A stretch of DNA of 64,000 bases from assembly GCF_900111765.1 (NCBI RefSeq), contig NZ_FOIB01000011.1, forward strand, positions 248,001 through 312,000, written 5' to 3'. Positions 1 to 64,000 of the stretch are shown one piece after another. A model generated the notes under the pieces. That model did no database searches and was not told the origin of the DNA. It saw only the letters and a program-made list of their open reading frames with translations. This stretch comes from Myxococcus fulvus (GTDB lineage Bacteria; Myxococcota; Myxococcia; Myxococcales; Myxococcaceae). How positions within the stretch are numbered: the first letter of the stretch is position 1; every line of letters starts with the position of its first letter. The translations under genes were made by a program, and so were the position numbers.

Positions 1-1
1 C

Positions 2-1600
2 GTCCTCTTCGTCGACGAGCAGATCTACCGCGAGCTGCCGTGCTTCCTCGTCGCCACCGTGGACAAGTTCGCCATGCTGCCGTGGCGTGGAGAGACGGGC
101 CTGCTCTTCGGTCGTGTCCTCGGTCGCACCGGCAAGCGCTTCGTCGGTCCGTGCAACGATGCCGCGGACGTGAGGGCGGCGCTCGTGATGCTCCCGAAGG
201 GACTGCCTCCCCCGGAGCTCATCGTGCAGGACGAACTGCACCTCATCTCCGGCCCGCTGGGCTCCATGGTGGGCCTCTACGAAGGCGCCGTCCTGACGCT
301 CGCGCCCCGGGCGAAGTTGGTGGCCTCCACCGCCACCGTCCGCCGCTCCCGGCAACAAGTCAGTCGCCTCTATGGCCGGGACGTCGCGCTCTTCCCTCCG
401 CCCGGTGTGGATGCCTCCGAGACGTTCTTCGCCTCCGTGGGCAAGAAGGGCGCGCGCCAATACCTGGGCGTGGCGGCGCCCGGGCGGCCCATGAAGGCCC
501 TCCTGCTGCGCGTCTATGTCAGCCTGCTCGCGGCCGCCGCGCGCGGAGAACAACTCCACGGCGCCGTGAACGCGGACCCGTACCTGACGCTCGTCGGCTA
601 CTTCAACAGCCTGCGCGAGCTGGGCGGCATGCGCCGGCTGGTCGAGGACGAGGTGCGCCGACTGGTGATGGACCGCGTCCGCCGTCGTCCCGAGGACTTC
701 GGCAAGGACGCCGAGCATCCCTGGTACCGCGGCAGGACCATCCGCGGCGAGCCCATCGAACTCACCAGCCGGGAGAAGACCGCCGACATCAAGGCCTCGA
801 AGAACCGCCTGGAGCTCACGCACGGCCTGCCCCAGAGCATCGACGTCGTGCTCGCCAGCAACATGATCTCCGTCGGCGTGGACATCGACCGGCTGGGGCT
901 CATGGTCGTGGCGGGACAACCCAAGACGACCAGCGAGTACATCCAGGCGTCCAGCCGCGTGGGCCGCAAGCTGAACAAGCCCGGCCTCGTGGTGACGTGT
1001 CTGAACGCAGCCAAGCCCAGAGACCGCAGCCACTACGAGCGCTTCGGGACCTACCACGAGTCGTTCTATCGCTTCGTCGAAGCCACCTCGGTGACGCCCT
1101 TCTCGGCGCCGGCGCTCGACCGGGGGCTCGCGGGCGTGGTGGTGGCGCTGGGCCGGCTGCTGGACACATCCATGACCGCGCCCCTGGAGTGGAAGTCCCT
1201 GCAGGCGCACCGCGACGTGCTGGAGCAAGCGCTCGAGACCCTGGCGAAGCGCGCGGGCCGAGGACTGTCCACGGAAGAGGCGGAGCGCGCCAGCGACATC
1301 GTGATGCAGCGCGCGCGAGGCCTGCTCGACTCGTGGCACAACATCATCGAGCAGGCGAAGAAGGACGCCGCCCAGCGCGCGTACTCGCCCTACGACCCGG
1401 AGGGAAAGGGGCTCAAGCCCCTGCTGCGCGGCTTCCTGGACCGCACCGAGAACCTCACCCAGGACGAGCTCAAGTTCGAGGCGCCCACGTCCATGCGTGA
1501 CGTGGAGTCCTCGGTGCACCTGTGGATTTCACGGCAACCCCTGGGCGGCTACCGCGCCCCGAAGGCCGCGACGGAGGAGGTGGCGCATGACGAACCGTAG
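2..1600 (+). CDS. drmA: DISARM helicase DrmA, C-terminal part (5' end outside window)
   Basis: The reading frame is open from base 2, so 532 residues of a larger protein are visible. DrmA is the SNF2-like/DEXH helicase of the DISARM anti-phage system, which with DrmB recognises incoming DNA. Seen here: a DELH box (VQDELHLISG, Asp at visible residue 77), a STATVRRS motif III-like segment, and a motif VI-like QASSRVGR late in the helicase C-terminal domain. The tail after about residue 350 is charged and helical. The stop lies inside the next gene: 14 bases overlap with drmB, indicating translational coupling. The helicase Walker A and any upstream drmD or methylase are beyond the edge. The call rests on the motifs and on the drmB partner. 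Confidence 0.85.
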   Translation, partial: VLFVDEQIYRELPCFLVATVDKFAMLPWRGETGLLFGRVLGRTGKRFVGPCNDAADVRAALVMLPKGLPPPELIVQDELHLISGPLGSMVGLYEGAVLTLAPRAKLVASTATVRRSRQQVSRLYGRDVALFPPPGVDASETFFASVGKKGARQYLGVAAPGRPMKALLLRVYVSLLAAAARGEQLHGAVNADPYLTLVGYFNSLRELGGMRRLVEDEVRRLVMDRVRRRPEDFGKDAEHPWYRGRTIRGEPIELTSREKTADIKASKNRLELTHGLPQSIDVVLASNMISVGVDIDRLGLMVVAGQPKTTSEYIQASSRVGRKLNKPGLVVTCLNAAKPRDRSHYERFGTYHESFYRFVEATSVTPFSAPALDRGLAGVVVALGRLLDTSMTAPLEWKSLQAHRDVLEQALETLAKRAGRGLSTEEAERASDIVMQRARGLLDSWHNIIEQAKKDAAQRAYSPYDPEGKGLKPLLRGFLDRTENLTQDELKFEAPTSMRDVESSVHLWISRQPLGGYRAPKAATEEVAHDEP

Positions 1601-3434
1601 GAAGTGGACCCGGGCCCGCTCGACGCGGCCGCCGGATGGGCGCGTGCGTCAGAGCCAGGTGGTCTCCACCTTCGGTCCGGGCAGCATGCTGGACCTGCTG
1701 AACGACGCGGTCCTCGTGGGCGGCCTGGACTTCTGGCGCCTCAAGGGGCAGGGCGAGGTGGTCAACGAGCCACGGCTCTTGGAGATCGTCGAACCGCTCT
1801 ACCACCGCAACAAGTGGCCGCTCAGCAAGGAGGCCCCCTTCCGCAAGCCCCCCGCTGGGGATGAGCGGGAACCGACGGAGTCCTGCGGCATCCAGGTGTA
1901 TGAGTTTCCGCGCTGGTTCGTCTGCCAGAACCCCCACTGCCGCACGCTGGTGCGGGCCAACAGCCTGGAGCGTGTGAACCAGGAGTACCGCCACCGCTGC
2001 GCGGGTGGGGACGCGAAGCCCGAGCGCTGCGTGCCGGTGCGCTTCGTCTCGGCCTGTCCTCGGGGGCACCTGTCGGACATCGACTGGACCTGGTGGACAC
2101 ACGAGCGCAAGCCTTGCGACGCCCCACAGCTCAAGCTCGAGGAGGGCGTGAGCGGTGACTTCAGTGACATCGAGGTTGTGTGCTCGACGTGCGGCAAGCG
2201 CAGGCGCCTCATCGACATGACCCACAAGGAGCAGCAGGACCGCTGCGAAGGGGAGCGGCCCTGGCTGGGATTGGAGGCGCGGGAGCGCTGCGACGAGAAG
2301 CAGCGACTGCTGGTCCGCACCGCCAGCAACGGCTACTTCGCGCAGACCACCAGCGCCATCACCATCCCTGAACCGGAGTCGCTCCGACGCAAGGTGCAGT
2401 CCGCGTGGAGCATCCTCCAGTCCGCCACCGCGGAGACGCTGCCAGCCTTCCGGACCATCGCCCAGGTGCGGGCGGCGCTCGGCTCCGCCTCCGACTCGGA
2501 GGTGCTGGCGGCCATCACCGCGGAGCGCGAGCACTCGCCCGAAGCCGTCCCGGAGATTCGCACCGCGGAGTGGCTCCAATTCCTCTCCCAGCCCCAGGAG
2601 AAGCCTGGCGAGATGCCCAGGGACCGCACCGAGGTCTTCTGGGCCCGGCGCATCGCTCGGCCCCAGGGACTGCCCCCGCTGGTCGAACGCGTGGTGCTGG
2701 CGCGACGGCTGCGGGAGGTCCAGGCCCAGGTGGGCTTCACGCGGCTGGAGCCCCTGACGAAGGACCTCCAGGGCCGCTACGACCTGGACGTGGCGCTCGC
2801 GCCGATGTCGCTCCACCGGGACTGGGTCCCCGTCACGGAGATGCAGGGCGAGGGCATGTTGCTGGTGCTCGACGAGCAGCAGGTGCACGCCTGGGAGCTG
2901 TCCGAGCCCGTGCTGCGGCGCGAGGAGGTGCTCCGGGCCGGATATGAGCGCTGGAAGCAGGGCTCCGGCTCGAAGCTCCCTTTCCCGGGCGTGCGGCTGT
3001 ACCTGCTCCATTCCCTGGCGCACCTGTTGATGACGCAGGTGGCGCTGGAGTGTGGCTATCCCGCGAGCTCCATCCGCGAGCGGCTCTACTGCGCGCCGCA
3101 CAACGACGCCGTCCCCATGGCGGGCATCCTGTTGATGACAGGCACCACGGGCGCGGAAGGCACGCTGGGGGGCCTGGTGGAGGAGGGGAGGCGACTGGGG
3201 CAGCACCTCGCCCGGGCGCTGGAGGACGCGCGCCTGTGCTCCAACGACCCCGTCTGCGCGCATCACGAACCCACGGGCCGTGACGACCGCGACCTCGAGG
3301 GCGCCGCGTGCCACGGGTGCCTCTTCCTCCCGGAGTGCTCCTGCGAGCGCTTCAACCAGTACCTCGACCGCGCGCTCGTCGTGCCCACGCTGGGCCATGA
3401 GGACGTCGCCTTCCTGAAGACGCCGTGGACCTGA
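1587..3434 (+). CDS. drmB: DISARM DUF1998 protein DrmB
   Basis: 615 residues from ATG 1587, chosen because GGAGGAGG lies just upstream and the start overlaps the end of drmA. DrmB proteins are DUF1998 partners of DrmA in DISARM. Seen: the family-typical N-terminus (VVSTFGPGSMLDLL), paired cysteines in the middle (CQNPHC, CSTCGK) that could bind zinc, and a C-terminal DUF1998 segment with ERLYCAPHND, GAACHGCLFLPECSCERF and conserved aromatic residues. DISARM loci usually continue with drmC (phospholipase D-like). Here the next gene begins 483 bases downstream and is a secreted EGF protein, so drmC is missing, elsewhere or upstream. Family and pairing are clear; whether the system is functional cannot be judged from this fragment. 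Confidence 0.87.
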   Translation: MTNRRKWTRARSTRPPDGRVRQSQVVSTFGPGSMLDLLNDAVLVGGLDFWRLKGQGEVVNEPRLLEIVEPLYHRNKWPLSKEAPFRKPPAGDEREPTESCGIQVYEFPRWFVCQNPHCRTLVRANSLERVNQEYRHRCAGGDAKPERCVPVRFVSACPRGHLSDIDWTWWTHERKPCDAPQLKLEEGVSGDFSDIEVVCSTCGKRRRLIDMTHKEQQDRCEGERPWLGLEARERCDEKQRLLVRTASNGYFAQTTSAITIPEPESLRRKVQSAWSILQSATAETLPAFRTIAQVRAALGSASDSEVLAAITAEREHSPEAVPEIRTAEWLQFLSQPQEKPGEMPRDRTEVFWARRIARPQGLPPLVERVVLARRLREVQAQVGFTRLEPLTKDLQGRYDLDVALAPMSLHRDWVPVTEMQGEGMLLVLDEQQVHAWELSEPVLRREEVLRAGYERWKQGSGSKLPFPGVRLYLLHSLAHLLMTQVALECGYPASSIRERLYCAPHNDAVPMAGILLMTGTTGAEGTLGGLVEEGRRLGQHLARALEDARLCSNDPVCAHHEPTGRDDRDLEGAACHGCLFLPECSCERFNQYLDRALVVPTLGHEDVAFLKTPWT

Positions 3435-3494
3435 GGGGCGTGGCGTCCGTGGACCTGGAACATGCCCAGCGGTGCTGTCGGCCCCGGTTCACCA

Positions 3495-3521
3495 CGGGCG
3501 CCTGAGCCGGCACGGCGCCCG
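3495..3521 (+). terminator. GC hairpin after drmB
   Basis: Eight-base perfect arms CGGGCGCC and GGCGCCCG with an 11-base loop, 61 bases after the drmB stop. There is no T-run, as is common in high-G+C genomes. Could end the drmAB transcript. Confidence 0.4.
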
Positions 3522-3571
3522 ATGGAGTTCAAACCCAGTCAAGGAAATGGGACTGCGGTAGGAGGACTCGG

Positions 3572-3589
3572 CCCCGCAGAGATGCGGGG
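3572..3589 (+). terminator. Short hairpin with GNRA-type loop
   Basis: CCCCGCA-GAGA-TGCGGGG is a perfect seven-base stem closed by a GAGA (GNRA-class) tetraloop. It is the second hairpin in the drmB downstream gap and could be a terminator or part of a structured leader. The rest of the gap (3590-3917) is less G+C-rich than its surroundings and holds no convincing gene. It presumably carries the promoter of the EGF gene. Confidence 0.35.
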
Positions 3590-3917
3590 TTGATGATGAC
3601 ACTCACCCGCAGAATCTTCACTTGTTTCATTGGCGAATCATCTGTCGCCACAGGGTATTTCCTGCCCCGCGTCGAACGTGATGGGGTTGAGCAGGGCCTG
3701 TACGAAGGTCGCGGTGGGAAGACTGCCGTCACTGTGCGAGACCGAGAGGCTCCGGCCGCGGCGTGAAGTATTGTCTGTTGAAAATGGGCGTGATGCTGTA
3801 GTCTTGTTTGCTGTGGGTGAACCCAGACGCGCCCACGAACAACAACAGTCTGCTGGATGCCCGCGACCTCCGCGCAGCTCGTCGCGAGGCCGTGGTGCGT
3901 CCGTTCAGGGGGACTCA

Positions 3918-6179
3918 ATGAGACGTCCATTTTCTTCTTTTCTCGTCATGCTCGCGGGGGCGGGTCTGATCGGCCTCAGCGGCGGTTGCAGCCCCGTCTC
4001 CGACGGAGACGATGACGCGCACGTCGGTTCGGCCGACTCCGCTCTCTCCGCCGAGCAGTGTGATTACTTTGATGTCAAAGGCAAGGTCCACATCTGTCAC
4101 AGGACGAGCTCGGCGACGCATCCCTATACGATTGTCCGGGTGAGTGAGCAGGCGTGTATCAACGCGCACAGCGCTCACGACGGCGACTACATCACGAGCC
4201 TCGACCCGACCTCGCCACTCTACGACCCGACGTGCAGTGGCCAGGGATGCCTGCCCGTGAACGCGCCCTGCGACGCCACGGTTCCCTGTTGCGATGGCCT
4301 CTCGTGCCAGAGCGGCACCTGCGTCGACGTCAACGAGTGCGCCGCCGGGACCGACAACTGCGACGAGAACGCCACCTGCACCAACACCGTGGGCTCCTTC
4401 ACCTGCGCCTGCAACCCGGGATACGAGGGCGACGGTGTGACGTGCACCAACATCGACGAGTGCGCCCCGAATCCGTGCCAGAACGGCGGCACCTGCACCG
4501 ACGGCGTCAACAGCTACACGTGCGCGTGCCCTCCCGGCTACACGGGCACCAACTGTGAGATCAACATCGATGAGTGCACCCCGAACCCGTGCCAGAACGG
4601 CGGCGCCTGCACCGACGGCGTCAACAGCTACACGTGCGCGTGCCCTCCCGGCTACACGGGCACCAACTGTGAGATCAACATCGACGAGTGCGCCCCGAAT
4701 CCGTGCCAGAACGGCGGCGCCTGCACCGACGGCGTCAACAGCTACACGTGCGCGTGCCCCCCCGGCTACACGGGCACCAACTGTGAGATCAACATCGACG
4801 AGTGCACCCCGAACCCGTGCCAGAACGGTGGCTCCTGCACCGACGGCGTCAACAGCTACACGTGCACGTGCGCGCCCACCTACGAGGGGCCCCAGTGCCA
4901 GTCCTGTTCCGGCACCCTGGGGGACTGCAATGGCACCTCGGCCGACGGCTGCGAGGTGAACCTCCAGAGCGACGCCAACAGCTGCGGCGCCTGCGGCATC
5001 GTGTGCTCGACGGGGCAGATCTGCTCGAACGGCGCCTGCCAGGCCACTCCTCCCGGCCAGGTCCCCGGCACGCCCGTCAGTTCCCCCGCGAACCACAACC
5101 CGCTGGCCCCCGCGGTCGCCGATGTGAATCGTGACGGCAAGCTCGACATCCTGGTGGCCAACGCCGAATCGGGGTCCATCCTGTTCCCCTCCGGCTCGCT
5201 CTCCGTCTTCCTGGGGAATGGCGACGCGAGCGTCCAGCCGGAGGTCAACTACGGGAGCGCCTCGCTCTCCAGCAACGCGGTCGTCGCCGTGGACGTGGAT
5301 GGCGACGGGTGGCTCGACGCCGTCACCGTCGACGGTCAGACCAATCTGCTCCTCAGCAACGGAACCATCAGCGTCTACAAGAACCTGGGCCCGAGCGCGC
5401 CCGGGACCTTCGGCGCGCCGGCGAGCTTCACCACCGGCACCCCGGGCTCCGTGCACCTCTGCTCTGGCGACTTCAACCAGGACGGAGTGGCTGACATCGC
5501 CACGACCAGTGTGACGCTGAGCCAGGTGAGCGTGCTCTTCGGCACCGGCGCGGGCAACTTCGGCGCGCCCACGTTCATCGGCATCTCGGGAACGGGCGGC
5601 GCGCAGTCGACCATCGCCTGCCGTGACCTGAACGGTGATGGCTTCTCCGACCTCGTCGTGACGAGCCCCGCCACCGCGCGCCTGTCGGTCCTCATCAACC
5701 AGGGCAATGGCTCGTTTGCCCCGCCCGTCGCCTACAGCAACAGCGCGAGCGGCCAGACGGCGGGCATCGCGTTCGGTGATGCCGACGGCGATGGCAGGCT
5801 CGACATCCTCTCGAACGGCGCGGCGGGCCGGTTCCTCTTCTTCTTCAAGGGGAACGGCAACGGCACCTTCGCGAGCGGCGTTGGGTCCACCGCCGCGCCC
5901 ACGACGGCCGCCAACTCGGCGCTGGGGGTCGTGGCCGCGGACTTCAATGGTGATGGCAAGCTCGATGCCTACATCCTCGTGACCACGGCCTCGGGCGGCG
6001 TCCGCCCGATGACCGGCAATGGCTCCGGAGGCTTCACCTCGGGCACCGTCGTCACGACCGGCGCCTCGCCTGGCCTCAACGCCATCGCCACCGCGGACAT
6101 GGACGCGGATGGGTACGCGGACCTGATCCTGACCAACAGGGGCTCCGGCACCGTGACCGTGGTCCCCAACGGACTGTGA
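3918..6179 (+). CDS. Secreted lipoprotein with EGF repeats and FG-GAP/VCBS beta-propeller
   Basis: 753 residues from ATG 3918, which follows a CAGGGGG ribosome site and opens a signal peptide ending in a lipobox (SGGC). The frame is open further upstream, but that translation looks non-coding. After a short Cys-containing module come a calcium-binding EGF domain (DVNEC...) and four nearly identical 38-residue EGF modules (about residues 180-331). A DCNGTSADGCEVNL / CGACGIVC segment typical of large delta-proteobacterial surface proteins follows. The second half has FG-GAP/VCBS-type motifs such as DVNRDGKLD, DVDGDGWLD, DLNGDGFSD and DADGDGRLD, which imply a calcium-binding beta-propeller. Likely a surface or extracellular adhesive or binding protein; ligand unknown. 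It stands alone, with a strong hairpin downstream. Confidence 0.8.
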   Translation: MRRPFSSFLVMLAGAGLIGLSGGCSPVSDGDDDAHVGSADSALSAEQCDYFDVKGKVHICHRTSSATHPYTIVRVSEQACINAHSAHDGDYITSLDPTSPLYDPTCSGQGCLPVNAPCDATVPCCDGLSCQSGTCVDVNECAAGTDNCDENATCTNTVGSFTCACNPGYEGDGVTCTNIDECAPNPCQNGGTCTDGVNSYTCACPPGYTGTNCEINIDECTPNPCQNGGACTDGVNSYTCACPPGYTGTNCEINIDECAPNPCQNGGACTDGVNSYTCACPPGYTGTNCEINIDECTPNPCQNGGSCTDGVNSYTCTCAPTYEGPQCQSCSGTLGDCNGTSADGCEVNLQSDANSCGACGIVCSTGQICSNGACQATPPGQVPGTPVSSPANHNPLAPAVADVNRDGKLDILVANAESGSILFPSGSLSVFLGNGDASVQPEVNYGSASLSSNAVVAVDVDGDGWLDAVTVDGQTNLLLSNGTISVYKNLGPSAPGTFGAPASFTTGTPGSVHLCSGDFNQDGVADIATTSVTLSQVSVLFGTGAGNFGAPTFIGISGTGGAQSTIACRDLNGDGFSDLVVTSPATARLSVLINQGNGSFAPPVAYSNSASGQTAGIAFGDADGDGRLDILSNGAAGRFLFFFKGNGNGTFASGVGSTAAPTTAANSALGVVAADFNGDGKLDAYILVTTASGGVRPMTGNGSGGFTSGTVVTTGASPGLNAIATADMDADGYADLILTNRGSGTVTVVPNGL
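4455..4910 (+). repeat. Four tandem 114-bp EGF-module repeats
   Basis: Units begin at 4455, 4569, 4683 and 4797, exactly 114 bases (38 codons) apart, each encoding DEC-x-PNPCQNGG...CPPGY-type EGF modules. Copies 1-3 are almost identical at the DNA level; the fourth diverges at its 3' end. Such near identity suggests recent unit duplication and likely copy-number variation. Confidence 0.9.
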
Positions 6180-6237
6180 GGTGCTGTCCGCGATGGGGTG
6201 GGGTGCCCTGATTCCAGCGCGGTCTGGGTAGGGGCGT

Positions 6238-6270
6238 CGGTGCGCCGCGTGCTTCGAGCGCGGCGCACCG
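6238..6270 (+). terminator. Strong GC hairpin after EGF/propeller gene
   Basis: Twelve-base perfect arms CGGTGCGCCGCG and CGCGGCGCACCG with a nine-base loop, 58 bases past the stop at 6179. No T-run. Likely terminator or 3' stabilising structure. Confidence 0.55.
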
Positions 6271-6316
6271 ACTCGCGCCCACGGAGGTGAGGCACGCGAC
6301 GTAAACGAGCGAGGCC

Positions 6317-6448
6317 ACTCGCGTTCCCCTTCACTCCTGTCACGAAATGTCTGCGGAGCAGGCGTGGCGTCTTGCCCATGCGCCCTGAGTCATCGTCCGC
6401 TGAAACACGCGAAAGCCTCTCCTTCCGTCACCCCTGGATGCTGTCCTG
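6317..6448. repeat. Dispersed direct repeat, copy A
   Basis: About 130 bases that align with 7521-7650 in the same orientation. Shared blocks include GGAGCAGGC, GGCGTCTTGCCC, TCATCGTCCG, TGAAACACG and CCCTGGATGCTGT. It lies in the 409-base gap 6180-6588, which holds no convincing gene. The minus strand of both copies would encode the peptide FQRTMTQG, but without a credible start or full frame. Possibly the end of a decayed mobile element or a conserved non-coding element. Confidence 0.7.
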
Positions 6449-6588
6449 AGGTCTCCTCTGTCCTTGTGTCGCACCAGGCTTTGATGTCGGGTTGACATTG
6501 GGCGCAATGCGTCAAGAGGGTGGCACTTGACCCCAGGTGCGGGCCCGCAGTTGGATTCGAGGGCTACAACTGCAACGGGGTTTCCATC

Positions 6589-6843
6589 ATGGTTCGTCGT
6601 GTACTGGCGTTCGCGGCTTTCGTTTCCATCATTGGCTGTGGCGGAGCAGAGGTTGCGGAGGGCACCGAGACCGGCGCCCTCCCCGAGCAGGAGGTGTCCG
6701 CGCAGGCTGTCTCCTGTGAGGCCCGTCAGGGCAAGGTCTGCAGCCCGGAGACGGAGATCAGCTGCACCTGGGCCAACGGCACCTGGGGTTATTGTATGTG
6801 TCAGGCCATTCCCCACAACCGGTGGGTCTGTCTGACCGACTGA
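6589..6843 (+). CDS. Small Cys-containing lipoprotein, unknown function
   Basis: 84 residues starting MVRRVLAFAAFVSIIGC, a short signal peptide with a lipobox (SIIGC), so probably membrane-anchored and exported. The frame is open upstream, but this ATG is the one that yields the signal sequence. The mature part has an acidic linker and then six cysteines (SCEARQGKVCS, SCTWANG, YCMCQ, WVC) in about 45 residues, suggesting disulphides. I do not recognise a family. It is flanked by the two copies of the direct repeat and converges on the next gene across a bidirectional hairpin. Confidence 0.65.
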   Translation: MVRRVLAFAAFVSIIGCGGAEVAEGTETGALPEQEVSAQAVSCEARQGKVCSPETEISCTWANGTWGYCMCQAIPHNRWVCLTD

Positions 6844-6870
6844 GAGGCTCGGCCGAGTCTGGAGAGAGCG

Positions 6871-6905
6871 CTGCCCGCGACGCTCGAAATCGAGGTGGCG
6901 GGCAG
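6871..6905. terminator. Bidirectional hairpin between convergent genes
   Basis: Arms CTGCCCGC (6871-6878) and GCGGGCAG (6898-6905) enclose a smaller CTCGA/TCGAG stem. It sits between the stops of the genes at 6843 and 6932, so it can serve both transcripts. Confidence 0.5.
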
Positions 6906-6931
6906 TGTCCAGTCCTTCTCGTACCCCGTCC

Positions 6932-7453
6932 TCAGAGCAGCTTCGTCACCACCAGCGTGACGGGGCCCGCGACGTCCGTGACGCCCTGGGCCGTGAAGCA
7001 CCCCAGCACATCCGTGTTGAGCAGCGTCAGCGTGCGAACCACCGTCGCACCCAGGAACCGGCCGCTCACCACCGTCCCGGTGAGCACGACGACGGTCTCT
7101 CCCGCGGGATTCGCGTTCACCAGGGTGGTGCCCGACACGATGCTCACCGTGTCATCACTCCACTGGATGTGGATGGTGGAGGTCGCCTGGCCGAACCCAC
7201 AGCCGAGGATGCCATCCGCCTCCGTGGTGGCGATGGCCGAGGGAAGATTCAGCGGCAGCCCCGCACACCCGTGGGTTCCGGTGGCGGAGACGTGGGTCGG
7301 CTTGGCGTCGTTGGTGATGCCCGGCTCGAATTCGGTGACCTCCGCTCCGACACACGCGAGGACGACCGTCTCCGCTCGTGCCTCCGTCGTGACGAACAGG
7401 GCCCATACGAGGAACAACCCAGATACGGACTTGAAGAGGATGGTGGACGTCAT
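6932..7453 (-). CDS. Secreted hypothetical protein
   Basis: 173 residues from ATG 7453, preceded by a GGGAG ribosome site. MTSTILFKSVSGLFLVWALF...TTEARA is a classical signal peptide with cleavage after ARA. The mature domain is Thr/Val-rich and beta-like, with three cysteines (VLACVG, HGCAG, ILGCGFG) and a final LGCFT segment. It resembles small secreted all-beta proteins common in myxobacteria, but I cannot name a family. A longer in-frame start at 7528 is possible; it lies within repeat copy B and gives a non-signal N-terminus, so it is disfavoured. Confidence 0.65.
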   Translation of the reverse strand: MTSTILFKSVSGLFLVWALFVTTEARAETVVLACVGAEVTEFEPGITNDAKPTHVSATGTHGCAGLPLNLPSAIATTEADGILGCGFGQATSTIHIQWSDDTVSIVSGTTLVNANPAGETVVVLTGTVVSGRFLGATVVRTLTLLNTDVLGCFTAQGVTDVAGPVTLVVTKLL

Positions 7454-7520
7454 GACGACTGCTCCCGTTCGAGGTGACGAAGCCCCACGAAGGTGAAGCC
7501 CGTGACGGCAGCGTGTGAGA

Positions 7521-7650
7521 CAACTCACGTCCCCCTTCGCTCCCGTCTCTAAAGCCTACGGAGCAGGCACGGCGTCTTGCCCCTGAGCCCTGTGTCATCG
7601 TCCGTTGAAACACGTGACAGCACCTTCATCCGTTACCCCCTGGATGCTGT
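7521..7650. repeat. Dispersed direct repeat, copy B
   Basis: Second copy of the element at 6317-6448, about 1.2 kb downstream in the same orientation, sitting upstream of the divergent genes at 7453 (minus) and 7675 (plus). Several blocks of 9-13 bases are identical between copies. The segment 7454-7674 otherwise holds no gene. Confidence 0.7.
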
Positions 7651-7674
7651 GCTGGTTCGAAGGTACAGCCCCAC

Positions 7675-8121
7675 ATGCCCCGCACTGCGATGGATGCTTG
7701 TCTGGAGATCTGGCTCCCCGAAGTGAACCTGAACGGGAGCTTCTCTCGGAAGGTTCGAGTCGTGTCCTGGGGAGGAGAGGAGTTCACCGAGGACCTCGGT
7801 GGATGGACTTCGCCTGCTGGGGTGGATCTCCTGGAGAGAGAGCCTCCGGCGCACATCGTGCGCTCGCTGCCAGCGGATTTTGTCACGGCGGGTTGGAAGT
7901 ACCTCCGCGTCGAGGCCGCTGAATGGGACGCGCTCGAGAGCATGCTGCCCGAGCAGTTGAAGCCCGGCGGGCCCTGGGTGGTCATCTTCGAGCCGCACTG
8001 CGACCAACTCGACATGGTCGTTGAAGCGGACCTCGAGCAGGTGTTGCGCCTGCTCGGGCAGGGCGTGCGGAGAGAAGAATCGGCGCTGGGGTTCTTGGCC
8101 TACTGTCGTCCGGCCGTGTAG
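7675..8121 (+). CDS. Hypothetical cytosolic protein
   Basis: Up to 148 residues (MPRTAMDACLEIWLPEVN...). The composition is that of a soluble alpha/beta protein, with plausible codon bias and no signal peptide or membrane segment. The start is uncertain: ATG 7675 and ATG 7690 are both in frame and neither has a clear ribosome site. Two overlapping minus-strand frames read as low-quality translations and were discarded. I recognise no domain. It converges on the lipoprotein gene that ends at 8144. Confidence 0.5.
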   Translation: MPRTAMDACLEIWLPEVNLNGSFSRKVRVVSWGGEEFTEDLGGWTSPAGVDLLEREPPAHIVRSLPADFVTAGWKYLRVEAAEWDALESMLPEQLKPGGPWVVIFEPHCDQLDMVVEADLEQVLRLLGQGVRREESALGFLAYCRPAV

Positions 8122-8143
8122 CAGCACGCCGGGGCCGCGTGGC

Positions 8144-10000
8144 TCACGGCGCGCTCAGGGTGAAGCGCCAGCTCTTGGCGATGCCCACCAGTGGGTCCGG
8201 CGACGAGAGCACCACGCGGTGCCGCCCCGGCGTGTTGGTCGTCACGCGCCGGGTCCTCGTCACCGCGTCGTAGACGACAGGAACGTTCGTGCCCCCAGCG
8301 TCGAACAGGCGCACGGTCGCTTCGCTGGAGGACACGACGTAGGTCGTTCCTCCTTCCAGCGTGACGGCGAGCTCGTCGAGGTCCGAGCCCAGCTCGAACA
8401 CGCCCTCCAGGCTCACCGGGAGCGTCACCGGCGTGGCGTGGGCCGGGTCGTCGCCATGGTCATCCGTCCCCACCCGTTCCACCCGGAACGTGAAGGCGTA
8501 GGGCGCAGAGCGCGAGTCGATGATGAAGGTGACGAGCGTCGATGCCAGCAGGTGCGCCTTCCAGACCCCCTTGCTGGAGGTCGCATGCATGCGGAAGGGG
8601 AAGGTGCTGCCGGGGGCGCTCGCACGCAGCGAGCAGTCCGGCGTGCAGGTGACCTGATAGACGCCGTCCGCATCCAACTGGAGCGCGATGGCGTCCAGGT
8701 CGTCGGAGCTGTGGATGAGCCCCTCGACGCTCTGCCCCACCTCGACGCGGGTGGCGGTCTCGGGCGTGTCGCCGTGGTCATCCGGTCCCAGGTCCTTCAG
8801 CTCCACCTGGAAGTCGCTCCACCAGGGGGCGTCCTTCAGGGCGTGCGCGAAGACGAAGTAGCGCCCCGTCGAGGCCGCTTCGTGGACGATTCGCCCCCAG
8901 GCGGTCTCGCTCAGGACCGTGCCCGCGGCGTCCGTGAGCTGGATGATGCGCTCGCGCGCGGGAGCGTCGCCGACGGTGTAGACGTGGCCCTGGGTTGCCT
9001 CGAAGGAGAAGACATCCACGTCGTTGGCGCCCTGCAGCCGCGCCGTGACGGGGACTCCCAGGGGGAGCGGGGTGGCGCCGGGCATCCCGTTCGCGTGCTC
9101 GTCGGGTCCCAGGTCATCGAGCTGGCATTGCGTGCTGAACACCCGGCTGCCCTTGTCGACGCGGACATACCAGGTGCTCGCCTCCTGGCTCAGGCGGCCC
9201 ACCGAGGTGCGCCCTGTGTTGTCCTGCACGGGGGCGCCCGCGCTGTCCCTCAAGGTCACCGAGACGTCGGAGTCGCAGGAGAACCGGAAGCCGCGCCCCG
9301 GCTCGGTGCGGAAGGTGAAGAAGTCGCTGTCCTCCGCGAACTCGAGCGCGACGGGGAACGGCGCGCTCGGCACCGCGATGGGCGTCGCCGTGGCGGGCGT
9401 GTCGCCGTGCGCATCCTTGCCCAGGTCCTCCAAACGATAGGTGTACGTCCCCGCGCCCTCACGGCCCGTCCCGGCGGAGACCTTGATGAAGCGCGGCGCC
9501 TCCGGCGTGGAGACGAGCTCCACGACTTCGCCATCCGGCGCACGGTAGGAGCTCACGTTGACCCGTTGCTCCTGGGCATCCAGCACCTGCCAGGACACCG
9601 CGGTGAGCGTTCCGGGACGCAGGGTGAAGCGGAAGCCATGGCCCGCCAGCGGAGGCACGGCGAAGACATCCCGGTCCACCTTGTCCCGGAAGAGGGGGTG
9701 GATGTCTCCCTCCTGGAAGTCCACGGTGGGGGGCAGGGCGGTGGCGGTCTCCACCGTGTCGCCGTGGTCGTCCGAGGGGCGGAAGGCGGCGATGGTGCAG
9801 GTGAGGCCCGCGGCCTCCTCGAAGGCGCTACAGCGGCACATGGGGGCGCCGTTCTCGGCGACACAGCGGCCGGCGGTGCACTCCACGTCGGCGCAGACGC
9901 GCGCGTCTTCCTCGGCGGAAGGGCCACCACAGGCGCCGAGCAGGACGACAGCCACCCACGTGAACAGGCGCGGAACGGATGAGGAGCGAAAGGAAGACAC
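8144..10000 (-). CDS. Lipoprotein with PPC-like (pre-peptidase C-terminal) repeats
   Basis: 618 residues from GTG 10000; the frame extends to TTG 10060, but that would overlap the divergent gene. The signal peptide ends in a lipobox (LLGAC). A short EGF-like Cys cluster (VCADVECTAGRCV, CRC) follows. Then there are five repeats of about 110 residues, each opening with a DDHGDT-ETAT-type motif and containing DxDxFxF strands. This is the pattern of PPC domains, beta-sandwich modules of secreted proteins. No protease domain is attached, so it may be a stand-alone binding or scaffold lipoprotein. It converges with the gene at 7675 and diverges from 10055. Confidence 0.72.
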   Translation of the reverse strand: MSSFRSSSVPRLFTWVAVVLLGACGGPSAEEDARVCADVECTAGRCVAENGAPMCRCSAFEEAAGLTCTIAAFRPSDDHGDTVETATALPPTVDFQEGDIHPLFRDKVDRDVFAVPPLAGHGFRFTLRPGTLTAVSWQVLDAQEQRVNVSSYRAPDGEVVELVSTPEAPRFIKVSAGTGREGAGTYTYRLEDLGKDAHGDTPATATPIAVPSAPFPVALEFAEDSDFFTFRTEPGRGFRFSCDSDVSVTLRDSAGAPVQDNTGRTSVGRLSQEASTWYVRVDKGSRVFSTQCQLDDLGPDEHANGMPGATPLPLGVPVTARLQGANDVDVFSFEATQGHVYTVGDAPARERIIQLTDAAGTVLSETAWGRIVHEAASTGRYFVFAHALKDAPWWSDFQVELKDLGPDDHGDTPETATRVEVGQSVEGLIHSSDDLDAIALQLDADGVYQVTCTPDCSLRASAPGSTFPFRMHATSSKGVWKAHLLASTLVTFIIDSRSAPYAFTFRVERVGTDDHGDDPAHATPVTLPVSLEGVFELGSDLDELAVTLEGGTTYVVSSSEATVRLFDAGGTNVPVVYDAVTRTRRVTTNTPGRHRVVLSSPDPLVGIAKSWRFTLSAP

Positions 10001-10054
10001 CGGGAGCCCTGGGTTGACGACTGTCGAGCGACCGTAATAACCCGACGCCCACGC

Positions 10055-10726
10055 ATGCAAACGCTCTCTCGTCCCGCCGCGCGGACGTTGGCCCTGTTGT
10101 CACTCCTGGTGTCCTCGATGGCCGTCGCGCAGGCACCCACCGCGGAGAGGGACTCCGACTTTCCGCGCTGGCTGGGGCTCTCCGTGCGTGCGGGCTATCT
10201 CATGCCGGGAGGGCAGATGGATGGCTCGCCGGACCCGTTCTATCTGTATGAGGTCTACAAGGGGCTCTTCGCCGCCATCGTGGAGCCCACGGTGCGAATC
10301 GGCTCGAACGTCGAGCTCGGCCCCTGGCTCCAGCTCTCCCATGCGCAGATGCGGGTGCGCTGCTCCAGCGACACCACGTGCCCGGGCAGCCACCTGCGCT
10401 TCGGGCTCCAGGGGAACTACCACTGGAACCCCTCGGGGCCCTACAACCCCTGGACGGGCGTGGCGCTTGGCTACGAGCGGGCCTCGTTCAACGTGCAGGG
10501 CATCGACATCACGTACTCGGGCCCGGACGTGACGCTCCAGGCCGGGTTCGACAGGAACCTCGGTGGGAGCTTCTGGGCGGGGCTCTTCGTCAGCGGATCG
10601 GGCGGGCGATATGACTCGCTCGAGGTGAAGTTCAACGGCCGCACGGGCGACGAGAGCCTCCGCGAGCGCACCGTTCACCTGTGGATTGGCTTCGGCGTCC
10701 GCGTGCGGATGGCCGCGCCCCACTGA
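10055..10726 (+). CDS. Outer-membrane beta-barrel protein, unknown role
   Basis: 223 residues with a signal peptide (MQTLSRPAARTLALLSLL...AVAQA). The mature protein alternates hydrophobic and polar residues with many aromatic girdle-type strands (WLGLSVRAGYLMPGG, LRFGLQGNYHWN, DVTLQAGFDRNLGGSF) and ends in a strand (LWIGFGVRVRM). This fits a small eight-stranded-type barrel. One Cys pair (RCSSDTTC) sits in a predicted loop. Start codon ATG 10055 leaves only about 54 bases to the divergent lipoprotein start, so any shared promoter region is very compact. Function not identifiable. Confidence 0.65.
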   Translation: MQTLSRPAARTLALLSLLVSSMAVAQAPTAERDSDFPRWLGLSVRAGYLMPGGQMDGSPDPFYLYEVYKGLFAAIVEPTVRIGSNVELGPWLQLSHAQMRVRCSSDTTCPGSHLRFGLQGNYHWNPSGPYNPWTGVALGYERASFNVQGIDITYSGPDVTLQAGFDRNLGGSFWAGLFVSGSGGRYDSLEVKFNGRTGDESLRERTVHLWIGFGVRVRMAAPH

Positions 10727-10736
10727 ACGGTCGCGC

Positions 10737-11222
10737 TCACTCCTTCACGCGGGTGAACTCCATCACCCAGTTGGTCTCCCAGCTGCGGCCTTCGTCTGGC
10801 GAGAACGCCTGTTCCCAGCGCGCGGTGTCCTGGCCCAGCCGGGTCCACGTGAAGCGGACGCGGATGGCGCGGCCCTCGAAGGTGTCGTTCGTTTCGAACT
10901 GGCCCACGTCGCCCACGAAGCCGCCGAGCACGGGCGGGTCGACGGTGTGGTTGCGATTGTCCACCCAGGAGATGGACCACTGCCGCGTCGCCGGGTTGTA
11001 GACCCGGGTCGCCAGGCCCACGAAGCCGGGCCAGAACTCACTGCGATACGTCTCCTGATTGCCGAGCCCGCCGGGCAGCGGATGCTCTTCCGCGGTGGCC
11101 TCGAAGGGCAGCCACTCCGTGCACCCCTTCAGTCGCTCCTTGAGCCGACGGTTGTGGACCCGCCAGCGTCCCATGAGGAAGTCGAAGTCTCGCGCCCCGT
11201 CGTGCTGTCCCTGCTCACTCAT
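10737..11222 (-). CDS. DUF1579-like protein
   Basis: 161 residues from ATG 11222. The opening DFDFLMGRWRVHNRRL followed by GC-EW-F and a GGLGN segment is the pattern of DUF1579-type proteins, lipocalin-like beta-barrels of unknown function. Later FEGRAIRVRFTWTRLG and WEQAFSPDEGRSWETNW fit the same family. There is no signal peptide, so it is probably cytosolic. It ends 11 bases from the stop of the beta-barrel gene (tail to tail). The gap 11223-11358 contains no further gene. Confidence 0.65.
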   Translation of the reverse strand: MSEQGQHDGARDFDFLMGRWRVHNRRLKERLKGCTEWLPFEATAEEHPLPGGLGNQETYRSEFWPGFVGLATRVYNPATRQWSISWVDNRNHTVDPPVLGGFVGDVGQFETNDTFEGRAIRVRFTWTRLGQDTARWEQAFSPDEGRSWETNWVMEFTRVKE

Positions 11223-11358
11223 GCCATCGGCTCCGTTCAGGAGGTCGAGGGCCCGGCTCGGGCCCCTGAATGCGCAGAGTGGAGGGGATATAGGGCGAAC
11301 CCGGCCCTGATTCGGACAGGCCCTGGAATCACTCCTTCAGGGCCGCCCGGGTCTGGGG

Positions 11359-12810
11359 TCAGAAGGGGATGACGTCGATGACCTCGGTGTGGTCGCCCGG
11401 CAGGCGGGGGGCTGCCTGTCCCGCGAGCTCCTTGATGCGCGCCGCGGTGCAGGGGCCACAGCCCAGGGCGTCCTTGAGCGTCTTGCCGCCGGGACCGACT
11501 CGCAGGTTCTTGACGGCGTTCCACGCGTTGACGAGGCCGAACTTCCGGGTGCGCACGCTCTCGCCTCGGAGCGCCTTGCAGATCAGCTCCAGGTCCGCGT
11601 CATCGAACTCGGTGAGGTCGCGGGCCGTGTCGTCGTCCGGATGGTTGGCGTAGAACACCCTGCGCTGTCTGGAGAAGGTGGGCCGGGTGTTCAGCGTCTG
11701 CATGAGCGCGCTGCCCGCCGTGAGGTCTCCGGGGCCGGGTACGCAGTCGGAGATGAACAGCGGCGCATCGGTGAAGCCCTGGAAGACGGGGTCGATGAGG
11801 GTCATCCGGAGGTCGAGCTGATTGGCATTGGGCGGGGGCTCGAGCACGAAGCCGTTGCGATGCCTGCCGCGCACCTTCTTCATGAAGCCGCAGTTGGTGG
11901 GGACCTCCGTCGGCATCCATTCCGGGTCCACGAGCGAGTGGTCCGCGCCCGTCGCGATGATGGCGCCGAGTGAATGCGCCACCACCTGGACGACCGTTCC
12001 CGAATGTGCGCCCCGTGCCTGGATGATGGCGTTGCGCAGGCAGTCCGCCGTCTCCATCGGGTGCCGGTTGTCCGGGTAGAAGAAGTCGTAGACCTGCGCA
12101 TTGGGTGGGAAGTGATTGATGGCCGGGTCCATCACCTCGGGACCGGCGCCGATGCCATGCACGGAGATGTAGGGCACCTTGCTCGGGTCGATGGGCCCTC
12201 TGGGCCGGAGCTCGCAGATGCCACAGCGCGCGCGCATCCGAGACCGCTCCGCGCCATTCGTCCGCTCTCCCGCCGTGGTCGGCGTGGGGTTCAGGACGGG
12301 AGTCGGAGCAGGGGAGGACAGGGGCGCAAAGGAGGCTTGCATCGCCGGCGCTTCGGCCAGGGTGGCGCCCGCGTCGGTCCCCGCATCCGTGCCTGCGTCC
12401 ACGCGAGGCACGGTCCCCGCGTCGCGCCCGCCGTCCGGACCCGCGTCTGAACCACCACCCCCGCCGCCACCCCCGTCTGTCCCCGCATCCACGCCTGCGT
12501 CCACCCCCGCGTCGTCTTCGCAGGTGGGCGTCTCGGTGAAGTCCTGCTCGGGAGGAGGACAGCCCGCGTCTCCGGCGTCACCCGCGTCTCCGGCGTCACC
12601 CGCGTCGGCGCCTCCATCACACTCGTCGCAGGACTCGGGCTCCTCGTCTTCCGTCGTCATTCCTTCGCGCCACGGCGCCATGCTCCCGGTGTCCTCTTCC
12701 TGCGTGGAGCAGGACGACACGCTGGCGGTCAGCACGAGCATCGCCAGGAGGAGCGACCCGGCAACGAGAGGACTGGCGGTCGGAAGGCGCGGTGGCTGGG
12801 AATTCCGCAT
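11359..12810 (-). CDS. Lipase-like alpha/beta hydrolase lipoprotein
   Basis: 483 residues. The signal peptide ends in a lipobox (SVSSC). Residues about 50-150 are a low-complexity linker rich in Asp-Ala-Gly (DAGDAGDAG, DAGVDAGVDAG) and a poly-Gly run, likely a surface spacer. A CGIC motif near 195 precedes the hydrolase domain. This has an oxyanion-type VHGIGAG segment and a nucleophile elbow AHSLG with Ser280; Asp residues of LIDPVF or the later HPDDD could complete the triad. The fold resembles cell-surface lipases/PGAP1-type esterases; the substrate is unknown. The divergent nitroreductase starts 47 bases away, and the minus-strand leader contains TATAGAAT. Confidence 0.7.
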   Translation of the reverse strand: MRNSQPPRLPTASPLVAGSLLLAMLVLTASVSSCSTQEEDTGSMAPWREGMTTEDEEPESCDECDGGADAGDAGDAGDAGDAGCPPPEQDFTETPTCEDDAGVDAGVDAGTDGGGGGGGGSDAGPDGGRDAGTVPRVDAGTDAGTDAGATLAEAPAMQASFAPLSSPAPTPVLNPTPTTAGERTNGAERSRMRARCGICELRPRGPIDPSKVPYISVHGIGAGPEVMDPAINHFPPNAQVYDFFYPDNRHPMETADCLRNAIIQARGAHSGTVVQVVAHSLGAIIATGADHSLVDPEWMPTEVPTNCGFMKKVRGRHRNGFVLEPPPNANQLDLRMTLIDPVFQGFTDAPLFISDCVPGPGDLTAGSALMQTLNTRPTFSRQRRVFYANHPDDDTARDLTEFDDADLELICKALRGESVRTRKFGLVNAWNAVKNLRVGPGGKTLKDALGCGPCTAARIKELAGQAAPRLPGDHTEVIDVIPF

Positions 12811-12856
12811 GGGGCTATTCTATACCACCACCCCACGTCCGGCCTGAAGAGACATC

Positions 12857-13510
12857 ATGTTTGATTTAGAGGGAGTCGTCCGAAGCCGTTGCTCCACCCG
12901 CCGCTTCCTGCCCACCCCGATACCTCGCGACCTGCTCGAGGAGGCGCTGGCGCTCGCACAGCTCGCACCTTCCAATTCGAACATCCAACCGTGGCGTCTC
13001 TTCCTCACGGAGGGAGAGCGCACGGAGCAGCTTCGTCAGGCGCTCATGGCGGAGGTGCACGCGCAGCCTCGCGAGCTGGCTCCGCTTCCCCCATCCTTCC
13101 GGGCGCATCGTCGTGAGCTGGGAGCCATCGTCTACGGCGCGATGGGGGTTGCCCGAGACGATGATGCTGGAAGAGTGGCGGCCTCGCGGCGCAACTACGA
13201 GTTCTTCGGCGCGCCCATGGTGGGCATCCTGTGCATGCACCGGGAGCTCGGGCTCGTGGATGCGGTGGGCGTCGGAATGTATCTCCAGACGCTGGTCCTG
13301 GGGCTGACGGCGCGGGGTATCGGGACCTGCGTCCAGGCCGCGTTGACGACGTATCCCGAAGTCATCCGGCGTGAGCTCTCAATCCCAGAGGAGCTCGTCA
13401 TCCTCTGTGGGCTGTCTTTGGGGTATGCGGACCCTGACTTTCCAGCGAACCAGCTCAAGATACCGAAGCACCCCGTGGAGACCAATGTGTCGATACTCGG
13501 CCCTGATTGA
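12857..13510 (+). CDS. Nitroreductase-family flavoprotein
   Basis: 217 residues. FMN- and NAD(P)H-dependent enzyme of the nitroreductase superfamily, typically reducing nitro groups, quinones or flavins in the cytosol. Seen: the N-terminal FMN phosphate site RSRCSTRRFLPTPI, the APSNSNIQPWR segment, and the C-terminal GIGTCVQAAL / CGLSLGYADPDFPAN motif typical of the NfsB/YdgI-like branch. Length fits the family. The start ATG 12857 has a weak GAAGAGA site. It converges on the NmrA-type gene 13 bases downstream. Confidence 0.88.
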   Translation: MFDLEGVVRSRCSTRRFLPTPIPRDLLEEALALAQLAPSNSNIQPWRLFLTEGERTEQLRQALMAEVHAQPRELAPLPPSFRAHRRELGAIVYGAMGVARDDDAGRVAASRRNYEFFGAPMVGILCMHRELGLVDAVGVGMYLQTLVLGLTARGIGTCVQAALTTYPEVIRRELSIPEELVILCGLSLGYADPDFPANQLKIPKHPVETNVSILGPD

Positions 13511-13523
13511 CCTTCGGAGATTC

Positions 13524-14417
13524 TCAGTGGGGCCGGACCGTCAACGCCTGGAACAGCGCCTTGCCGCCCTTGGCGAGCCACGCGTCGAACGTCAGCAGTC
13601 CTGGATGCAGCTCGCGGAGCGCGGCGATGTCGGCCTTGCCGCCGTCCTCACTCACGAACGCGGCGAGGCGCTCGAGGCTGGGGTTCTGACGAAGGCCCTC
13701 TCCTGGAATCTGGACGTACGGAATGGACCGGTTCGTCGCGAGACTGATGGCCTCCGCGAGCTGCGTTCCCGACAGCGCATCGCCCGCGAGCTCGATCGAC
13801 CTGCCCACATACGTCGCCGGGTCGCTGAAGGCGAGGGCGACGAACCGGCCGATGTCATCCACGGCGATGAGCTGCAAGCTTTTCTCCGGGGCGCCGAAGA
13901 AGGAGAGAACGCCCCGAGGGACTCCGAAGTCAGGCCACGTGAAGAGTTCCATGAACGCGTTGGGGCGGAGGATGGTCGCGGGCACCCCGAGCGTACGGAT
14001 GTGCTGCTCGATTCTCGATTTGCTCTCGAAGTGGCCGATGCCCGTGTTCCGCTCCGCGCCACCGACCGAGGTGTAGATGAGGTGTTCGACGCCCGCGGCC
14101 TTGGCGGCGTCCGCGACGTTGCTTCCATGGCGGACCTCTTCCTCCCACGCGCTGCTCGGGCCGGCGGGCCCCACGCTCGGCTGAACACTGAAGACACCGT
14201 GGGCGCCGCGCATCGCCGCATCGAGCGACGCGCGATCCCCCATGTCCCCAGCAACCAGCTCCACGCCCGCGTCCGCGAGTGCTCGCGCCTTGGCGCCCTG
14301 GGTGTCGCGGACCAGGGCGCGCACGCGCCATCCACCCGCCGCCAGGTGCTTCGCCGCTGCTCCGCCTTGCTGGCCCGTGGGGCCGATGACGACAACGACC
14401 TTGTCTGCATTGCTCAT
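13524..14417 (-). CDS. NmrA-family NAD(P)-binding protein
   Basis: 297 residues from ATG 14417, which has a GGGAGGAGCGCC ribosome site. It is an atypical short-chain dehydrogenase of the NmrA/HSCARG group: the Rossmann motif is VVVIGPTGQQGGAAAKHL, followed by ALVRD, the GDMGDRASLDAAM segment, YTSVGG, and GVPATILRPNAFMELF. Members act as redox sensors or as quinone/NADPH oxidoreductases. The catalytic YxxxK of classical SDRs is not evident, as expected. It is tail to tail with the nitroreductase, which suggests but does not prove a shared redox theme. Confidence 0.85.
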   Translation of the reverse strand: MSNADKVVVVIGPTGQQGGAAAKHLAAGGWRVRALVRDTQGAKARALADAGVELVAGDMGDRASLDAAMRGAHGVFSVQPSVGPAGPSSAWEEEVRHGSNVADAAKAAGVEHLIYTSVGGAERNTGIGHFESKSRIEQHIRTLGVPATILRPNAFMELFTWPDFGVPRGVLSFFGAPEKSLQLIAVDDIGRFVALAFSDPATYVGRSIELAGDALSGTQLAEAISLATNRSIPYVQIPGEGLRQNPSLERLAAFVSEDGGKADIAALRELHPGLLTFDAWLAKGGKALFQALTVRPH

Positions 14418-14510
14418 GGCGCTCCTCCCGCGTGTCCCCTGCACGCTCTGTAGGCGAGCCTCGCCATGAAGGTCAATATGACCGGTCGTCTTGGTTGGAA
14501 AGTCCAGCCA

Positions 14511-15185
14511 TTACAGTGGGTTGGATGACGATAGGAGTCGCTCCATGGGGAGCTCCACGCCTTCTCGCGCCAGGTAGGTGACGGTGACGATTCGGTCCTC
14601 GGTCGAGTCCTCGCCGCGCACCGTCACGAAGGCCGCGTTCCAGACCTGGCGCTCCGGGTTCATGAAGGCCGTGTGCACGAAGGAGAGGGATTGCTCGCTG
14701 TCTCCATGCTCCGTCTCGATGCGGCACAGGCTGGCCCTGCACTGGATGGACCTGAGCTGCGCGGCGGTTGGCAGCGCGGCCCTCACGCCGTCCGTCGCGA
14801 GCTGCTCGGCGCTCCGAGCCCAGGCGGGGTCGAAAGGCTCGTCTCCGAAGTAGTCCTCGAGGCGCTGTCTCAGCTGCGCCGTGGAGAGGGGCGGAGGAGG
14901 GGACGTCACCGGGGCCTCGCGCGGCGGGGATGCTGGCTCGGGTGGCGGGGCCGTGGGCCCGGGGGCCATGGGCGGGGGGACGGCGACCTCGACGCGCGCC
15001 TCGCGGGGGAGGGTGGGCGGCGTGGGCTTGGGAGCGGGGGCCGGCTCCTGCCTCTGGGCCGTGAGAGGCTCCGTCGTGGAGGCGCGCTGAAGGAGCTCGT
15101 CCCTCTCGTGTCCCTGGTAGACGAACAGCACGGTGGCGCACGCGCAGGCGAGCGCGCCGCCCGTCAGGAGTTGCCGGGGCTTCAT
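14511..15185 (-). CDS. Membrane-anchored Pro-rich hypothetical protein
   Basis: 224 residues from ATG 15185 (GAGG eight bases upstream; an in-frame ATG at 15191 is too close to that site). One N-terminal hydrophobic segment (LLTGGALACACATVLFVY) is followed by a Pro/Ala-rich linker of about 80 residues. Then comes a globular C-terminal domain with RSIQCRASLCRIE, a Cys pair placed as in many myxobacterial periplasmic proteins of unknown function. Probably anchored in the inner membrane with the domain in the periplasm. No family name can be given. Confidence 0.65.
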   Translation of the reverse strand: MKPRQLLTGGALACACATVLFVYQGHERDELLQRASTTEPLTAQRQEPAPAPKPTPPTLPREARVEVAVPPPMAPGPTAPPPEPASPPREAPVTSPPPPLSTAQLRQRLEDYFGDEPFDPAWARSAEQLATDGVRAALPTAAQLRSIQCRASLCRIETEHGDSEQSLSFVHTAFMNPERQVWNAAFVTVRGEDSTEDRIVTVTYLAREGVELPMERLLSSSNPL

Positions 15186-15205
15186 GGTCATGACCTCGGA
15201 GGATT

Positions 15206-15242
15206 GAGCCGCCGCCACCTGGACGGCGGATGGCGGCGGCTC
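15206..15242 (-). terminator. Perfect 11-bp GC hairpin
   Basis: GAGCCGCCGCC (15206-15216) pairs with GGCGGCGGCTC (15232-15242) around a 15-base loop. It follows the minus-strand gene ending at 15250 and precedes the next minus-strand start, so it is a likely terminator or attenuating structure between them. Confidence 0.55.
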
Positions 15243-15249
15243 GAGGGGA

Positions 15250-15702
15250 CTACTGGTACCAGCTCAGGCTGTTCACGCGTCCGCCGGGGCTGAGCGTGCA
15301 CGCGACGTTCAGGGTGCCGCCGGAAGGCGCGAACACCGGGCCGAGCGAGATGTTCTGGTTGGTGCCGAAGCTGGGGAGGTAGGTGACGGGCACCGAGTAC
15401 ATGCCCGTCGCATCGCTGGTGAGGCCGAAGAACCGGCAGCCGACGTTGTTGGCGGTGGTCGCGCCATAGGCGTTCACGACGAGCCGGTAGTTACCGGAGG
15501 TGTCGACCGTGGTCGGGAAGAACAGGGTGACGGCCCGGGTGCAGTTGTTGGTCTGCGTGGTCCAGGACTCGCCCATGCAGGCGCCGTCCACGTGGAGCTG
15601 CGGCTTGCCGTGCCACCCGGCCATGGAGCGGGCGTTGGCGGTGCCAGCGACGCTGGCGAGCACCAGCGCGGATGCAACGAAGGTCTTCATGTGATGGGTC
15701 AT
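15250..15702 (-). CDS. Small secreted protein, unknown function
   Basis: 150 residues from ATG 15702 (an alternative ATG at 15690 would still leave the signal peptide). The signal peptide is KTFVASALVLASVAGTANA. The mature part is beta-rich, Thr/Asn/Gly-rich, with four cysteines (GACMGE, NNCTRAV, VGCRFFG, VACTLSPGG) that could form two disulphides. It ends in RVNSLSWYQ. Upstream frame extension to 16023 gives a poor translation and is rejected. No domain recognised. Confidence 0.6.
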   Translation of the reverse strand: MTHHMKTFVASALVLASVAGTANARSMAGWHGKPQLHVDGACMGESWTTQTNNCTRAVTLFFPTTVDTSGNYRLVVNAYGATTANNVGCRFFGLTSDATGMYSVPVTYLPSFGTNQNISLGPVFAPSGGTLNVACTLSPGGRVNSLSWYQ

Positions 15703-15938
15703 GGGTTCCGATTTCTGGGAGTGGAGATGCTTCGAGGCGCGTGAGTGTGTTTGCCGGAGCCGGCCTCTCGGCTCCGCGGCATGAGCGTGGATGTGTGGAG
15801 TTGAGGCGTCCGTCGTGATGCCGTCTCCGTGCATCCGCGTCGGGTGAGAGTGATTGCAGCCCGCGTGCCGAGCTGATGGACGCGGTCTCCAGGGGCGTCT
15901 CCCTCTGAACTCACGCGACCGTCGGCCTGTCGGGCACG

Positions 15939-15969
15939 GTGCCGGCACAGCGCCGTGCGGTGCCGGCAC
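15939..15969 (+). promoter_or_regulatory. Twin palindromic sites upstream of the kinase gene
   Basis: The perfect palindrome GTGCCGGCAC occurs at 15939-15948 and again at 15960-15969, 21 bases apart (two helical turns), within identical 13-base contexts CGGTGCCGGCACA. They lie 72-102 bases before the kinase ATG, in the otherwise gene-free 338-base gap 15703-16040. The spacing suggests cooperative binding of a dimeric regulator. Confidence 0.5.
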
Positions 15970-16040
15970 AACGTGCCAGGATTTCCGGGCCGTGCTCCCG
16001 GGCCGACCGCCGTGGGCTATCATGTCGCCAGGGGGAACAC

Positions 16041-19218
<3,178 letters not shown>

Positions 19219-19238
<20 letters not shown>

Positions 19239-20562
19239 GCCTGCCCGTGGCGAGCTTTCCCGTCGGGGTCCAGGTGGGGGGACTGGCGCAAGGCGGCACC
19301 CCGCGCAGGCCTTCGGGCAGGAGCATGTCGGGGACCCGGCGATTCTCCGGGTTGAGGCAGACCGCGCCCTGGGGACTCCAGAGGGCCTCCAGCGTCCGCA
19401 GCTCCTCGACGTGGTTGTTCGCGCTCCTCCCCAGTCCGAACTCGTCGCGCCTGGCGATGCGCGTGCCGTTCCGGGTGTAGCTCGCGAGGTCTCCGCGACC
19501 GACGAAGTACGCGGCGCGCTTGGCCTGCAGGCACGAGCCGAAGACATACCCGCGCAGCACGTCGTAGCCGCCCGTGTCGGGGCTCCAGGGGGCGTAGCCC
19601 CAGTCGAGGCAGGTGACGATGGCGCCCGACTCACAGCCGATGGTGGTCCACGCGGAGACGGGCTCGACGGCCGCGTTCACGCTGTTGATGCGCAGCCCCG
19701 GCAGGAACGAAGTGGGGTCCCTGTCGGGGGCGGTGACGCCCCTGGGGGCGCAGTGATTCAGCCAGGGCAGTCCGGTTCCGTATTCCCGGTAGAGGACGTC
19801 GTACCCGTGGACCCGGGCCGACGCATCCGCGCGGGGCGTCACGGCCAGCTCGAGGATGACGGCTCTTCTGGGCCCGCCGCCGTCGTCGGCTGGGAGCAGC
19901 ATCACGAGCTTCAACCGGTGGAGCTCCTCGCCCCGCAGGGAGTGGACCTGGGTGCCTCTGTCCAGGCAGGGGCCGGACAGGGAGCAGTAGTTCACCGTGA
20001 GCTGGGTGCCCGTGGCTTGGATGCTGTGAATCCGGACGCCCTCGCCTGCACCGGGAGCCTGAGGATTCTGAAGCAGCCCGCTCACGGTGTAGCCGCTGAG
20101 CCGTCCCCCACTCCTGGTGGGGTCTCGGCCCATCAATCGGACAGAGGGTTGGGGGAAGCTGGCCGAGGCCGGAACGTTCTCGAAGGCTTCGGGACAGAAG
20201 CGTGGACTGCCATCCACCACGAAGCAGTAGTTGCCGCCCTCGACGATGTAGATGCCCAGGCCGTTCGTCTCGGGAGGTTGGCAGTTGGGTTGTCCCGTCG
20301 GGCATTCCCAGGGCGTCAGGGGCCGTGCTCTTCCTCCGAGCTCACAGGTCTCCACGCTGCAGTCCCGCACGGGCAGGCTTTCGTTGGGGTCAGGCTCTCC
20401 GGGAGGCGGCGTGGGTTTCACGCAGGATTTGCTCCCGGGAAACAATGCACAGCAACCGCTGACCCCAGGGGCCAGGAACAGCATCAAGAGACACAGCAGC
20501 CACGACCTCATCCGCGAGTCGAACGCGGAGGGGCGGGGGGCTTGCTTCAGGGGCATGTCCAT
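19219..20562 (-). CDS. ADYC-domain-like lipoprotein
   Basis: About 447 residues from ATG 20562 (in-frame ATGs at 20556 and 20511 are alternatives). The signal peptide RSWLLCLLMLFLAPGVSGC ends in a lipobox. The C-terminal third has the order of the ADYC domain of myxobacterial secreted proteins: CLDWGYAPW, then a conserved Cys, then RAAYFVGRG and TRNGTRI. The name-giving ADYC residues read AAYF here, so Asp and Cys are both replaced. The middle is beta-rich with many cysteines. Function unknown; probably an outer-membrane-anchored surface protein. Confidence 0.6.
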
Positions 20563-20744
20563 TCCATCCAGGCGTATGTCTTGTTTGGCGAATACCACGC
20601 CATGAGACGGCGAGGACCTCGAATTCTTGAGATCTCCCTGTCCGACCTGGAAGGTCCGCGGCTTGCGAGGTGTCAGTGGGACCGTGTGGCACAAATGGTG
20701 GCACCCCCTGATGTGTGCCGTGGCACAGGCATAGGATGGCCGTC

Positions 20745-22112
20745 ATGGAAACGGAACAGGAGCGGTCGACGCTGCGCGCGAGCAGGGGCGCCGCGGGCAC
20801 GGACGCGGGGGCACGTGTCCCGGGCCTGATGCGACTCTTTGGTGGGGGAAGGGCCATGGCCGTGGCGCTGCGCCTGAAAGAGGGCGCGCTGGAACTGGGG
20901 CGAGGCGCCGCCGTACTGGGAGAGGTCCAGGACGCGAAGATGTCGCGGCGCCATGCCCAGGTCCGCTTCGATGGGCAGCGCTTCTGGGTGACGGACCTGG
21001 GGAGCCAGAACGGCACTTTCGTGGATGGCGCGGCCATTCCGAAGGGGACCGCCCATGAGGCACGGCGCGTGGTGCGCATGGGAGACTCGCTGTTCGTTCC
21101 TAGCGTGGACCTGCGGCCGCTCGAGGCGCACGGGGTCGAAGTCGTGGAGCAGTTCGTGCGAGGGCCCGCGATGCAAGGCCTGCTCCGGGAGGTCTCCCAG
21201 GCCAGCCTCGGCCATTCCCTGTACATCCATGGGGAGAGTGGCACCGGCAAGGAGGGCGTGGCGCGCGCCTTCCATTCCCTCTCCTCACGGAGGAGTGGTC
21301 CCTTCATCGCCGTCAACTGCGCGGCCATCCCCGAGAGTCTGGCGGAGCGATTGTTGTTCGGTGCTCGGAAGGGGGCGTACTCGGGGGCGGACGTGGATGC
21401 GCAGGGCTACCTCCAGTCCGCGGATGGCGGCACCCTGTTTCTCGACGAGGTCGTGGAGCTGGACCTGGCGGTGCAGGCCAAGCTGCTGCGCGTGCTCGAG
21501 AACCGGGAGGTGCTCGCGCTGGGGGCATCCAAGCCGCAGCGGATAGACCTGCACGTCTGCTGCGCCAGCAACAAGGACCTGCGTGCACAGGTGGCGAGCG
21601 GGCGGTTGCGCGAGGACCTGTATTTCCGCATCGGACGGCCGGATGTCACCTTGCCGCCGCTGCGTCAGCGGCCCGAGGAGATTCCCCTGTTGCTGGAGCG
21701 AGGGCTGTCGCCCGGCAGGCGCCTGCACGTCTCGCTGGTCGAGGAGTGTCTGCGCAGGCCGTGGCCCGGCAACGTGCGCGAGCTGATGGCCGAGCTGGGC
21801 GTGGCCGAACACGCGTCGCACCTGCAAGGCGCCTCACGGGTCGAGGGAGGTCATCTCAAGCCTGACGCCGGAGTGGCCTTCGGGCAGGCCTTGTCTCAGC
21901 CGGCTGACGCGCCGCGAGCGCCGCCCCGGCAGGTGCCCGCGAAGGCGAAGCCCCTGCCCGCCGACGAGCGCACCCGCATCGAACACGCCCTGCGTCAGCA
22001 CGGAGGCAACGTGACCGCCACGGCGGGGGCGCTCGGGATGCACCGCACCCAGCTTCGGCGGCTGCTCGCGCGCCACGACATCGCTGTTGCCGACGAGGAT
22101 GGGCAGGAGTGA
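20745..22112 (+). CDS. FHA-domain sigma-54-dependent activator
   Basis: 455 residues from ATG 20745 (AGGATGG site; ATG 20736 in frame is possible). Domain order: an FHA domain at about 40-105 (SRRHAQV, DLGSQNGTFVDG) that would bind phosphothreonine; an AAA+ sigma-54 activator core with Walker A GESGTGKE (from 163), a sigma-54 contact loop GAYSGA (210-215) in place of GAFTGA, and Walker B GGTLFLDEV; then a Fis-type helix-turn-helix (GGNVTATAGALGMHRTQLRRLL). Such proteins link Ser/Thr kinase signalling to sigma-54 promoters in myxobacteria. A kinase gene lies 1.5 kb upstream. The loop variant keeps the aromatic-hydroxyl pattern but should be tested for sigma-54 engagement. Confidence 0.88.
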   Translation: METEQERSTLRASRGAAGTDAGARVPGLMRLFGGGRAMAVALRLKEGALELGRGAAVLGEVQDAKMSRRHAQVRFDGQRFWVTDLGSQNGTFVDGAAIPKGTAHEARRVVRMGDSLFVPSVDLRPLEAHGVEVVEQFVRGPAMQGLLREVSQASLGHSLYIHGESGTGKEGVARAFHSLSSRRSGPFIAVNCAAIPESLAERLLFGARKGAYSGADVDAQGYLQSADGGTLFLDEVVELDLAVQAKLLRVLENREVLALGASKPQRIDLHVCCASNKDLRAQVASGRLREDLYFRIGRPDVTLPPLRQRPEEIPLLLERGLSPGRRLHVSLVEECLRRPWPGNVRELMAELGVAEHASHLQGASRVEGGHLKPDAGVAFGQALSQPADAPRAPPRQVPAKAKPLPADERTRIEHALRQHGGNVTATAGALGMHRTQLRRLLARHDIAVADEDGQE

Positions 22113-22283
22113 ATCGAAGACACCGTCGGCGGAGGGCCGCTGGGCCAGGGCGACCCTGCGCCGCGAGCATCGTCCTTCGCTCGAAGAGTTTTCCGTTGGA
22201 GGCGAAGCGGGAGGCGCGTCCGGTTGAGAATCGGCTCTTGCCCGAGGGCTCCTTCCTGCGACGCTGTCGTCAGGAGGAAGACC

Positions 22284-24047
22284 ATGAGCGCCGCCCGTGT
22301 CGTCATCCCGCTGTCCATGCTTGTTTCGTCCATCGTCGGATGTGGAAGTGAACCTCCACCGGAGCCGCGGCCCGGGCAAGAGGCGCCTCCGCGGGAGCAG
22401 GCGCTGGCCGGAGTCTGTGATGGCGTCACCTGCAGTGGTCATGGCGTCTGTCGTGACGAGGCGGGCACCGCGCGCTGCATCTGCGACGAGGGCTTCACCG
22501 GGGGCGCCTGCGCCACGCGCGGCGGGGACTACGGGCGGCGCACGCTGCTCGTTCCAGGGATGGCGGACCCCGACATCTACAAGGAACATGACGACCTGTT
22601 CTTCCTGTCCGGCACCGGCAACGGGTGGCAGCTCCCCATCTACGAGACGCGCGACCTGACGAGCTTCCAACTCAAGCGCGCCTATGACCCGTCAGCAGTC
22701 GACCCGGTGTATGACTACTGCTTCCTCTGGGCGCCGGACCTGGGCAAGCACGACGGAGTGTACCAGCTGTACTTCTCGGCGCACCGGGTCCCCAATGGCG
22801 CCGCGTGCCCACCGTCCGGCCAGGAGGTGACGACCTTCGTTGCCACCGCGCCCGACTTGAATCTCCAGTTCGGCGCGCCTCAGCCCATCCATGCCAACAC
22901 CACCTGGCCGCGCACCTCCACCGGCACCGCCTGCCTGCCCCAAGGCTGCAACCGGAACATCCGTATCGACGCGGCCACGTTCAATGACACGTCGGGCCGC
23001 TGGTTCTTCTATGTCTGGTTCGACCGGGGCAACAACATCTCCTCGTTCAACACCGCGGCCCCGGGCACCGTCTACAACCACGCGGGCCCGGCTGTCTTCT
23101 CGACGCCCGCCTACGAGGAAGGCATCAACGAGGCCCCCGAGGTCTTCAAGCGCAACGGGCTCTACTACCTGCTCCTCAGCGGCGGCTGGTACAACAGCCA
23201 GTACGCCATGTACTACGTGATGGGGGACTCCATCCCCCAGCTCACCCGGGCGCGGGCCGTGCGGCGACTCTCCCAGCCCTTGCGCAACACCGCGGGTCGG
23301 CTGACGCAGAGCCACGGCCACAACGTCATCGTCGAGCGCCGAGGCGAGTACTTCAACATCTTCCACGTCGGGGCCTTCGACGCCGCGGGCAACCTCACCT
23401 CGCGCAGCACATACAAGCAGCGCGTCGCCTTCAAGGCGGATGGCTCGATGCACTCGCTCAACCAGGTGAATGTCAGATGGAACAAGCTGACCGGGTACAG
23501 CTACTCGCTCGACGTCGTGCTGCGTGACGGCTCGGTGATTGGCCCGTGCCTCTCCGTGGCCACTTTGGGACAAACCAACAAGACCGTCTTCGATGGGGTG
23601 TGCCGCAACGCCGGAGACCGCGTGGTGACCAAGGGGGACATCGCCGCCTTCCGCCTCTTCTATTCGAACGACAACGTCTGGGGACGCTTCGTCGAGCAGG
23701 CCTATGACGGCATCTCCGACGACGTCGGCCTGGACCTGCCGGGCGCCTATACGCCCTTCGTGGACCTGAGCTGGAGCGAGGAGGAGACCCAGGCCCAGTA
23801 CTCCATCGACGTGCAGCGACGCGACACCGGCGCGTGGATTGGCCCGTGCATCGGCGTCGGCGCCGTCAACAAGAGCCTCTCCTGGACCTATCGGGGGCGC
23901 TGCGACACTCCGGGCCTCGACGTGCCGTACTCCAACATCCAGGCCTTCCGCATCTGCTCGGCGGTGAATGGCGACTGGGCTCGTGCCCGCTGCGGCGCCA
24001 CGCCCTATGACGGGCGCGGCCTGCACTCACACATCGTCATCCCTTGA
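22284..24047 (+). CDS. GH43-type glycoside hydrolase lipoprotein
   Basis: 587 residues from ATG 22284 (AGGAGG site). Lipobox SSIVGC, then an EGF-like module (CDGVTCSGHGVCRDEAG, CICDEGFTG), then a five-bladed-propeller glycosidase domain. The three acidic residues expected in clan GH-F are visible: Asp95 in MADPDIY (base), Asp152 in WAPDLGK (pKa modulator) and Glu283 in NEAPEVF (acid). The last 170 residues hold two related beta segments (SYSLDVVLRDGSVIGPCLSV, YSIDVQRRDTGAWIGPC) that may be a carbohydrate-binding pair. Likely degrades arabino- or xylo-type polysaccharide at the cell surface; the exact substrate cannot be read. Confidence 0.78.
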   Translation: MSAARVVIPLSMLVSSIVGCGSEPPPEPRPGQEAPPREQALAGVCDGVTCSGHGVCRDEAGTARCICDEGFTGGACATRGGDYGRRTLLVPGMADPDIYKEHDDLFFLSGTGNGWQLPIYETRDLTSFQLKRAYDPSAVDPVYDYCFLWAPDLGKHDGVYQLYFSAHRVPNGAACPPSGQEVTTFVATAPDLNLQFGAPQPIHANTTWPRTSTGTACLPQGCNRNIRIDAATFNDTSGRWFFYVWFDRGNNISSFNTAAPGTVYNHAGPAVFSTPAYEEGINEAPEVFKRNGLYYLLLSGGWYNSQYAMYYVMGDSIPQLTRARAVRRLSQPLRNTAGRLTQSHGHNVIVERRGEYFNIFHVGAFDAAGNLTSRSTYKQRVAFKADGSMHSLNQVNVRWNKLTGYSYSLDVVLRDGSVIGPCLSVATLGQTNKTVFDGVCRNAGDRVVTKGDIAAFRLFYSNDNVWGRFVEQAYDGISDDVGLDLPGAYTPFVDLSWSEEETQAQYSIDVQRRDTGAWIGPCIGVGAVNKSLSWTYRGRCDTPGLDVPYSNIQAFRICSAVNGDWARARCGATPYDGRGLHSHIVIP

Positions 24048-24063
24048 GCCTGTTGGGGCGGTT

Positions 24064-24096
24064 GGGGGCGAGATGCTGGACTCGCGCCTCGCTCCC
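24064..24096 (+). terminator. Imperfect hairpin after GH43 gene
   Basis: GGGGGCGAG (24064-24072) pairs with CTCGCTCCC (24088-24096) with one G-U pair, starting 17 bases after the stop at 24047. No T-run. Confidence 0.3.
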
Positions 24097-24168
24097 GCCG
24101 CCACCCCGCACCGGGCCGTGATTCGACATTGATGACGCGACGTGTCACTGTCCGCGCGGAGGTAATGC

Positions 24169-25122
24169 ATGGCAACTGTCGGCAAGGTCGACGTGGCGCT
24201 CGGTGTGCTCAACGGCGTGTTGGGTGACTATCTCCACCGTCAGAGCAACGCGCTCGCCACCCCCATGGGGCTCTATCACCGGGGCCTCCCGCTCCCCGTC
24301 GAGCGCGAGGCCCTGCGCGCCGCCCATCCGACCTCCACGGGACGCGTGGCCTTGTGGGTCCACGGGCTCGCCGTCACCGAGGCGGTCTGGGCCTTTCCCT
24401 CCGAGCCCACCACCGACTACGGCACCCTCCTGGAGCGCGACGCGGGCTTCACGCCGCTCTACCTCCGCTACAACACCGGCCTGCACATCTCCGACAATGG
24501 AGAGGCGCTCGCGCACCTGTTGCAACGGCTGGTCGCCGAGTTCCCCGTTCCCATCACCGAGCTCGTCCTGGTCGGCTACAGCATGGGCGGCCTCGTCCTG
24601 CGCAGCGCCTGCCACATCGCCTCCGAGGCGTGCCTGCCCTGGCTCTCCCTCGTGAAGCGCTCCTGCTCCATCGGCGTGCCCCACTTCGGCAGCCCGCTGG
24701 AGCGCATGGGCACCGTCGTCGCGCAGGTGCTGCGCGCCGTGCCCAATCCCTACACCCGCCTCGTCGCCGATGTCGTCGACCTGCGCAGCAGCGGCGTGAA
24801 GGACCTGGGCGTGGCTCGACTCCGCCGACAGGACTGGGAGGACACCTCGGTACCTTGCATGCCCCTGCTGCCTCCGCCGGGCATCGCCCATCACCTCATC
24901 GTCGGAGCGCTCGGGCAGGAGGGGCGGTGGGTCTCCGCTTTGTTCGGGGATGGTGTCGTCTCGCTGGCGAGCGCCTCCGGACGTACCGGGGCTCGTGATT
25001 CGAGCCCGCTGTTTCCTCCGGAGAACGTCCACGTCGTCTCGGGTATCGACCATGTCACGCTCGCTCACCACGCGTCAGTGTACGCGCGGCTGTGCGAGTC
25101 GCTCACGGTGGAGGCTTCATGA
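24169..25122 (+). CDS. Alpha/beta hydrolase (PGAP1/lipase-like)
   Basis: 317 residues from ATG 24169, with GCGGAGG a few bases upstream. It is a cytosolic-looking alpha/beta hydrolase with VALWVHGLAVTE (oxyanion region), nucleophile elbow LVGYSMGGLV (Ser138), and a C-terminal SGIDHVTLAHH segment supplying the likely catalytic His; Asp in FGDGVVS is a candidate acid. The region SIGVPHFGSPLERMG matches PGAP1-type and triacylglycerol-lipase-like esterases. It overlaps the next start by four bases (ATGA), so the two products are probably made in a fixed ratio. The lack of a signal peptide argues for an intracellular lipid or polyester substrate. Confidence 0.75.
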   Translation: MATVGKVDVALGVLNGVLGDYLHRQSNALATPMGLYHRGLPLPVEREALRAAHPTSTGRVALWVHGLAVTEAVWAFPSEPTTDYGTLLERDAGFTPLYLRYNTGLHISDNGEALAHLLQRLVAEFPVPITELVLVGYSMGGLVLRSACHIASEACLPWLSLVKRSCSIGVPHFGSPLERMGTVVAQVLRAVPNPYTRLVADVVDLRSSGVKDLGVARLRRQDWEDTSVPCMPLLPPPGIAHHLIVGALGQEGRWVSALFGDGVVSLASASGRTGARDSSPLFPPENVHVVSGIDHVTLAHHASVYARLCESLTVEAS

Positions 25123-25454
25123 ATCGCTTGCGTGGAGTGAAGGACCTGGTCCGGGACGCGGTGGAGCAGGGCGCCACGGCGGTGGAGCGCATCCACCGCT
25201 CCAGCGCCGCGAAGCCGTTCCAGGTGTTGCGGTTCATCCCCGCGCTCGACGCGCCCGTGGGCGTCCTGCAGTCCCTCCAGGACACGGCCCTCGCCGGGAC
25301 GTATGGAATGGTCCGCTGGGTCAACCGCGCCGTCGATGGGACGCTGGACGTCGCGCTGGACCTCGTCGAGCACCACCAGCGCTCCCGGACGAATGATGCT
25401 CAGGGACCGGCGAGCACGGACAACATCCTCGGCAGCACGTCAGAGAACGTGTAG
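25119..25454 (+). CDS. Small partner protein of the upstream hydrolase
   Basis: 111 residues from ATG 25119, overlapping the hydrolase stop (ATGA) and preceded by GGAGG. The sequence is helical (LVRDAVEQGATAVERIHRSS, ALDVALDLVEHHQRS) with a central amphipathic stretch and no signal peptide. This is reminiscent of phasin-like or membrane-associating helices, but I do not recognise a family. The tight coupling implies a joint role with the hydrolase. Its last 55 bases overlap the 3' end of the opposing gene. Confidence 0.55.
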   Translation: MNRLRGVKDLVRDAVEQGATAVERIHRSSAAKPFQVLRFIPALDAPVGVLQSLQDTALAGTYGMVRWVNRAVDGTLDVALDLVEHHQRSRTNDAQGPASTDNILGSTSENV

Positions 25455-25861
25455 CTCCAGCAGTGGATGTTGTGACCGCGTTCGCAGCCGAGGGGATTCT
25501 CGCCCGGCTGCGGGCGGCCATGCATCGCGTAGTGGTGCTCAAATCCCGCGTTGTCGAGCGCCTGGTGGAAGCGCGCCGTGGCCGCGGCGGGGACGCGCTC
25601 GAGCAGGTCTCCATCCCAGGTGCCCGCTATCGCCAGTTCGAGGAGCCGGTCATCGACGGCGCGCACCGCGTGCACGGTGACTCCATGGGCTGATTCGAAG
25701 ACAGGCGCCAGGCTCGCCTCCAGCGTGGAGTCCTCTTCCGCGTGGGCCGTCCGGGGGACACCGTTCAGCACGGCCGTGGCGAACACGAGCGCGCTCACGA
25801 TGATGGACAGCCAAGTCGCCACGCAGAGGCGGACCGCGGGGACTGCATTGTCTTTGGGCAT
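25400..25861 (-). CDS. Secreted or membrane-anchored hypothetical protein
   Basis: 153 residues from ATG 25861. The N-terminus is a signal or anchor segment (LCVATWLSIIVSALVFATAVLNG...AHA). The mature part has VTVHAVRAVDDRLLELAIAGTWDGDLL and NPLGCERGHNIHCWSY with two cysteines. The frame is open far upstream across the opposing gene, but that translation is low-quality and was discarded. The start is therefore judged mainly by the signal peptide. The 3' end overlaps the neighbouring gene on the other strand by 55 bases. Function unknown. Confidence 0.55.
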   Translation of the reverse strand: MPKDNAVPAVRLCVATWLSIIVSALVFATAVLNGVPRTAHAEEDSTLEASLAPVFESAHGVTVHAVRAVDDRLLELAIAGTWDGDLLERVPAAATARFHQALDNAGFEHHYAMHGRPQPGENPLGCERGHNIHCWSYTFSDVLPRMLSVLAGP

Positions 25862-26002
25862 CTGTCCATTTCGGGTGTCCACTGCGGGTGTGGCAAGTGT
25901 TTGTCCGTCATGGAGAGGTCCCTGGGACATGCTGGCATCGCCCATCACCAGGATGCCGTCTTGATGCAAGCGCTCAATCCAGGGCACGCATGGGAGGCCT
26001 GT

Positions 26003-27349
26003 ATGCACAAGAAGCGAAGTTGTATGGCCGTGCTGCTGTTGCTGCTGGCCACGTCGGGACGGGCGTCGGAGCCTCTTTCTCCGGAGGAAGGCGTATCCAC
26101 GGACCTGGCTGAGCCGCCCGCACGCAAGTGGAGCTACCTGATGCGCGTGGAAGCCACGTCGCTGGCGCTGATGCCTCGCGCTGGCGTGGGAGAAGACGAG
26201 GGTTTCGTGCAGGTGGTGCCCACGTTCATCCTCGACGGGGGACCCGAGTTTGGCGTCAACCTGGGGGCGCCCGTGCGCTTGCGCCTTTGGGGTGGGAAAG
26301 AGGGCGCGCCCCTCGTGCGTCGTGAGGACTGGGACACGCTCTCGGATTGGGGGCAACTCGTGCGAGGGCTCCTGTTGGGTTCGGACAACGCGCCCATGGG
26401 CATCTGGTTCGGCCCGCTGGAGGAACACCGGCTGCTCTCCGGGCATCTCGTCCGCCGCTACTCCAACCGCACGAATCCCGACTACCACCCGGCTGGGGGC
26501 ATCTTCACCGGCACGTTGGGCCCGCTCTACACGGAGGCGTTCGCGTCGGATGTGCTCGGCGCGCGGCTGTTGGGCGCGGAGCTCTCGCTGGACCTGGAAC
26601 ACCTCCTCGTCGGGCAACCCGAGCAGCGGGGCATGTTCACGCTGGCCGTGTCCGCGGTCCGTGACTGGGGACGAGCGGGAGGGGCTTCGCCGTCGATGAC
26701 GCTGGCCCACCTGGACGCCATGGCGGTGGTGTTGGCGCGGCCCGGCATGGAGGCTTATGTGAATGCCGGGTGGGGTGGCCGCCCGGGGGAGGGTGGCGCT
26801 TGGGGTGCAGTCGTGGGGGGCGGGGTGGACTCCGTCTCCGAGAGGTTCAACCTGCGCCTTCGGCTGGAGGCGAGACGCCAGCAGGGCGGCTTCCGGCAGG
26901 GCTTCTTCGGCGCGGACTACGAGCTGGCGCGCTTCCAGGCAGCAGGCCCTGACGGCGGGCCGCTCGCGGAGGCTCACTTCCCGAACGGCTACTCCGGATT
27001 CGCGGAGGCCCTCGTGGAGTGGGATGCGGTCAGCTACGGAGGGCCCTACAAGCACCTGAGCGTCTCGGTGGGCGCGGAAGCCTTCTCGTGGGGGCGCTTC
27101 GACGTGGACGGCCGCGTGGCGGTGCAGCTCTTCGAACGTGCGCTGGAAGTGGCGCTGAAGGGGCTCGCCGTTGGAACCGGGAAGCCCGGGGCTCGCTATC
27201 TGGGAGCGGCGGAGGTCCGCTGGAGATTCCTGGGCGGGCAGCTCTACGCGATGGGGACAGGCGGCACGCTGTTGTTCCCCACAACAGAGGGGACGTTGCG
27301 ACCGGGTGCCTTCGTCTCGGTGGGCCTGGGGGTGGACCATGCGCGCTGA
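26003..27349 (+). CDS. Secreted beta-rich protein, first gene of toxin-like cassette
   Basis: 448 residues from ATG 26003 (TGGGAGG site). A signal peptide (KKRSCMAVLLLLLATSGRAS) is followed by a long beta-rich domain with many Gly/aromatic strands (FGVNLGAPVRLRLWGG, YVNAGWGG, LSVSVGAEAFSWGRFDVDG, FVSVGLGVDHAR) consistent with an outer-membrane barrel or a periplasmic beta protein. Its stop lies 11 bases inside the next gene, so expression is coupled to the lipoprotein-nuclease. In myxobacterial SitBAI cassettes an accessory gene precedes the toxin. This position fits that role, but homology to SitB cannot be checked here. Confidence 0.6.
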   Translation: MHKKRSCMAVLLLLLATSGRASEPLSPEEGVSTDLAEPPARKWSYLMRVEATSLALMPRAGVGEDEGFVQVVPTFILDGGPEFGVNLGAPVRLRLWGGKEGAPLVRREDWDTLSDWGQLVRGLLLGSDNAPMGIWFGPLEEHRLLSGHLVRRYSNRTNPDYHPAGGIFTGTLGPLYTEAFASDVLGARLLGAELSLDLEHLLVGQPEQRGMFTLAVSAVRDWGRAGGASPSMTLAHLDAMAVVLARPGMEAYVNAGWGGRPGEGGAWGAVVGGGVDSVSERFNLRLRLEARRQQGGFRQGFFGADYELARFQAAGPDGGPLAEAHFPNGYSGFAEALVEWDAVSYGGPYKHLSVSVGAEAFSWGRFDVDGRVAVQLFERALEVALKGLAVGTGKPGARYLGAAEVRWRFLGGQLYAMGTGGTLLFPTTEGTLRPGAFVSVGLGVDHAR

Positions 27350-28805
27350 GGCCCTGTTCCTGGCCTTGGTGCTTGCCACGGGATGCTCATCGGGACGTGG
27401 CGGAAGGCTGAGCTACACGCCTCGCGGGGCGACATCGCAGTACTCCATCGCGGGCGAGGGAGCTCAACAGCGCCTCTTCCGTCATGTCAGGCCACGCGGC
27501 GACGCAACGAGGGCAGCACCTAGCACCACCTCAGGTGCCGTCGGCGGTGGGGGGCCGCAAGCGGCCCCGACGCGTCAAGCGGTCCTCGACGCCATCGACG
27601 AAGTGAAGCGCACCTTGGAGAGGAGCGAAGCGACACTTGCCCGGCTCTCATTGCAGTCGGCGACCCGTGGTGGCCGGAGCCTCGGCGGTGCCTTCACGCG
27701 CTATCTCGACCACGGCTCCAACCCACTGACGTGGCTGCGAGAAGCGCTGAGGAGTGCCAGCGCGCTGGCGGCAGTCGCGTCGGAGATGGAGGACTCGGAC
27801 ATGGAGCTGGGCCTTCTGCGCATGACGGGGCCGCGACTCCAAGGCGCGATGTTCGGAGCCCTGCTGCTGGCGACCTGGGTGGACTTCCTCCAGCTTGCTG
27901 ACGTCTTGCTGCGGGACTGCCCCATGTACGGCACGGAGAGGCTGTTCGTGGACCTGGGGCGCGTCCAGGGATTGATGGAGCCCGCGCTGAAGGAGCTGGT
28001 GTCCATGGACGCCGAGCGCATCGAAGTGGTGGCGACCACGATGCCGGAGTTGATGGGGAGACTGACGCGTGAGTTCGACGCGATTCAGCGTGATGCGCGC
28101 TCGGCCATGGAGCAGGGCGGCAAGGTCATGGTGGCGGTGCAGGTGCTGGAGATGCTGGCCCTGGTTTCCACGCTGAAGGTGTCACTGCCCCGGCTCCCAC
28201 CCTCCGCGCCCGCGACGCTCGGCGTGGGGCTCGTGATGAGTTCGGGGGGCGTCATGACGGGCTCGCGACTCGTGGTCTCCGCTGAGTGGGTGGAGATGAT
28301 GCGGAGGCTGGTGCGGGCGGGCGTCATCTCGCTTCCCGTCGCGAGCGCGGCCGTCCGCATCCACGGTGGGCAGGTGATGATGGCCCATGCGCACCAGGAC
28401 CTGCCCGAGGACGTACAAGAGGCGCTGGGGGACAGTCCCGAGGTGCGGGGCATGCACGTGACGGGCAGGGCAGGGGCGGGCATGTCCGAGGCTCCGAAGC
28501 ACCACGTCATGCCGAAGGAGCACCGCGAGTGGTTCGAGGCGCGTGGCTTCAAGGGTGACATGGACATCGACCAGTTCTGTGTCCGGCTGGAGCAGGCTCA
28601 CCACGAGGCGATTCACGGAGGCGGCAACTGGAAGCTGGGGCGCATGTGGCCCGGTGAGTGGAACCAGATGATCATGCGTACGTTGAGCGCGGCTGAGACG
28701 AAGACAGGTCGGATGTTGAATCGGAACGAGATCCTGACCATCGTTGGGGACAACATGAAGGAGTACAGAGTCCCGCTGAAGTTCGTCACCGGGAGAGGCC
28801 GATGA
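27339..28805 (+). CDS. DUF2380/TIGR02269-type lipoprotein toxin, SitA-like
   Basis: 488 residues from ATG 27339. The lipobox ATGCSS follows a short signal peptide. The long middle region is helical with hydrophobic stretches (MFGALLLATWVDFLQLADVLL, LPPSAPATLGVGLVMSSGGVM) that could aid transfer or translocation. The last 100 residues carry an HNH/EndoVII-like pattern: KHHVMPKEHREWF (His388-His389), LEQAHHEAIHGGG (His421, 422, 426) and WPGEWN, suggesting a metal-dependent nuclease. Paralogous lipoproteins of this type occur in Myxococcus xanthus. SitA toxins, moved between cells by TraAB-mediated outer-membrane exchange, are lipoproteins with variable C-terminal toxin domains. Overlaps on both sides mark a three-gene operon. 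Confidence 0.68.
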   Translation: MRAEALFLALVLATGCSSGRGGRLSYTPRGATSQYSIAGEGAQQRLFRHVRPRGDATRAAPSTTSGAVGGGGPQAAPTRQAVLDAIDEVKRTLERSEATLARLSLQSATRGGRSLGGAFTRYLDHGSNPLTWLREALRSASALAAVASEMEDSDMELGLLRMTGPRLQGAMFGALLLATWVDFLQLADVLLRDCPMYGTERLFVDLGRVQGLMEPALKELVSMDAERIEVVATTMPELMGRLTREFDAIQRDARSAMEQGGKVMVAVQVLEMLALVSTLKVSLPRLPPSAPATLGVGLVMSSGGVMTGSRLVVSAEWVEMMRRLVRAGVISLPVASAAVRIHGGQVMMAHAHQDLPEDVQEALGDSPEVRGMHVTGRAGAGMSEAPKHHVMPKEHREWFEARGFKGDMDIDQFCVRLEQAHHEAIHGGGNWKLGRMWPGEWNQMIMRTLSAAETKTGRMLNRNEILTIVGDNMKEYRVPLKFVTGRGR

Positions 28806-29272
28806 GCGACGGAGATGCTTGGCGGGGAAACATCAAGGCCCGCCTGTACGAACGGGTGCGCGAGCGTGGCTATGAGTCAATCACCTCTTTCGCAAACGAC
28901 CGTCCCACTGCCTCGTTGGTGGCGCTAGCCGAAGAGCTGGGTCGCGAGGACGTCGCGGGCGTGCAGGTTCTAAGTGCCATGCTCCATGAGGCGGAACAGA
29001 GCAGGCGGGTCACGCGCTTTGTTCGAGACGTTCTTGTGCGCATGTTGTCCCAGAGTCTTCCTGATGGGTGGCCGGCCGTATTGGACGATGCGAGCCGATT
29101 CCAGGTTGCCAGGGCTCTGGGCCGTTGGACGGGATACACCCCCGAGACCCACCAGAAACAAGTCGACCGGGCAGGGGATGCGCTCCTCGCCAATCCGCCG
29201 CCGGCCGGCTGGCGCCCGCTCGGACCCGACGATGAACTGCTCCGGGCGCTCCTGCCGGACGATGAAGCTTGA
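28802..29272 (+). CDS. Putative immunity protein (SitI-like)
   Basis: 156 residues from ATG 28802, overlapping the toxin stop (ATGA). No signal peptide: a soluble, acidic, helical protein (YERVRERGYESITSF, LVALAEELGREDVAG, FVRDVLVRMLSQSLPDGW, GPDDELLRALLPDDEA). Size, acidity and position immediately after the nuclease-like lipoprotein are those of a cytosolic immunity protein. No domain is recognised, which is usual since immunity proteins diverge with their toxins. It is followed by 86 bases without a gene and then the convergent phosphotransferase. Confidence 0.6.
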   Translation: MSDGDAWRGNIKARLYERVRERGYESITSFANDRPTASLVALAEELGREDVAGVQVLSAMLHEAEQSRRVTRFVRDVLVRMLSQSLPDGWPAVLDDASRFQVARALGRWTGYTPETHQKQVDRAGDALLANPPPAGWRPLGPDDELLRALLPDDEA

Positions 29273-29358
29273 GCCGAACGAGGCGTCCCGCGAGTCAGTG
29301 ACGGATTCGCCATGTGCCCCTCCGGCGTGGTTCGAGGTGGCACCGGGGCTGGCCCCAT

Positions 29359-30306
29359 TCACGGGCCGTGGCGGCGGGCATTCGCGGTGGCGAGCCAGGT
29401 GAGCGCCCGCTGACCGGCGGCGATGTACTCCGGCCGCCGCTGCGTCTGCCCGAAGGCGAGGTCCGCCACCGCGCGGCAAGCCGCGAACCACGCTGCTCGC
29501 GTGAGGACGGCGGGGCTCACCCCTCCATACGTCTCCAGCGCCGAGGCCAGCATGGGCGCTCCTCCCCAGTGGAGCAGCCCGGCGAAATCCCTCCCGGGGT
29601 CTCCGCTGCACGCGTCGCTCCAGTCGATGACCCCGGTGAGCGCACCCCGGGCATCCACCAGGACATGCTCGGCCGCGAAGTCGCCATGGAGCAGCCGCGG
29701 CGCGCCACCTCCCTCCATGGGGCGCTCCAGGAATCGCCGCTTCCACGCCGTCGCCTGATGCGAATCGACATGGCCGTGTTCGACGGCGACCTGCAAATCC
29801 TCCACGGCGGCCGCCGACCAGGCTTCGAGCTCCGGGTCATCGTCCTCCGGTACCTCGGTCGGCTCGAGCGCATGGAGCGCGCCCAGGAAGGTCCCCAGCT
29901 CACGCCCAAGCGCGGACAGGTCGAGCCGTCCCGCCTCGACGAGCAGCGCGGGCGTTCCGGGCAGCTTCTCGTAGCCACCGAGGCTCGGTGGGCCTCCCTC
30001 GGCCGAGCCCCCAAGGAATCGATAGCGGGGAACCGCCAGGGGCAACCGGGGCGCCAGCCACGCCGTCAGGCGCGCCTCCCATGCCAGGTGTGAGGCGGCC
30101 TCGTCGCTCTTGGGGAAACGGAAGACGAAGCGCCCGTCCACCTCGAAGGCTTGATGGTCCAGGCCCTCGCCCAGGTGGACGACCCGCGCCGTCGCGAGCG
30201 AGGGGAACCGCGCGTGGATGCGCGCGGCGGCCTCCGCCTCGGTGAGGGCTGGAGCCGCACGCACCTGACCCGTGTAACCGGGATATTTCCGCTGCGTATC
30301 ACCCAT
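29359..30306 (-). CDS. Aminoglycoside-phosphotransferase-family kinase
   Basis: 315 residues from ATG 30306 (GTG 30321 in frame is an alternative). The APH/choline-kinase fold is clear: N-lobe HLGEGLDHQAFEVDGRFVFRFPK, catalytic loop LLHGDFAAEHVLVD with His207 and Asp209, and metal-binding GVIDWSDACSGDPGRDFA. It transfers phosphate from ATP to a small-molecule hydroxyl. The family covers antibiotic resistance (APH, macrolide kinases) as well as metabolic kinases, and nothing here fixes the substrate. Divergent from the gene at 30333 with only 26 bases between starts. Confidence 0.85.
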   Translation of the reverse strand: MGDTQRKYPGYTGQVRAAPALTEAEAAARIHARFPSLATARVVHLGEGLDHQAFEVDGRFVFRFPKSDEAASHLAWEARLTAWLAPRLPLAVPRYRFLGGSAEGGPPSLGGYEKLPGTPALLVEAGRLDLSALGRELGTFLGALHALEPTEVPEDDDPELEAWSAAAVEDLQVAVEHGHVDSHQATAWKRRFLERPMEGGGAPRLLHGDFAAEHVLVDARGALTGVIDWSDACSGDPGRDFAGLLHWGGAPMLASALETYGGVSPAVLTRAAWFAACRAVADLAFGQTQRRPEYIAAGQRALTWLATANARRHGP

Positions 30307-30332
30307 GAACCCACCCGCCACGGGAGAGGACC

Positions 30333-31787
30333 ATGGGACTTTCGCTGTCGTCCATCCGCAATCCGATCAGCAGCGCCTACAACGCCACGAAGGACGCCGT
30401 GACGGAGACGGTCGACACCGTCGTCGACGCTGGCGAGGAGGCGCTCGACACGGCGACGTCCCAGGCCACCGAGGTCTACGAGGGCGTCAGCAGCTTCGTC
30501 GAGTCCCCGCCGTCCCTCCCCGTCCTTCTCGACCCCTTCGCCAAGGCGCGCGACCGGATTGTCGAGACCGCCGAGCAGGGCATCGACTTCGCCCAGGACG
30601 TCGGGCGCAGGGTGATTGACGCGGTCGAGGACCAGGTCGACTTCCTCGCCATCGAGAAGCAGCTCGACGACCTGGGCCCGGGTGACAGCTACCAGCTCCG
30701 CGCGAGCATCGACGGCTCGGTGTACGGCATCGGCGGCCGGCTCGAGGGCACGCAGACCATCACCAAGAACGACGACGGCACGTTCACGCTCGCCGTCGCG
30801 GGCGAGGCGGGCGCGGGGCTGATGGGGAGCCTCCAGCAGAAGGGAAGCGAGGTCACCGGGGGCGCTTTCTCGAACACCGGCGGCACCGTCGAGTTCACCT
30901 TCGACAGCGCCGAGGAGGCCGCGGACGCGGCCCGGACCTTCCTGGGCCCCGTCGCCGGCGGCGTCTCGGGGTTGCTCGATGGGGGCATCGAAGGTGCCCT
31001 CGACGGCGCGACTCCGGACTACGGCGCGCTGCTCGACAATGTCTCCGCGCTCGAGCTCAACCCGAACTCGTCCACCGAAATCGCCGCCAGCCTGAGCGGC
31101 GGCAAGCAGGCCTCGCTCGGCGGGGGCGTGAACCAGGAGTATGGCGCGAAGGTGCGCCTCGAGTTCGGCGACGGTGCGCCCAAGCTGGTGCTCAGCCAGT
31201 ACACCAACATCTCCGCCGAGGTGGCCGGCGGCATCCCCGGCCTCAAGGGTGAGCTCGGCGGGGACGTCAAGCTTCAGGTGCAGGAGAGCTTCGAGCTCCC
31301 CGATGACCTCAGCGTCAGCGACGTGATGAGCAACCCGGGCGGCCTCGTGAAGGACCTCGCGTCGACGGCGGTGAACACGGGGGAGGTCTCCGTCTCGCTC
31401 ACCGCGAACGTGAAGGCGCAAGGAAACGTGCCCATCGCGGGCACGCTCGGTGGTCAGGCCGAGGCCCGGCTCGCGTTCACCGGTGGCGTGGACGAGGTCT
31501 TCGGCTCGGGCGGCATCGAGTCCCTCCTCCAGGGCCGCTTCGGCAAGGCCTTCAACCAGTTCGCCGGGGTGACCCAGCTCGAGGCGAGCCTCACGCCGTA
31601 CGAAACCGACGTCACCGAGTTCTCCCAGGGCTTCGGCCGGGGGCTGGCCTCCATCGGCGGCGGCTTCTCCGCGACCACCACCGACCGCAAGGACCCCACC
31701 TTCGAGTACTCGGGCTCGGTGGCGGACGTGCGCGACCAGCTCCGTGACCAGGTCAACCGCTTCCGCTTCCAGGCGCGGTACGCGTAA
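30333..31787 (+). CDS. Large hypothetical protein with amphipathic N-terminus
   Basis: 484 residues from ATG 30333 (GAGAGGA site). The first 110 residues are helical and amphipathic (AYNATKDAVTETVDTV, AKARDRIVETAEQGIDFAQDV). The rest is Gly/Ser-rich and beta-like (SGGKQASLGGGVNQEYGAKV, AGGIPGLKGELGGDVKLQV, VSVSLTANVKAQGNVPIAG). No signal peptide is evident, yet the composition resembles exported surface or pore-like proteins. The N-terminal style (MG followed by TV/DTV heptads) recalls the gene at 61919-62962. I know no domain for it. A hairpin lies just after the stop. Confidence 0.6.
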   Translation: MGLSLSSIRNPISSAYNATKDAVTETVDTVVDAGEEALDTATSQATEVYEGVSSFVESPPSLPVLLDPFAKARDRIVETAEQGIDFAQDVGRRVIDAVEDQVDFLAIEKQLDDLGPGDSYQLRASIDGSVYGIGGRLEGTQTITKNDDGTFTLAVAGEAGAGLMGSLQQKGSEVTGGAFSNTGGTVEFTFDSAEEAADAARTFLGPVAGGVSGLLDGGIEGALDGATPDYGALLDNVSALELNPNSSTEIAASLSGGKQASLGGGVNQEYGAKVRLEFGDGAPKLVLSQYTNISAEVAGGIPGLKGELGGDVKLQVQESFELPDDLSVSDVMSNPGGLVKDLASTAVNTGEVSVSLTANVKAQGNVPIAGTLGGQAEARLAFTGGVDEVFGSGGIESLLQGRFGKAFNQFAGVTQLEASLTPYETDVTEFSQGFGRGLASIGGGFSATTTDRKDPTFEYSGSVADVRDQLRDQVNRFRFQARYA

Positions 31788-31801
31788 TCCCTCTCCGCCT
31801 C

Positions 31802-31818
31802 GGCGGGCCATCCCCGCC
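31802..31818. terminator. Short GC hairpin
   Basis: GGCGGG (31802-31807) and CCCGCC (31813-31818) around a five-base loop, 15 bases after the stop at 31787 and before the stop of the convergent lipoprotein gene. Candidate bidirectional terminator. Confidence 0.4.
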
Positions 31819-31868
31819 ACGGGCCACGAGCGCCATGGCGAGGACGGGAACGTGCCCCAGCGGGCGCG

Positions 31869-32135
31869 TCAGTACGCGAAGATGAGGCGACCTTCGGAGT
31901 ACACGCAGTACAGCTCGCCGGTGGTGTCGCCGGCGCAGCAGGTCTGGGCCTCACCCTCGTTGAAGCAACGCTTGTTCACGAGCGAGCTACACGCGGGATG
32001 GCCCGAGCACGCCAACTGCGAGAGCGTCGAGTCCTGGCTGCTCTCGGACGCCGCCTCGGGCTCGGCCACCGGACCGCCACAGCCCAGCAGGGAAAGGCTG
32101 AACAACACCGCTGTCACAACAAGAGACTGCTTCAT
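31869..32135 (-). CDS. Small Cys-rich lipoprotein
   Basis: 88 residues from ATG 32135. Signal peptide KQSLVVTAVLFSLSLLGC with a lipobox (SLLGC). After an acidic linker come six cysteines in 45 residues (LACSGHPACSS, KRCFNEGEAQTCCAGD, LYCVYSEG), so a compact disulphide-bonded domain is likely. Tail to tail with the gene at 30333-31787. It resembles the lipoprotein at 6589-6843 in design but not in sequence. No family recognised. Confidence 0.7.
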   Translation of the reverse strand: MKQSLVVTAVLFSLSLLGCGGPVAEPEAASESSQDSTLSQLACSGHPACSSLVNKRCFNEGEAQTCCAGDTTGELYCVYSEGRLIFAY

Positions 32136-32249
32136 GAGGAGCCTCGTCGGGTGAGTGGGACGAAGCCAGCCTAATCCAATGCGAGCCCGGCTCGATGGGC
32201 ACCGCGTCTCATGAAGGGGAGGGTGCGACGAGACCTCGCGGCGCTGTCG

Positions 32250-33446
32250 TCAGTGCCACCGCGCGGTGGGTTCTGGGGGCTGGAGCCACGCCGCGCCGAG
32301 TCGATCGAAGGCGGAGCGCCCCGCGGCGTTGGCGGCCTTCAGGGCCGCGACGGCGTCGCGGATGTTCCCGTGTGTGTGGTTGGCCATCACCTGCAGCCGG
32401 AACCTCGCCTGGCCCTTGGCCACGGCGGGGTACTCCACGAGGTTGGCGAGCCGCCCCGCGTCCTGCACGTGTCGGCTGACCAGTCGGGCCAGGGCCTCCG
32501 AGCCAATCTTCACGCAGACGATGGCGGAGGGTTCGCCGTAGACCTCGAAGCCCGCCTCCTCCAATTGGCGGCGCAGCTCCAGGATGTTGCCCAGGAGCTG
32601 CTCACGCAGCCGCCGGCCTTCGGCGCTCTCGATGATTTCGAAGGCCTTCAGGACGGTGGCGGCCTGCGAGGGAGACAGGGCGTTGGAGAAGATGCAGGGC
32701 GGACTGTAGAAGCGCAGGTACTCCTTCAGCGCGCGGGTGTGGCAGGCCACGAAGCCGCCATTCGAGCAGAAGGTCTTGGAGAAGGAGCCCATCACCAGGT
32801 CGGCGTGGCCCAGCATGCCCTGGTCGCCGATGACGCCCTTTCCGTCCGCGCCGAGGTTGCCGAGGTCATGGGCCACATCCACGACCAGCGTCGCGTCGAG
32901 TTCGTGGCAGAGCGCCCGGAGCGCGACGATGTTCGGGCTGTCGCTGTTCATGGAGAACAGGCTCTCGGTCACCACCATGATGCCGTGATGGGCGTCATGG
33001 GCGCGGATCTCCTCGAGCAGGGCGCGACACTCGGCCAGAGCATTGTGGTGGAAGCGGTGGACGTTGTGGGTGGCGGCCTGGGCGCCCTCCTGGAGACAGG
33101 AGTGCGACAAGCCATCCATGACGACATGGTCCGCGGGGCGCACCAGCCCCTTGATGACGCCGTAGCCGGCGGCCCAGCCCGTCGGGAAGAGGAGGGCCTC
33201 CGGCATGTCGAGGAAGTCGGCGACATGTCGCTCCAGCGCCACCGACTGCGGGGTGTTGCCCAGCAGGACGGAGGAGCCCGTCCATGGTTCCAGACATCGG
33301 CACTCCCCCCGGTGGGTGATTCGAGTCAAGGTGGGGTGGCCCTGGCGTGTGGCGCAAGAGACGGGCGCTTGCTCCTCGGGCACATGCCGAGGACCGCGCC
33401 GCGCCGGTACGGCTGCCAGCACGCCGCTGTGCGCGCCGGGGTGCAC
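32250..33446 (-). CDS. AONS-family PLP aminotransferase, N-terminus abnormal
   Basis: Up to 398 residues from GTG 33446. From about residue 54 it matches alpha-oxoamine synthases (AONS/KBL family, condensing an amino acid with an acyl-CoA): TGSSVLLGNTPQSVALE, DGLSHSCLQEG, PLP-phosphate region VVDVAHDLG, and the Schiff-base Lys224 in VMGSFSKTFCSNGGF. The C-terminal small domain is complete. The first 53 residues do not look like the usual N-terminal arm and read as non-coding translation. No other frame in 33300-33470 restores it. The active site is intact, but the gene may be 5'-truncated or start near 33290. It lies directly after the ADOP permease gene. Confidence 0.65.
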   Translation of the reverse strand: MHPGAHSGVLAAVPARRGPRHVPEEQAPVSCATRQGHPTLTRITHRGECRCLEPWTGSSVLLGNTPQSVALERHVADFLDMPEALLFPTGWAAGYGVIKGLVRPADHVVMDGLSHSCLQEGAQAATHNVHRFHHNALAECRALLEEIRAHDAHHGIMVVTESLFSMNSDSPNIVALRALCHELDATLVVDVAHDLGNLGADGKGVIGDQGMLGHADLVMGSFSKTFCSNGGFVACHTRALKEYLRFYSPPCIFSNALSPSQAATVLKAFEIIESAEGRRLREQLLGNILELRRQLEEAGFEVYGEPSAIVCVKIGSEALARLVSRHVQDAGRLANLVEYPAVAKGQARFRLQVMANHTHGNIRDAVAALKAANAAGRSAFDRLGAAWLQPPEPTARWH

Positions 33447-33468
33447 CGCCGCGGCGACCCCGGGGATG

Positions 33469-35937
33469 TCAGTCGTACTTGAGCGCGATGATGGGGTCCA
33501 CGCGAGAGGCGCGCAGCGCGGGGATCCACGTCGCCACCAGCCCCACCGTCAGCAGCACCAGCGGCGCGGCGATGAACGACAGCGGGTCCAGGGCGCTGAC
33601 ACCGTGGACGAAGCCCGACACCAGCCGCGTCAGCGCCAGCGCGCCCGCGCACCCCAGCACCACGCCTCCCGCCACCGAGCCCAGGCCCTGCCGGAGCACC
33701 AGTCGCACCACCTGACCCCGCGTGGCGCCCAGCGCCAGGCGCACGCCCAGCTCCCGCGTGCGTTGACCCACCAGATAGGACAGCACGCCGTAGATGCCCA
33801 CCGCGGCCAGCAGGAGCGCCAGCGCCGCCATCATCGCCAGCAGCACCATGTTGAAGCGCTCGGAGCCGAGGGAGCGCGCGACGTGGTCCTCCAGCTTCAG
33901 CGTCTCCATCACCGGCTGCTGCGCGTCCACCGCCCACACCTCGCGCTGGACGGCAGCGATGACCTCCGCGTGGCCTCCCGGAGCGCGCACCAGCAGGTTG
34001 CGCGGAATCATCCGCACGAGCAGGGAGGTGATGCCCTGGGACATCTGCCCGGGCGCCAGGTACATCACCGGCGGCGGCTCGTCGTTCAGGCCATCCTCGC
34101 GCACGTCTCGCACCACGCCCACCACGACGCGAGGCACCTCGTCCCGGAGGGCCGGCACCGAGTGCGCCACCCGGATGCGCTGCCCCATGGGGTCCTCGCC
34201 CCGCCAGAATCGACGCGCCGCCGTCTCGTTGATGACCACCACCGGCTCCGAGCCCGCCACGTCCGACTCCGTCAGGAGCCGCCCTCGCACGAGGCCGATG
34301 CGCAGCGCCTGGAAGTAGCCCGGTGTCACCGGGCGGTACTGTCCCCAGCCCGCGCCAGGGCCGTTGTCATCGCCCGTGTACCTGCCCTCGATGGAGAACG
34401 ACATGCTGGGGCCCGCGCCCATGGGCAGCGCGGAGGTGAAGCCGACCACCTCCACGCCGGGCAGTGCCCGCACCCGCTCCTCCACCTGCGCCTCGAAGCG
34501 CTCCAGGGCCTGCAGCGTGCCGTAGCGCGCCTCCGGCAGCGACATCCGCAGCACGTGGACTCCGCGCGGGTCGAAGCCCGGCTGGACGTCCTGGAGCGCG
34601 AAGAACCCCCGGATGAGCAGCGCCGCGCCCACGAGCAACATCACCGCCAGCGCCACCTGGCCCACCACGAGGAGCGCGCGCGTGCGACCGCCCGTGGGCC
34701 CCAGGCTCGTGCGCTGGGCCCCTTCGCGCAGCGCGGTCTCCAGGTCCGTGCGCGACGCCTGCCACGCGGGCAGCAGCCCGAACAACAGGCCCGTGAGCAG
34801 CGACGCGCCCAGCGTGAAGCCCAGCACCGTGCCGTCGATGCCCACCTGCGTGCTGTCACCGGACAGCAAGGGGGAGGAGTCCGGCGCCAGTGACAAGAGC
34901 CCGGGCAGCGCCGCCGAGGCCAGCAGCACCCCGAGCCCTCCGCCCAGCACGGAGAGCAGCAGGCTCTCGGTGAGCATCTGCCGCGCGAGCCGCCCGGGGG
35001 CCGCGCCCAGCGCCGCGCGCACGACCCACTCGCGGTTGCGGGTCGCCGCGCGCGCGAGCTGGAGGTTGGCCAGGTTGACGCACGCGATGAGCAGCACCAG
35101 CCCCACGGCGCCGAGCAGCACCCAGAGCGCCTGTCGCAGGTCGCCCGCGAGGAACGTCCGGAGCTCCACCGGGACGTAGTCCTGGCCCTCGTCGAGCAGG
35201 CCTGGGCTCTGCGTGCGCACGCGTCCACCCAGCGTCCGCAGCATGGCCGTCGCGCCGTCGAGCGTGATGCCCGGGCGCAGCCGTCCGGTCACGAAGAGGA
35301 AGTTGACGTCGGCTTGGTCGGTGAGGTCGAGCTGGAGTGGAGTCCACAGGAGTGCGCCCCGGGGATGGGCGAACGTGGCGGGGGCCACGCCCACCACCGT
35401 GTAGGGCTCGTCGTTGAGGACGATGGAGCGGCCCACCACGTCCGGTGCGCCACCGAAGCGCCGCTGCCACAGTCCCTCGCTGAGGACGACCACGCGGGGG
35501 CCGCCCACCACGTCCTCTTCCGGAAGGAAGCCGCGCCCCAGCGTGGGCCTCGTGCCGAAGGTCTCGAAGAAGCTCCCAGTCACCCGGGCGCCCGGCAGCC
35601 GCTCCGGCAGACCGTCACCCACGATGCTGAAGCCCGAGAGCAACTGCTCGTGGGCCGAGACCCGCGAGAAGGGTGAGCCCTCCGCGGTCATCCACACGTA
35701 GCCCGCGATGGACTGCGACGCCGAGCGCCCGTGGTCCTTGTTGAGGCGCACCACCTGCATCAGCTGGTCGGGCTCGGGGTACGGCAAGGGCCTCAACAGC
35801 ACGGCGTTGACCACGCTGAAGAGCGCGGTGTTCGCCCCGATGGCCAGGGCCAGCGTCAGGAGCGAGACGAGCGTGAAGCCTCGGCTCTTGAGCAAGAGCC
35901 GGATGGCGAAGCGGACATCGTCGAGCAGCGCGGGCAC
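33469..35937 (-). CDS. ADOP-type ABC permease (MacB/FtsX-like)
   Basis: 822 residues from GTG 35937 (GAGG site). Two FtsX-type halves, each with a MacB-like periplasmic domain: the N-terminal DVRFAIRLLLKSRGFTLVSLLTLALAIG segment and VVGVAPATF, then four-helix FtsX units near residues 270-430 and again near the C-terminus (GVRLALGATRGQVVRLVL, ALRASRVDPIIALKYD). This is the duplicated orphan-permease (ADOP) architecture known from Acidobacteria and myxobacteria. ADOP genes often lack an adjacent ATPase, as here. Probable role: efflux or outward transfer of lipoproteins, peptides or small molecules; the substrate is unknown. Confidence 0.88.
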   Translation of the reverse strand: MPALLDDVRFAIRLLLKSRGFTLVSLLTLALAIGANTALFSVVNAVLLRPLPYPEPDQLMQVVRLNKDHGRSASQSIAGYVWMTAEGSPFSRVSAHEQLLSGFSIVGDGLPERLPGARVTGSFFETFGTRPTLGRGFLPEEDVVGGPRVVVLSEGLWQRRFGGAPDVVGRSIVLNDEPYTVVGVAPATFAHPRGALLWTPLQLDLTDQADVNFLFVTGRLRPGITLDGATAMLRTLGGRVRTQSPGLLDEGQDYVPVELRTFLAGDLRQALWVLLGAVGLVLLIACVNLANLQLARAATRNREWVVRAALGAAPGRLARQMLTESLLLSVLGGGLGVLLASAALPGLLSLAPDSSPLLSGDSTQVGIDGTVLGFTLGASLLTGLLFGLLPAWQASRTDLETALREGAQRTSLGPTGGRTRALLVVGQVALAVMLLVGAALLIRGFFALQDVQPGFDPRGVHVLRMSLPEARYGTLQALERFEAQVEERVRALPGVEVVGFTSALPMGAGPSMSFSIEGRYTGDDNGPGAGWGQYRPVTPGYFQALRIGLVRGRLLTESDVAGSEPVVVINETAARRFWRGEDPMGQRIRVAHSVPALRDEVPRVVVGVVRDVREDGLNDEPPPVMYLAPGQMSQGITSLLVRMIPRNLLVRAPGGHAEVIAAVQREVWAVDAQQPVMETLKLEDHVARSLGSERFNMVLLAMMAALALLLAAVGIYGVLSYLVGQRTRELGVRLALGATRGQVVRLVLRQGLGSVAGGVVLGCAGALALTRLVSGFVHGVSALDPLSFIAAPLVLLTVGLVATWIPALRASRVDPIIALKYD

Positions 35938-36034
35938 GGGGGAACCTCGGGGGCGAGTGCCGTCCTACGGCGTCGCGCGCGGGCGATTGCACGCGTGGAC
36001 TCGCCCAGGACCCCCGGTCTCAGCGTCGCTGGAG

Positions 36035-36066
36035 TCCCCGGTGCGTGCCCGGAGGGACACCGGGGA
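36035..36066 (-). terminator. GC hairpin between minus-strand genes
   Basis: TCCCCGGTG (36035-36043) and CACCGGGGA (36058-36066), perfect nine-base arms with a 14-base loop. It lies downstream of the DUF2780-like gene and upstream of the permease start. Confidence 0.45.
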
Positions 36067-36083
36067 TTCCCTGGGGGCCGACC

Positions 36084-36590
36084 TCAGCGTCCGCCGAACA
36101 ACCCGCCCAGACCGCCCAGGCCGCCGCCGGAGGCGCCGCCACCGGTGAGCAGGGGGAGGACGGAGAGGACCTTGCCGACGAGCGCCGGGTCCAGGCGCGA
36201 CTTGAGGAAGTCGAGCAGCAGCGGCGCCACGAGGGTGGCCTTGCTCGCGTCCAGGTTGAAGCGGCCGAGCAGCGAGACGACGGCGGCCACCTCCGCGCCC
36301 TGCGCCGCGGCGCCACCCAGCGCGCCCAGCAGCCCTCCCGCGCCGCCGCCCTGGCCGCCCATGAGCCCGCCGAGCGCGCCCATGAGCCCGCCACCTTCCG
36401 GCTCGGCGGGAGGCGCGGCCTTCTGCCACGTGTCCATCTCCGGGATGGCCTGGCCCAGCTGGTTCGCGGTGTCCGCGCCGAGCTTCTCCTTCACCGTGCC
36501 CTGCACCAGCTTCAGCAGGCCGCCCGCGAGGCCCTGCGCCTGCGTGCCATCGAGTCCGAGCTGCTGGGAGAGCTGTCCGATGAGGTCCAT
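36084..36590 (-). CDS. DUF2780-like Gly-rich protein
   Basis: 168 residues from ATG 36590 (AAGGGA site). The N-terminal MDLIGQLSQQLGLDGTQAQG and the segment VVSLLGRFNLDASKATLVAP fit DUF2780 (VcgC/VcgE-like) proteins of unknown function. In between is a Gly/Ala/Leu-rich stretch (GGLMGALGGLMGGQGGG), and the protein ends in repeated Gly-Leu units. The frame continues upstream to 37115 but that part translates poorly. No signal peptide; cytosolic or surface location unknown. The gap 36591-36948 upstream holds no gene that I can support and must contain the divergent promoters. Confidence 0.6.
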   Translation of the reverse strand: MDLIGQLSQQLGLDGTQAQGLAGGLLKLVQGTVKEKLGADTANQLGQAIPEMDTWQKAAPPAEPEGGGLMGALGGLMGGQGGGAGGLLGALGGAAAQGAEVAAVVSLLGRFNLDASKATLVAPLLLDFLKSRLDPALVGKVLSVLPLLTGGGASGGGLGGLGGLFGGR

Positions 36591-36948
36591 GTCATGTCCC
36601 TTCGTGTCCGCGAGGAGCCCCGCTTCGTAGCCGACCTGGGGCCGCGCGTGTAGTGGCCTCGGGGGGCGCGCGGGACGTCCGACGGGGACGCGCGCGCGTC
36701 CAGGGTGAACGCGGACCTCGGGGACTCGGGGCACCACGGAGTGTTCCCTCCCTCGCATCGGGTGACGACAGGTGTTGCGGCATGGCACCTGCAGTGCGTC
36801 TTCGGAAAGTCGCCCGTGTGGCATCGCGAGACCTCGCGTCGTGCCGCTCGAGATTGGCGCAGGCCCCCTCGTGCCTGCCCTGCGCCAGGGTCGACACGAA
36901 GCTCCCGCATCAACGTCACGCGCGAAGCCCTCGGGATGGAGCCGATAC

Positions 36949-38952
36949 ATGTCTTGTGCAAGTTGTGGGAAGCCTCTGGCTGGAGCCCCGAGCGCGAAGG
37001 CCTCGTTCTGCCCCGCCTGCATCGAAGGTCTGAACAAAGCAGGCGTCCCCATCGAGTGGGCCGCGAGTGAATGCTCGAAGTACAGAGGCTTGACGGTCAG
37101 CGTGGCGATGCTCACCGGATTACATCAAAAATCCAAGTCGGGTGCCCGTGCTGCTGCTGGCTCGGGCTCCGCCGCGGCATCCCACTCGCACCGGAAACAG
37201 AAGGCGAAGAAACCCAGCGCGGCAGCGATGGGCTCTGCCGCTGCTGCGGCCTCTGTGTTGGGAAGACATGAGGAAGGGGACGGGGGGCCGCCTCGTCGAT
37301 TCAAGCCGCTGACGCCCTTGGAGCAGATTCAGTTGGACTTGCTCTACCACCGGCTGGACATCCGGCGGCTGGACATCCATGTGACCAGCAAGGACCAGAA
37401 TGGATATGGCGACCTGATCAACTGTCTGCACACCGGCCGCTTGCTTTCCCAGGGTACGGGCTGGAACGTCGTCGTCGGCTCCACCCACCAGGCGTTGGAG
37501 AGAATGCTGCCCAGTTTTCCGTGGGTCACGAGTGAGACGTCGGCTTCGTGGGAGCCTCATATTCGCCTGGAGACCCCTACGCCCTCGGGGGACGAGGACG
37601 CTCTGGCGGTATCGGAATACAGTTATCGTGTCGGAGGCGCCATGAACGCCTTCACGAGAAAATCGGGCTTGGGGCCCGATGAAATCGGCATCATGATCAA
37701 TCAGGAGCTGGGGATTCCGCTCTCGCTGGCCGCGCTGAGGCTTGAAACGCCGGGCCTGGGAGCATTCTTCGGGGCGAACCAGGGCTCGCGATTCTTCTTT
37801 GGTTATGGTGCCGGTCAGAAGAAGGACGCTCGTTACAATCTCCTCCTGGATCGCGTCGTCTTTGACGCCGGCATCGAGAGGGCTGTCGTGTTTCCCGTCA
37901 ATCACAATGTGATTGATAAGAGCAGAGGAAAGGGGCGCTCGGGAAAGAGCTATATCGACGAATACCTCAAGGACCGGCACTTCCAGTGTACGAGGGTGGG
38001 TAAAGACGAGGACTTCGGGGTCTTCACCGTGGCCACGGTGGCGGTGGGTGCCAAACGGACCATCAAGGTCGTGGCGATGAAGCCAGAGAAGACGATTGTC
38101 TATGCGGACATGCAGCAGATGTGGCGCGCCGCCGACAGGTCCTTCACCATCGCGGAAGGAGATCAGTCCTTCAGTGAGGCGATTTCGGCGGGCATTCCCA
38201 TGGCCTATCACCTGTGGCCCGCGGATGATGGGTTGGTTCACAAGAGAGAGCTCTTCCAGCACTTCGTTGCGAGAAGCGAGGTCCATGCAGGGGTTGATGA
38301 ATTCCTTCGGGCGTGTGCCAGCTACCCGGAGGCCACGTATGACAAGAACGCGCTGATGGGCATCATCGCGTGCAGCAATGACGAGGGTTTTGTGCGGCGT
38401 TATGCCGGGTTCGCGAGGGAGGTTGCGGAACGCTGCAATATCGAGACGGGGCTTCAGTGCTTCGTCAGACGACATTGGCTGCGAAAGTTTCGGTCGAAGC
38501 TGGACGAGGTCGACCCGGAGCTTCGGGCACAGGTCGAAGAGATCGTCCAGTTGGAGGAGAGGGGCGATTTCCATCAGGCGGTCGCGGCGACCCGGGCGAT
38601 GCTCTCTGCGTCTTCGTGGAGGCTTCTGGAGAGCAACATCAAGTGGGGTGTTGGCGAGGGCGCTGCCATGCGGAGACTTGGAGTCGTCAAGGAGGTGCTG
38701 TCTCCGCGCCCCGCAGGGGCGGCTCAGCGCCCTGTCGGGGCCTTGGAGTTCACCCCTGAAATCCTCTCGCTGATTTCAGAGTACGAGGAGTCAAGGGTCC
38801 CCGTTGCTCCCCCCGTCCCAGGGTTGATGGGCGCGGCGGGTGCCCCGCCAGCGGAGACAGCCACGGCGGCGGCAGGCACCGCGCCCGTGGGAGCCTCCGC
38901 CGCCGCTGCCGCGGGCGTGGTCCCGGCCCCTCCGAAGCCGCCTTCCTCGTGA
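36949..38952 (+). CDS. Zinc-ribbon protein with GT-B-like C-terminal domain
   Basis: 667 residues from ATG 36949 (GGATGGAG site). The N-terminus has a CxxC...CxxC ribbon (CASCG, CPAC). Next is an Ala/Ser/Lys low-complexity linker (about 65-105), then a domain with VVVGSTHQALERMLPSFPW and FFGYGAGQKKD. Near residue 400 is a GT-B-style donor-site motif, EGDQSFSEAISAGIPM (Gly404-Asp405), followed by LVHKRELFQHFVARSE, similar in style to EarP-type protein rhamnosyltransferases. It ends in an Ala/Pro-rich tail. A 60-base line counted at 37861 is 50% G+C against 70% at 17041, so it may be acquired. The glycosyltransferase call is inference from motif pattern only. Confidence 0.45.
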   Translation: MSCASCGKPLAGAPSAKASFCPACIEGLNKAGVPIEWAASECSKYRGLTVSVAMLTGLHQKSKSGARAAAGSGSAAASHSHRKQKAKKPSAAAMGSAAAAASVLGRHEEGDGGPPRRFKPLTPLEQIQLDLLYHRLDIRRLDIHVTSKDQNGYGDLINCLHTGRLLSQGTGWNVVVGSTHQALERMLPSFPWVTSETSASWEPHIRLETPTPSGDEDALAVSEYSYRVGGAMNAFTRKSGLGPDEIGIMINQELGIPLSLAALRLETPGLGAFFGANQGSRFFFGYGAGQKKDARYNLLLDRVVFDAGIERAVVFPVNHNVIDKSRGKGRSGKSYIDEYLKDRHFQCTRVGKDEDFGVFTVATVAVGAKRTIKVVAMKPEKTIVYADMQQMWRAADRSFTIAEGDQSFSEAISAGIPMAYHLWPADDGLVHKRELFQHFVARSEVHAGVDEFLRACASYPEATYDKNALMGIIACSNDEGFVRRYAGFAREVAERCNIETGLQCFVRRHWLRKFRSKLDEVDPELRAQVEEIVQLEERGDFHQAVAATRAMLSASSWRLLESNIKWGVGEGAAMRRLGVVKEVLSPRPAGAAQRPVGALEFTPEILSLISEYEESRVPVAPPVPGLMGAAGAPPAETATAAAGTAPVGASAAAAAGVVPAPPKPPSS

Positions 38953-38964
38953 GCGGGGCGCGCC

Positions 38965-39510
38965 TCAGTCCTCGAGCACCGGCGGTGTCGTCTGGGTGAG
39001 CACCGCCGGGGGCTCGCCGCGGGTCATGGACAACAGGCCCTTGAAGCAGCGCACGGCGAGCAGCCAGTTCTTGGGAGAGCGCATGTCCAGGCCGCCCAGG
39101 AGCTGCTTGAGCATGCTGAGCGTGTCGAAATAGACGCGCTCACAGACCAGGGTCTCCGACGCATCGAAGATGAAGAACCCCGTCATGCGCACGCGGAAGC
39201 GGCTGCCCGTGGGCGGGATGTTCCCCAGGGGGCCCAGGTGGGTCCCCATCAGCCAGAACTCGACGATGACCGCGTCGTCGCTGTGCCGCAGGGAGATGAG
39301 CTCGTGGTGCTGGTCCGGGAACGCGACGCGGGTGCTCCGGTAGTACTCGCGCACCGCCAGGCCGCCGTCGTGCACCGTCATCGTGGAGACCAGCTCGTAG
39401 TGGGGATGGGGGAACGTCGACAGGACGTCGTCCCACTGCTGCCGCACCTCGTCGCGGAAGTGGTCCAGCACCAGCTTCTGACGGGCCTTGCGTCGAATCT
39501 CGGGAGTCAT
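38965..39510 (-). CDS. SnoaL-like NTF2-fold protein
   Basis: 181 residues from ATG 39510. Cone-shaped NTF2/SnoaL pattern: N-terminal helix (RRKARQKLVLDHFRDEVRQQW), AVREYYRSTRVAFPDQHHELISL, DDAVIVEFWLMGTHLGPLGNIPPTG, and FRVRMTGFFIFDA. Ester cyclases and polyketide cyclases share GT..G....PPTG.....F, seen here. Likely a cytosolic enzyme or a small-molecule binding protein. It is convergent with the GT-B-like gene, 12 bases apart; no biosynthetic cluster is visible alongside. Confidence 0.78.
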   Translation of the reverse strand: MTPEIRRKARQKLVLDHFRDEVRQQWDDVLSTFPHPHYELVSTMTVHDGGLAVREYYRSTRVAFPDQHHELISLRHSDDAVIVEFWLMGTHLGPLGNIPPTGSRFRVRMTGFFIFDASETLVCERVYFDTLSMLKQLLGGLDMRSPKNWLLAVRCFKGLLSMTRGEPPAVLTQTTPPVLED

Positions 39511-39698
39511 GCTCGCCTCGGTGGTGCTCCCTCGAGTGGACGCTCCAGGGAAGCAGGGCGGGAAGATAGCGTGCCTGCCGGTGGAGGTTCAGGCCGGAGC
39601 TCGAGCGCGTCCGACGGCGGAAACGACGAATCGCCAGCAGGGGATGCTCTCCCGCTGGCGACCCGAGTCGTCATCGCCCGGATGAGGGGCGAGCGGTG

Positions 39699-39803
39699 CT
39701 ACGGAATCTGCTCGTAGGGGTTGTTGGGGTTGTAGGGGCCGACGATGATGACGCCACCACCACAGGTACGGGGACCACCACGAACCTTGGTCTTGATCTG
39801 CAT
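39699..39803 (-). CDS. 34-residue peptide gene, RiPP-precursor-like
   Basis: A 34-codon frame (below the usual annotation cut-off) from ATG 39803 with an AGGAGC ribosome site nine bases upstream. The peptide begins MQIKTKVRGGPRTCGGG, continues through VIIVGPYNPNNP and ends EQIP. A basic KTKVRGG leader followed by a Gly/Cys core and an Asn/Pro-rich tail recalls the KxKTxVKAG-type short peptides found in several bacterial groups as possible modified-peptide precursors. A promoter-like element and a leader hairpin lie upstream. No modifying enzyme is adjacent except, possibly, the SnoaL-like and GT-B-like genes to the left. Coding status rests on ribosome site, promoter and peptide style. Confidence 0.6.
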   Translation of the reverse strand: MQIKTKVRGGPRTCGGGVIIVGPYNPNNPYEQIP

Positions 39804-39830
39804 GGTCTGCTCCTGACGTGTGCTGCGTGA

Positions 39831-39874
39831 ACTCCAGCCTCGCGGTGGCCGGGTGAGCCGCTCGCGGCTGGAGT
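39831..39874 (-). promoter_or_regulatory. Leader hairpin of the peptide gene
   Basis: ACTCCAGCC (39831-39839) pairs perfectly with GGCTGGAGT (39866-39874). The expected transcription start from the upstream promoter falls at about 39873, so the hairpin would form the 5' end of the mRNA, 28 bases before the peptide ATG. Confidence 0.45.
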
Positions 39875-39879
39875 GCGGG

Positions 39880-39908
39880 ATTCAATTGCACTTGTAATAA
39901 CTCGTCAA
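39880..39908 (-). promoter_or_regulatory. Sigma-70-like promoter for the peptide gene
   Basis: On the minus strand, TTGACG (39908-39903) is separated by 17 bases from TTGAAT (39885-39880). The element lies in an AT-rich patch that contrasts with the surrounding DNA. The rest of 39804-40068 holds no other gene. Confidence 0.5.
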
Positions 39909-40068
39909 GGGGACGAGCCGACGCATAGGCTAGGCGATACAGGTTCGGGGGGTTGCTGCGACATGTCACGGAGTAGGACCTGGCCCGCAATCCCTGGCGC
40001 GCCGCGGTTGGATGTGTTGCGCTGGGTGAACCGTGACACCTGATAGCATCCACTCCATGGGAGGGCGC

Positions 40069-42306
40069 ATGCGCAGGTCATCCGTGGTGGCAATCATTCT
40101 GGGAGTGCTCGTCTTGGGCTCTGCTGGGGCGTTGTTGTCCTTCAATCGTCCCGCCGCCCAGAGCGCCGTGCCCACGGTTCGCGAGTCGCCTACCGTGCCA
40201 CGTCTCGACGAAGCGCTGGTGGCACCGGAAGAGTCCGTGGTCCCCCACGACGGCGGTGCGCAGCGCCCCGCCTCCGCTGTCCTTTTGGAAGGCGTCGTCG
40301 TCGACGAGGATGGTCATCCCGTGACAGGGGCCTCCGTGGCCGCGATGACTCCGCCCCGACTGATGAAGGACACCCCTCGACCCACAGACGAGCCGGACCT
40401 CGTGGAGCAGGCTGGAGGGGAGACGCAGCGGTTCGGAGACTACGTCTCCGACCGGTTCGAGACAGAGGTCGACGACGCGGGCCGCTTCGTCCTCGAGGTG
40501 GCCCAGGCGGGTCCTCATTTCCTCGTCGCCTCGGCGGAGGGCTTCGTCGTCACACGCGTGGATGTCTCGGCGCCGGCCAAGGACCTCCGGCTCGTCTTGC
40601 GCGCCGGTGGGCAGGTGGTGGGCACCGTGGTCAGCGCCGCGGGAAGCGCGCTCGCGGACGTGAATCTCTTCCTGTTCGCCGAGGGCAGCCAGACCCATGT
40701 CGCCGAGGCCACGAGCGATGAACAGGGGCGCTTCGAACTGCGCACCGTGCAGCCCGGCCGATACACACTCAAAGCGGTCTTCGACACGGGCGCTCCGCAT
40801 CGGATGTCGCGCGTCGTCGATGTCCGTCCCTCGGAGCCGACGACGGTGTCCTTGCGGATGGACACCGGTCGCTCCGTGTCCGGCACCGTGGTGGATGAAG
40901 CCGGGCGCCCCGTCGCCCACGCCGAGGTGTCGGCCCGAACGGACCGGGAAGCCTACGCCGAGCTGTACGAGCGAGAGGACGGTTACCGGGTGTCAAATTC
41001 GTCCGCGCGCACGGACGCCTCGGGGCGCTTCACGGTCCACCACCTGTTACCGGGCGCGTGCCTCCTCTCCGTCGAGAAGCCTGGCTACGTGCAGCGTGAG
41101 CACGACGGCGAGGACTCCCAGCGCGCCGTCGTGGCGGGCGCGACGGACGTGACGCTGGTGATGCGCTATCAGGGCAGCATCCTGGGACGACTCCGGCGCT
41201 CGGACGGCACGCCCATCACCCGCTTCAGCGTCAACGACGAGCCCATCGAGCACGACGATGGGGCCTTCCGGTTTCCCATCCAGCAGCCGGGCGTGACCTG
41301 GCTGACGCTCGAGGCGCCGGACCTGCTGCGCACCGTCCGCGAGGTGCGAATCGAGCCGGGGCAGGACGTGGACCTGGGCGACCTCGTCCTCGACGCAGGG
41401 CAACGGATACGGGGGAGGGTGATGGACACGAGGACCTCCGCCCCCATCGAGGGCGCCAAGGTCGCCGTCCGGCACACGCGGGCCGGTTCCGAGGGCACGG
41501 AGGCGCCCGAGCTGGCGAGCGCGAAGACGGACGCGACAGGTGTCTTCGAGCTCGCCCCGGTGGAGGCCGGCTCGCTGCGCCTGGATGTCTCCCGCTCCGG
41601 CTACCTGCCCCTGCGAAGCTCGCTGCGTGTGAGCGAGGAGCCGCTGGAGCTGCGCCTCTCCTCGGGCGCGCGAGTGTCGGGCACCGTGAAGGACCGTGAG
41701 GGGCGGCCCGCGAACGTGGTGCTGCGAGTCTTCCCCCTGGGCGACCACCAGGGCCACTCGCCCAGCATCCTGCAGGTCCGGGATGGAACCTTCGATGTGG
41801 CGGGGCTGGAGCCCGGGGAGTACGTCTTCAAGGCCCTCTCCGTGCACGATTCCCTGGGCAACGCCTGGTCGGAGGAGCGCTCCAGCCGTTACGTCCCACG
41901 CAGGGTGACGCTGGCGCCCGAGGAGCGGCGGGTGCTCCAAATCCAGGAGCAGGAGGGCCGCTCCACGCTGCGTCTGCGCATGCCCCGCTTCACGGGCGTC
42001 GCCCCCGAGGATGTCGCTCCTCACGCGGCCGTGCTCATCCCGGGGAGCGTCCCGCAGGTGCGCACCTATTCAGGCTTCGAGCGGCTCATGCGCGAGCAGG
42101 GCGTGCCCGGCCCGCTGAAGCCGTCCTCTCCCGAAGTCGTCTACGACGCGCTGCCCGCGGGCCGTTACACGTACCTGCTCATCGGAAAGCGTCCCCAGGG
42201 AGGTCCGTACATGGTGCACTCCGAGGTGCTGGTGGTGCCCGAGGCCCAGACTGTGAATCGGGACCTCCAGCCCGTCTGGACGCCCATCACATACATCATC
42301 CTCTGA
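40069..42306 (+). CDS. Membrane-anchored protein with carboxypeptidase-regulatory-like repeats
   Basis: 745 residues from ATG 40069 (GGGAGG site; ATG 40057 and GTG 40033 in frame). One N-terminal hydrophobic helix (VVAIILGVLVLGSAGALLSF) anchors or exports it. The rest is a series of about seven Ig-like CarboxypepD_reg modules, each with a G-VVDEDGHPVTGASV or GRPVAHAEV-type opening and a DxxGRFxL strand (EVDDAGRFVLEVA, TSDEQGRFELRTV, ARTDASGRFTVHH, AKTDATGVFELAPV). It ends in PITYIIL. Such proteins are common in myxobacteria and probably serve as extracytoplasmic scaffolds or binding proteins. No catalytic domain seen. Confidence 0.8.
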   Translation: MRRSSVVAIILGVLVLGSAGALLSFNRPAAQSAVPTVRESPTVPRLDEALVAPEESVVPHDGGAQRPASAVLLEGVVVDEDGHPVTGASVAAMTPPRLMKDTPRPTDEPDLVEQAGGETQRFGDYVSDRFETEVDDAGRFVLEVAQAGPHFLVASAEGFVVTRVDVSAPAKDLRLVLRAGGQVVGTVVSAAGSALADVNLFLFAEGSQTHVAEATSDEQGRFELRTVQPGRYTLKAVFDTGAPHRMSRVVDVRPSEPTTVSLRMDTGRSVSGTVVDEAGRPVAHAEVSARTDREAYAELYEREDGYRVSNSSARTDASGRFTVHHLLPGACLLSVEKPGYVQREHDGEDSQRAVVAGATDVTLVMRYQGSILGRLRRSDGTPITRFSVNDEPIEHDDGAFRFPIQQPGVTWLTLEAPDLLRTVREVRIEPGQDVDLGDLVLDAGQRIRGRVMDTRTSAPIEGAKVAVRHTRAGSEGTEAPELASAKTDATGVFELAPVEAGSLRLDVSRSGYLPLRSSLRVSEEPLELRLSSGARVSGTVKDREGRPANVVLRVFPLGDHQGHSPSILQVRDGTFDVAGLEPGEYVFKALSVHDSLGNAWSEERSSRYVPRRVTLAPEERRVLQIQEQEGRSTLRLRMPRFTGVAPEDVAPHAAVLIPGSVPQVRTYSGFERLMREQGVPGPLKPSSPEVVYDALPAGRYTYLLIGKRPQGGPYMVHSEVLVVPEAQTVNRDLQPVWTPITYIIL

Positions 42307-42327
42307 CGGAGGATGCGCGACAGGCCG

Positions 42328-43353
42328 TCACTCCCGCGCGGCGTTGAACTCCGGCAGCAGGTAGTCATCCACGGAGGGGACCTTGTCGATGAGGCCCAGC
42401 TCCACGAGCTGCTGGGAGAGCTGCTCCCACCGCTCGCGCTTCATCATCCCGAGGCCCCGGGCCCGTGTCTCCCCGGTCTCGATGAGCGGCTTCTGGGCCT
42501 CGGCCGCGGCGGCGAACGTCTCCGCGTCCATCGTCGTGTTCAGCTTGCCCATCACCGCGTTGGTCGGCCCCGGATTGTCCAGATACGCGCGCCAGCCCTC
42601 CCGCACCGCCGCGACGAATGCCTTCACCCGCTCGGGCTGCTCCTTCCAGTACTGCCTCCGGGTGATGACCACGGCGATGTACGGATTGAAGCCCTCGTCG
42701 GCCACCAGGAACACGGCCGGCGTGGCGCCCTGCCGCTTCGCGGCGATGGGCTCGGCGGTGACGAAGCACTGCTGGGCGAAGTCCTTGTCCGCGAGGAAGC
42801 GCGCCACGCCGCCGTCGTAGGGCACCACCTTCACCTGGTCGAAGCTGTACTTCTTCTTGAGGAAGGCCACGTACGAGAGGCCCGGCTCCAGCGCCACCGT
42901 GCCCGAGGACAACACGTCCTTGATGCCCTTCGCCCCACGAGACGCGTGGGCCATGATGGCGTGCGGCGACGTCTGGTACACCGCGAACAGCGGAATCACA
43001 TCCAGGCCCCGGGCGCGCGCGGTGATGATTTCATCCGCGCCGCTGATGCCGAACTCCGCCTTGCCCGTGGCCACCATCTGCTGCACCGGCGCGCCCGCGC
43101 CGCCGCCCAGGATGTCCACCTCCAGCCCATGACGGGCGAAGGCCCCCGACTCGCGCGCCGCATAGAAGCCGCCGAACTCGGGCTCCGGCACCCAGTTGAG
43201 CGCCAGCTTCACCTGGGCCACAGCGGCCTTCTGTGGCGCCGGGGTGCCCGCCTGGGCGCCGCCCTGCGGGGGCTCCTCCTTCTGGCGCGAACAGGCGCTC
43301 GCGGCCACCAGCAGCCCCACGCACCCCCACAGCTTCACCAGACGTCCGCTCAC
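42328..43353 (-). CDS. ABC substrate-binding lipoprotein, NMT1/THI5-like
   Basis: 341 residues from GTG 43353 (GGGAGGGAGG site). Lipobox AASAC after a signal peptide. The mature protein has the NMT1/THI5 pattern: VKLALNWVPEPEFGGFYAA, EVDILGGGAGAPVQQMVATGKAEFGI, VALEPGLSYVAFLKKKY, and VADEGFNPYIAVVITRR. Relatives bind pyrimidine precursors of thiamine (ThiY), nitrate, taurine or other small solutes; the actual ligand is not decided by sequence. It is the last gene of a three-gene importer, after permease and ATPase, in the order ATPase-permease-binding protein. No thiamine riboswitch was found upstream of the operon. Confidence 0.85.
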   Translation of the reverse strand: MSGRLVKLWGCVGLLVAASACSRQKEEPPQGGAQAGTPAPQKAAVAQVKLALNWVPEPEFGGFYAARESGAFARHGLEVDILGGGAGAPVQQMVATGKAEFGISGADEIITARARGLDVIPLFAVYQTSPHAIMAHASRGAKGIKDVLSSGTVALEPGLSYVAFLKKKYSFDQVKVVPYDGGVARFLADKDFAQQCFVTAEPIAAKRQGATPAVFLVADEGFNPYIAVVITRRQYWKEQPERVKAFVAAVREGWRAYLDNPGPTNAVMGKLNTTMDAETFAAAAEAQKPLIETGETRARGLGMMKRERWEQLSQQLVELGLIDKVPSVDDYLLPEFNAARE

Positions 43354-43376
43354 GTTCTGCCTCCCTCCCACGTGAC

Positions 43377-44159
43377 TCAATTCCCCTGCGCCGACGGGTG
43401 CCAGCGCCGCAGCAGCCGCGCCCCCGTGAGGCTCACCGCCCCGAACAACACCAGCCCCAACCCCGACGCCGCCAGCACCGCCGCGAACAACAGGTCCGTG
43501 CGCAGCTGACGGTACGCGGCCAGCACCAGGATTCCCAGCCCCGCCGAGCCCTCGGAGAAGCCGGCGACGAACTCGCCGACGATGGCCCCGATGACCGACA
43601 GGCCCGAGGCAATCTTCAACCCGGTGAACAGGTGCGGCATTGCCGCGGGCAGCTCCAGCTTCCACAGCGTCGCGAAGCGCCCGGCGCCATACAGCCGGAA
43701 CATGTCCCGCAGCGGCGGCTCCACCGAGCGCAGCCCGGTGAGCGTGTTGGCGATGACCGGGAACAACGAGACGATGAAGGACGACACCGCGACGGCGCGA
43801 GGGCCCGGGCCGAACCACAGCACCAGGAGCGGCGCGATGGCCACGATGGGCACCGTCTGCAGGAAGAGCGTGTACGGATAGAGCGCGCGCTCCACCATCC
43901 GCGAGGACGCGAGCGTCACCGCCACCAGCACGCCCAGCACCGCGCTCAACCCGAAGCCCACCAGGGCCGCGCGTCCCGTGGTGAGCGCCGCGCCGAGCAG
44001 CGCGCCCGCCTCCCGCGCTCCCACCGCCCCCACGGCCGAGGGCGGCGGCACCAGCCAGACCGGAACCACGAGGAGGCGCACCGCGGCCTCCCAGAGCGAC
44101 AGCAGCACGACGAGCGCCACCAGCGGGGGCAGCGCCGCGCGAAGGGCCGGGCGGTTCAC
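43377..44159 (-). CDS. ABC transporter permease (SsuC/ThiX type)
   Basis: 260 residues from GTG 44159, overlapping the stop of the ATPase gene (GTGA). Six or so hydrophobic helices, with the cytoplasmic EAA-type loop GAGRFATLWKLELPAAMPHLFTGLK that contacts the ATPase. It belongs to the binding-protein-dependent permease family of nitrate/sulfonate/taurine and thiamine-precursor importers. The longer upstream frame to 44381 is the antisense of the ATPase gene and is discarded. Spacing and overlap show one operon with its neighbours. Confidence 0.88.
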   Translation of the reverse strand: MNRPALRAALPPLVALVVLLSLWEAAVRLLVVPVWLVPPPSAVGAVGAREAGALLGAALTTGRAALVGFGLSAVLGVLVAVTLASSRMVERALYPYTLFLQTVPIVAIAPLLVLWFGPGPRAVAVSSFIVSLFPVIANTLTGLRSVEPPLRDMFRLYGAGRFATLWKLELPAAMPHLFTGLKIASGLSVIGAIVGEFVAGFSEGSAGLGILVLAAYRQLRTDLLFAAVLAASGLGLVLFGAVSLTGARLLRRWHPSAQGN

Positions 44160-44974
44160 CAGCGCTCTCCTTGCTCCAGGGCCTCGTGGAGCAGCCGGGC
44201 CTCGCGGGCGAACGAGGCCTCGGTGCGCAGGGCCGCGCCGCGCTCGGCGGGCAGCTCCAGCGTCCTGTCCAGCACCACCCGCGCGGGCCGCCGCGACAGG
44301 ACCACGGCCCGCTCGGCCAGGTAGGCCGCCTCCGAGATGGAGTGGGTGACGAAGAGCACCGTCATCCCCAGCTGGCGCCACAGCGCGCGGAGCTGGTCAT
44401 CGAGGCGGCCGCGCGTCAGCTCGTCCAGCGCGGCGAAGGGCTCGTCCAGGAGCAGCAGCCGGGGACGGGTGACGAGCGCGCGCGCCAGGGACACGCGCAT
44501 GCGCATGCCGCCGGACAGCTCGGCGGGGTGCCGGTCCGTGGCATCCCCCAGACCCACCTGCTCGAGCACGGCGCGCGCGGCGGCCTGCCGCTCCGACTTC
44601 GGCACGCCGGTCAGCTCCAGCGGCAGCGCCGCGTTGTCCAGCACCGAGCGCCAGGGCAGCAGGTGCGCGTCCTGGAACACGTAGGCGATGGGGGCGCGCT
44701 CACCGGGGGTGCGCTCCAGCGTCGGCGTGAAGGCGATGTGCCCGGCCTCCGCGCGGTCCAACCCCGCCACCAGCCGCAGCAGCGTGGACTTGCCGCAGCC
44801 GGAGGGGCCGAGCAGCGCCACGAACGAGCCCGGCGCGACCTCCAGGTCCAGCCCCGACAGCACGGCGACGTCACCCGGGAAGGTGCGGCGCAGGCCCTCG
44901 ACCTTCACGCGGACGCCCCCGCTTCCGGAGACGGGGGGCAGGGGGGCAGGGGGAGCGAGGCCAGGAGGCGCCAT
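44156..44974 (-). CDS. ABC transporter ATPase (SsuB/TauB type)
   Basis: 272 residues from ATG 44974 (start chosen because upstream codons overlap the divergent gene and read poorly; no clear ribosome site). Walker A LLGPSGCGKSTLLRLVAG, Q-loop YVFQDAHLLPW, signature LSGGMRMRVSLARAL, Walker B LLLLDEPFAALD and H-loop FVTHSISEA are all intact. It energises import by the permease and binding lipoprotein that follow. Genes overlap by four bases, so subunit ratios are probably coupled. Confidence 0.92.
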   Translation of the reverse strand: MAPPGLAPPAPLPPVSGSGGVRVKVEGLRRTFPGDVAVLSGLDLEVAPGSFVALLGPSGCGKSTLLRLVAGLDRAEAGHIAFTPTLERTPGERAPIAYVFQDAHLLPWRSVLDNAALPLELTGVPKSERQAAARAVLEQVGLGDATDRHPAELSGGMRMRVSLARALVTRPRLLLLDEPFAALDELTRGRLDDQLRALWRQLGMTVLFVTHSISEAAYLAERAVVLSRRPARVVLDRTLELPAERGAALRTEASFAREARLLHEALEQGERW

Positions 44975-45083
44975 GGACGAGGCGTTTCTAACCGTCCTGC
45001 CCTCGCGAGGCGAGCGCGGATCGCCAGTCGGGGGAACCCGCCACCGCCTTGACTCTCCACCCTCGGGGGAGTCTCGTTCCCCC

Positions 45084-47048
45084 ATGAGCATCCTCCTCGA
45101 TGACGGTACGGGCCTGCGTGAACTCACCCCTGAATTGGCGCGCGCCTGGTTCTCCCGGACGGGGAGGCCGTTGCCCTCGCACCTGGATGACGGCTGCATC
45201 GAGCTCTTCGCGGCCGCGCGCGACAAGGCCTACAGCAGCAACAAGCAGGAGGAGTTCCTGTCGGACCTCCAGGCGTTCTACTCGGCTCGCAAGGGGCTGA
45301 AGATGGCCTTGAAGAACCTGGATGGCTACGAGGAGCACCTGGTGTCCCAGCAGGTGACGGACGACCTGGTCCGGGAGGTCCTCGGAGTCGAGCGGGGTGG
45401 GAAGGTCCCCAGGCCGCTGAAGCAGTTCGTCGGGGACGTCATCGACAGCATGCTGACCGAGGAGCGGCTCTACGTCGCGGAGTGCCGGGACTCCTTGAAC
45501 GAGCAGCTCGACTGGCACGTCATGGGGCGCGTGGACAAGGCCCCCGTGCCATCCCGGAAGATGGAGGGCATCTTCTCGCTCATCGCGCAGGAGCCGGAGC
45601 ACTCCAAGGCCAAGGACAAGGCGAAGAACGTCTACTACGAGCCCATCCGCGCGCGGCTGATGAGCCAGGGCTTCGTCGTGCCCCCGCGTGGCGTCGCCAT
45701 GGGCGGCGTGTTCCCCGAGCAGGAGTGGCTCCGGGACCTCTCCGAGTCCGTCTTCCTGCAGCGGGCCAAGGACGTCACGGACGACCTGGTGCAGCGCTAT
45801 CACCTGTTGGGCGACGGTCCGGATTCCCTGACGCGGCTGCTGGTTCCCCAGCAGGAGCGCTGGAAGCACGTGCGGGATGCGCTGTCGTCCGCGGTGGGGT
45901 GTCTGTGTGTCTCGTGGACGCGGCACCGGGTCATGGGCAAGCCCGTGTACGTGCCCATCCTGGGCCTGTCCGGCGTCGTGGAGCAGGACCCCGCTCCGGC
46001 GTTCTACCAGAAGTACTGCCGCCACCTGGGGCTGCCGAGCTGGAAGCCGGACCCCTCCATTCCGGAGGTCGCTCCGTATCAGGAGAGCGGGCAGCTCAAG
46101 GCGCAGCGGACCGCGACGGGCATCGCGCAGCAACGCGCGAAGGCGTTCCTGCAGCCCAAGAACAAGCCCCAGCCGGGCTCCGATGAAGAGGGTTGGGTGA
46201 CGGACTATCGGACGAAGAAGGCGGCCATGGACAAGCTGGTCACCGACGAGGCCCAGGCCTATCGCGACACCAAGAAGGCCCGGCAGATCGAGTACGAGCT
46301 CGCGGTCAACTACGACACGATGCTGGAGCGCACCAACCTCGCGGCCCTGGGCTATCACGCCCGCTCGCGACTCGGCTTGCGGACGCCCTCGCGGCAGGCC
46401 CTCTTCAGCTACGTCTCCTTCCGTGAGAACAAGAAGAGCCAGGACCTGAAGCTCGAGGTGCTCCAGCCCGGGGGACAAGGCGTGGACCTGTGGGTCGCGG
46501 GCTGGCACACGTTGAGCTGCGCCGAGCCCGCGGCGCTCATGACGGCCTCGTCGTACTTCAACGAGGGCTGTGACGTGCTCATCTGCTTCCCCTACGAGGG
46601 CTTCAATCCGACGGGCAGCTCGCGCAACCGCCCCAAGGAGACATGCCCCTGGTGCGCCGCGGTCGAGCTGGGCTTCCGCAGCCTCAGTGAGAATGGCGGG
46701 GGCGTGGAGACCAGCGTCGACCAGGGCGTGTGGCTGACCCAGCACACGCTGACGATGCAGGGAGAGTCCGGGGGATACCTGTCCGTGAAGGAGGGCTTCG
46801 ACGCCTTCGATGACGACAACCCCATCATGGGGCAGACGCGGACGACCCTGGGCGGCGACGGTGAGCGCCGACTGGTGAAGAACAAGGACCTCAAGGTCCC
46901 CGCCTACAGCCCCGCCGTCGAGACCAAGATTGGCCGGCTGCGGTCGATGTATCACCTGCTGGGACTGCTCAACAGCGAGGTCGTGGCGTTGGACCGTCCC
47001 CTCTACGGCCGCGTGGGAGAAGGGGCCGTGTGGCACTTCCTCCGGTGA
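45084..47048 (+). CDS. Large protein with C-terminal deaminase-like signature
   Basis: 654 residues from ATG 45084. No clear ribosome site; the frame is open further upstream, antisense to the ATPase gene. No signal peptide. The first 450 residues are charged and helical (TDDLVREVLGVERGG, SVFLQRAKDVTDDLVQRYHLL) and match nothing I know. The C-terminal domain contains SCAEPAALMTASSYF (Cys479, Ala480, Glu481) and CPWCAAVELGFR (Cys521, Cys524), separated by about 40 residues. A Cys/His-Ala-Glu plus CxxC layout is that of zinc deaminases of the cytidine-deaminase superfamily, including polymorphic-toxin deaminases. It may be an effector or a nucleic-acid-modifying enzyme. Standing alone without an obvious immunity gene, it is otherwise unexplained. 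Confidence 0.5.
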   Translation: MSILLDDGTGLRELTPELARAWFSRTGRPLPSHLDDGCIELFAAARDKAYSSNKQEEFLSDLQAFYSARKGLKMALKNLDGYEEHLVSQQVTDDLVREVLGVERGGKVPRPLKQFVGDVIDSMLTEERLYVAECRDSLNEQLDWHVMGRVDKAPVPSRKMEGIFSLIAQEPEHSKAKDKAKNVYYEPIRARLMSQGFVVPPRGVAMGGVFPEQEWLRDLSESVFLQRAKDVTDDLVQRYHLLGDGPDSLTRLLVPQQERWKHVRDALSSAVGCLCVSWTRHRVMGKPVYVPILGLSGVVEQDPAPAFYQKYCRHLGLPSWKPDPSIPEVAPYQESGQLKAQRTATGIAQQRAKAFLQPKNKPQPGSDEEGWVTDYRTKKAAMDKLVTDEAQAYRDTKKARQIEYELAVNYDTMLERTNLAALGYHARSRLGLRTPSRQALFSYVSFRENKKSQDLKLEVLQPGGQGVDLWVAGWHTLSCAEPAALMTASSYFNEGCDVLICFPYEGFNPTGSSRNRPKETCPWCAAVELGFRSLSENGGGVETSVDQGVWLTQHTLTMQGESGGYLSVKEGFDAFDDDNPIMGQTRTTLGGDGERRLVKNKDLKVPAYSPAVETKIGRLRSMYHLLGLLNSEVVALDRPLYGRVGEGAVWHFLR

Positions 47049-47145
47049 GCCCGAAAGGCCTCACTTCAGTCTGTATAGTCTGAAATTCATGTAATTTGAG
47101 CCATGTGTGGATACCATGGTGGTGAACCAAGGAGGGTTCTCCATC

Positions 47146-49614
47146 ATGCGTATCTTCCGCCGGGCCCTGCCCGGACTTCCCATGTTCGCGGTGGTCTCAC
47201 TGCTGCTCCCGGGTTGGGGCGTCTCCGAGGCCGAGGCCGCCGAGCGGCGCTTCCTGGTCGACTTCGGTGACGGGCCCACCGCCACGCCGGGGTGGAACAA
47301 CCTCCACTTCGGCTCCACCGGCTCGTCGCTGAGCAACCTGGTGGACAGCGCGGGCGTGGGCTCGGGGCTGTCGCTCCAGGTAACGGACGGGTTCTGGCAG
47401 GGCTGGACGGGCGCCTACAACGGCGGCGGCACCACCGCGAGCACCGTCTATCCCGCGTCGGCCACGCGGGACACGTTCTTCATCGGCACCAACGAGGGGA
47501 CGACGGACACGCAGGCGCAGGTCCGCCTCTCCGGGCTGGCCATCAATGGCACCTACTCGCTGCGCTTCTACGCGTCGCGGATGGCGGGGGACTCGGCGGA
47601 CCGGACGACGCGCTACACGGTGGGCGCGCAGACGGTGGAGCTGCAGGCGACGAACAACATCGACGGCGTGGTGCAGCTGACGAACCTGGTGCCTTCCAAC
47701 GGGGCGCTGGACATCAGCGTGACGATGAAGCCCGGCGCCATCTTCGGCTACCTGGGCGTGCTCGAGGTCATCGAGCAGGACGGCGGCGTGGTGGTGAACC
47801 AGCCGCCCGTGGTGAACGCGGGGGCCGACCGCACCGTGCCGCTGCCCACCAACACGGTGGCGCTCCAGCAGTCCTTCTCCGACCCGGAGGGACAGGCCAC
47901 GACCTTCGTGTGGTCGCAGGTCTCCGGTCCCACCACGGCCGGGCTGTACCAGAACCCCTGGACTCCGCTCGTCGCGAGCAACCTCGCGCAGGGCACCTAC
48001 GTCTTCCGCCTCACGGTGACGGATGCCCAGGGCGCGAGCGCGTCCGATGACGTGAGCGTGTCCGTGGTGCCGAGCACCGGCAGCGGCACGCCCTTCCTGC
48101 GCACCCTCACGGCGAAGTCCGTCACGGCGAGCGGCAAGGTCATCCACTACTACGAGTCACTGCCTCGCGGTTACAACACGGACCCGAACCGCAAGTGGCC
48201 GGTCATCGTCTTCCACCACGGCGTCGGCGAGAAGGGCAGCACCCCCGAGTCGCTGCCGAGCGTCCTGGGCAACATGACGCTCGTCCGGGACAACGTGCCG
48301 CTGGAGTTCGACATCAACGGCGTCACCGAGTCCTTCATCGTCCTGATTCCGCAGCTCCACGGGAACTACGGCGACTGGCAGGACTTCTTCACGCAGGCGA
48401 TGATCGACTCGGCGAAGGCGAACCTCCGGACCGACGCGGACCGCGTGTACCTGATGGGCTTCTCGCTGGGCGCGTTCCACACCTGGAGCTTCCCGCAGCG
48501 CTCGGACGCGAACGCTCGCCAGGTTGCCGCCATCGTCCCCTTCTCGGGTGGGCGCGTCTACAACGTGAACGGCGTGTCGCAGCTCTGCCGGCTGGCCACC
48601 GAGGATGTGCCCGTGTGGACCTTCCACGCGGCGGACGACGGCACGGTGCACGTGAGCTACACGGATGCCGCGGTGAACGGGCTCAATGCCTGCTCTCCCG
48701 CGCCGGACCCGGCGCCGCGCTACACGCGTCCCGCCACGGGGAACCATTGGATCATCGGCTCGGGGGCGTCTCCGACGCAGCCGCCGGCCAACAACATCTA
48801 CCACTGGATGCTCTCCCACCGGCGCGTCAGCACGCCGCCGCCCGTCACCCAGCGCACGCTCACGCCGAGGGTGACCACGGTGCCCAAGCTCTGGAATGGC
48901 CAGATGGGTTACTACGAGTCCCTGCCGCGCGGGTATGACGCCAACCCGAGCCGTCAGTGGCCGCTGCTCATCTTCCTGCACGGCATCGGGGAGCGTGGCA
49001 ACGGCACGACGGAGCTGTCCCGGGTGCTGAGCCATGGCCCGGCCGCGCAGATCAACTCGGGCCATCCGCTGGAGTTCACCGTCAACGGGGTGACGGAGTC
49101 CTTCGTGGTGCTCATCCCCCAGCTGGGCGAGGCCGGCGCGAGCTGGCATCCCTATCAAATCGAACGCCTGCTCGACGTGGCGCAAGCGGGCCTGCGCATC
49201 AACCCCAAGCGCGTGTACCTGACGGGCCTGTCGCTGGGCGGCTTCGGGACCACCGCCTTCGTGGAGTTCTCGCTCGCCAACGCGCAGCGCATCGCGGCCA
49301 TCGCGCCCACGGATGGGGCCCACTACGGCGGCATCATCTGGACGCCGGACCTGGACAACGTGACGACCAACGCGTGCTACCTGGCGCAGGCGGACGTGAA
49401 GGTCTGGCAGTTCTACGGCGCGAATGACGCCTCCTGGGGGAGGACGGCCACGGACTTCATCGCGCGGCTCAACGCCTGCTCGCCCCCGTCGGCGCCGGTG
49501 GTGACGCGCTACGAGAACGTGGGGCATACGGCCTACGGCCGGGCCTACGCCACGGACCACACGTACCACTCCCCGAACCTCTACGAGTGGCTGCTCGCGC
49601 AGCAGCGCCCGTAG
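47146..49614 (+). CDS. Secreted protein with two tandem esterase domains
   Basis: 822 residues from ATG 47146 (GGAGG upstream). Signal peptide ending near AEAAE. Order: an N-terminal beta domain (RFLVDFGDGPTATPGWNN), a PKD/Ig-like module at about 225-320 (PPVVNAGADRTVPL, FVWSQVSGP), then two homologous alpha/beta-hydrolase domains. Each has YYESLPRGY, HG-GE, a VNGVTESFxVLIPQL strand and a nucleophile elbow: GFSLGAF with Ser440 and GLSLGGF with Ser696, 256 residues apart. They resemble PHB-depolymerase/feruloyl-type esterases. Both elbows are intact, so both may act. The leader region 47049-47145 is AT-rich with a TATAGT element. Confidence 0.82.
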   Translation: MRIFRRALPGLPMFAVVSLLLPGWGVSEAEAAERRFLVDFGDGPTATPGWNNLHFGSTGSSLSNLVDSAGVGSGLSLQVTDGFWQGWTGAYNGGGTTASTVYPASATRDTFFIGTNEGTTDTQAQVRLSGLAINGTYSLRFYASRMAGDSADRTTRYTVGAQTVELQATNNIDGVVQLTNLVPSNGALDISVTMKPGAIFGYLGVLEVIEQDGGVVVNQPPVVNAGADRTVPLPTNTVALQQSFSDPEGQATTFVWSQVSGPTTAGLYQNPWTPLVASNLAQGTYVFRLTVTDAQGASASDDVSVSVVPSTGSGTPFLRTLTAKSVTASGKVIHYYESLPRGYNTDPNRKWPVIVFHHGVGEKGSTPESLPSVLGNMTLVRDNVPLEFDINGVTESFIVLIPQLHGNYGDWQDFFTQAMIDSAKANLRTDADRVYLMGFSLGAFHTWSFPQRSDANARQVAAIVPFSGGRVYNVNGVSQLCRLATEDVPVWTFHAADDGTVHVSYTDAAVNGLNACSPAPDPAPRYTRPATGNHWIIGSGASPTQPPANNIYHWMLSHRRVSTPPPVTQRTLTPRVTTVPKLWNGQMGYYESLPRGYDANPSRQWPLLIFLHGIGERGNGTTELSRVLSHGPAAQINSGHPLEFTVNGVTESFVVLIPQLGEAGASWHPYQIERLLDVAQAGLRINPKRVYLTGLSLGGFGTTAFVEFSLANAQRIAAIAPTDGAHYGGIIWTPDLDNVTTNACYLAQADVKVWQFYGANDASWGRTATDFIARLNACSPPSAPVVTRYENVGHTAYGRAYATDHTYHSPNLYEWLLAQQRP

Positions 49615-49626
49615 TGGATGGGCCGG

Positions 49627-49654
49627 GGCCCCGCTGCTCGCACGGAGCGGGGCC
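49627..49654. terminator. Bidirectional GC hairpin
   Basis: GGCCCCGCT (49627-49635) and AGCGGGGCC (49646-49654), perfect nine-base arms with a ten-base loop, between the convergent stops at 49614 and 49661. Confidence 0.6.
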
Positions 49655-49660
49655 TTGGGC

Positions 49661-50581
49661 CTACTGGGCGCGCCGCAGGTACGCGCCCGGAGCGCACGTG
49701 CGCAGTCGTCCGAGCTCCGCCTCCGCGCCCTGGCGGGACGGGTGGAAGCGGGCCACCGCCCACTTGTCCCGGGTGAGCCGCCGGAAGTCGTTGGTGTCCA
49801 CGGTGAGCAGCGACGTGCCCTGGCAGGCCTTTTCCAACGGAGTCTCCGCCGCGCGGGCATCGGACACGGAGTCCGCCGTGCGGAGGATGACGGCCCACGC
49901 CTCGGCGGGCTTCTCCACCACCTTCTCGCGCTCCGCGTCCCAGCGCAGCTCGGACAGGGTCCATCCATCGGCCTGTTCTCCGCCGCCGACGTCGAGCGTG
50001 CGCGAGAACAAGAGCCGGCCGTCCAGCAGCTCCACGCTCGAGGAGGTGGGCCCCATCCCCTCGCTGCCCTCCCAGGCTCGCCTCGCGCCCGTCTCGTCCG
50101 CGACGAACAGGGCGTGTTGCCGGTGCACATGCTCGAAGCCGCCCTGGTGGGTGACGAGGAGCGCGGTCGGCCCGCCCGGCAGGTCCACCGCCCGGACACG
50201 GAGGTTCCAGGAGGTCGACTCCTCGCCGCCGCCCCAGTCCCAGCCCCCCTCCGTCGCCTTCGCCACGTCGCACGTGAGCGCGTCATAGGGCGCGGACAGC
50301 GTCGCCGTGCGCTTCGCCTCGCCGCTGCGAACGCGCAGCGCGCGCTGGCCCTTCTCGCACGGCAGGGCCACGGCCTCGAGGCCCGAACCGGCTCCCGTCG
50401 AGCCCAGCACCTGCTCCTTCGCGGGGACGGGCGCGGCGCCCATGAGCAGCACGGCGGTGGCGAGGACCGCGCCCGGACGACGGCGCGGCGGCTTGGGGAC
50501 AGCGAGGACGGACACCGGAGACTCCACGGGAGGCGCTTCCCACGGAGTCTGCACGGACTTTCCCTCGTGCGCACCCCTCAT
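49661..50581 (-). CDS. Secreted or membrane-anchored hypothetical protein
   Basis: 306 residues from ATG 50581 (GTG 50596 in frame is an alternative). A basic N-terminus is followed by a hydrophobic segment at about 38-58 (PGAVLATAVLLMGAAPVPA), which can be an atypical signal peptide or anchor. The mature part is beta-rich with Trp-rich segments (GGWDWGGGEESTSWNLRV) and a few cysteines (ALPCEKGQRA, LTCDVAKA, KACQGTS, LRTCAPG), possibly forming two disulphides. No domain recognised. It is the neighbour of the CDPS-like gene on the same strand, with 45 bases between them. Confidence 0.55.
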   Translation of the reverse strand: MRGAHEGKSVQTPWEAPPVESPVSVLAVPKPPRRRPGAVLATAVLLMGAAPVPAKEQVLGSTGAGSGLEAVALPCEKGQRALRVRSGEAKRTATLSAPYDALTCDVAKATEGGWDWGGGEESTSWNLRVRAVDLPGGPTALLVTHQGGFEHVHRQHALFVADETGARRAWEGSEGMGPTSSSVELLDGRLLFSRTLDVGGGEQADGWTLSELRWDAEREKVVEKPAEAWAVILRTADSVSDARAAETPLEKACQGTSLLTVDTNDFRRLTRDKWAVARFHPSRQGAEAELGRLRTCAPGAYLRRAQ

Positions 50582-50626
50582 GCCCCTGGGCACCACGCAG
50601 GCGGGGCCCGCGGGAGGCTCCCGGAC

Positions 50627-51355
50627 TCAATACACGGAGCCTTCCTGGGTGATGTGCATCACCAGCACATGCCGCAGGGGCTTCCCCATCCACTCATCCA
50701 GCTCCGCGATGAGGCCGGTGATGACGTTCATTCCTCGTGGATTGATGGCCGGATAGATGAGCCCGTGCCAGGGAATGTTCCGGACCTGGAGGGGTGTACC
50801 CCACGCCCCCACGATGGGGACCTCGCGGAAGATGAAGTCGAGGATGGCGCGCAGGCGTCTGGGAGTGGGCGTGACGTCGGGGCAGCGCCAGGCCAGCAAC
50901 CTGGCTGCGGCGCCATCCATCATCTGCCGGACCCGGGGCTGGGTGTCGTACATGGCCTCGATGGACCGCGTCTTGTCGAGCAGCTCCGCGGTTTCGATTT
51001 CGTTCCATCGGAAGATGTGGGTCCGCTGCTTCATCGGCTCGCTGCATCCCGACAGCGCCTGGGCGAACAACGCCTCGAAGTGGTCTCCATAACCCAAGGC
51101 GAGCGCCCGGGCCTTGGGCTCCGGCATGTTCATGGCCATTTCGTTGAACTTCATCACCTCGTCGGCGATGAAGATCCCCAGCTGGCCCGAGGTCTTGCCT
51201 TCGAGCTCGTCAAGCAACTGTCTGGCGAGTCGAGGCGTGATGAACTCCTTCGCCTTCCGGTTGCAGCTGATGGCCACCAGCATGTTCTTCTGGTCCGCGT
51301 CGGCCAGCGAGTTGAAGAACAAGAGCTGGGGAAATGGAGCGCCTGGGGTTCCCAT
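50627..51355 (-). CDS. Cyclodipeptide-synthase-like protein (divergent CDPS)
   Basis: 242 residues from ATG 51355 (GAGGAGACTCC site). CDPSs make cyclic dipeptides from two aminoacyl-tRNAs. Seen: LVAISCNRKAKEF with Ser30 where AlbC has its nucleophile Ser37; IFIADEVMKFNEMA; HIFRWNEIETAELL; and ILDFIFREVPIVGAWGTPL, matching the AlbC YxxxELPLF motif with Phe174 for Tyr178 and Glu178 for Glu182. Trp196-His197 stand where AlbC has Tyr202-His. The spacings from the Ser (144, 148 and 166 residues) are close to those in AlbC (141, 145 and 165). Size also fits. Tyr178 and Tyr202 are replaced, so activity is uncertain. No oxidase, P450 or methyltransferase lies beside it. Family assignment is inference from motifs. 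Confidence 0.6.
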   Translation of the reverse strand: MGTPGAPFPQLLFFNSLADADQKNMLVAISCNRKAKEFITPRLARQLLDELEGKTSGQLGIFIADEVMKFNEMAMNMPEPKARALALGYGDHFEALFAQALSGCSEPMKQRTHIFRWNEIETAELLDKTRSIEAMYDTQPRVRQMMDGAAARLLAWRCPDVTPTPRRLRAILDFIFREVPIVGAWGTPLQVRNIPWHGLIYPAINPRGMNVITGLIAELDEWMGKPLRHVLVMHITQEGSVY

Positions 51356-51482
51356 GGAGTCTCCTCGGGCAGCGGGTGTCTCGGGTTGGATATGTCTATG
51401 GGCTGGATGCGTGGATGATAAGTCTTTGAGCGTGTCAGCCACGCGGCGCCGCGCCCGCATGGGGATGCGGTGCGGGGCTCGC

Positions 51483-54400
51483 TCAGCTCGTGCCCTGACC
51501 CGAAGCGCGCCGGGGCAGCAGCGCGATGAACGTCGTGCCCTGACCGTCCTGGGACGTCACGTCGACGGTGCCCCCATGGGACTCGACGATGTGCTTCACG
51601 ATGAAGAGCCCCAGGCCGATGCTGCGCCCGGTGTTGCTGTCCCCCGTGCGGGCGCGCTGGAGCGGACGGAAGAGTCGCTCGCGGGCCTCGTCGGGGATGG
51701 GCGGCCCCTCGTTGTGGACGCACAGGACGACGCGAGGCGCCTCGCCGCGCACGCGCACCGTCACGCGCGAGCTCGCGGGGCTGTATTGAAGCGCGTTGCT
51801 CACCAGGTTGCCCAGCATCTGGGCGATGCGGTCCGGATCCCATTCTCCGAAGGCATCCCCGTCCGACTCCACGCGCAGCTCCCGCTCCGGGTGGCTCATC
51901 TGCAGCTCTTCAATCACCTGCTGTGACAGCTCATGCAGGTCCACGGGCCGCCGGTGGATGGGCAGACCTCCGCCCAGGCGCACCTGGGTGAAGTCCAGCA
52001 GGTCATGCGTCATCCGCACCGCGCGCTCGGCCGAGGTCTGGATGCGCAGCACCGAGCGCAGGTTGCGCTCGCTGAGCTCCTCCCGCCGGGCCAGCACCGA
52101 CGCGCCCAGCTGAATCGCGCTGAGCGGGTTTCGCAGGTCGTGGCTGACGATGCCGATGAGCTGCTGCTCGAACTCCGCGCGCCGACGCGTCTCGGCCTCC
52201 TGGCGCTTCTGCTCGGACAGCTCGTGCGCGATGATGGCCACCCCCACCGGCAGGAACGTCCGGGCGTGGGTCAGGGTGGAGACGGTGAAGCGCACGGGCA
52301 GCCGCGCACCCGTCTGGAGATGGCGTGCCTGGAGCTCACCCTCCCAGCGTCCTCGGGCTGCCACGGTGGGCAGCAGTGTGTCCTGGACGAAGGGGCGGTC
52401 CTCCTCGGAGAAGTAGTCCAGCAGGCTCGTGTGGCGCGCCTGTTCCAGGCTCATCACGCCGAGCATCCGCTGGCCGGCCTCGTTGAGGTAGGTGATGCGG
52501 CTGACAGTATCCGCGATGCCAATCGCATCCGAGCTCTGCTCCACCACGACGGACAGGGCCTGCCGTGCCTGCTCGACCTGGCGCTTCTCCTCCCGCGCCC
52601 TGGACACGGCGAGGTTTCCCTCCACGCGCGCGAGCAGCTCCCGCGCGGAGAAGGGCTTCACCAGATAGTCATTGGCGCCCGCCTCCAGCCCCTCGACGGT
52701 GGCCTCCTCACCCGCGCGGGCCGACAGCAGGATGACGGGGATGTCCGCCGTGACGGGCGAGTCCCGCAGCGCGCGCAGCAAGCCGAAGCCATCCATCCCC
52801 GGCATCATCACGTCGCTGAGCACCAGGTCCGGCCGTCGGGCCCGCACCTGCTCCAGCGCCTCATGGCCGTTGGCGGCCGTCTCCACCGCGTAGCGTCCAC
52901 CCAGGAGGCGCTGGACGTAGTCGCGCATGTCCACGTTGTCGTCCACCACGAGCACCGTCTCGCTGGCGGGGGACGTCCGGTCCTCACGGCGAGGCAGCGG
53001 CGGCGCCTCGTCGTCGGTGACCTCGATGGCGGGCGGGGCCTCGAGCCACGTCCGCGCCTCGCTGACGAAGGCCCGCAGGTGGGTGGCGTGGCCCGGCTCA
53101 CCCGGCTTCAGGTGCTCGGCGGGCAGGTGCGCATGGCCCAGGGGCAGCCACACGGTGAAGGTGCTCCCCTGTCCCTCCACGCTGCGCACGGTGAGCCTGC
53201 CTCCGTGCAGCTTCACCAGCTCCTGCACCAGCGCGAGCCCGATTCCGCTGCCCTCGTAGCTGCGCCCGCGCGCGCCCTGCACCCGGTGGAAGCGCTCGAA
53301 GATGCGCGGCAGCTCCGCCTCGGGGATGCCGGTGCCCGTGTCCGCCACCGACACCTCCACCCCGTCGTCCTTCGCCGCGCACGCGACGCGAATCTCCCCG
53401 GCCAGGGTGAACTTGAAGGCATTGGAGAGCAGGTTGAGGATGACCTTCTCCCACAGCTCCCGGTCCACCCAGACGGGCTCGGGGAGCGGCTCACACGACA
53501 CGAAGAGCTTCAGGCCGGAGCGCTCCACGGTGGAGCGGAAGGCGCTGGCCAGGTCCGCGGTGAGCGCGCCCAGGTTCGTGGGCGCGAAGGCGGCGCGCGT
53601 CCGACCCGCCTCGATGCGCGAGAAGTCGAGCAGCGTGTTGACCAGCTTCAGGAGCCGCAGCCCGTTGCGGTGCACCGTCTCCTGGCGATGACGCTGGCGG
53701 GGCCCCAGCGGCTCCTCGGCGTCGCGCAGGCCGTCCTCCACCGGGCCCAGCATCAACGTGAGCGGCGTGCGGAACTCGTGCGACACGTTGCTGAAGAAGG
53801 TCGTCTTGGCGCGGTCCAGCTCGGCCAGGGCCTCCGTGCGGCGGCGCTCCTCTTCACGGGCCCGCGCGGTGGCCACCGCCGTCGTCACGCTGCTGGCCAC
53901 CAGCTCCAGGAAGCGGCGATAGGCCTCGTCGAGCGCCCGACGGGGGCTGATGCCCAGCACCAGGAAGCCCAGGGGCAGGGCATGTCCGGGCCGGGGCATG
54001 GGCAGCACCACCACGGACGTGGTCGCCTCGGGCCAGGGGCCTCCGGGCAGCGGACCCAGGGCCTGGGGGAGCTGCTCGAGCCGCAGCGACTCTCCGGTGT
54101 GTGCCACGCGGGCCAGGGGCCAGGTGTCCGGGCGGGGCTCCGGGTCCAGGGGGATTCGGGCGGGGGCCGCGCGGCTGTCCGACGGCAGGCCGCTGAGCGC
54201 CACGAGGCTCGCCGTGCGCTCCGTGTCGTCGGTGAGGTAGAGCAGCGCGAGCGGCACGTCGTTCGTGTTGCCCGCGAGCACGCGCGCCATCTCCCGGCAC
54301 GTGAGCTCCGGCGTCTGCTGTCCCAGGGCCGCGGCGCCCAGCTCGGAGAGCGTGCGCAGCCTGCGCTCGTTGAGCACGCGCTCGGTGGTCTCGGTGAGGG

Positions 54401-54860
54401 CGGCGAAGATGCCACCCACGCCGCCGGACTCGTCGAGGATGGGGCTGTGGCTGTAGGAGAAGTAGCACTCCTCCACGTAGCCGTTGCGGTCCAACGGCAT
54501 CATCAGGTCTTCCACGCGGATGGGCTCTCCGGTGGCCTGGATGCGCTCCCAGCCAGGGGCGAGCACGGTGCTCCACACCTCAGGCCAGGTGCGGGAGGCC
54601 TCCTGTCCCAGCGCGGCGGGGTGCTTCGTCGCGCCGCAGATGGGACGGTAGGCGTCGTTGTACATCTGCACGTAGCGCGGGCCCCACGCCAGGTAGAGCG
54701 GGTAGTTGGACGCCAGGACGATGCCCACCGTGGTGCGCAGGGACTGCGGCCAGCGCTCCACGGGGCCCAGGGGCGTCTTCTCCCAGTCGATGCGTCGGAG
54801 CAACGCGCCGCACTCGCCGCCGCCGCGCAGCACCTCCTCCACGGCTCGCGGGCCCCTCAT
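51483..54860 (-). CDS. Hybrid sensor kinase with two kinase modules and a receiver
   Basis: 1125 residues from ATG 54860. Order: an N-terminal PAS-like domain (about 1-160, DWEKTPLGPVERWPQSLR), GAF (170-340), a first histidine kinase with FSNVSHEFRTPL (His361) and ATPase boxes NLLSNAFKFT, DTGTGIPE and GSGIGLALVQ; a receiver (about 630-750) with DD and phospho-acceptor Asp683 in LVLSDVMMPG; a PAS; and a second kinase with IGIVSHDLRNPLS (His907), NLVSNALQYSP and GLGLFIVKHI. No membrane helix is visible, so it is cytosolic. Its start overlaps the upstream kinase stop by four bases (ATGA), indicating coupled synthesis. No response regulator gene adjoins. Confidence 0.9.
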   Translation of the reverse strand: MRGPRAVEEVLRGGGECGALLRRIDWEKTPLGPVERWPQSLRTTVGIVLASNYPLYLAWGPRYVQMYNDAYRPICGATKHPAALGQEASRTWPEVWSTVLAPGWERIQATGEPIRVEDLMMPLDRNGYVEECYFSYSHSPILDESGGVGGIFAALTETTERVLNERRLRTLSELGAAALGQQTPELTCREMARVLAGNTNDVPLALLYLTDDTERTASLVALSGLPSDSRAAPARIPLDPEPRPDTWPLARVAHTGESLRLEQLPQALGPLPGGPWPEATTSVVVLPMPRPGHALPLGFLVLGISPRRALDEAYRRFLELVASSVTTAVATARAREEERRRTEALAELDRAKTTFFSNVSHEFRTPLTLMLGPVEDGLRDAEEPLGPRQRHRQETVHRNGLRLLKLVNTLLDFSRIEAGRTRAAFAPTNLGALTADLASAFRSTVERSGLKLFVSCEPLPEPVWVDRELWEKVILNLLSNAFKFTLAGEIRVACAAKDDGVEVSVADTGTGIPEAELPRIFERFHRVQGARGRSYEGSGIGLALVQELVKLHGGRLTVRSVEGQGSTFTVWLPLGHAHLPAEHLKPGEPGHATHLRAFVSEARTWLEAPPAIEVTDDEAPPLPRREDRTSPASETVLVVDDNVDMRDYVQRLLGGRYAVETAANGHEALEQVRARRPDLVLSDVMMPGMDGFGLLRALRDSPVTADIPVILLSARAGEEATVEGLEAGANDYLVKPFSARELLARVEGNLAVSRAREEKRQVEQARQALSVVVEQSSDAIGIADTVSRITYLNEAGQRMLGVMSLEQARHTSLLDYFSEEDRPFVQDTLLPTVAARGRWEGELQARHLQTGARLPVRFTVSTLTHARTFLPVGVAIIAHELSEQKRQEAETRRRAEFEQQLIGIVSHDLRNPLSAIQLGASVLARREELSERNLRSVLRIQTSAERAVRMTHDLLDFTQVRLGGGLPIHRRPVDLHELSQQVIEELQMSHPERELRVESDGDAFGEWDPDRIAQMLGNLVSNALQYSPASSRVTVRVRGEAPRVVLCVHNEGPPIPDEARERLFRPLQRARTGDSNTGRSIGLGLFIVKHIVESHGGTVDVTSQDGQGTTFIALLPRRASGQGTS

Positions 54861-56479
54861 CTCGCCAGTCCTCCCGCCGCGCGCTCATCCGACACCCGGC
54901 AGGGCAGGTGCACCGTGAAGGTGGCGCCCTCGCCCGGCGTGCTGCGCACGTCGATGGTGCCACCCATGGCCCGGACGTTCTGCCGGGTGACGTACAGCCC
55001 CAGGCCCAGGCCGCCGTAGTGCCGTTCGGAGACGGCGCGCTCGAACTTCTCGAAGATGCGGTCCATGGCCTCCGGAGGGATGCCGATGCCTTCGTCCCGG
55101 ATGCTGAACCAGGCATGGTCCGCGGTGCGTCCGGTCCGCAGGTGGACGGGGTGGCCCTCGCCGTACTTGAGGGCATTGGAGAGCAGGTTCGACACGGCCT
55201 GCTCCAGCCTCGCCCGGTCCCACTGGCCCACGACCTCGGCCAGCTCCGCGTGGATGGGGGTGCTGGTGCGCTGGGACTCGGCGTCGAAGCGCAGGGACAC
55301 CTCGCGCAGCAGCGCGCCCAGGTCCACCGGCTCCGGCTCCAGGCGCAGTTGGCCGCCGCTGATGAGCGTGACGTCGAGCAGCTCGCCCACCAGGGTGGAC
55401 AGGCGCTTCACCTGTCGCTGCATGACCTCCAGGTCCGCGGGCAGTCGCTCCAGCAGCTCCGGGCCGCGGCCTTCGCGGGCCACCCGGGCCAGCGTCTGGA
55501 GCTTCAGGTGGAGCGGCGTCAGGGGCGTCTTCAGCTCGTGGCTCGCCACGGCGAGGAACTCGTCGCGAATCCGGATGGCCTCGTCCATGGCGACCAGCAG
55601 CCGCTCTCTTTCCTGTTCGACCTGTTTGCGGTCGGAGATGTCGATGACCGAGCCGATGTAGCCCAGGAACTCTCCCGCCGGTCCGAAGCGGGGGCTGGCC
55701 GAGTCGATGGCCCAGCGGTACTCGCCGCCCTTGTGTCGCAGCCGGTAGTCGAGCTGGAAGGGGAGGTGCTCGGCGTTGGCGGCGAGGAAGACGGCGCCCG
55801 CGCGCTCGGCGTCGTCCGGATGCACGGCGCCGAGCCAGCCGAAGCCCAGGCTCTCGGCATGGGTCTGCCCGGTGAAGTCGTACCAGCTGCGGCTGAGGTA
55901 GAGGCAGCGGCCGGTGACGTCCGTCACCCAGAGCATGACGGGGGCGTGGTCCGCCATGTTCCGGAAGCGGGCCTCGCTCTCCTGGAGGGCGCGTTGGGAG
56001 TCCTTCTGGGCGGTGACGTCCCGCATGGTGACGAAGACCCGGTCGCTGTGCTCCGCCGAGGGCCGGGTCAGGGTGAGCATGACCGCGACGTGGCGGCCTC
56101 TCAGCGTCCTGAGCACGGTCTCCAGCTCCAGGCGCGTGCCTCCTTCCCAGAACATGACGAGCTCCTCGGTGAAGGACGCCGCCGTCTCCGGGACGAAGAC
56201 GCGGGAGAGGGACAATGTGCCCATCACCTCGTCGCGGCTGCGCGCCTCGAGCAGGCGGGCGGTGGCCTCGTTCACGTCCAGGACCTCCACCCAGCCCGCG
56301 GCCTCCATCACGAAGCCGGGATGCTCCGCGAGCCAGGCGCGCAGGTCCGTGACGCCCGACGCGCGCAGGGCGTCGAGCGCGTTCGTCACGGCGGTGAAGT
56401 CCTCCACCCAGAGGGAGACATCCACTGCGTCGAAGAGCTCCGCGTCCCGTGTGCCTCTGGCTGTTCCAGCCCCACCCAA
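54857..56479 (-). CDS. PAS-domain sensor histidine kinase
   Basis: 540 residues from TTG 56479, chosen because GGAGG lies five bases before it (GTG 56425 is an alternative). Two PAS-type regions (about 40-165 and 170-290, the second with FRNMADHAPVMLWVTD and GYIGSVIDISDRK) lead to a HisKA domain with VASHELKTPLTPLH (His314). The HATPase region has NLLSNALKYGEGH, DEGIGIPPEAMDRIF and GGLGLGLYVTR. Cytosolic, no membrane helix. It is the first gene of a two-kinase operon with the hybrid kinase. The 360-base gap 56480-56839 upstream, shared with the divergent membrane-protein gene, holds no supportable gene. Confidence 0.9.
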   Translation of the reverse strand: MGGAGTARGTRDAELFDAVDVSLWVEDFTAVTNALDALRASGVTDLRAWLAEHPGFVMEAAGWVEVLDVNEATARLLEARSRDEVMGTLSLSRVFVPETAASFTEELVMFWEGGTRLELETVLRTLRGRHVAVMLTLTRPSAEHSDRVFVTMRDVTAQKDSQRALQESEARFRNMADHAPVMLWVTDVTGRCLYLSRSWYDFTGQTHAESLGFGWLGAVHPDDAERAGAVFLAANAEHLPFQLDYRLRHKGGEYRWAIDSASPRFGPAGEFLGYIGSVIDISDRKQVEQERERLLVAMDEAIRIRDEFLAVASHELKTPLTPLHLKLQTLARVAREGRGPELLERLPADLEVMQRQVKRLSTLVGELLDVTLISGGQLRLEPEPVDLGALLREVSLRFDAESQRTSTPIHAELAEVVGQWDRARLEQAVSNLLSNALKYGEGHPVHLRTGRTADHAWFSIRDEGIGIPPEAMDRIFEKFERAVSERHYGGLGLGLYVTRQNVRAMGGTIDVRSTPGEGATFTVHLPCRVSDERAAGGLAR

Positions 56480-56839
56480 ATGTGCCTCCTCCGTACCCCG
56501 CTCGGGTGGACCTGGGTTATCAGCCCGGCCGAGGCGGCCGTGTCACAAAGATTCTGGAGTCGCCAGGAGTCAACGAACAGGCATCTTCCGGGCGCCCACC
56601 GCTTGGACGCCTCCTCGGTGGGCCGGCCCCGCCGCCCGCCCGGACGGCGGGAGGCCAGGCTCGCCATGGCTTGGGGAATGCACGCGCGCTGGGATGCACG
56701 TGCGCGCCGGAGTCCGGAACGCGGTGGAAAGACTTGTCATTGATAGGGATTGGAGCGCGAGGCCGGAAGGGGGTGGGGCCTGCCCACCCTCCGCTGGTTT
56801 CGGGTGACCCCCGTGGCGCGAGGCACTAAGAGGGCCTCC

Positions 56840-58165
56840 ATGTCCCGTCCCTGGGCGACATCCGCGCTGCTCTTCCTGGGCTTCTTCGTGGTGCTGGCGG
56901 CGTTCCCCGTCTACACGCCCTTCGATTCCAAGCTGACGCTCCCCACCACGCTGTCGCTCCTGCGCGAGGGGAACATCACCCTGGACGAATACGCGCCCAC
57001 CTTCCAGGTGCACCAGAACGGCCTCTTCGAGCGCGACGGCCACTACTACAACTACTTCCCCCTGGGCCCCTCGCTCGTCGCCGTGCCCATGGTGGCGCTG
57101 GTGGACGGCTTCGTGCGGCTCGTCACCCCCGCGGGCAGCCTCCACCCGTCGCTGGGCAAGCCCCTGGCCCACTGGCGCCACATCCACGACTCCACCGGGC
57201 TGGTGGACCTGAACACGTGGAACGAGCCGCAGCGCTTCTTCGCCTCCGCGGTGACGGCCCTGGCCGGTGTCGCCATGTTCGTGCTCGGCACGTCACTGAG
57301 GCTGTCCCGCCGGCGCGCGCTCCTGCTAGCCGCCGTCTTCGTCTTCTGCACGCCGCTGCTCTCCACCGCAAGCCGTGCCCTGTGGCAACACGGCCCCTCG
57401 CTCCTGTTCCTCACCCTGACGCTCGTCTGCCTCGTGCGCGCGCGGGACAATCCCGCGACCGTCGGCTGGGCGGGCCTCCCGCTGGCGCTCGCCTACGTGA
57501 TGCGGCCGACCAACGGGCTGTCCGTGCTGCTGCTGTCGCTCTACGTCGTGTGGACCTACCCACGTCAGGCCTGGAAGTTCTTCGCGAGCGCGCTCCTGAT
57601 GGCCATCCCCTGGGTGGCGGTGAACCTGGTCCACTATGGCTCGGTGCTCGCGCCCTACTACGAGCCGCAGCGCCTGGAGTGGTCCTCCTCCCGCGTGGCC
57701 GAGGCCCTGGCCGGCAACCTCGTCTCCCCCGGCCGCGGGCTGCTCGTCTTCACCCCCGTGCTGCTCCTGAGCGCCTGGGGCCTGTGGCTGGACGTGCGTG
57801 CCCGGACCTTCACGCGCCTGCATGCCGTGCTGCTCGTGGTGGTGGCGCTGCACTGGTTCTCCATCTCCACCTTCCCGCACTGGTGGGGAGGGCACTCGTA
57901 TGGCCCGCGCTTCTTCACGGACATGATGCCCTACCTCGTCTTCTTCCTCGTCCCCGTGGTGCGCTCGCTCCAGTGGAAGGGCCCCGAGGCCCGGCGCGGA
58001 CTGACGGCCACCTTCGCGGTGCTGGCCACGCTGAGCCTGCTCATCCACATCCACGGCGCCAGCTCGCGCGCCGTGTATCGCTGGAACAGCCTGCCGCTCG
58101 ACGTGGACGAGCACCCGGAGCGGCTCTGGGATTGGACCGACCCTCAGTTCCTCGGCCGCCGCTGA
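56840..58165 (+). CDS. Polytopic membrane protein, GT39/PMT-like
   Basis: 441 residues from ATG 56840. About ten hydrophobic segments (SALLFLGFFVVLAAFPVYTP, GVAMFVLGTSLRL, VLLVVVALHWFSISTF). The first periplasmic loop carries DEYAPTFQVHQNGLFERDG and YNYFPLGPSLVAVPM, and later PTNGLSVLLLSLYVVW. This layout is that of dolichyl- or undecaprenyl-phosphate-sugar glycosyltransferases (GT39/PMT-like), which use lipid-linked sugars. The typical Asp-Glu/Asp pair after helix 1 could be the DEY motif, but I cannot confirm it. Stand-alone gene. Confidence 0.62.
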   Translation: MSRPWATSALLFLGFFVVLAAFPVYTPFDSKLTLPTTLSLLREGNITLDEYAPTFQVHQNGLFERDGHYYNYFPLGPSLVAVPMVALVDGFVRLVTPAGSLHPSLGKPLAHWRHIHDSTGLVDLNTWNEPQRFFASAVTALAGVAMFVLGTSLRLSRRRALLLAAVFVFCTPLLSTASRALWQHGPSLLFLTLTLVCLVRARDNPATVGWAGLPLALAYVMRPTNGLSVLLLSLYVVWTYPRQAWKFFASALLMAIPWVAVNLVHYGSVLAPYYEPQRLEWSSSRVAEALAGNLVSPGRGLLVFTPVLLLSAWGLWLDVRARTFTRLHAVLLVVVALHWFSISTFPHWWGGHSYGPRFFTDMMPYLVFFLVPVVRSLQWKGPEARRGLTATFAVLATLSLLIHIHGASSRAVYRWNSLPLDVDEHPERLWDWTDPQFLGRR

Positions 58166-58219
58166 GCCGCCGCGCCCCGTGCCCTGGTTGCCGGGGAGTC
58201 GCTGTCCTATCCTCGCGCG

Positions 58220-58849
58220 ATGAGTCCGTCGGAGCGCGCCCGCGAGTCATCTCGAACACACGTCGCCTACGACGACGTCAACGAGCTCATCGCCACCGCC
58301 ACCCGGCTGATGCAGAAGGACACCGCGCCGGAGACGCTCACGGCGGAGGACCTGCGGCGCATCGGCGCGGAGCTGGATATCCCCGCGCGCTACGTGGACC
58401 AGGCCCTGGAGGCACTGGCGCGTCGACGCGAGGCTCAAGCCCTGGAGGCGCGCGCCCGTGAGGCGCAGGCCCGCCTGCGCGCCCGCCGGCTGCGTCGGGG
58501 CGCCTGGGGCGGCGCCGCGCTCCTGGGCCTCATGGCCGTGTGGGGGCTGGTGGTGCGCAATGGCCTGACGTCGTCGATGGCGGACGTGGCGCGCCAGCGG
58601 GCCCAGGTGCGCAACGTGCTGGAGCGCCGCGAGTCGCTGCGCGCGCGATTGCACTCGCTCACGCCCGGTCCGGAGCGCGACGCGGAGCTGTCCGGCGCGG
58701 ACAACCGCGTGTCCGTGGAGATTCGTCGCTACGACGAGCGCGCCGCGAGTTTCAACGCGGCCATGACGTCCTTCCCCTCCGGCTGGATAGGCCACCTGAG
58801 CGGCCTGCCTGCCTCGCTCCCGTTGTCGTCGGAGGTCTCCACATGGTGA
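58220..58849 (+). CDS. Membrane protein partner of the TPM protein
   Basis: 209 residues from ATG 58220. The N-terminal half is a short helical domain (YDDVNELIATATRLMQKD, LRRIGAELDIPARYVDQALEAL) like those that precede other membrane regulators. Next are an Arg/Ala coiled segment (REAQARLRARRLRRG), one membrane helix (WGGAALLGLMAVWGLVV), and a charged C-terminus (RRYDERAASFNAAMTSFPSGWIG). LemA-like proteins are often paired with TPM-domain proteins, and that end of the sequence has a LemA-like look (IRRYDERAASFNAAMTSFP). Its stop is inside the TPM gene, so the two are co-translated. Confidence 0.65.
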   Translation: MSPSERARESSRTHVAYDDVNELIATATRLMQKDTAPETLTAEDLRRIGAELDIPARYVDQALEALARRREAQALEARAREAQARLRARRLRRGAWGGAALLGLMAVWGLVVRNGLTSSMADVARQRAQVRNVLERRESLRARLHSLTPGPERDAELSGADNRVSVEIRRYDERAASFNAAMTSFPSGWIGHLSGLPASLPLSSEVSTW

Positions 58850-60237
58850 AGGCCGCCCTGTTGGCGTTGCTCCTGCCCGCGATGCTGCTGGGCGCCGTGC
58901 CTTCCATCGAGCGGCCGGTGACGGACGTGCACGGGATGCTGAATGCTCAGCAGCAGGAGGCCGTCGCCCAGGCACTGGTGGACCTGCGCGCCCAGCGACA
59001 GGTGCAGATGGCCGTGCTGCTGGTGCGCTCCACGGAGGGCCAGCCCATCGAGGACTACGCCGAGCAGGTCTTCCAGGCGTGGAAGGGAGGAGAGGCGGGC
59101 AGGGACAACGGCGTCCTGCTCGTCGTGGCTCGCGATGACCGACGCATGCGCCTGGAGGTGGGCTACGGCCTGGAGTCACTGCTGACGGATGGCGAGGCGC
59201 GGACCCTGCTGGACGCGCAGGGGCCGAAGATGCGCGAGGGCTGGCTCGAGGACGCGCTGCTGGCCATCGTCGCGGGCGTGGGCGAGCAGGTCTCGCGGGC
59301 CGAGCCCCTGGCGCCGACGAGCGAGGCAGCGCCCTTCACGGTGCCGGACTTCGAGTCATCCCGATACGAGGCCCCTCCGGCCCCTGACGCGCGCTGGCTC
59401 GTCTACTCCATGCTCGCCGTGAGCTTCGTGCTGGGCGGTGTCCTCGCCTGGTGGAGGTTCCCCGCCGTTCTGGTCCAGCGGACGAAGGGAGGCGAGGGGA
59501 CAAGGCGCAAGGCGTTGAATCCGGAGGACCCGCGCGGCATCGCCAAGGGCGCGATACTGGTGGTCGGCGCGGTGGCACTCTGTGGCTCTCTCGCCGGAGC
59601 CGACGGACACGTCGCTCCCGTCGCCATGCTCGGCGGCGCGGTGATGCTGGCGCTGATGTCGACCGCATGGCACTGGGTTCGCTCGAAGCGCTGGCCCCTG
59701 GGCGCCACGTTGATGGTGACGCCGGTGATGCTCGTCTTCTCCAATCAGTCCCAGCTCATGCCCGAGACGGAGCTGATGGTGCTGCTGGGGGAAGGGTTCC
59801 TCGGCCTCCTCTTCGCCGGTGTCCCCGTGCTCGGCGGCATGTTCTTCCTCTATGGCCTCGTCGAGATGCTGGCGCCCCGCGTCCGCTGGGCGAGCGAGGT
59901 CGCCTCGGGCGAGCGCTCCCTGAACAGCCGCCCCTCCAAGAACAAGAAGCGCTCCACGAGGAGGGACCGGCGGCGTGCCCAGGCCGACGCGCCGCGAGAG
60001 GCTCAGCCCGGGCAGCAGGCCCTCGAGGCCGCCAAACCCCAGCGCCCCTCGTTCCTCAAGGCCTTCTTCGCGTATCGACCGCCGCCGGGATCCGGGGCCT
60101 CGTCGTCCTCATCCTCGACGTGGTCGTCCTCGTCCAGCCGGAGCTCCTCGTCATCGTCCTCCTCGTCATCCTCCTCCAGCTCGTGGAAGGGGGGCGGGGG
60201 CTCGTCGGGTGGTGGCGGGGCCAGCAGCTCCTGGTAG
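58843..60237 (+). CDS. TPM-domain membrane protein with Ser/Gly tail
   Basis: 464 residues from ATG 58843 (GGAGG site), overlapping the upstream stop by seven bases. A signal peptide (VKAALLALLLPAMLLGAVPS) is followed by a TPM domain (about 25-130: DVHGMLNAQQQEAVAQAL, GVLLVVARDDRRMRLEVGYGLE), the fold of the Psb32/TPM phosphatase family. Four or five membrane helices come next (about 185-350), then a basic linker (KNKKRSTRRDRRRAQAD). The tail is a long Ser run followed by SSGGGGASSSW, the usual Gly/Ser/Trp ending of this family. Probably an inner-membrane protein acting with the preceding LemA-like protein; exact role unknown. Confidence 0.8.
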   Translation: MVKAALLALLLPAMLLGAVPSIERPVTDVHGMLNAQQQEAVAQALVDLRAQRQVQMAVLLVRSTEGQPIEDYAEQVFQAWKGGEAGRDNGVLLVVARDDRRMRLEVGYGLESLLTDGEARTLLDAQGPKMREGWLEDALLAIVAGVGEQVSRAEPLAPTSEAAPFTVPDFESSRYEAPPAPDARWLVYSMLAVSFVLGGVLAWWRFPAVLVQRTKGGEGTRRKALNPEDPRGIAKGAILVVGAVALCGSLAGADGHVAPVAMLGGAVMLALMSTAWHWVRSKRWPLGATLMVTPVMLVFSNQSQLMPETELMVLLGEGFLGLLFAGVPVLGGMFFLYGLVEMLAPRVRWASEVASGERSLNSRPSKNKKRSTRRDRRRAQADAPREAQPGQQALEAAKPQRPSFLKAFFAYRPPPGSGASSSSSSTWSSSSSRSSSSSSSSSSSSSSWKGGGGSSGGGGASSSW

Positions 60238-60288
60238 CGCGGGCACCCGCTTCAAACAGGCGCCGGCCCGCATTAGAAGTCGTCCCCG

Positions 60289-60690
60289 GTGCACCGCACC
60301 CCTGTCCCCGGAGCCTCACCCGTGCCGACGTCCACCCCGCATCGTCGTCGAGAGCCACCCCAGGGCCCGTGGGCGCGCTTCCTGGACTTCATGGAGCTGA
60401 CCTCGCCCGAGGGGAAGTGGGGGTGGGGCCTGGTGCTCGGACTGCTCGTCATCGGCTTCTGGCCGCTGGCGCTGCTGGGCGTCCTGGACGTGAGCGGGAC
60501 GTCGCGCAAGGTGCTCGTAGCGCTGGGGCCCGCGTCCATCTGTCTGGGATTGGCGCTGCTCGTCCTGGTGTGTGGCTACCGCTATGGCGAGTCGCTGCGC
60601 ATGTCGCGCGGCAAGACCTGGGGCCTGGCCGCGCTGTTCGTGGGCATGGGCCTCGCGGGAGCCGCGGGCCTGTGGTTCAGCGAGAGCTGA
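60289..60690 (+). CDS. Small membrane protein
   Basis: Up to 133 residues from GTG 60289; an in-frame GTG at 60322 would give a shorter form and neither has a clear ribosome site. A Pro/Arg-rich cytosolic N-terminus is followed by three hydrophobic segments (GWGLVLGLLVIGFWPLALLGV, VALGPASICLGLALLVLV, TWGLAALFVGMGLAGAAGL). No family recognised. It lies 51 bases after the TPM gene and may share its transcript. Convergent with the isomerase gene; a TGAGCCCC...GCTCA hairpin spans its stop (60688-60709). Confidence 0.55.
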   Translation: MHRTPVPGASPVPTSTPHRRREPPQGPWARFLDFMELTSPEGKWGWGLVLGLLVIGFWPLALLGVLDVSGTSRKVLVALGPASICLGLALLVLVCGYRYGESLRMSRGKTWGLAALFVGMGLAGAAGLWFSES

Positions 60691-60705
60691 GCCCCGTGGG
60701 GGCGC

Positions 60706-61794
60706 TCAGCCCGCCTGGTCCGCGCCCTCGAAGGTGACCTTCGCGCGGTTCATCACGTACTCCACCGCGAGCAGGTACCAGCCCATCTCCGCCAGCCGCT
60801 TCGTCGTCTCCGGGGACTCGCGCAGGGCGGCGTGGGCATCCGCGGCGGTGAGCCCGAAGGGCTCCATCTGGAGGGCCACCAGCTGCTCAAGCTTCTCCGG
60901 CGTGAGCTGGAGCTTGTGCTCCTCGGTGATGGCCTTCAGCACGACGCCGATGTGCAGTCGCCGCTCGACGTCCGCGCGCGTGGTGTCGTCCGTGAGCCAG
61001 CCGTCGAGCGCCTCACGCTGCTCGTCCACGTCGAACTGGTGGTCGACCAGGCCCTGGCCCTCCGCCTGGACCCAGCGGCGGCGCAGCTCCTCGTCCACCA
61101 GCGCGCGCGGCAGCTCCACCGGGGCGCGCTGGATGAGCTCGTCCAGCACCATGTCCCGCGCCTGCACCCAGAGCTCGGCGGCTCCCTGGTCCTCCAGCTC
61201 CTCGCGCAGGGTGTTCATCACCTCGTTCAGCGTGGCGCCCATGCCCAGCTTCGCGAGGAACTCCGGGTCGCTGTCCGGCAGCGGCGTCACCTCGTGCGCT
61301 CCCAGGACGTCCACCAGGAAGCGCGCGGGCTTGCCCCGCAGCGACTCCACCGGGTAGGTGTCCGGCAGCTCCAGGGCGATCTGCAGGGTTTCGCCCACGA
61401 TGCCGCCCTCCGCCAGCGACTCGCTGAGCCCGGGCAGCATCTCGATGGGCGCCAGCTCCGTCGTCAGGCCGAAGCGCGAGGAGAAGGGGATGAGCCGTCC
61501 ATCGCAGTAGCCCACGATGTTGAGCTTCACCTCGTCGCCCAGGGCCAGCGACTCACCGGCCTGCCGCTCGCGCGAGGGGGAGATGGCGCGGTGCTTCTCG
61601 TGGAAGGCGCGCAGCAGGTCCTCCTCCGTCAGGTCCGGCGGGGTCGGGACCACCACGGAGATTCCCTCCAGGGAGGGCGCGCTCACGGTGGGAAGCTCCA
61701 GCGCCTTGGCGGACACGAGGCTGACCACCGGGCTCATCTTGAGGAGCCGCTCGACGCCCTGACCTGCTCCTTGAGACCCTTGCTTGCTGCTCAC
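60706..61794 (-). CDS. Trigger-factor-like peptidyl-prolyl isomerase
   Basis: 362 residues from GTG 61794 (GGGAGC site). After a short leader comes an FKBP-type PPIase domain (GDEVKLNIVGYCDGRLIPFSS, LPGLSESLAEGGIVGETLQI, RFLVDVLGAHEVTPLPDSD) and then a C-terminal helical trigger-factor domain (FLAKLGMGATLNEVMNTLREELED, LVDHQFDVDEQREALDGW, YVMNRAKVTFEG). The N-terminal ribosome-binding domain with its GFRxGKxP loop is not seen, so this is shorter than classical trigger factor. It may be a ribosome-independent chaperone or a paralogue of a normal tig gene elsewhere. Confidence 0.72.
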   Translation of the reverse strand: MSSKQGSQGAGQGVERLLKMSPVVSLVSAKALELPTVSAPSLEGISVVVPTPPDLTEEDLLRAFHEKHRAISPSRERQAGESLALGDEVKLNIVGYCDGRLIPFSSRFGLTTELAPIEMLPGLSESLAEGGIVGETLQIALELPDTYPVESLRGKPARFLVDVLGAHEVTPLPDSDPEFLAKLGMGATLNEVMNTLREELEDQGAAELWVQARDMVLDELIQRAPVELPRALVDEELRRRWVQAEGQGLVDHQFDVDEQREALDGWLTDDTTRADVERRLHIGVVLKAITEEHKLQLTPEKLEQLVALQMEPFGLTAADAHAALRESPETTKRLAEMGWYLLAVEYVMNRAKVTFEGADQAG

Positions 61795-61849
61795 GAATGC
61801 TCCCGGGAGATAGGCCTGCCAGCGTCCGCGCCAATGGGGGGAAAAGCGA

Positions 61850-61887
61850 CGGCTCGGCATGGACCAGGGCATAGTCCAGCCGAGCCG
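61850..61887 (-). terminator. Strong terminator on the minus strand
   Basis: CGGCTCGGCATGGAC (61850-61864) pairs with GTCCAGCCGAGCCG (61874-61887): 14 base pairs with a one-base bulge and a nine-base loop. On the minus strand it is followed within four bases by CTTTT. It sits after the gene ending at 61919 and before the isomerase start. Confidence 0.7.
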
Positions 61888-61918
61888 CTCTGACAAACCC
61901 CGCGATGGGGTCGCTGCT

Positions 61919-62962
61919 TTAGAAGAAGGCGCCCACGATGCTGGACACCGTGGAGACCGCGGCGCCCACCTGGCTGACGATGGGGATGTTGGTGGCGGCG
62001 GCGATGGAGCCCACCGCGGTGATGACCGACGTCACCTTCTTGCCGGTGCTCGCGTTCTTGTCCATCAGCGTCGCGCCCGCGTTGGCCACGTCGACCGCGG
62101 CGATGGCCACGTTGACGCCCGGGGCGAAGCGGCCCAGCGTCTTGGCGGCGGTGCCGGCGGCGGCCTTCGCGCCCTGCTTCAGCGCGGCCTCACCGGCCTC
62201 GGAGCCCGCCGTCTTCAGCAGCGCCTTGGCGGCCGTGCGCGGCCCGGTGCCCAGGCCCTGCGCCAGGGTGCTGGTCGCCTTCGCCGTCTCGGAGGCGGCG
62301 GCCTTGACGGCCCGGCTCACGCCCTTGGTCGTGCCACCCTCGAACAGGCTGGTGGTGGCCGCGTTCTTGACGGCCTTGAGCACGTCGTCGCTGGCGTTGG
62401 GGAGCGTCTTCTTGAACGCGTCGACGGCCTTCTTGCCCGCGTCCAGCTTCTCCTTGAAGACGGTGCCGCCGAGCAGGCCGCCCGTCACCTTGCCGCCGAC
62501 GATGCCGCCCGTCGCGGCCGTCAGGCCCGCCTTGGTGGCGTCCAGCGAGGAGCGCGTGGCGGCGAGGATGTCGTCCTTGCTGCCCGTGCGGATGGCCTGG
62601 CGGATGTCCTTGATGGCCGTGCCACCCGCCGCCAGCGCCCCGGGGATGCCCATGTGGCGCGCGAAGGACTTCATGTTGGCGCCCAGCTTCGTCAGGCCCT
62701 TGAACTCGCCCGGCTTGAAGGTGGGGTTGCTGATGAAGTCGAGGTTCTTGCCCGTCAGCAGGCCCTCGGCGCCGTTCTTGACGTTCTTGATCTGCTGGAA
62801 GGCGTCCTTGCCGAACCCGAACGCCCGGATGCTCTGGGTGGCGGCCGTCGTGGTGCCCTTGATGAGCTCCTTGTTGTCCTCAACGGTCTTCTTGACGTCC
62901 TGCACCGTCTTCTGGACGTTCGTACGGACGTTGTTGAAGGTCTTCCGGATGTCGAAACCCAT
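61919..62962 (-). CDS. Ala/Gly/Lys-rich hypothetical protein with hydrophobic patches
   Basis: 347 residues from ATG 62962. The N-terminus is a basic amphipathic helix (DIRKTFNNVRTNVQKTVQDV) with heptad-like Val/Thr spacing. The body is Ala/Lys/Thr-rich with several mildly hydrophobic Gly/Ala stretches (TGGIVGGKVTGGLLGGTVF, VNVAIAAVDVANAGATLMD, VTSVITAVGSIAAATNIPIV). There are no cysteines and no signal peptide. This composition recalls tail-tape-measure-like or membrane-inserting toxin/effector proteins, but no phage gene is near and I assign no function. It is divergent from the lipoprotein gene at 63167 and has a strong terminator. Confidence 0.6.
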   Translation of the reverse strand: MGFDIRKTFNNVRTNVQKTVQDVKKTVEDNKELIKGTTTAATQSIRAFGFGKDAFQQIKNVKNGAEGLLTGKNLDFISNPTFKPGEFKGLTKLGANMKSFARHMGIPGALAAGGTAIKDIRQAIRTGSKDDILAATRSSLDATKAGLTAATGGIVGGKVTGGLLGGTVFKEKLDAGKKAVDAFKKTLPNASDDVLKAVKNAATTSLFEGGTTKGVSRAVKAAASETAKATSTLAQGLGTGPRTAAKALLKTAGSEAGEAALKQGAKAAAGTAAKTLGRFAPGVNVAIAAVDVANAGATLMDKNASTGKKVTSVITAVGSIAAATNIPIVSQVGAAVSTVSSIVGAFF

Positions 62963-63047
62963 GGTGGGGCCTCACGAATTCAAAAAAAGAGGAACTTGCG
63001 GGGATTATCGCGATCAGCCCGCGGGAGTTGCGTCGGCTTTGCGTCGG

Positions 63048-63073
63048 AAACCATATTGAACATATGGTTTTTT
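63048..63073. promoter_or_regulatory. AT-rich hairpin or operator in divergent intergenic region
   Basis: AAACCATAT (63048-63056) and ATATGGTTT (63062-63070) form a perfect nine-base inverted repeat with a five-base loop, followed by three more T residues. It lies in the divergent gap 62963-63166 (no gene seen). Could be an operator or a weak intrinsic terminator. Confidence 0.45.
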
Positions 63074-63166
63074 ATTTCCACTCCGTGTAAAAGCCGGAAC
63101 TCCACAATCACCCCCATCGAACACGTGTCCTGGCGCCCCCCGGCCCGGGCCGCGGAAGGGAGCGGT

Positions 63167-64000
63167 ATGCGCAAGCTGTCCATGACGGGCGTCCTGCTGT
63201 GCGGAGCATGGGTCGCGGGTTGCAACGGCGCGGAGCAGGAGCCCTCCGTCCAGGAGCCTTCGGCGGGCGCGGAGGCCGCCGTGGCGTCCACCCGCCAGGC
63301 GGTGGTCTCCCCGGAGCTGGAGGCGGCGCTCACCTGTATCGAGACGTACGTCGTCGCGGGGACGTGTGACTGGGAGCACTGGAGCGAGCTGTACGACGCG
63401 TGTGACGTGAGCGCGCACCCGGAGCTCGACGATGGCCACTTCCTGGAGGAGGTCCAGTCGGACAACTGCACCGTGGTCAGCTGGCCCGCGCTGAGGGCGC
63501 AGCTGCTCTCCACCACGCCGCTCGTCCGCGTGTACGACAGCTGCGACGGTGACTCGGAGGTGCTCCACTCGGCCTCGGCCAACGGCTGCTATCCGCTGGC
63601 GCAGGGCGTGGGGGCCTCGTTCTTCGAGGTGGCCATCGGCAAGTCCGTGACGCTCTACGCCGGCGCGGGCTGTGCCGGGGACTCGGTGACGGTCGAGACG
63701 GACGCGAACCTGTGTGAGACGACGTTCGCGAGCGGCGCGAGCGCGAACGACGCGGTGCGCTCGTACCGAATCCAGGACGTCGGGGCGCCCGCCTCGCCCT
63801 ACCGGTACACCTGCTCCGCGTCGGAGCCTGCGTGCGTCGAGAACGACAACTCCCGGCTGGGCAGCATCAACAAGAAGCACACCGTCAAGGTGGTCCGGGT
63901 CACCTACGCGGGGAGGACGACCCCCTCGTTGGCCACCATCCGCAACAACGTCCGCGGCCTGTACGACTTCTTCGACGTCGCGTCGCGGGGCCAGGTGAGC
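63167..64000 (+). CDS. Secreted lipoprotein, 3' end outside window
   Basis: 278 residues are visible from ATG 63167 (AAGGGAG site), with no stop before the window ends. Signal peptide with lipobox (VAGC). The mature part has cysteine pairs (LTCIETYVVAGTCDW, RVYDSCDGDSE, ANGCYPLA, GAGCAGDSVTVETDANLC, YTCSASEPACVEND). The last residues, HTVKVVRVTYAGRTTPSL and NNVRGLYDFFDVASRGQVS, look like the opening of a gametolysin/M11-type metalloprotease domain, so a zinc HExxH motif may lie downstream. That last point is inference. Probably a secreted, disulphide-rich protein. Confidence 0.6.
   Translation, partial: MRKLSMTGVLLCGAWVAGCNGAEQEPSVQEPSAGAEAAVASTRQAVVSPELEAALTCIETYVVAGTCDWEHWSELYDACDVSAHPELDDGHFLEEVQSDNCTVVSWPALRAQLLSTTPLVRVYDSCDGDSEVLHSASANGCYPLAQGVGASFFEVAIGKSVTLYAGAGCAGDSVTVETDANLCETTFASGASANDAVRSYRIQDVGAPASPYRYTCSASEPACVENDNSRLGSINKKHTVKVVRVTYAGRTTPSLATIRNNVRGLYDFFDVASRGQVS

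What the first reader, a model, noticed from the sequence alone, without database searches (positions are those of the whole stretch)
50627..51355. Divergent cyclodipeptide synthase-like gene outside a known cluster
Seen: nucleophile-like Ser30, an IFIADE segment, RWNEIE, and F-IFR-E-VP, with inter-motif spacings close to AlbC (144, 148 and 166 against 141, 145 and 165). Tyr178 and Tyr202 of AlbC are Phe174 and Trp196 here. Myxobacterial CDPSs are poorly described, and this one has no adjacent tailoring oxidase. It may make a new cyclodipeptide or represent a CDPS offshoot with another tRNA-dependent role.
Basis: partly seen in the sequence, partly recalled or inferred. Interest (0 to 1): 0.8.

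Follow-up and report, generated by a model that had tools for sequence, protein, structure and literature searches.

The report
Lone, divergent cyclodipeptide synthase gene
A bacterium, probably a myxobacterium, carries a single, probably imported gene for a distant relative of the enzymes that join two amino acids, taken from charged transfer RNAs, into a ring; its product is unknown and one usual active-site residue is changed.

Summary
Confirmed, with corrections. The gene is on the minus strand (51355..50627, 242 aa) and is a real homologue of tRNA-dependent cyclodipeptide synthases (CDPSs): NCBIfam TIGR04539 E=6e-7, below its cut-off; PDB FoCDPS E=2e-5; a profile of eight other CDPSs gives 38.9 bits against 8.3 for the best of 10,000 shuffles. 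Ser30, Asp65, Glu178, Tyr201 and Pro202 align with the catalytic set of the XYP subfamily. Only Tyr178 is changed, to Phe174, and XYP enzymes mutated there stay active (PMC7613923). It groups with FoCDPS and a Parcubacteria CDPS, not with AlbC. Credible matches: 1 of 195 genomes of its phylum (one search adds two weak partial ones). It lies in about 900 bp missing from the nearest relative's syntenic site, so it was probably gained alone. No tailoring enzyme was found beside it. Most likely it makes a cyclodipeptide; activity and product are untested, and both structure models are poor.

The parts
50627..51355 (-). CDPS-like gene, 242 aa, ATG at 51355, stop TGA ending at 50627
   Evidence: GC by codon position 0.60/0.42/0.86
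51361..51366 (-). GAGGAG, Shine-Dalgarno-like, 5 bases before the ATG
51266..51268 (-). Ser30, nucleophile (AlbC Ser37, ParcuCDPS Ser26)
51161..51163 (-). Asp65 (ParcuCDPS Asp58, essential there; also in FoCDPS)
   Evidence: PMC7613923
50834..50836 (-). Phe174 (AlbC Tyr178), the one changed catalytic position
50822..50824 (-). Glu178 (AlbC Glu182)
50750..50755 (-). Tyr201-Pro202 (AlbC Tyr202-His203; XYP Tyr-Pro)
50578..51480 (.). about 903-bp stretch missing from the syntenic site of the closest relative (53 bp there); contains the whole gene
51483..54860 (-). upstream hybrid histidine kinase (GAF, two HisKA/HATPase sets, receiver, PAS); its end is found, without the CDPS, in five other genomes of the genus
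49661..50596 (-). downstream gene, 311 aa, no Pfam family; on the other side of the same empty site in G004

Best explanation
The gene encodes a divergent, stand-alone XYP-type cyclodipeptide synthase gained by horizontal transfer. Inferred mechanism, by analogy with the family: the aminoacyl group of a first aminoacyl-tRNA enters pocket P1 and is moved onto Ser30, which Asp65 polarises (as Asp58 is thought to do in ParcuCDPS). Glu178 and the ring of Phe174 (in the place of Tyr178) hold it. A second aminoacyl-tRNA gives a dipeptidyl-enzyme, and Tyr201 relays the proton for cyclisation, releasing a 2,5-diketopiperazine. The P1 positions are non-polar (Leu26, Ala28, Phe62, Ala64, Trp117, Ile181, Val182), so a non-polar first amino acid is a guess. 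Shown here: homology, kept residues, XYP signature, lone gene, empty site. Not shown: fold in detail, activity, product, expression.
For: TIGR04539 E=6.1e-7, 29 bits. FoCDPS E=2e-5 over residues 49-216. A P0002+FoCDPS profile reaches seven ParcuCDPS sequences at 3e-7 to 1e-5 and 5ocd at 0.009. Profile of eight CDPSs without P0002 (FoCDPS among them): hhalign 96%, E=3.9e-9 for this one comparison, residues 23-214; hmmsearch 38.9 bits against 8.3 for the best of 10,000 shuffles. Ser, Glu and Tyr are kept in every row that covers them. FastTree on A5 groups P0002, FoCDPS and ParcuCDPS apart from the NYH rows, support 0.996. Even the poor single-sequence model has CDPSs at ranks 1-38 of the 50 rows shown. 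Y-to-F at the Tyr178 position in ParcuCDPS still gives product at lower yield, and the authors cite three other XYP CDPSs mutated at that Tyr that still made theirs (PMC7613923, passages). Codon-position GC of a coding gene and an empty site in the closest relative.
Against: Below both curated cut-offs (TIGR04539 29 of 45 bits; PF16715 not reported at E<=10). Phe at a position described as conserved throughout the family; in AlbC Y178F substantially impairs activity (PMC5935735, passages). Both models are poor (pLDDT 42 and 49.5). A profile of four NYH CDPSs alone gives only 29% probability, E=6e-4. No orthologue, so no test of selection. Fungal XYP CDPSs, which may be the nearest solved kin, could not be made to work in E. 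coli in two attempts (PMC5816076).
Confidence: 0.75

Rival explanations
1. A CDPS homologue with another reaction: it takes an aminoacyl group from tRNA onto Ser30 and passes it to an acceptor other than a second aminoacyl-tRNA, or releases a linear dipeptide.
For: Phe174 in place of Tyr178, a catalytic loop three residues longer with basic residues (NRKAK), and no tailoring gene found nearby.
Against: Tyr201, the residue the literature ties to cyclisation, is kept, as are Asp65, Glu178 and Pro202. A lone CDPS gene and a Y-to-F change that XYP enzymes tolerate do not call for a new reaction.
Confidence: 0.12
2. An imported, inactive gene on its way to loss.
For: Credible match in one genome only, below curated cut-offs, one catalytic position changed.
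Against: Intact frame with a coding GC pattern (0.86 at third positions) and a Shine-Dalgarno-like stretch; the rest of the catalytic set is kept, which drift would not favour.
Confidence: 0.1
3. Chance resemblance or a spurious frame.
For: High-GC DNA with many overlapping frames; weak identity (24% to FoCDPS).
Against: Shuffle and decoy test, profile hit without the query in the profile, CDPS-only head of the fold list.
Confidence: 0.02

Closest known systems
FoCDPS (PDB 31ee, 31eg; organism not given by the tools, my guess from the name is Fusarium oxysporum)
   Same: Only PDB sequence match of P0002; catalytic Glu and Tyr-Pro, Asp of the I-x-D-E segment, Trp of the RWNEIE segment, Glu-to-Tyr spacing of 23
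   Different: 24% identity over 157 aligned positions; Tyr where P0002 has Phe174; its N-terminal part, where the serine should lie, was not in the alignments I saw
ParcuCDPS (Parcubacteria bacterium RAAC4_OD1_1, PDB 7qb8 and mutants; cyclo(His-Pro) and cyclo(His-Glu) in PMC5816076)
   Same: XYP type; Ser26, Asp58, Glu171 and Tyr191-Pro align with Ser30, Asp65, Glu178 and Tyr201-Pro202
   Different: 17% identity over 150 positions; Tyr167 is Phe174 here; its His-selecting P1 residues Tyr55 and Glu174 are Phe62 and Ile181
AlbC / Snou-CDPS (NYH subfamily)

Membership tests
tRNA-dependent cyclodipeptide synthases (CDPS) | Profile membership: TIGR04539 curated cut-off (45 bits), PF16715 cut-off (27 bits) | tested here: not met
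   29.2 bits, E=6.1e-7 for TIGR04539; PF16715 not reported at E<=10. Homology still clear
tRNA-dependent cyclodipeptide synthases (CDPS) | Catalytic Ser (AlbC 37), Glu (182) and Tyr (202) | tested here: met
   Ser30, Glu178, Tyr201 by alignment
tRNA-dependent cyclodipeptide synthases (CDPS) | Tyr at AlbC 178, called conserved throughout the family in PMC7613923 | tested here: not met
   Phe174; the same change in ParcuCDPS leaves activity at lower yield (PMC7613923)
tRNA-dependent cyclodipeptide synthases (CDPS) | HUP/Rossmann fold with active-site residues in one pocket | tested here: inconclusive
   Models pLDDT 42 and 49.5; CDPSs head both Foldseek lists and the VIA list (Z up to 8.4), but TM is 0.2-0.4 and residues 177-242 are unresolved
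tRNA-dependent cyclodipeptide synthases (CDPS) | Makes a cyclodipeptide from two aminoacyl-tRNAs | not testable with these tools
   needs an assay
XYP subfamily | Pro after the cyclising Tyr (P203) with a non-conserved residue at 40 | tested here: met
   Tyr201-Pro202; Arg33 at the aligned position 40
NYH subfamily | Asn40 and His203 | tested here: not met
   Arg33 (Asn32 only if the gap is moved by one) and Pro202
RCDPS (fungal arginine CDPSs) | Sequence similarity to RCDPS proteins | not tested
   No RCDPS sequence in hand; [quoted passage not shown]

The most novel reading that the evidence does not exclude
A lone CDPS in a phylum where no other was found here, naturally carrying Phe at the Tyr178 position and a longer catalytic loop, that makes an unmodified cyclodipeptide used as a signal read by the PAS-containing hybrid kinase it has come to lie behind. 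In 2 of the 7 other CDPS loci whose neighbours I could read (a Legionella lytica plasmid, L045, and a phage-like contig, L052) the CDPS gene overlaps a PAS-histidine-kinase gene, so a CDPS-plus-kinase signalling module is not excluded. In this window the end of the kinase gene is also found in five other genomes of the genus without the CDPS, which speaks for chance.
Probability: 0.07. Interest if true: 0.75.

Novelty: new variant of a known kind. Interest (0 to 1): 0.38.

Why it matters
It carries in nature the Tyr-to-Phe change studied so far, as far as I saw, by mutagenesis, so it could show whether the phenol hydroxyl is dispensable in a natural XYP enzyme. Its product may be a diketopiperazine without tailoring genes alongside.

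Tried and rejected
Orthologues: a genome-contig scan with P0002 alone (22 pattern matches, none confirmed) and one with a three-sequence alignment whose first row, used for confirmation, is FoCDPS (60 pattern matches, none confirmed). Both use short peptide patterns, so they do not exclude distant kin. Viral contigs with P0002, A1 and A2 and with AlbC and two plasmid CDPSs: none confirmed; with a NYH alignment one CDPS (L052; one search found the same contig again). Plasmids tblastn with P0002, with the FoCDPS stretch and with the ParcuCDPS stretch: no match. Phages with P0002: only E 5-7. Two weak partial hits in the phylum (L002 E=0.004, L003 E=0.008, 27% identity over about 110 residues) were taken as noise and not followed.

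Family censuses: TIGR04539 in 100 relatives (0 of 100) and PF16715 in 195 genomes of the phylum (81 of 195 with a match at E<=1, 0 of 195 over the cut-off). Neither reported the window's own gene, so they show nothing about divergent CDPSs. TIGR04539 does ring on records that hold ordinary CDPSs (2 of 2). The alignment search A5 (which contains P0002) finds only the window's gene in 195 genomes at E<=0.01. In the 2017 census most XYP CDPSs are from 'proteobacteria' (PMC5816076), a name that then took in myxobacteria (recalled), so a known myxobacterial one is not excluded.

AlbC-like membership: rejected. A NYH-only profile was nearly blind. PHROGs gave only E 0.03 and 0.2, PADLOC nothing for the gene. 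Sigma-70 promoter and terminator scan of 50400-51700: none. Repeats at the edges of the insert: no convincing pair. VIA rows outside the CDPS family (UspE, tyrosyl-tRNA synthetases, elongation factors and others) have Z 4.6-6.1, and most CDPS rows also lie under 8, the level the tool calls possibly only a common arrangement. In the second Foldseek list non-CDPS rows come in at 39, 47, 48 and 50. Specificity prediction: the consensus motifs in PMC5816076 are figures that are not held, so only the P1 residues were read off; the P2 positions printed were partly my own list, sent before I saw the paper's, and are not used.

Full report
What is there. The frame runs on the minus strand from ATG 51355 to a stop ending at 50627, with GAGGAG five bases before the ATG. 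An in-frame upstream ATG (51460) would give 277 aa. Its codon-position GC is 0.60/0.42/0.86, the pattern of a coding gene, but lower at each position than five neighbouring frames (0.62-0.74/0.43-0.57/0.91-0.94); total GC is 0.627 against 0.67-0.74.

Is it a CDPS homologue? Pfam reports nothing. NCBIfam reports TIGR04539, tRNA-dependent cyclodipeptide synthase, at E=6.1e-7 but 29 bits against a cut-off of 45. In PDB the only sequence match at E<=10 is FoCDPS, E=2e-5. A profile of P0002 and FoCDPS then reaches seven ParcuCDPS sequences (3e-7 to 1e-5) and 5ocd (0.009); it contains FoCDPS, so only the others are independent. With hmmsearch that eight-row profile gives 38.9 bits, against 8.3 for the best of 10,000 shuffles; of 586 stop-to-stop frames of the window the only one among the 12 best rows is 309 aa long, as is the gene's own frame.

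Fold. A model from the sequence alone has pLDDT 42, pTM 0.35, too weak for geometry, yet the first 38 of 50 rows shown by Foldseek are CDPSs, led by AlbC (E=4.6e-4; TM about 0.3). A second model with one CDPS from a virus-collection contig in the alignment has pLDDT 49.5, pTM 0.52 and again gives CDPSs at ranks 1-38 (by VIA-align the first 12 rows are CDPSs, best Z 8.4 for 9j61, the others under 8). The second is biased by its partner.

Active site. In the ten-row alignment the columns identical in all rows are Ala82, Glu178, Pro180 and Tyr201; Ser30 is shared by the nine rows that reach that far, and Tyr is at position 174 in every row but P0002. So Ser30=Ser37, Phe174=Tyr178, Glu178=Glu182, Tyr201=Tyr202, Pro202=His203 in AlbC numbers. 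P0002, FoCDPS and ParcuCDPS have Tyr-Pro; the six plasmid-borne CDPSs and AlbC have Tyr-His. Asp65 aligns with the Asp of FoCDPS and with ParcuCDPS Asp58, whose loss abolishes activity (PMC7613923, passages).

What the literature says of these residues (passages only). Tyr202 is strictly conserved and serves cyclisation; Y178F in AlbC substantially impairs activity and the first step (PMC5935735). NYH and XYP share the four residues and differ at 40/203; a third subfamily, RCDPS, shows no sequence homology with them (PMC13062777). In ParcuCDPS, Y167F (the Tyr178 position) still makes product at lower yield, and the authors cite like results in three XYP enzymes (PMC7613923). So Phe174 is unusual but compatible with activity. 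All 765 putative CDPSs of a 2017 census fell into NYH or XYP; eukaryotic XYP members are fungal, and two attempts to express one in E. coli were unsuccessful (PMC5816076, passages and sections 13 and 14).

Substrate. The P1 positions of that paper read Leu26, Ala28, Phe62, Ala64, Trp117, Ile181, Val182 here; the eighth (AlbC 200) is Trp196 as aligned, or Leu199 if the gap is moved. ParcuCDPS selects His with Tyr55, Glu174 and Tyr189, and double mutants made hydrophobic there accept Leu or Phe from small substrate analogues. The matching residues here are Phe62, Ile181 and Trp196/Leu199, hence the guess of a non-polar first residue.

Distribution and origin. P0002 is found in 1 of 100 relatives, its own genome, and, at a credible level, in 1 of 195 genomes of the phylum, its own again (one search lists 3 of 195 at E<=0.01, two of them partial hits at E 0.004 and 0.008). 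In G004, the closest relative by this stretch, flanks of 89% and 92% identity are 53 bp apart where the window has 903 bp (window 50578-51480). In G015, G017, G021 and G024 the kinase end is followed by other sequence, in G017 a frame that looks by eye like a helix-turn-helix regulator. The remaining 21 of the 26 other genus genomes gave no strong match to this end of the kinase (best about 70-73% identity there, likely paralogues) and were not examined. One gain is the simplest reading. The donor is unknown: FoCDPS is the nearest solved sequence, at 24%, which does not show a fungal source.

Surroundings. Upstream are two histidine kinases, downstream a 311-aa protein without a family. Twenty-four window proteins beside the CDPS were scanned with Pfam (5, 10, 9), not every frame of the window. 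None is a P450, a cyclodipeptide oxidase-like nitroreductase or a 2-oxoglutarate dioxygenase; one dioxygenase-named match (PF00775) has no stretch that passes on its own and lies in a carboxypeptidase-regulatory-like repeat protein. A SnoaL-like protein (38968-39510) and an aminotransferase (32253-33446) lie more than 11 kb away.

Verdict. It works, most likely, like an XYP cyclodipeptide synthase. As to membership, two features were tested and not met (curated cut-offs, Tyr178), so I call it a variant of the kind rather than a plain member. PMC10634498 (passages) reports no CDPS in the myxobacterial strains it studied. My paper searches for CDPS with myxobacteria or Myxococcus (7 and 8 papers listed) showed no characterised myxobacterial CDPS in the listings or in the passages of the three papers opened from them (PMC10634498, PMC2922099, PMC5930311). 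Only open-licence papers are held.

Noticed in passing
L052 4965-7217 (IMG/VR contig IMGVR_UViG_3300049926_000093): A phage-like contig (RecT and DUF3799 genes upstream) encodes a CDPS (TIGR04539, 207 bits) whose end overlaps the longest frame of a PAS-histidine kinase, followed by a lone receiver-domain gene.
   Followed up: partly
L045 3980-6734 (Legionella lytica plasmid NZ_CP071528.1): The CDPS gene overlaps by 14 bases a PAS hybrid histidine kinase with receiver and Hpt domains. With L052 this hints at a CDPS-plus-kinase module; two paper searches listed one paper each, neither on this by title and abstract.
   Followed up: partly
L048 477-2660 (Streptomyces liliifuscus plasmid NZ_CP066832.1): A CDPS gene lies between a heavy-metal-responsive regulator and a heavy-metal P-type ATPase.
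   Followed up: no
window 50517-50531 and 51350-51364: A 15-base inverted repeat (93%) links the start of the CDPS gene with the start region of the downstream gene; the downstream copy has a similar counterpart in G004.
   Followed up: no
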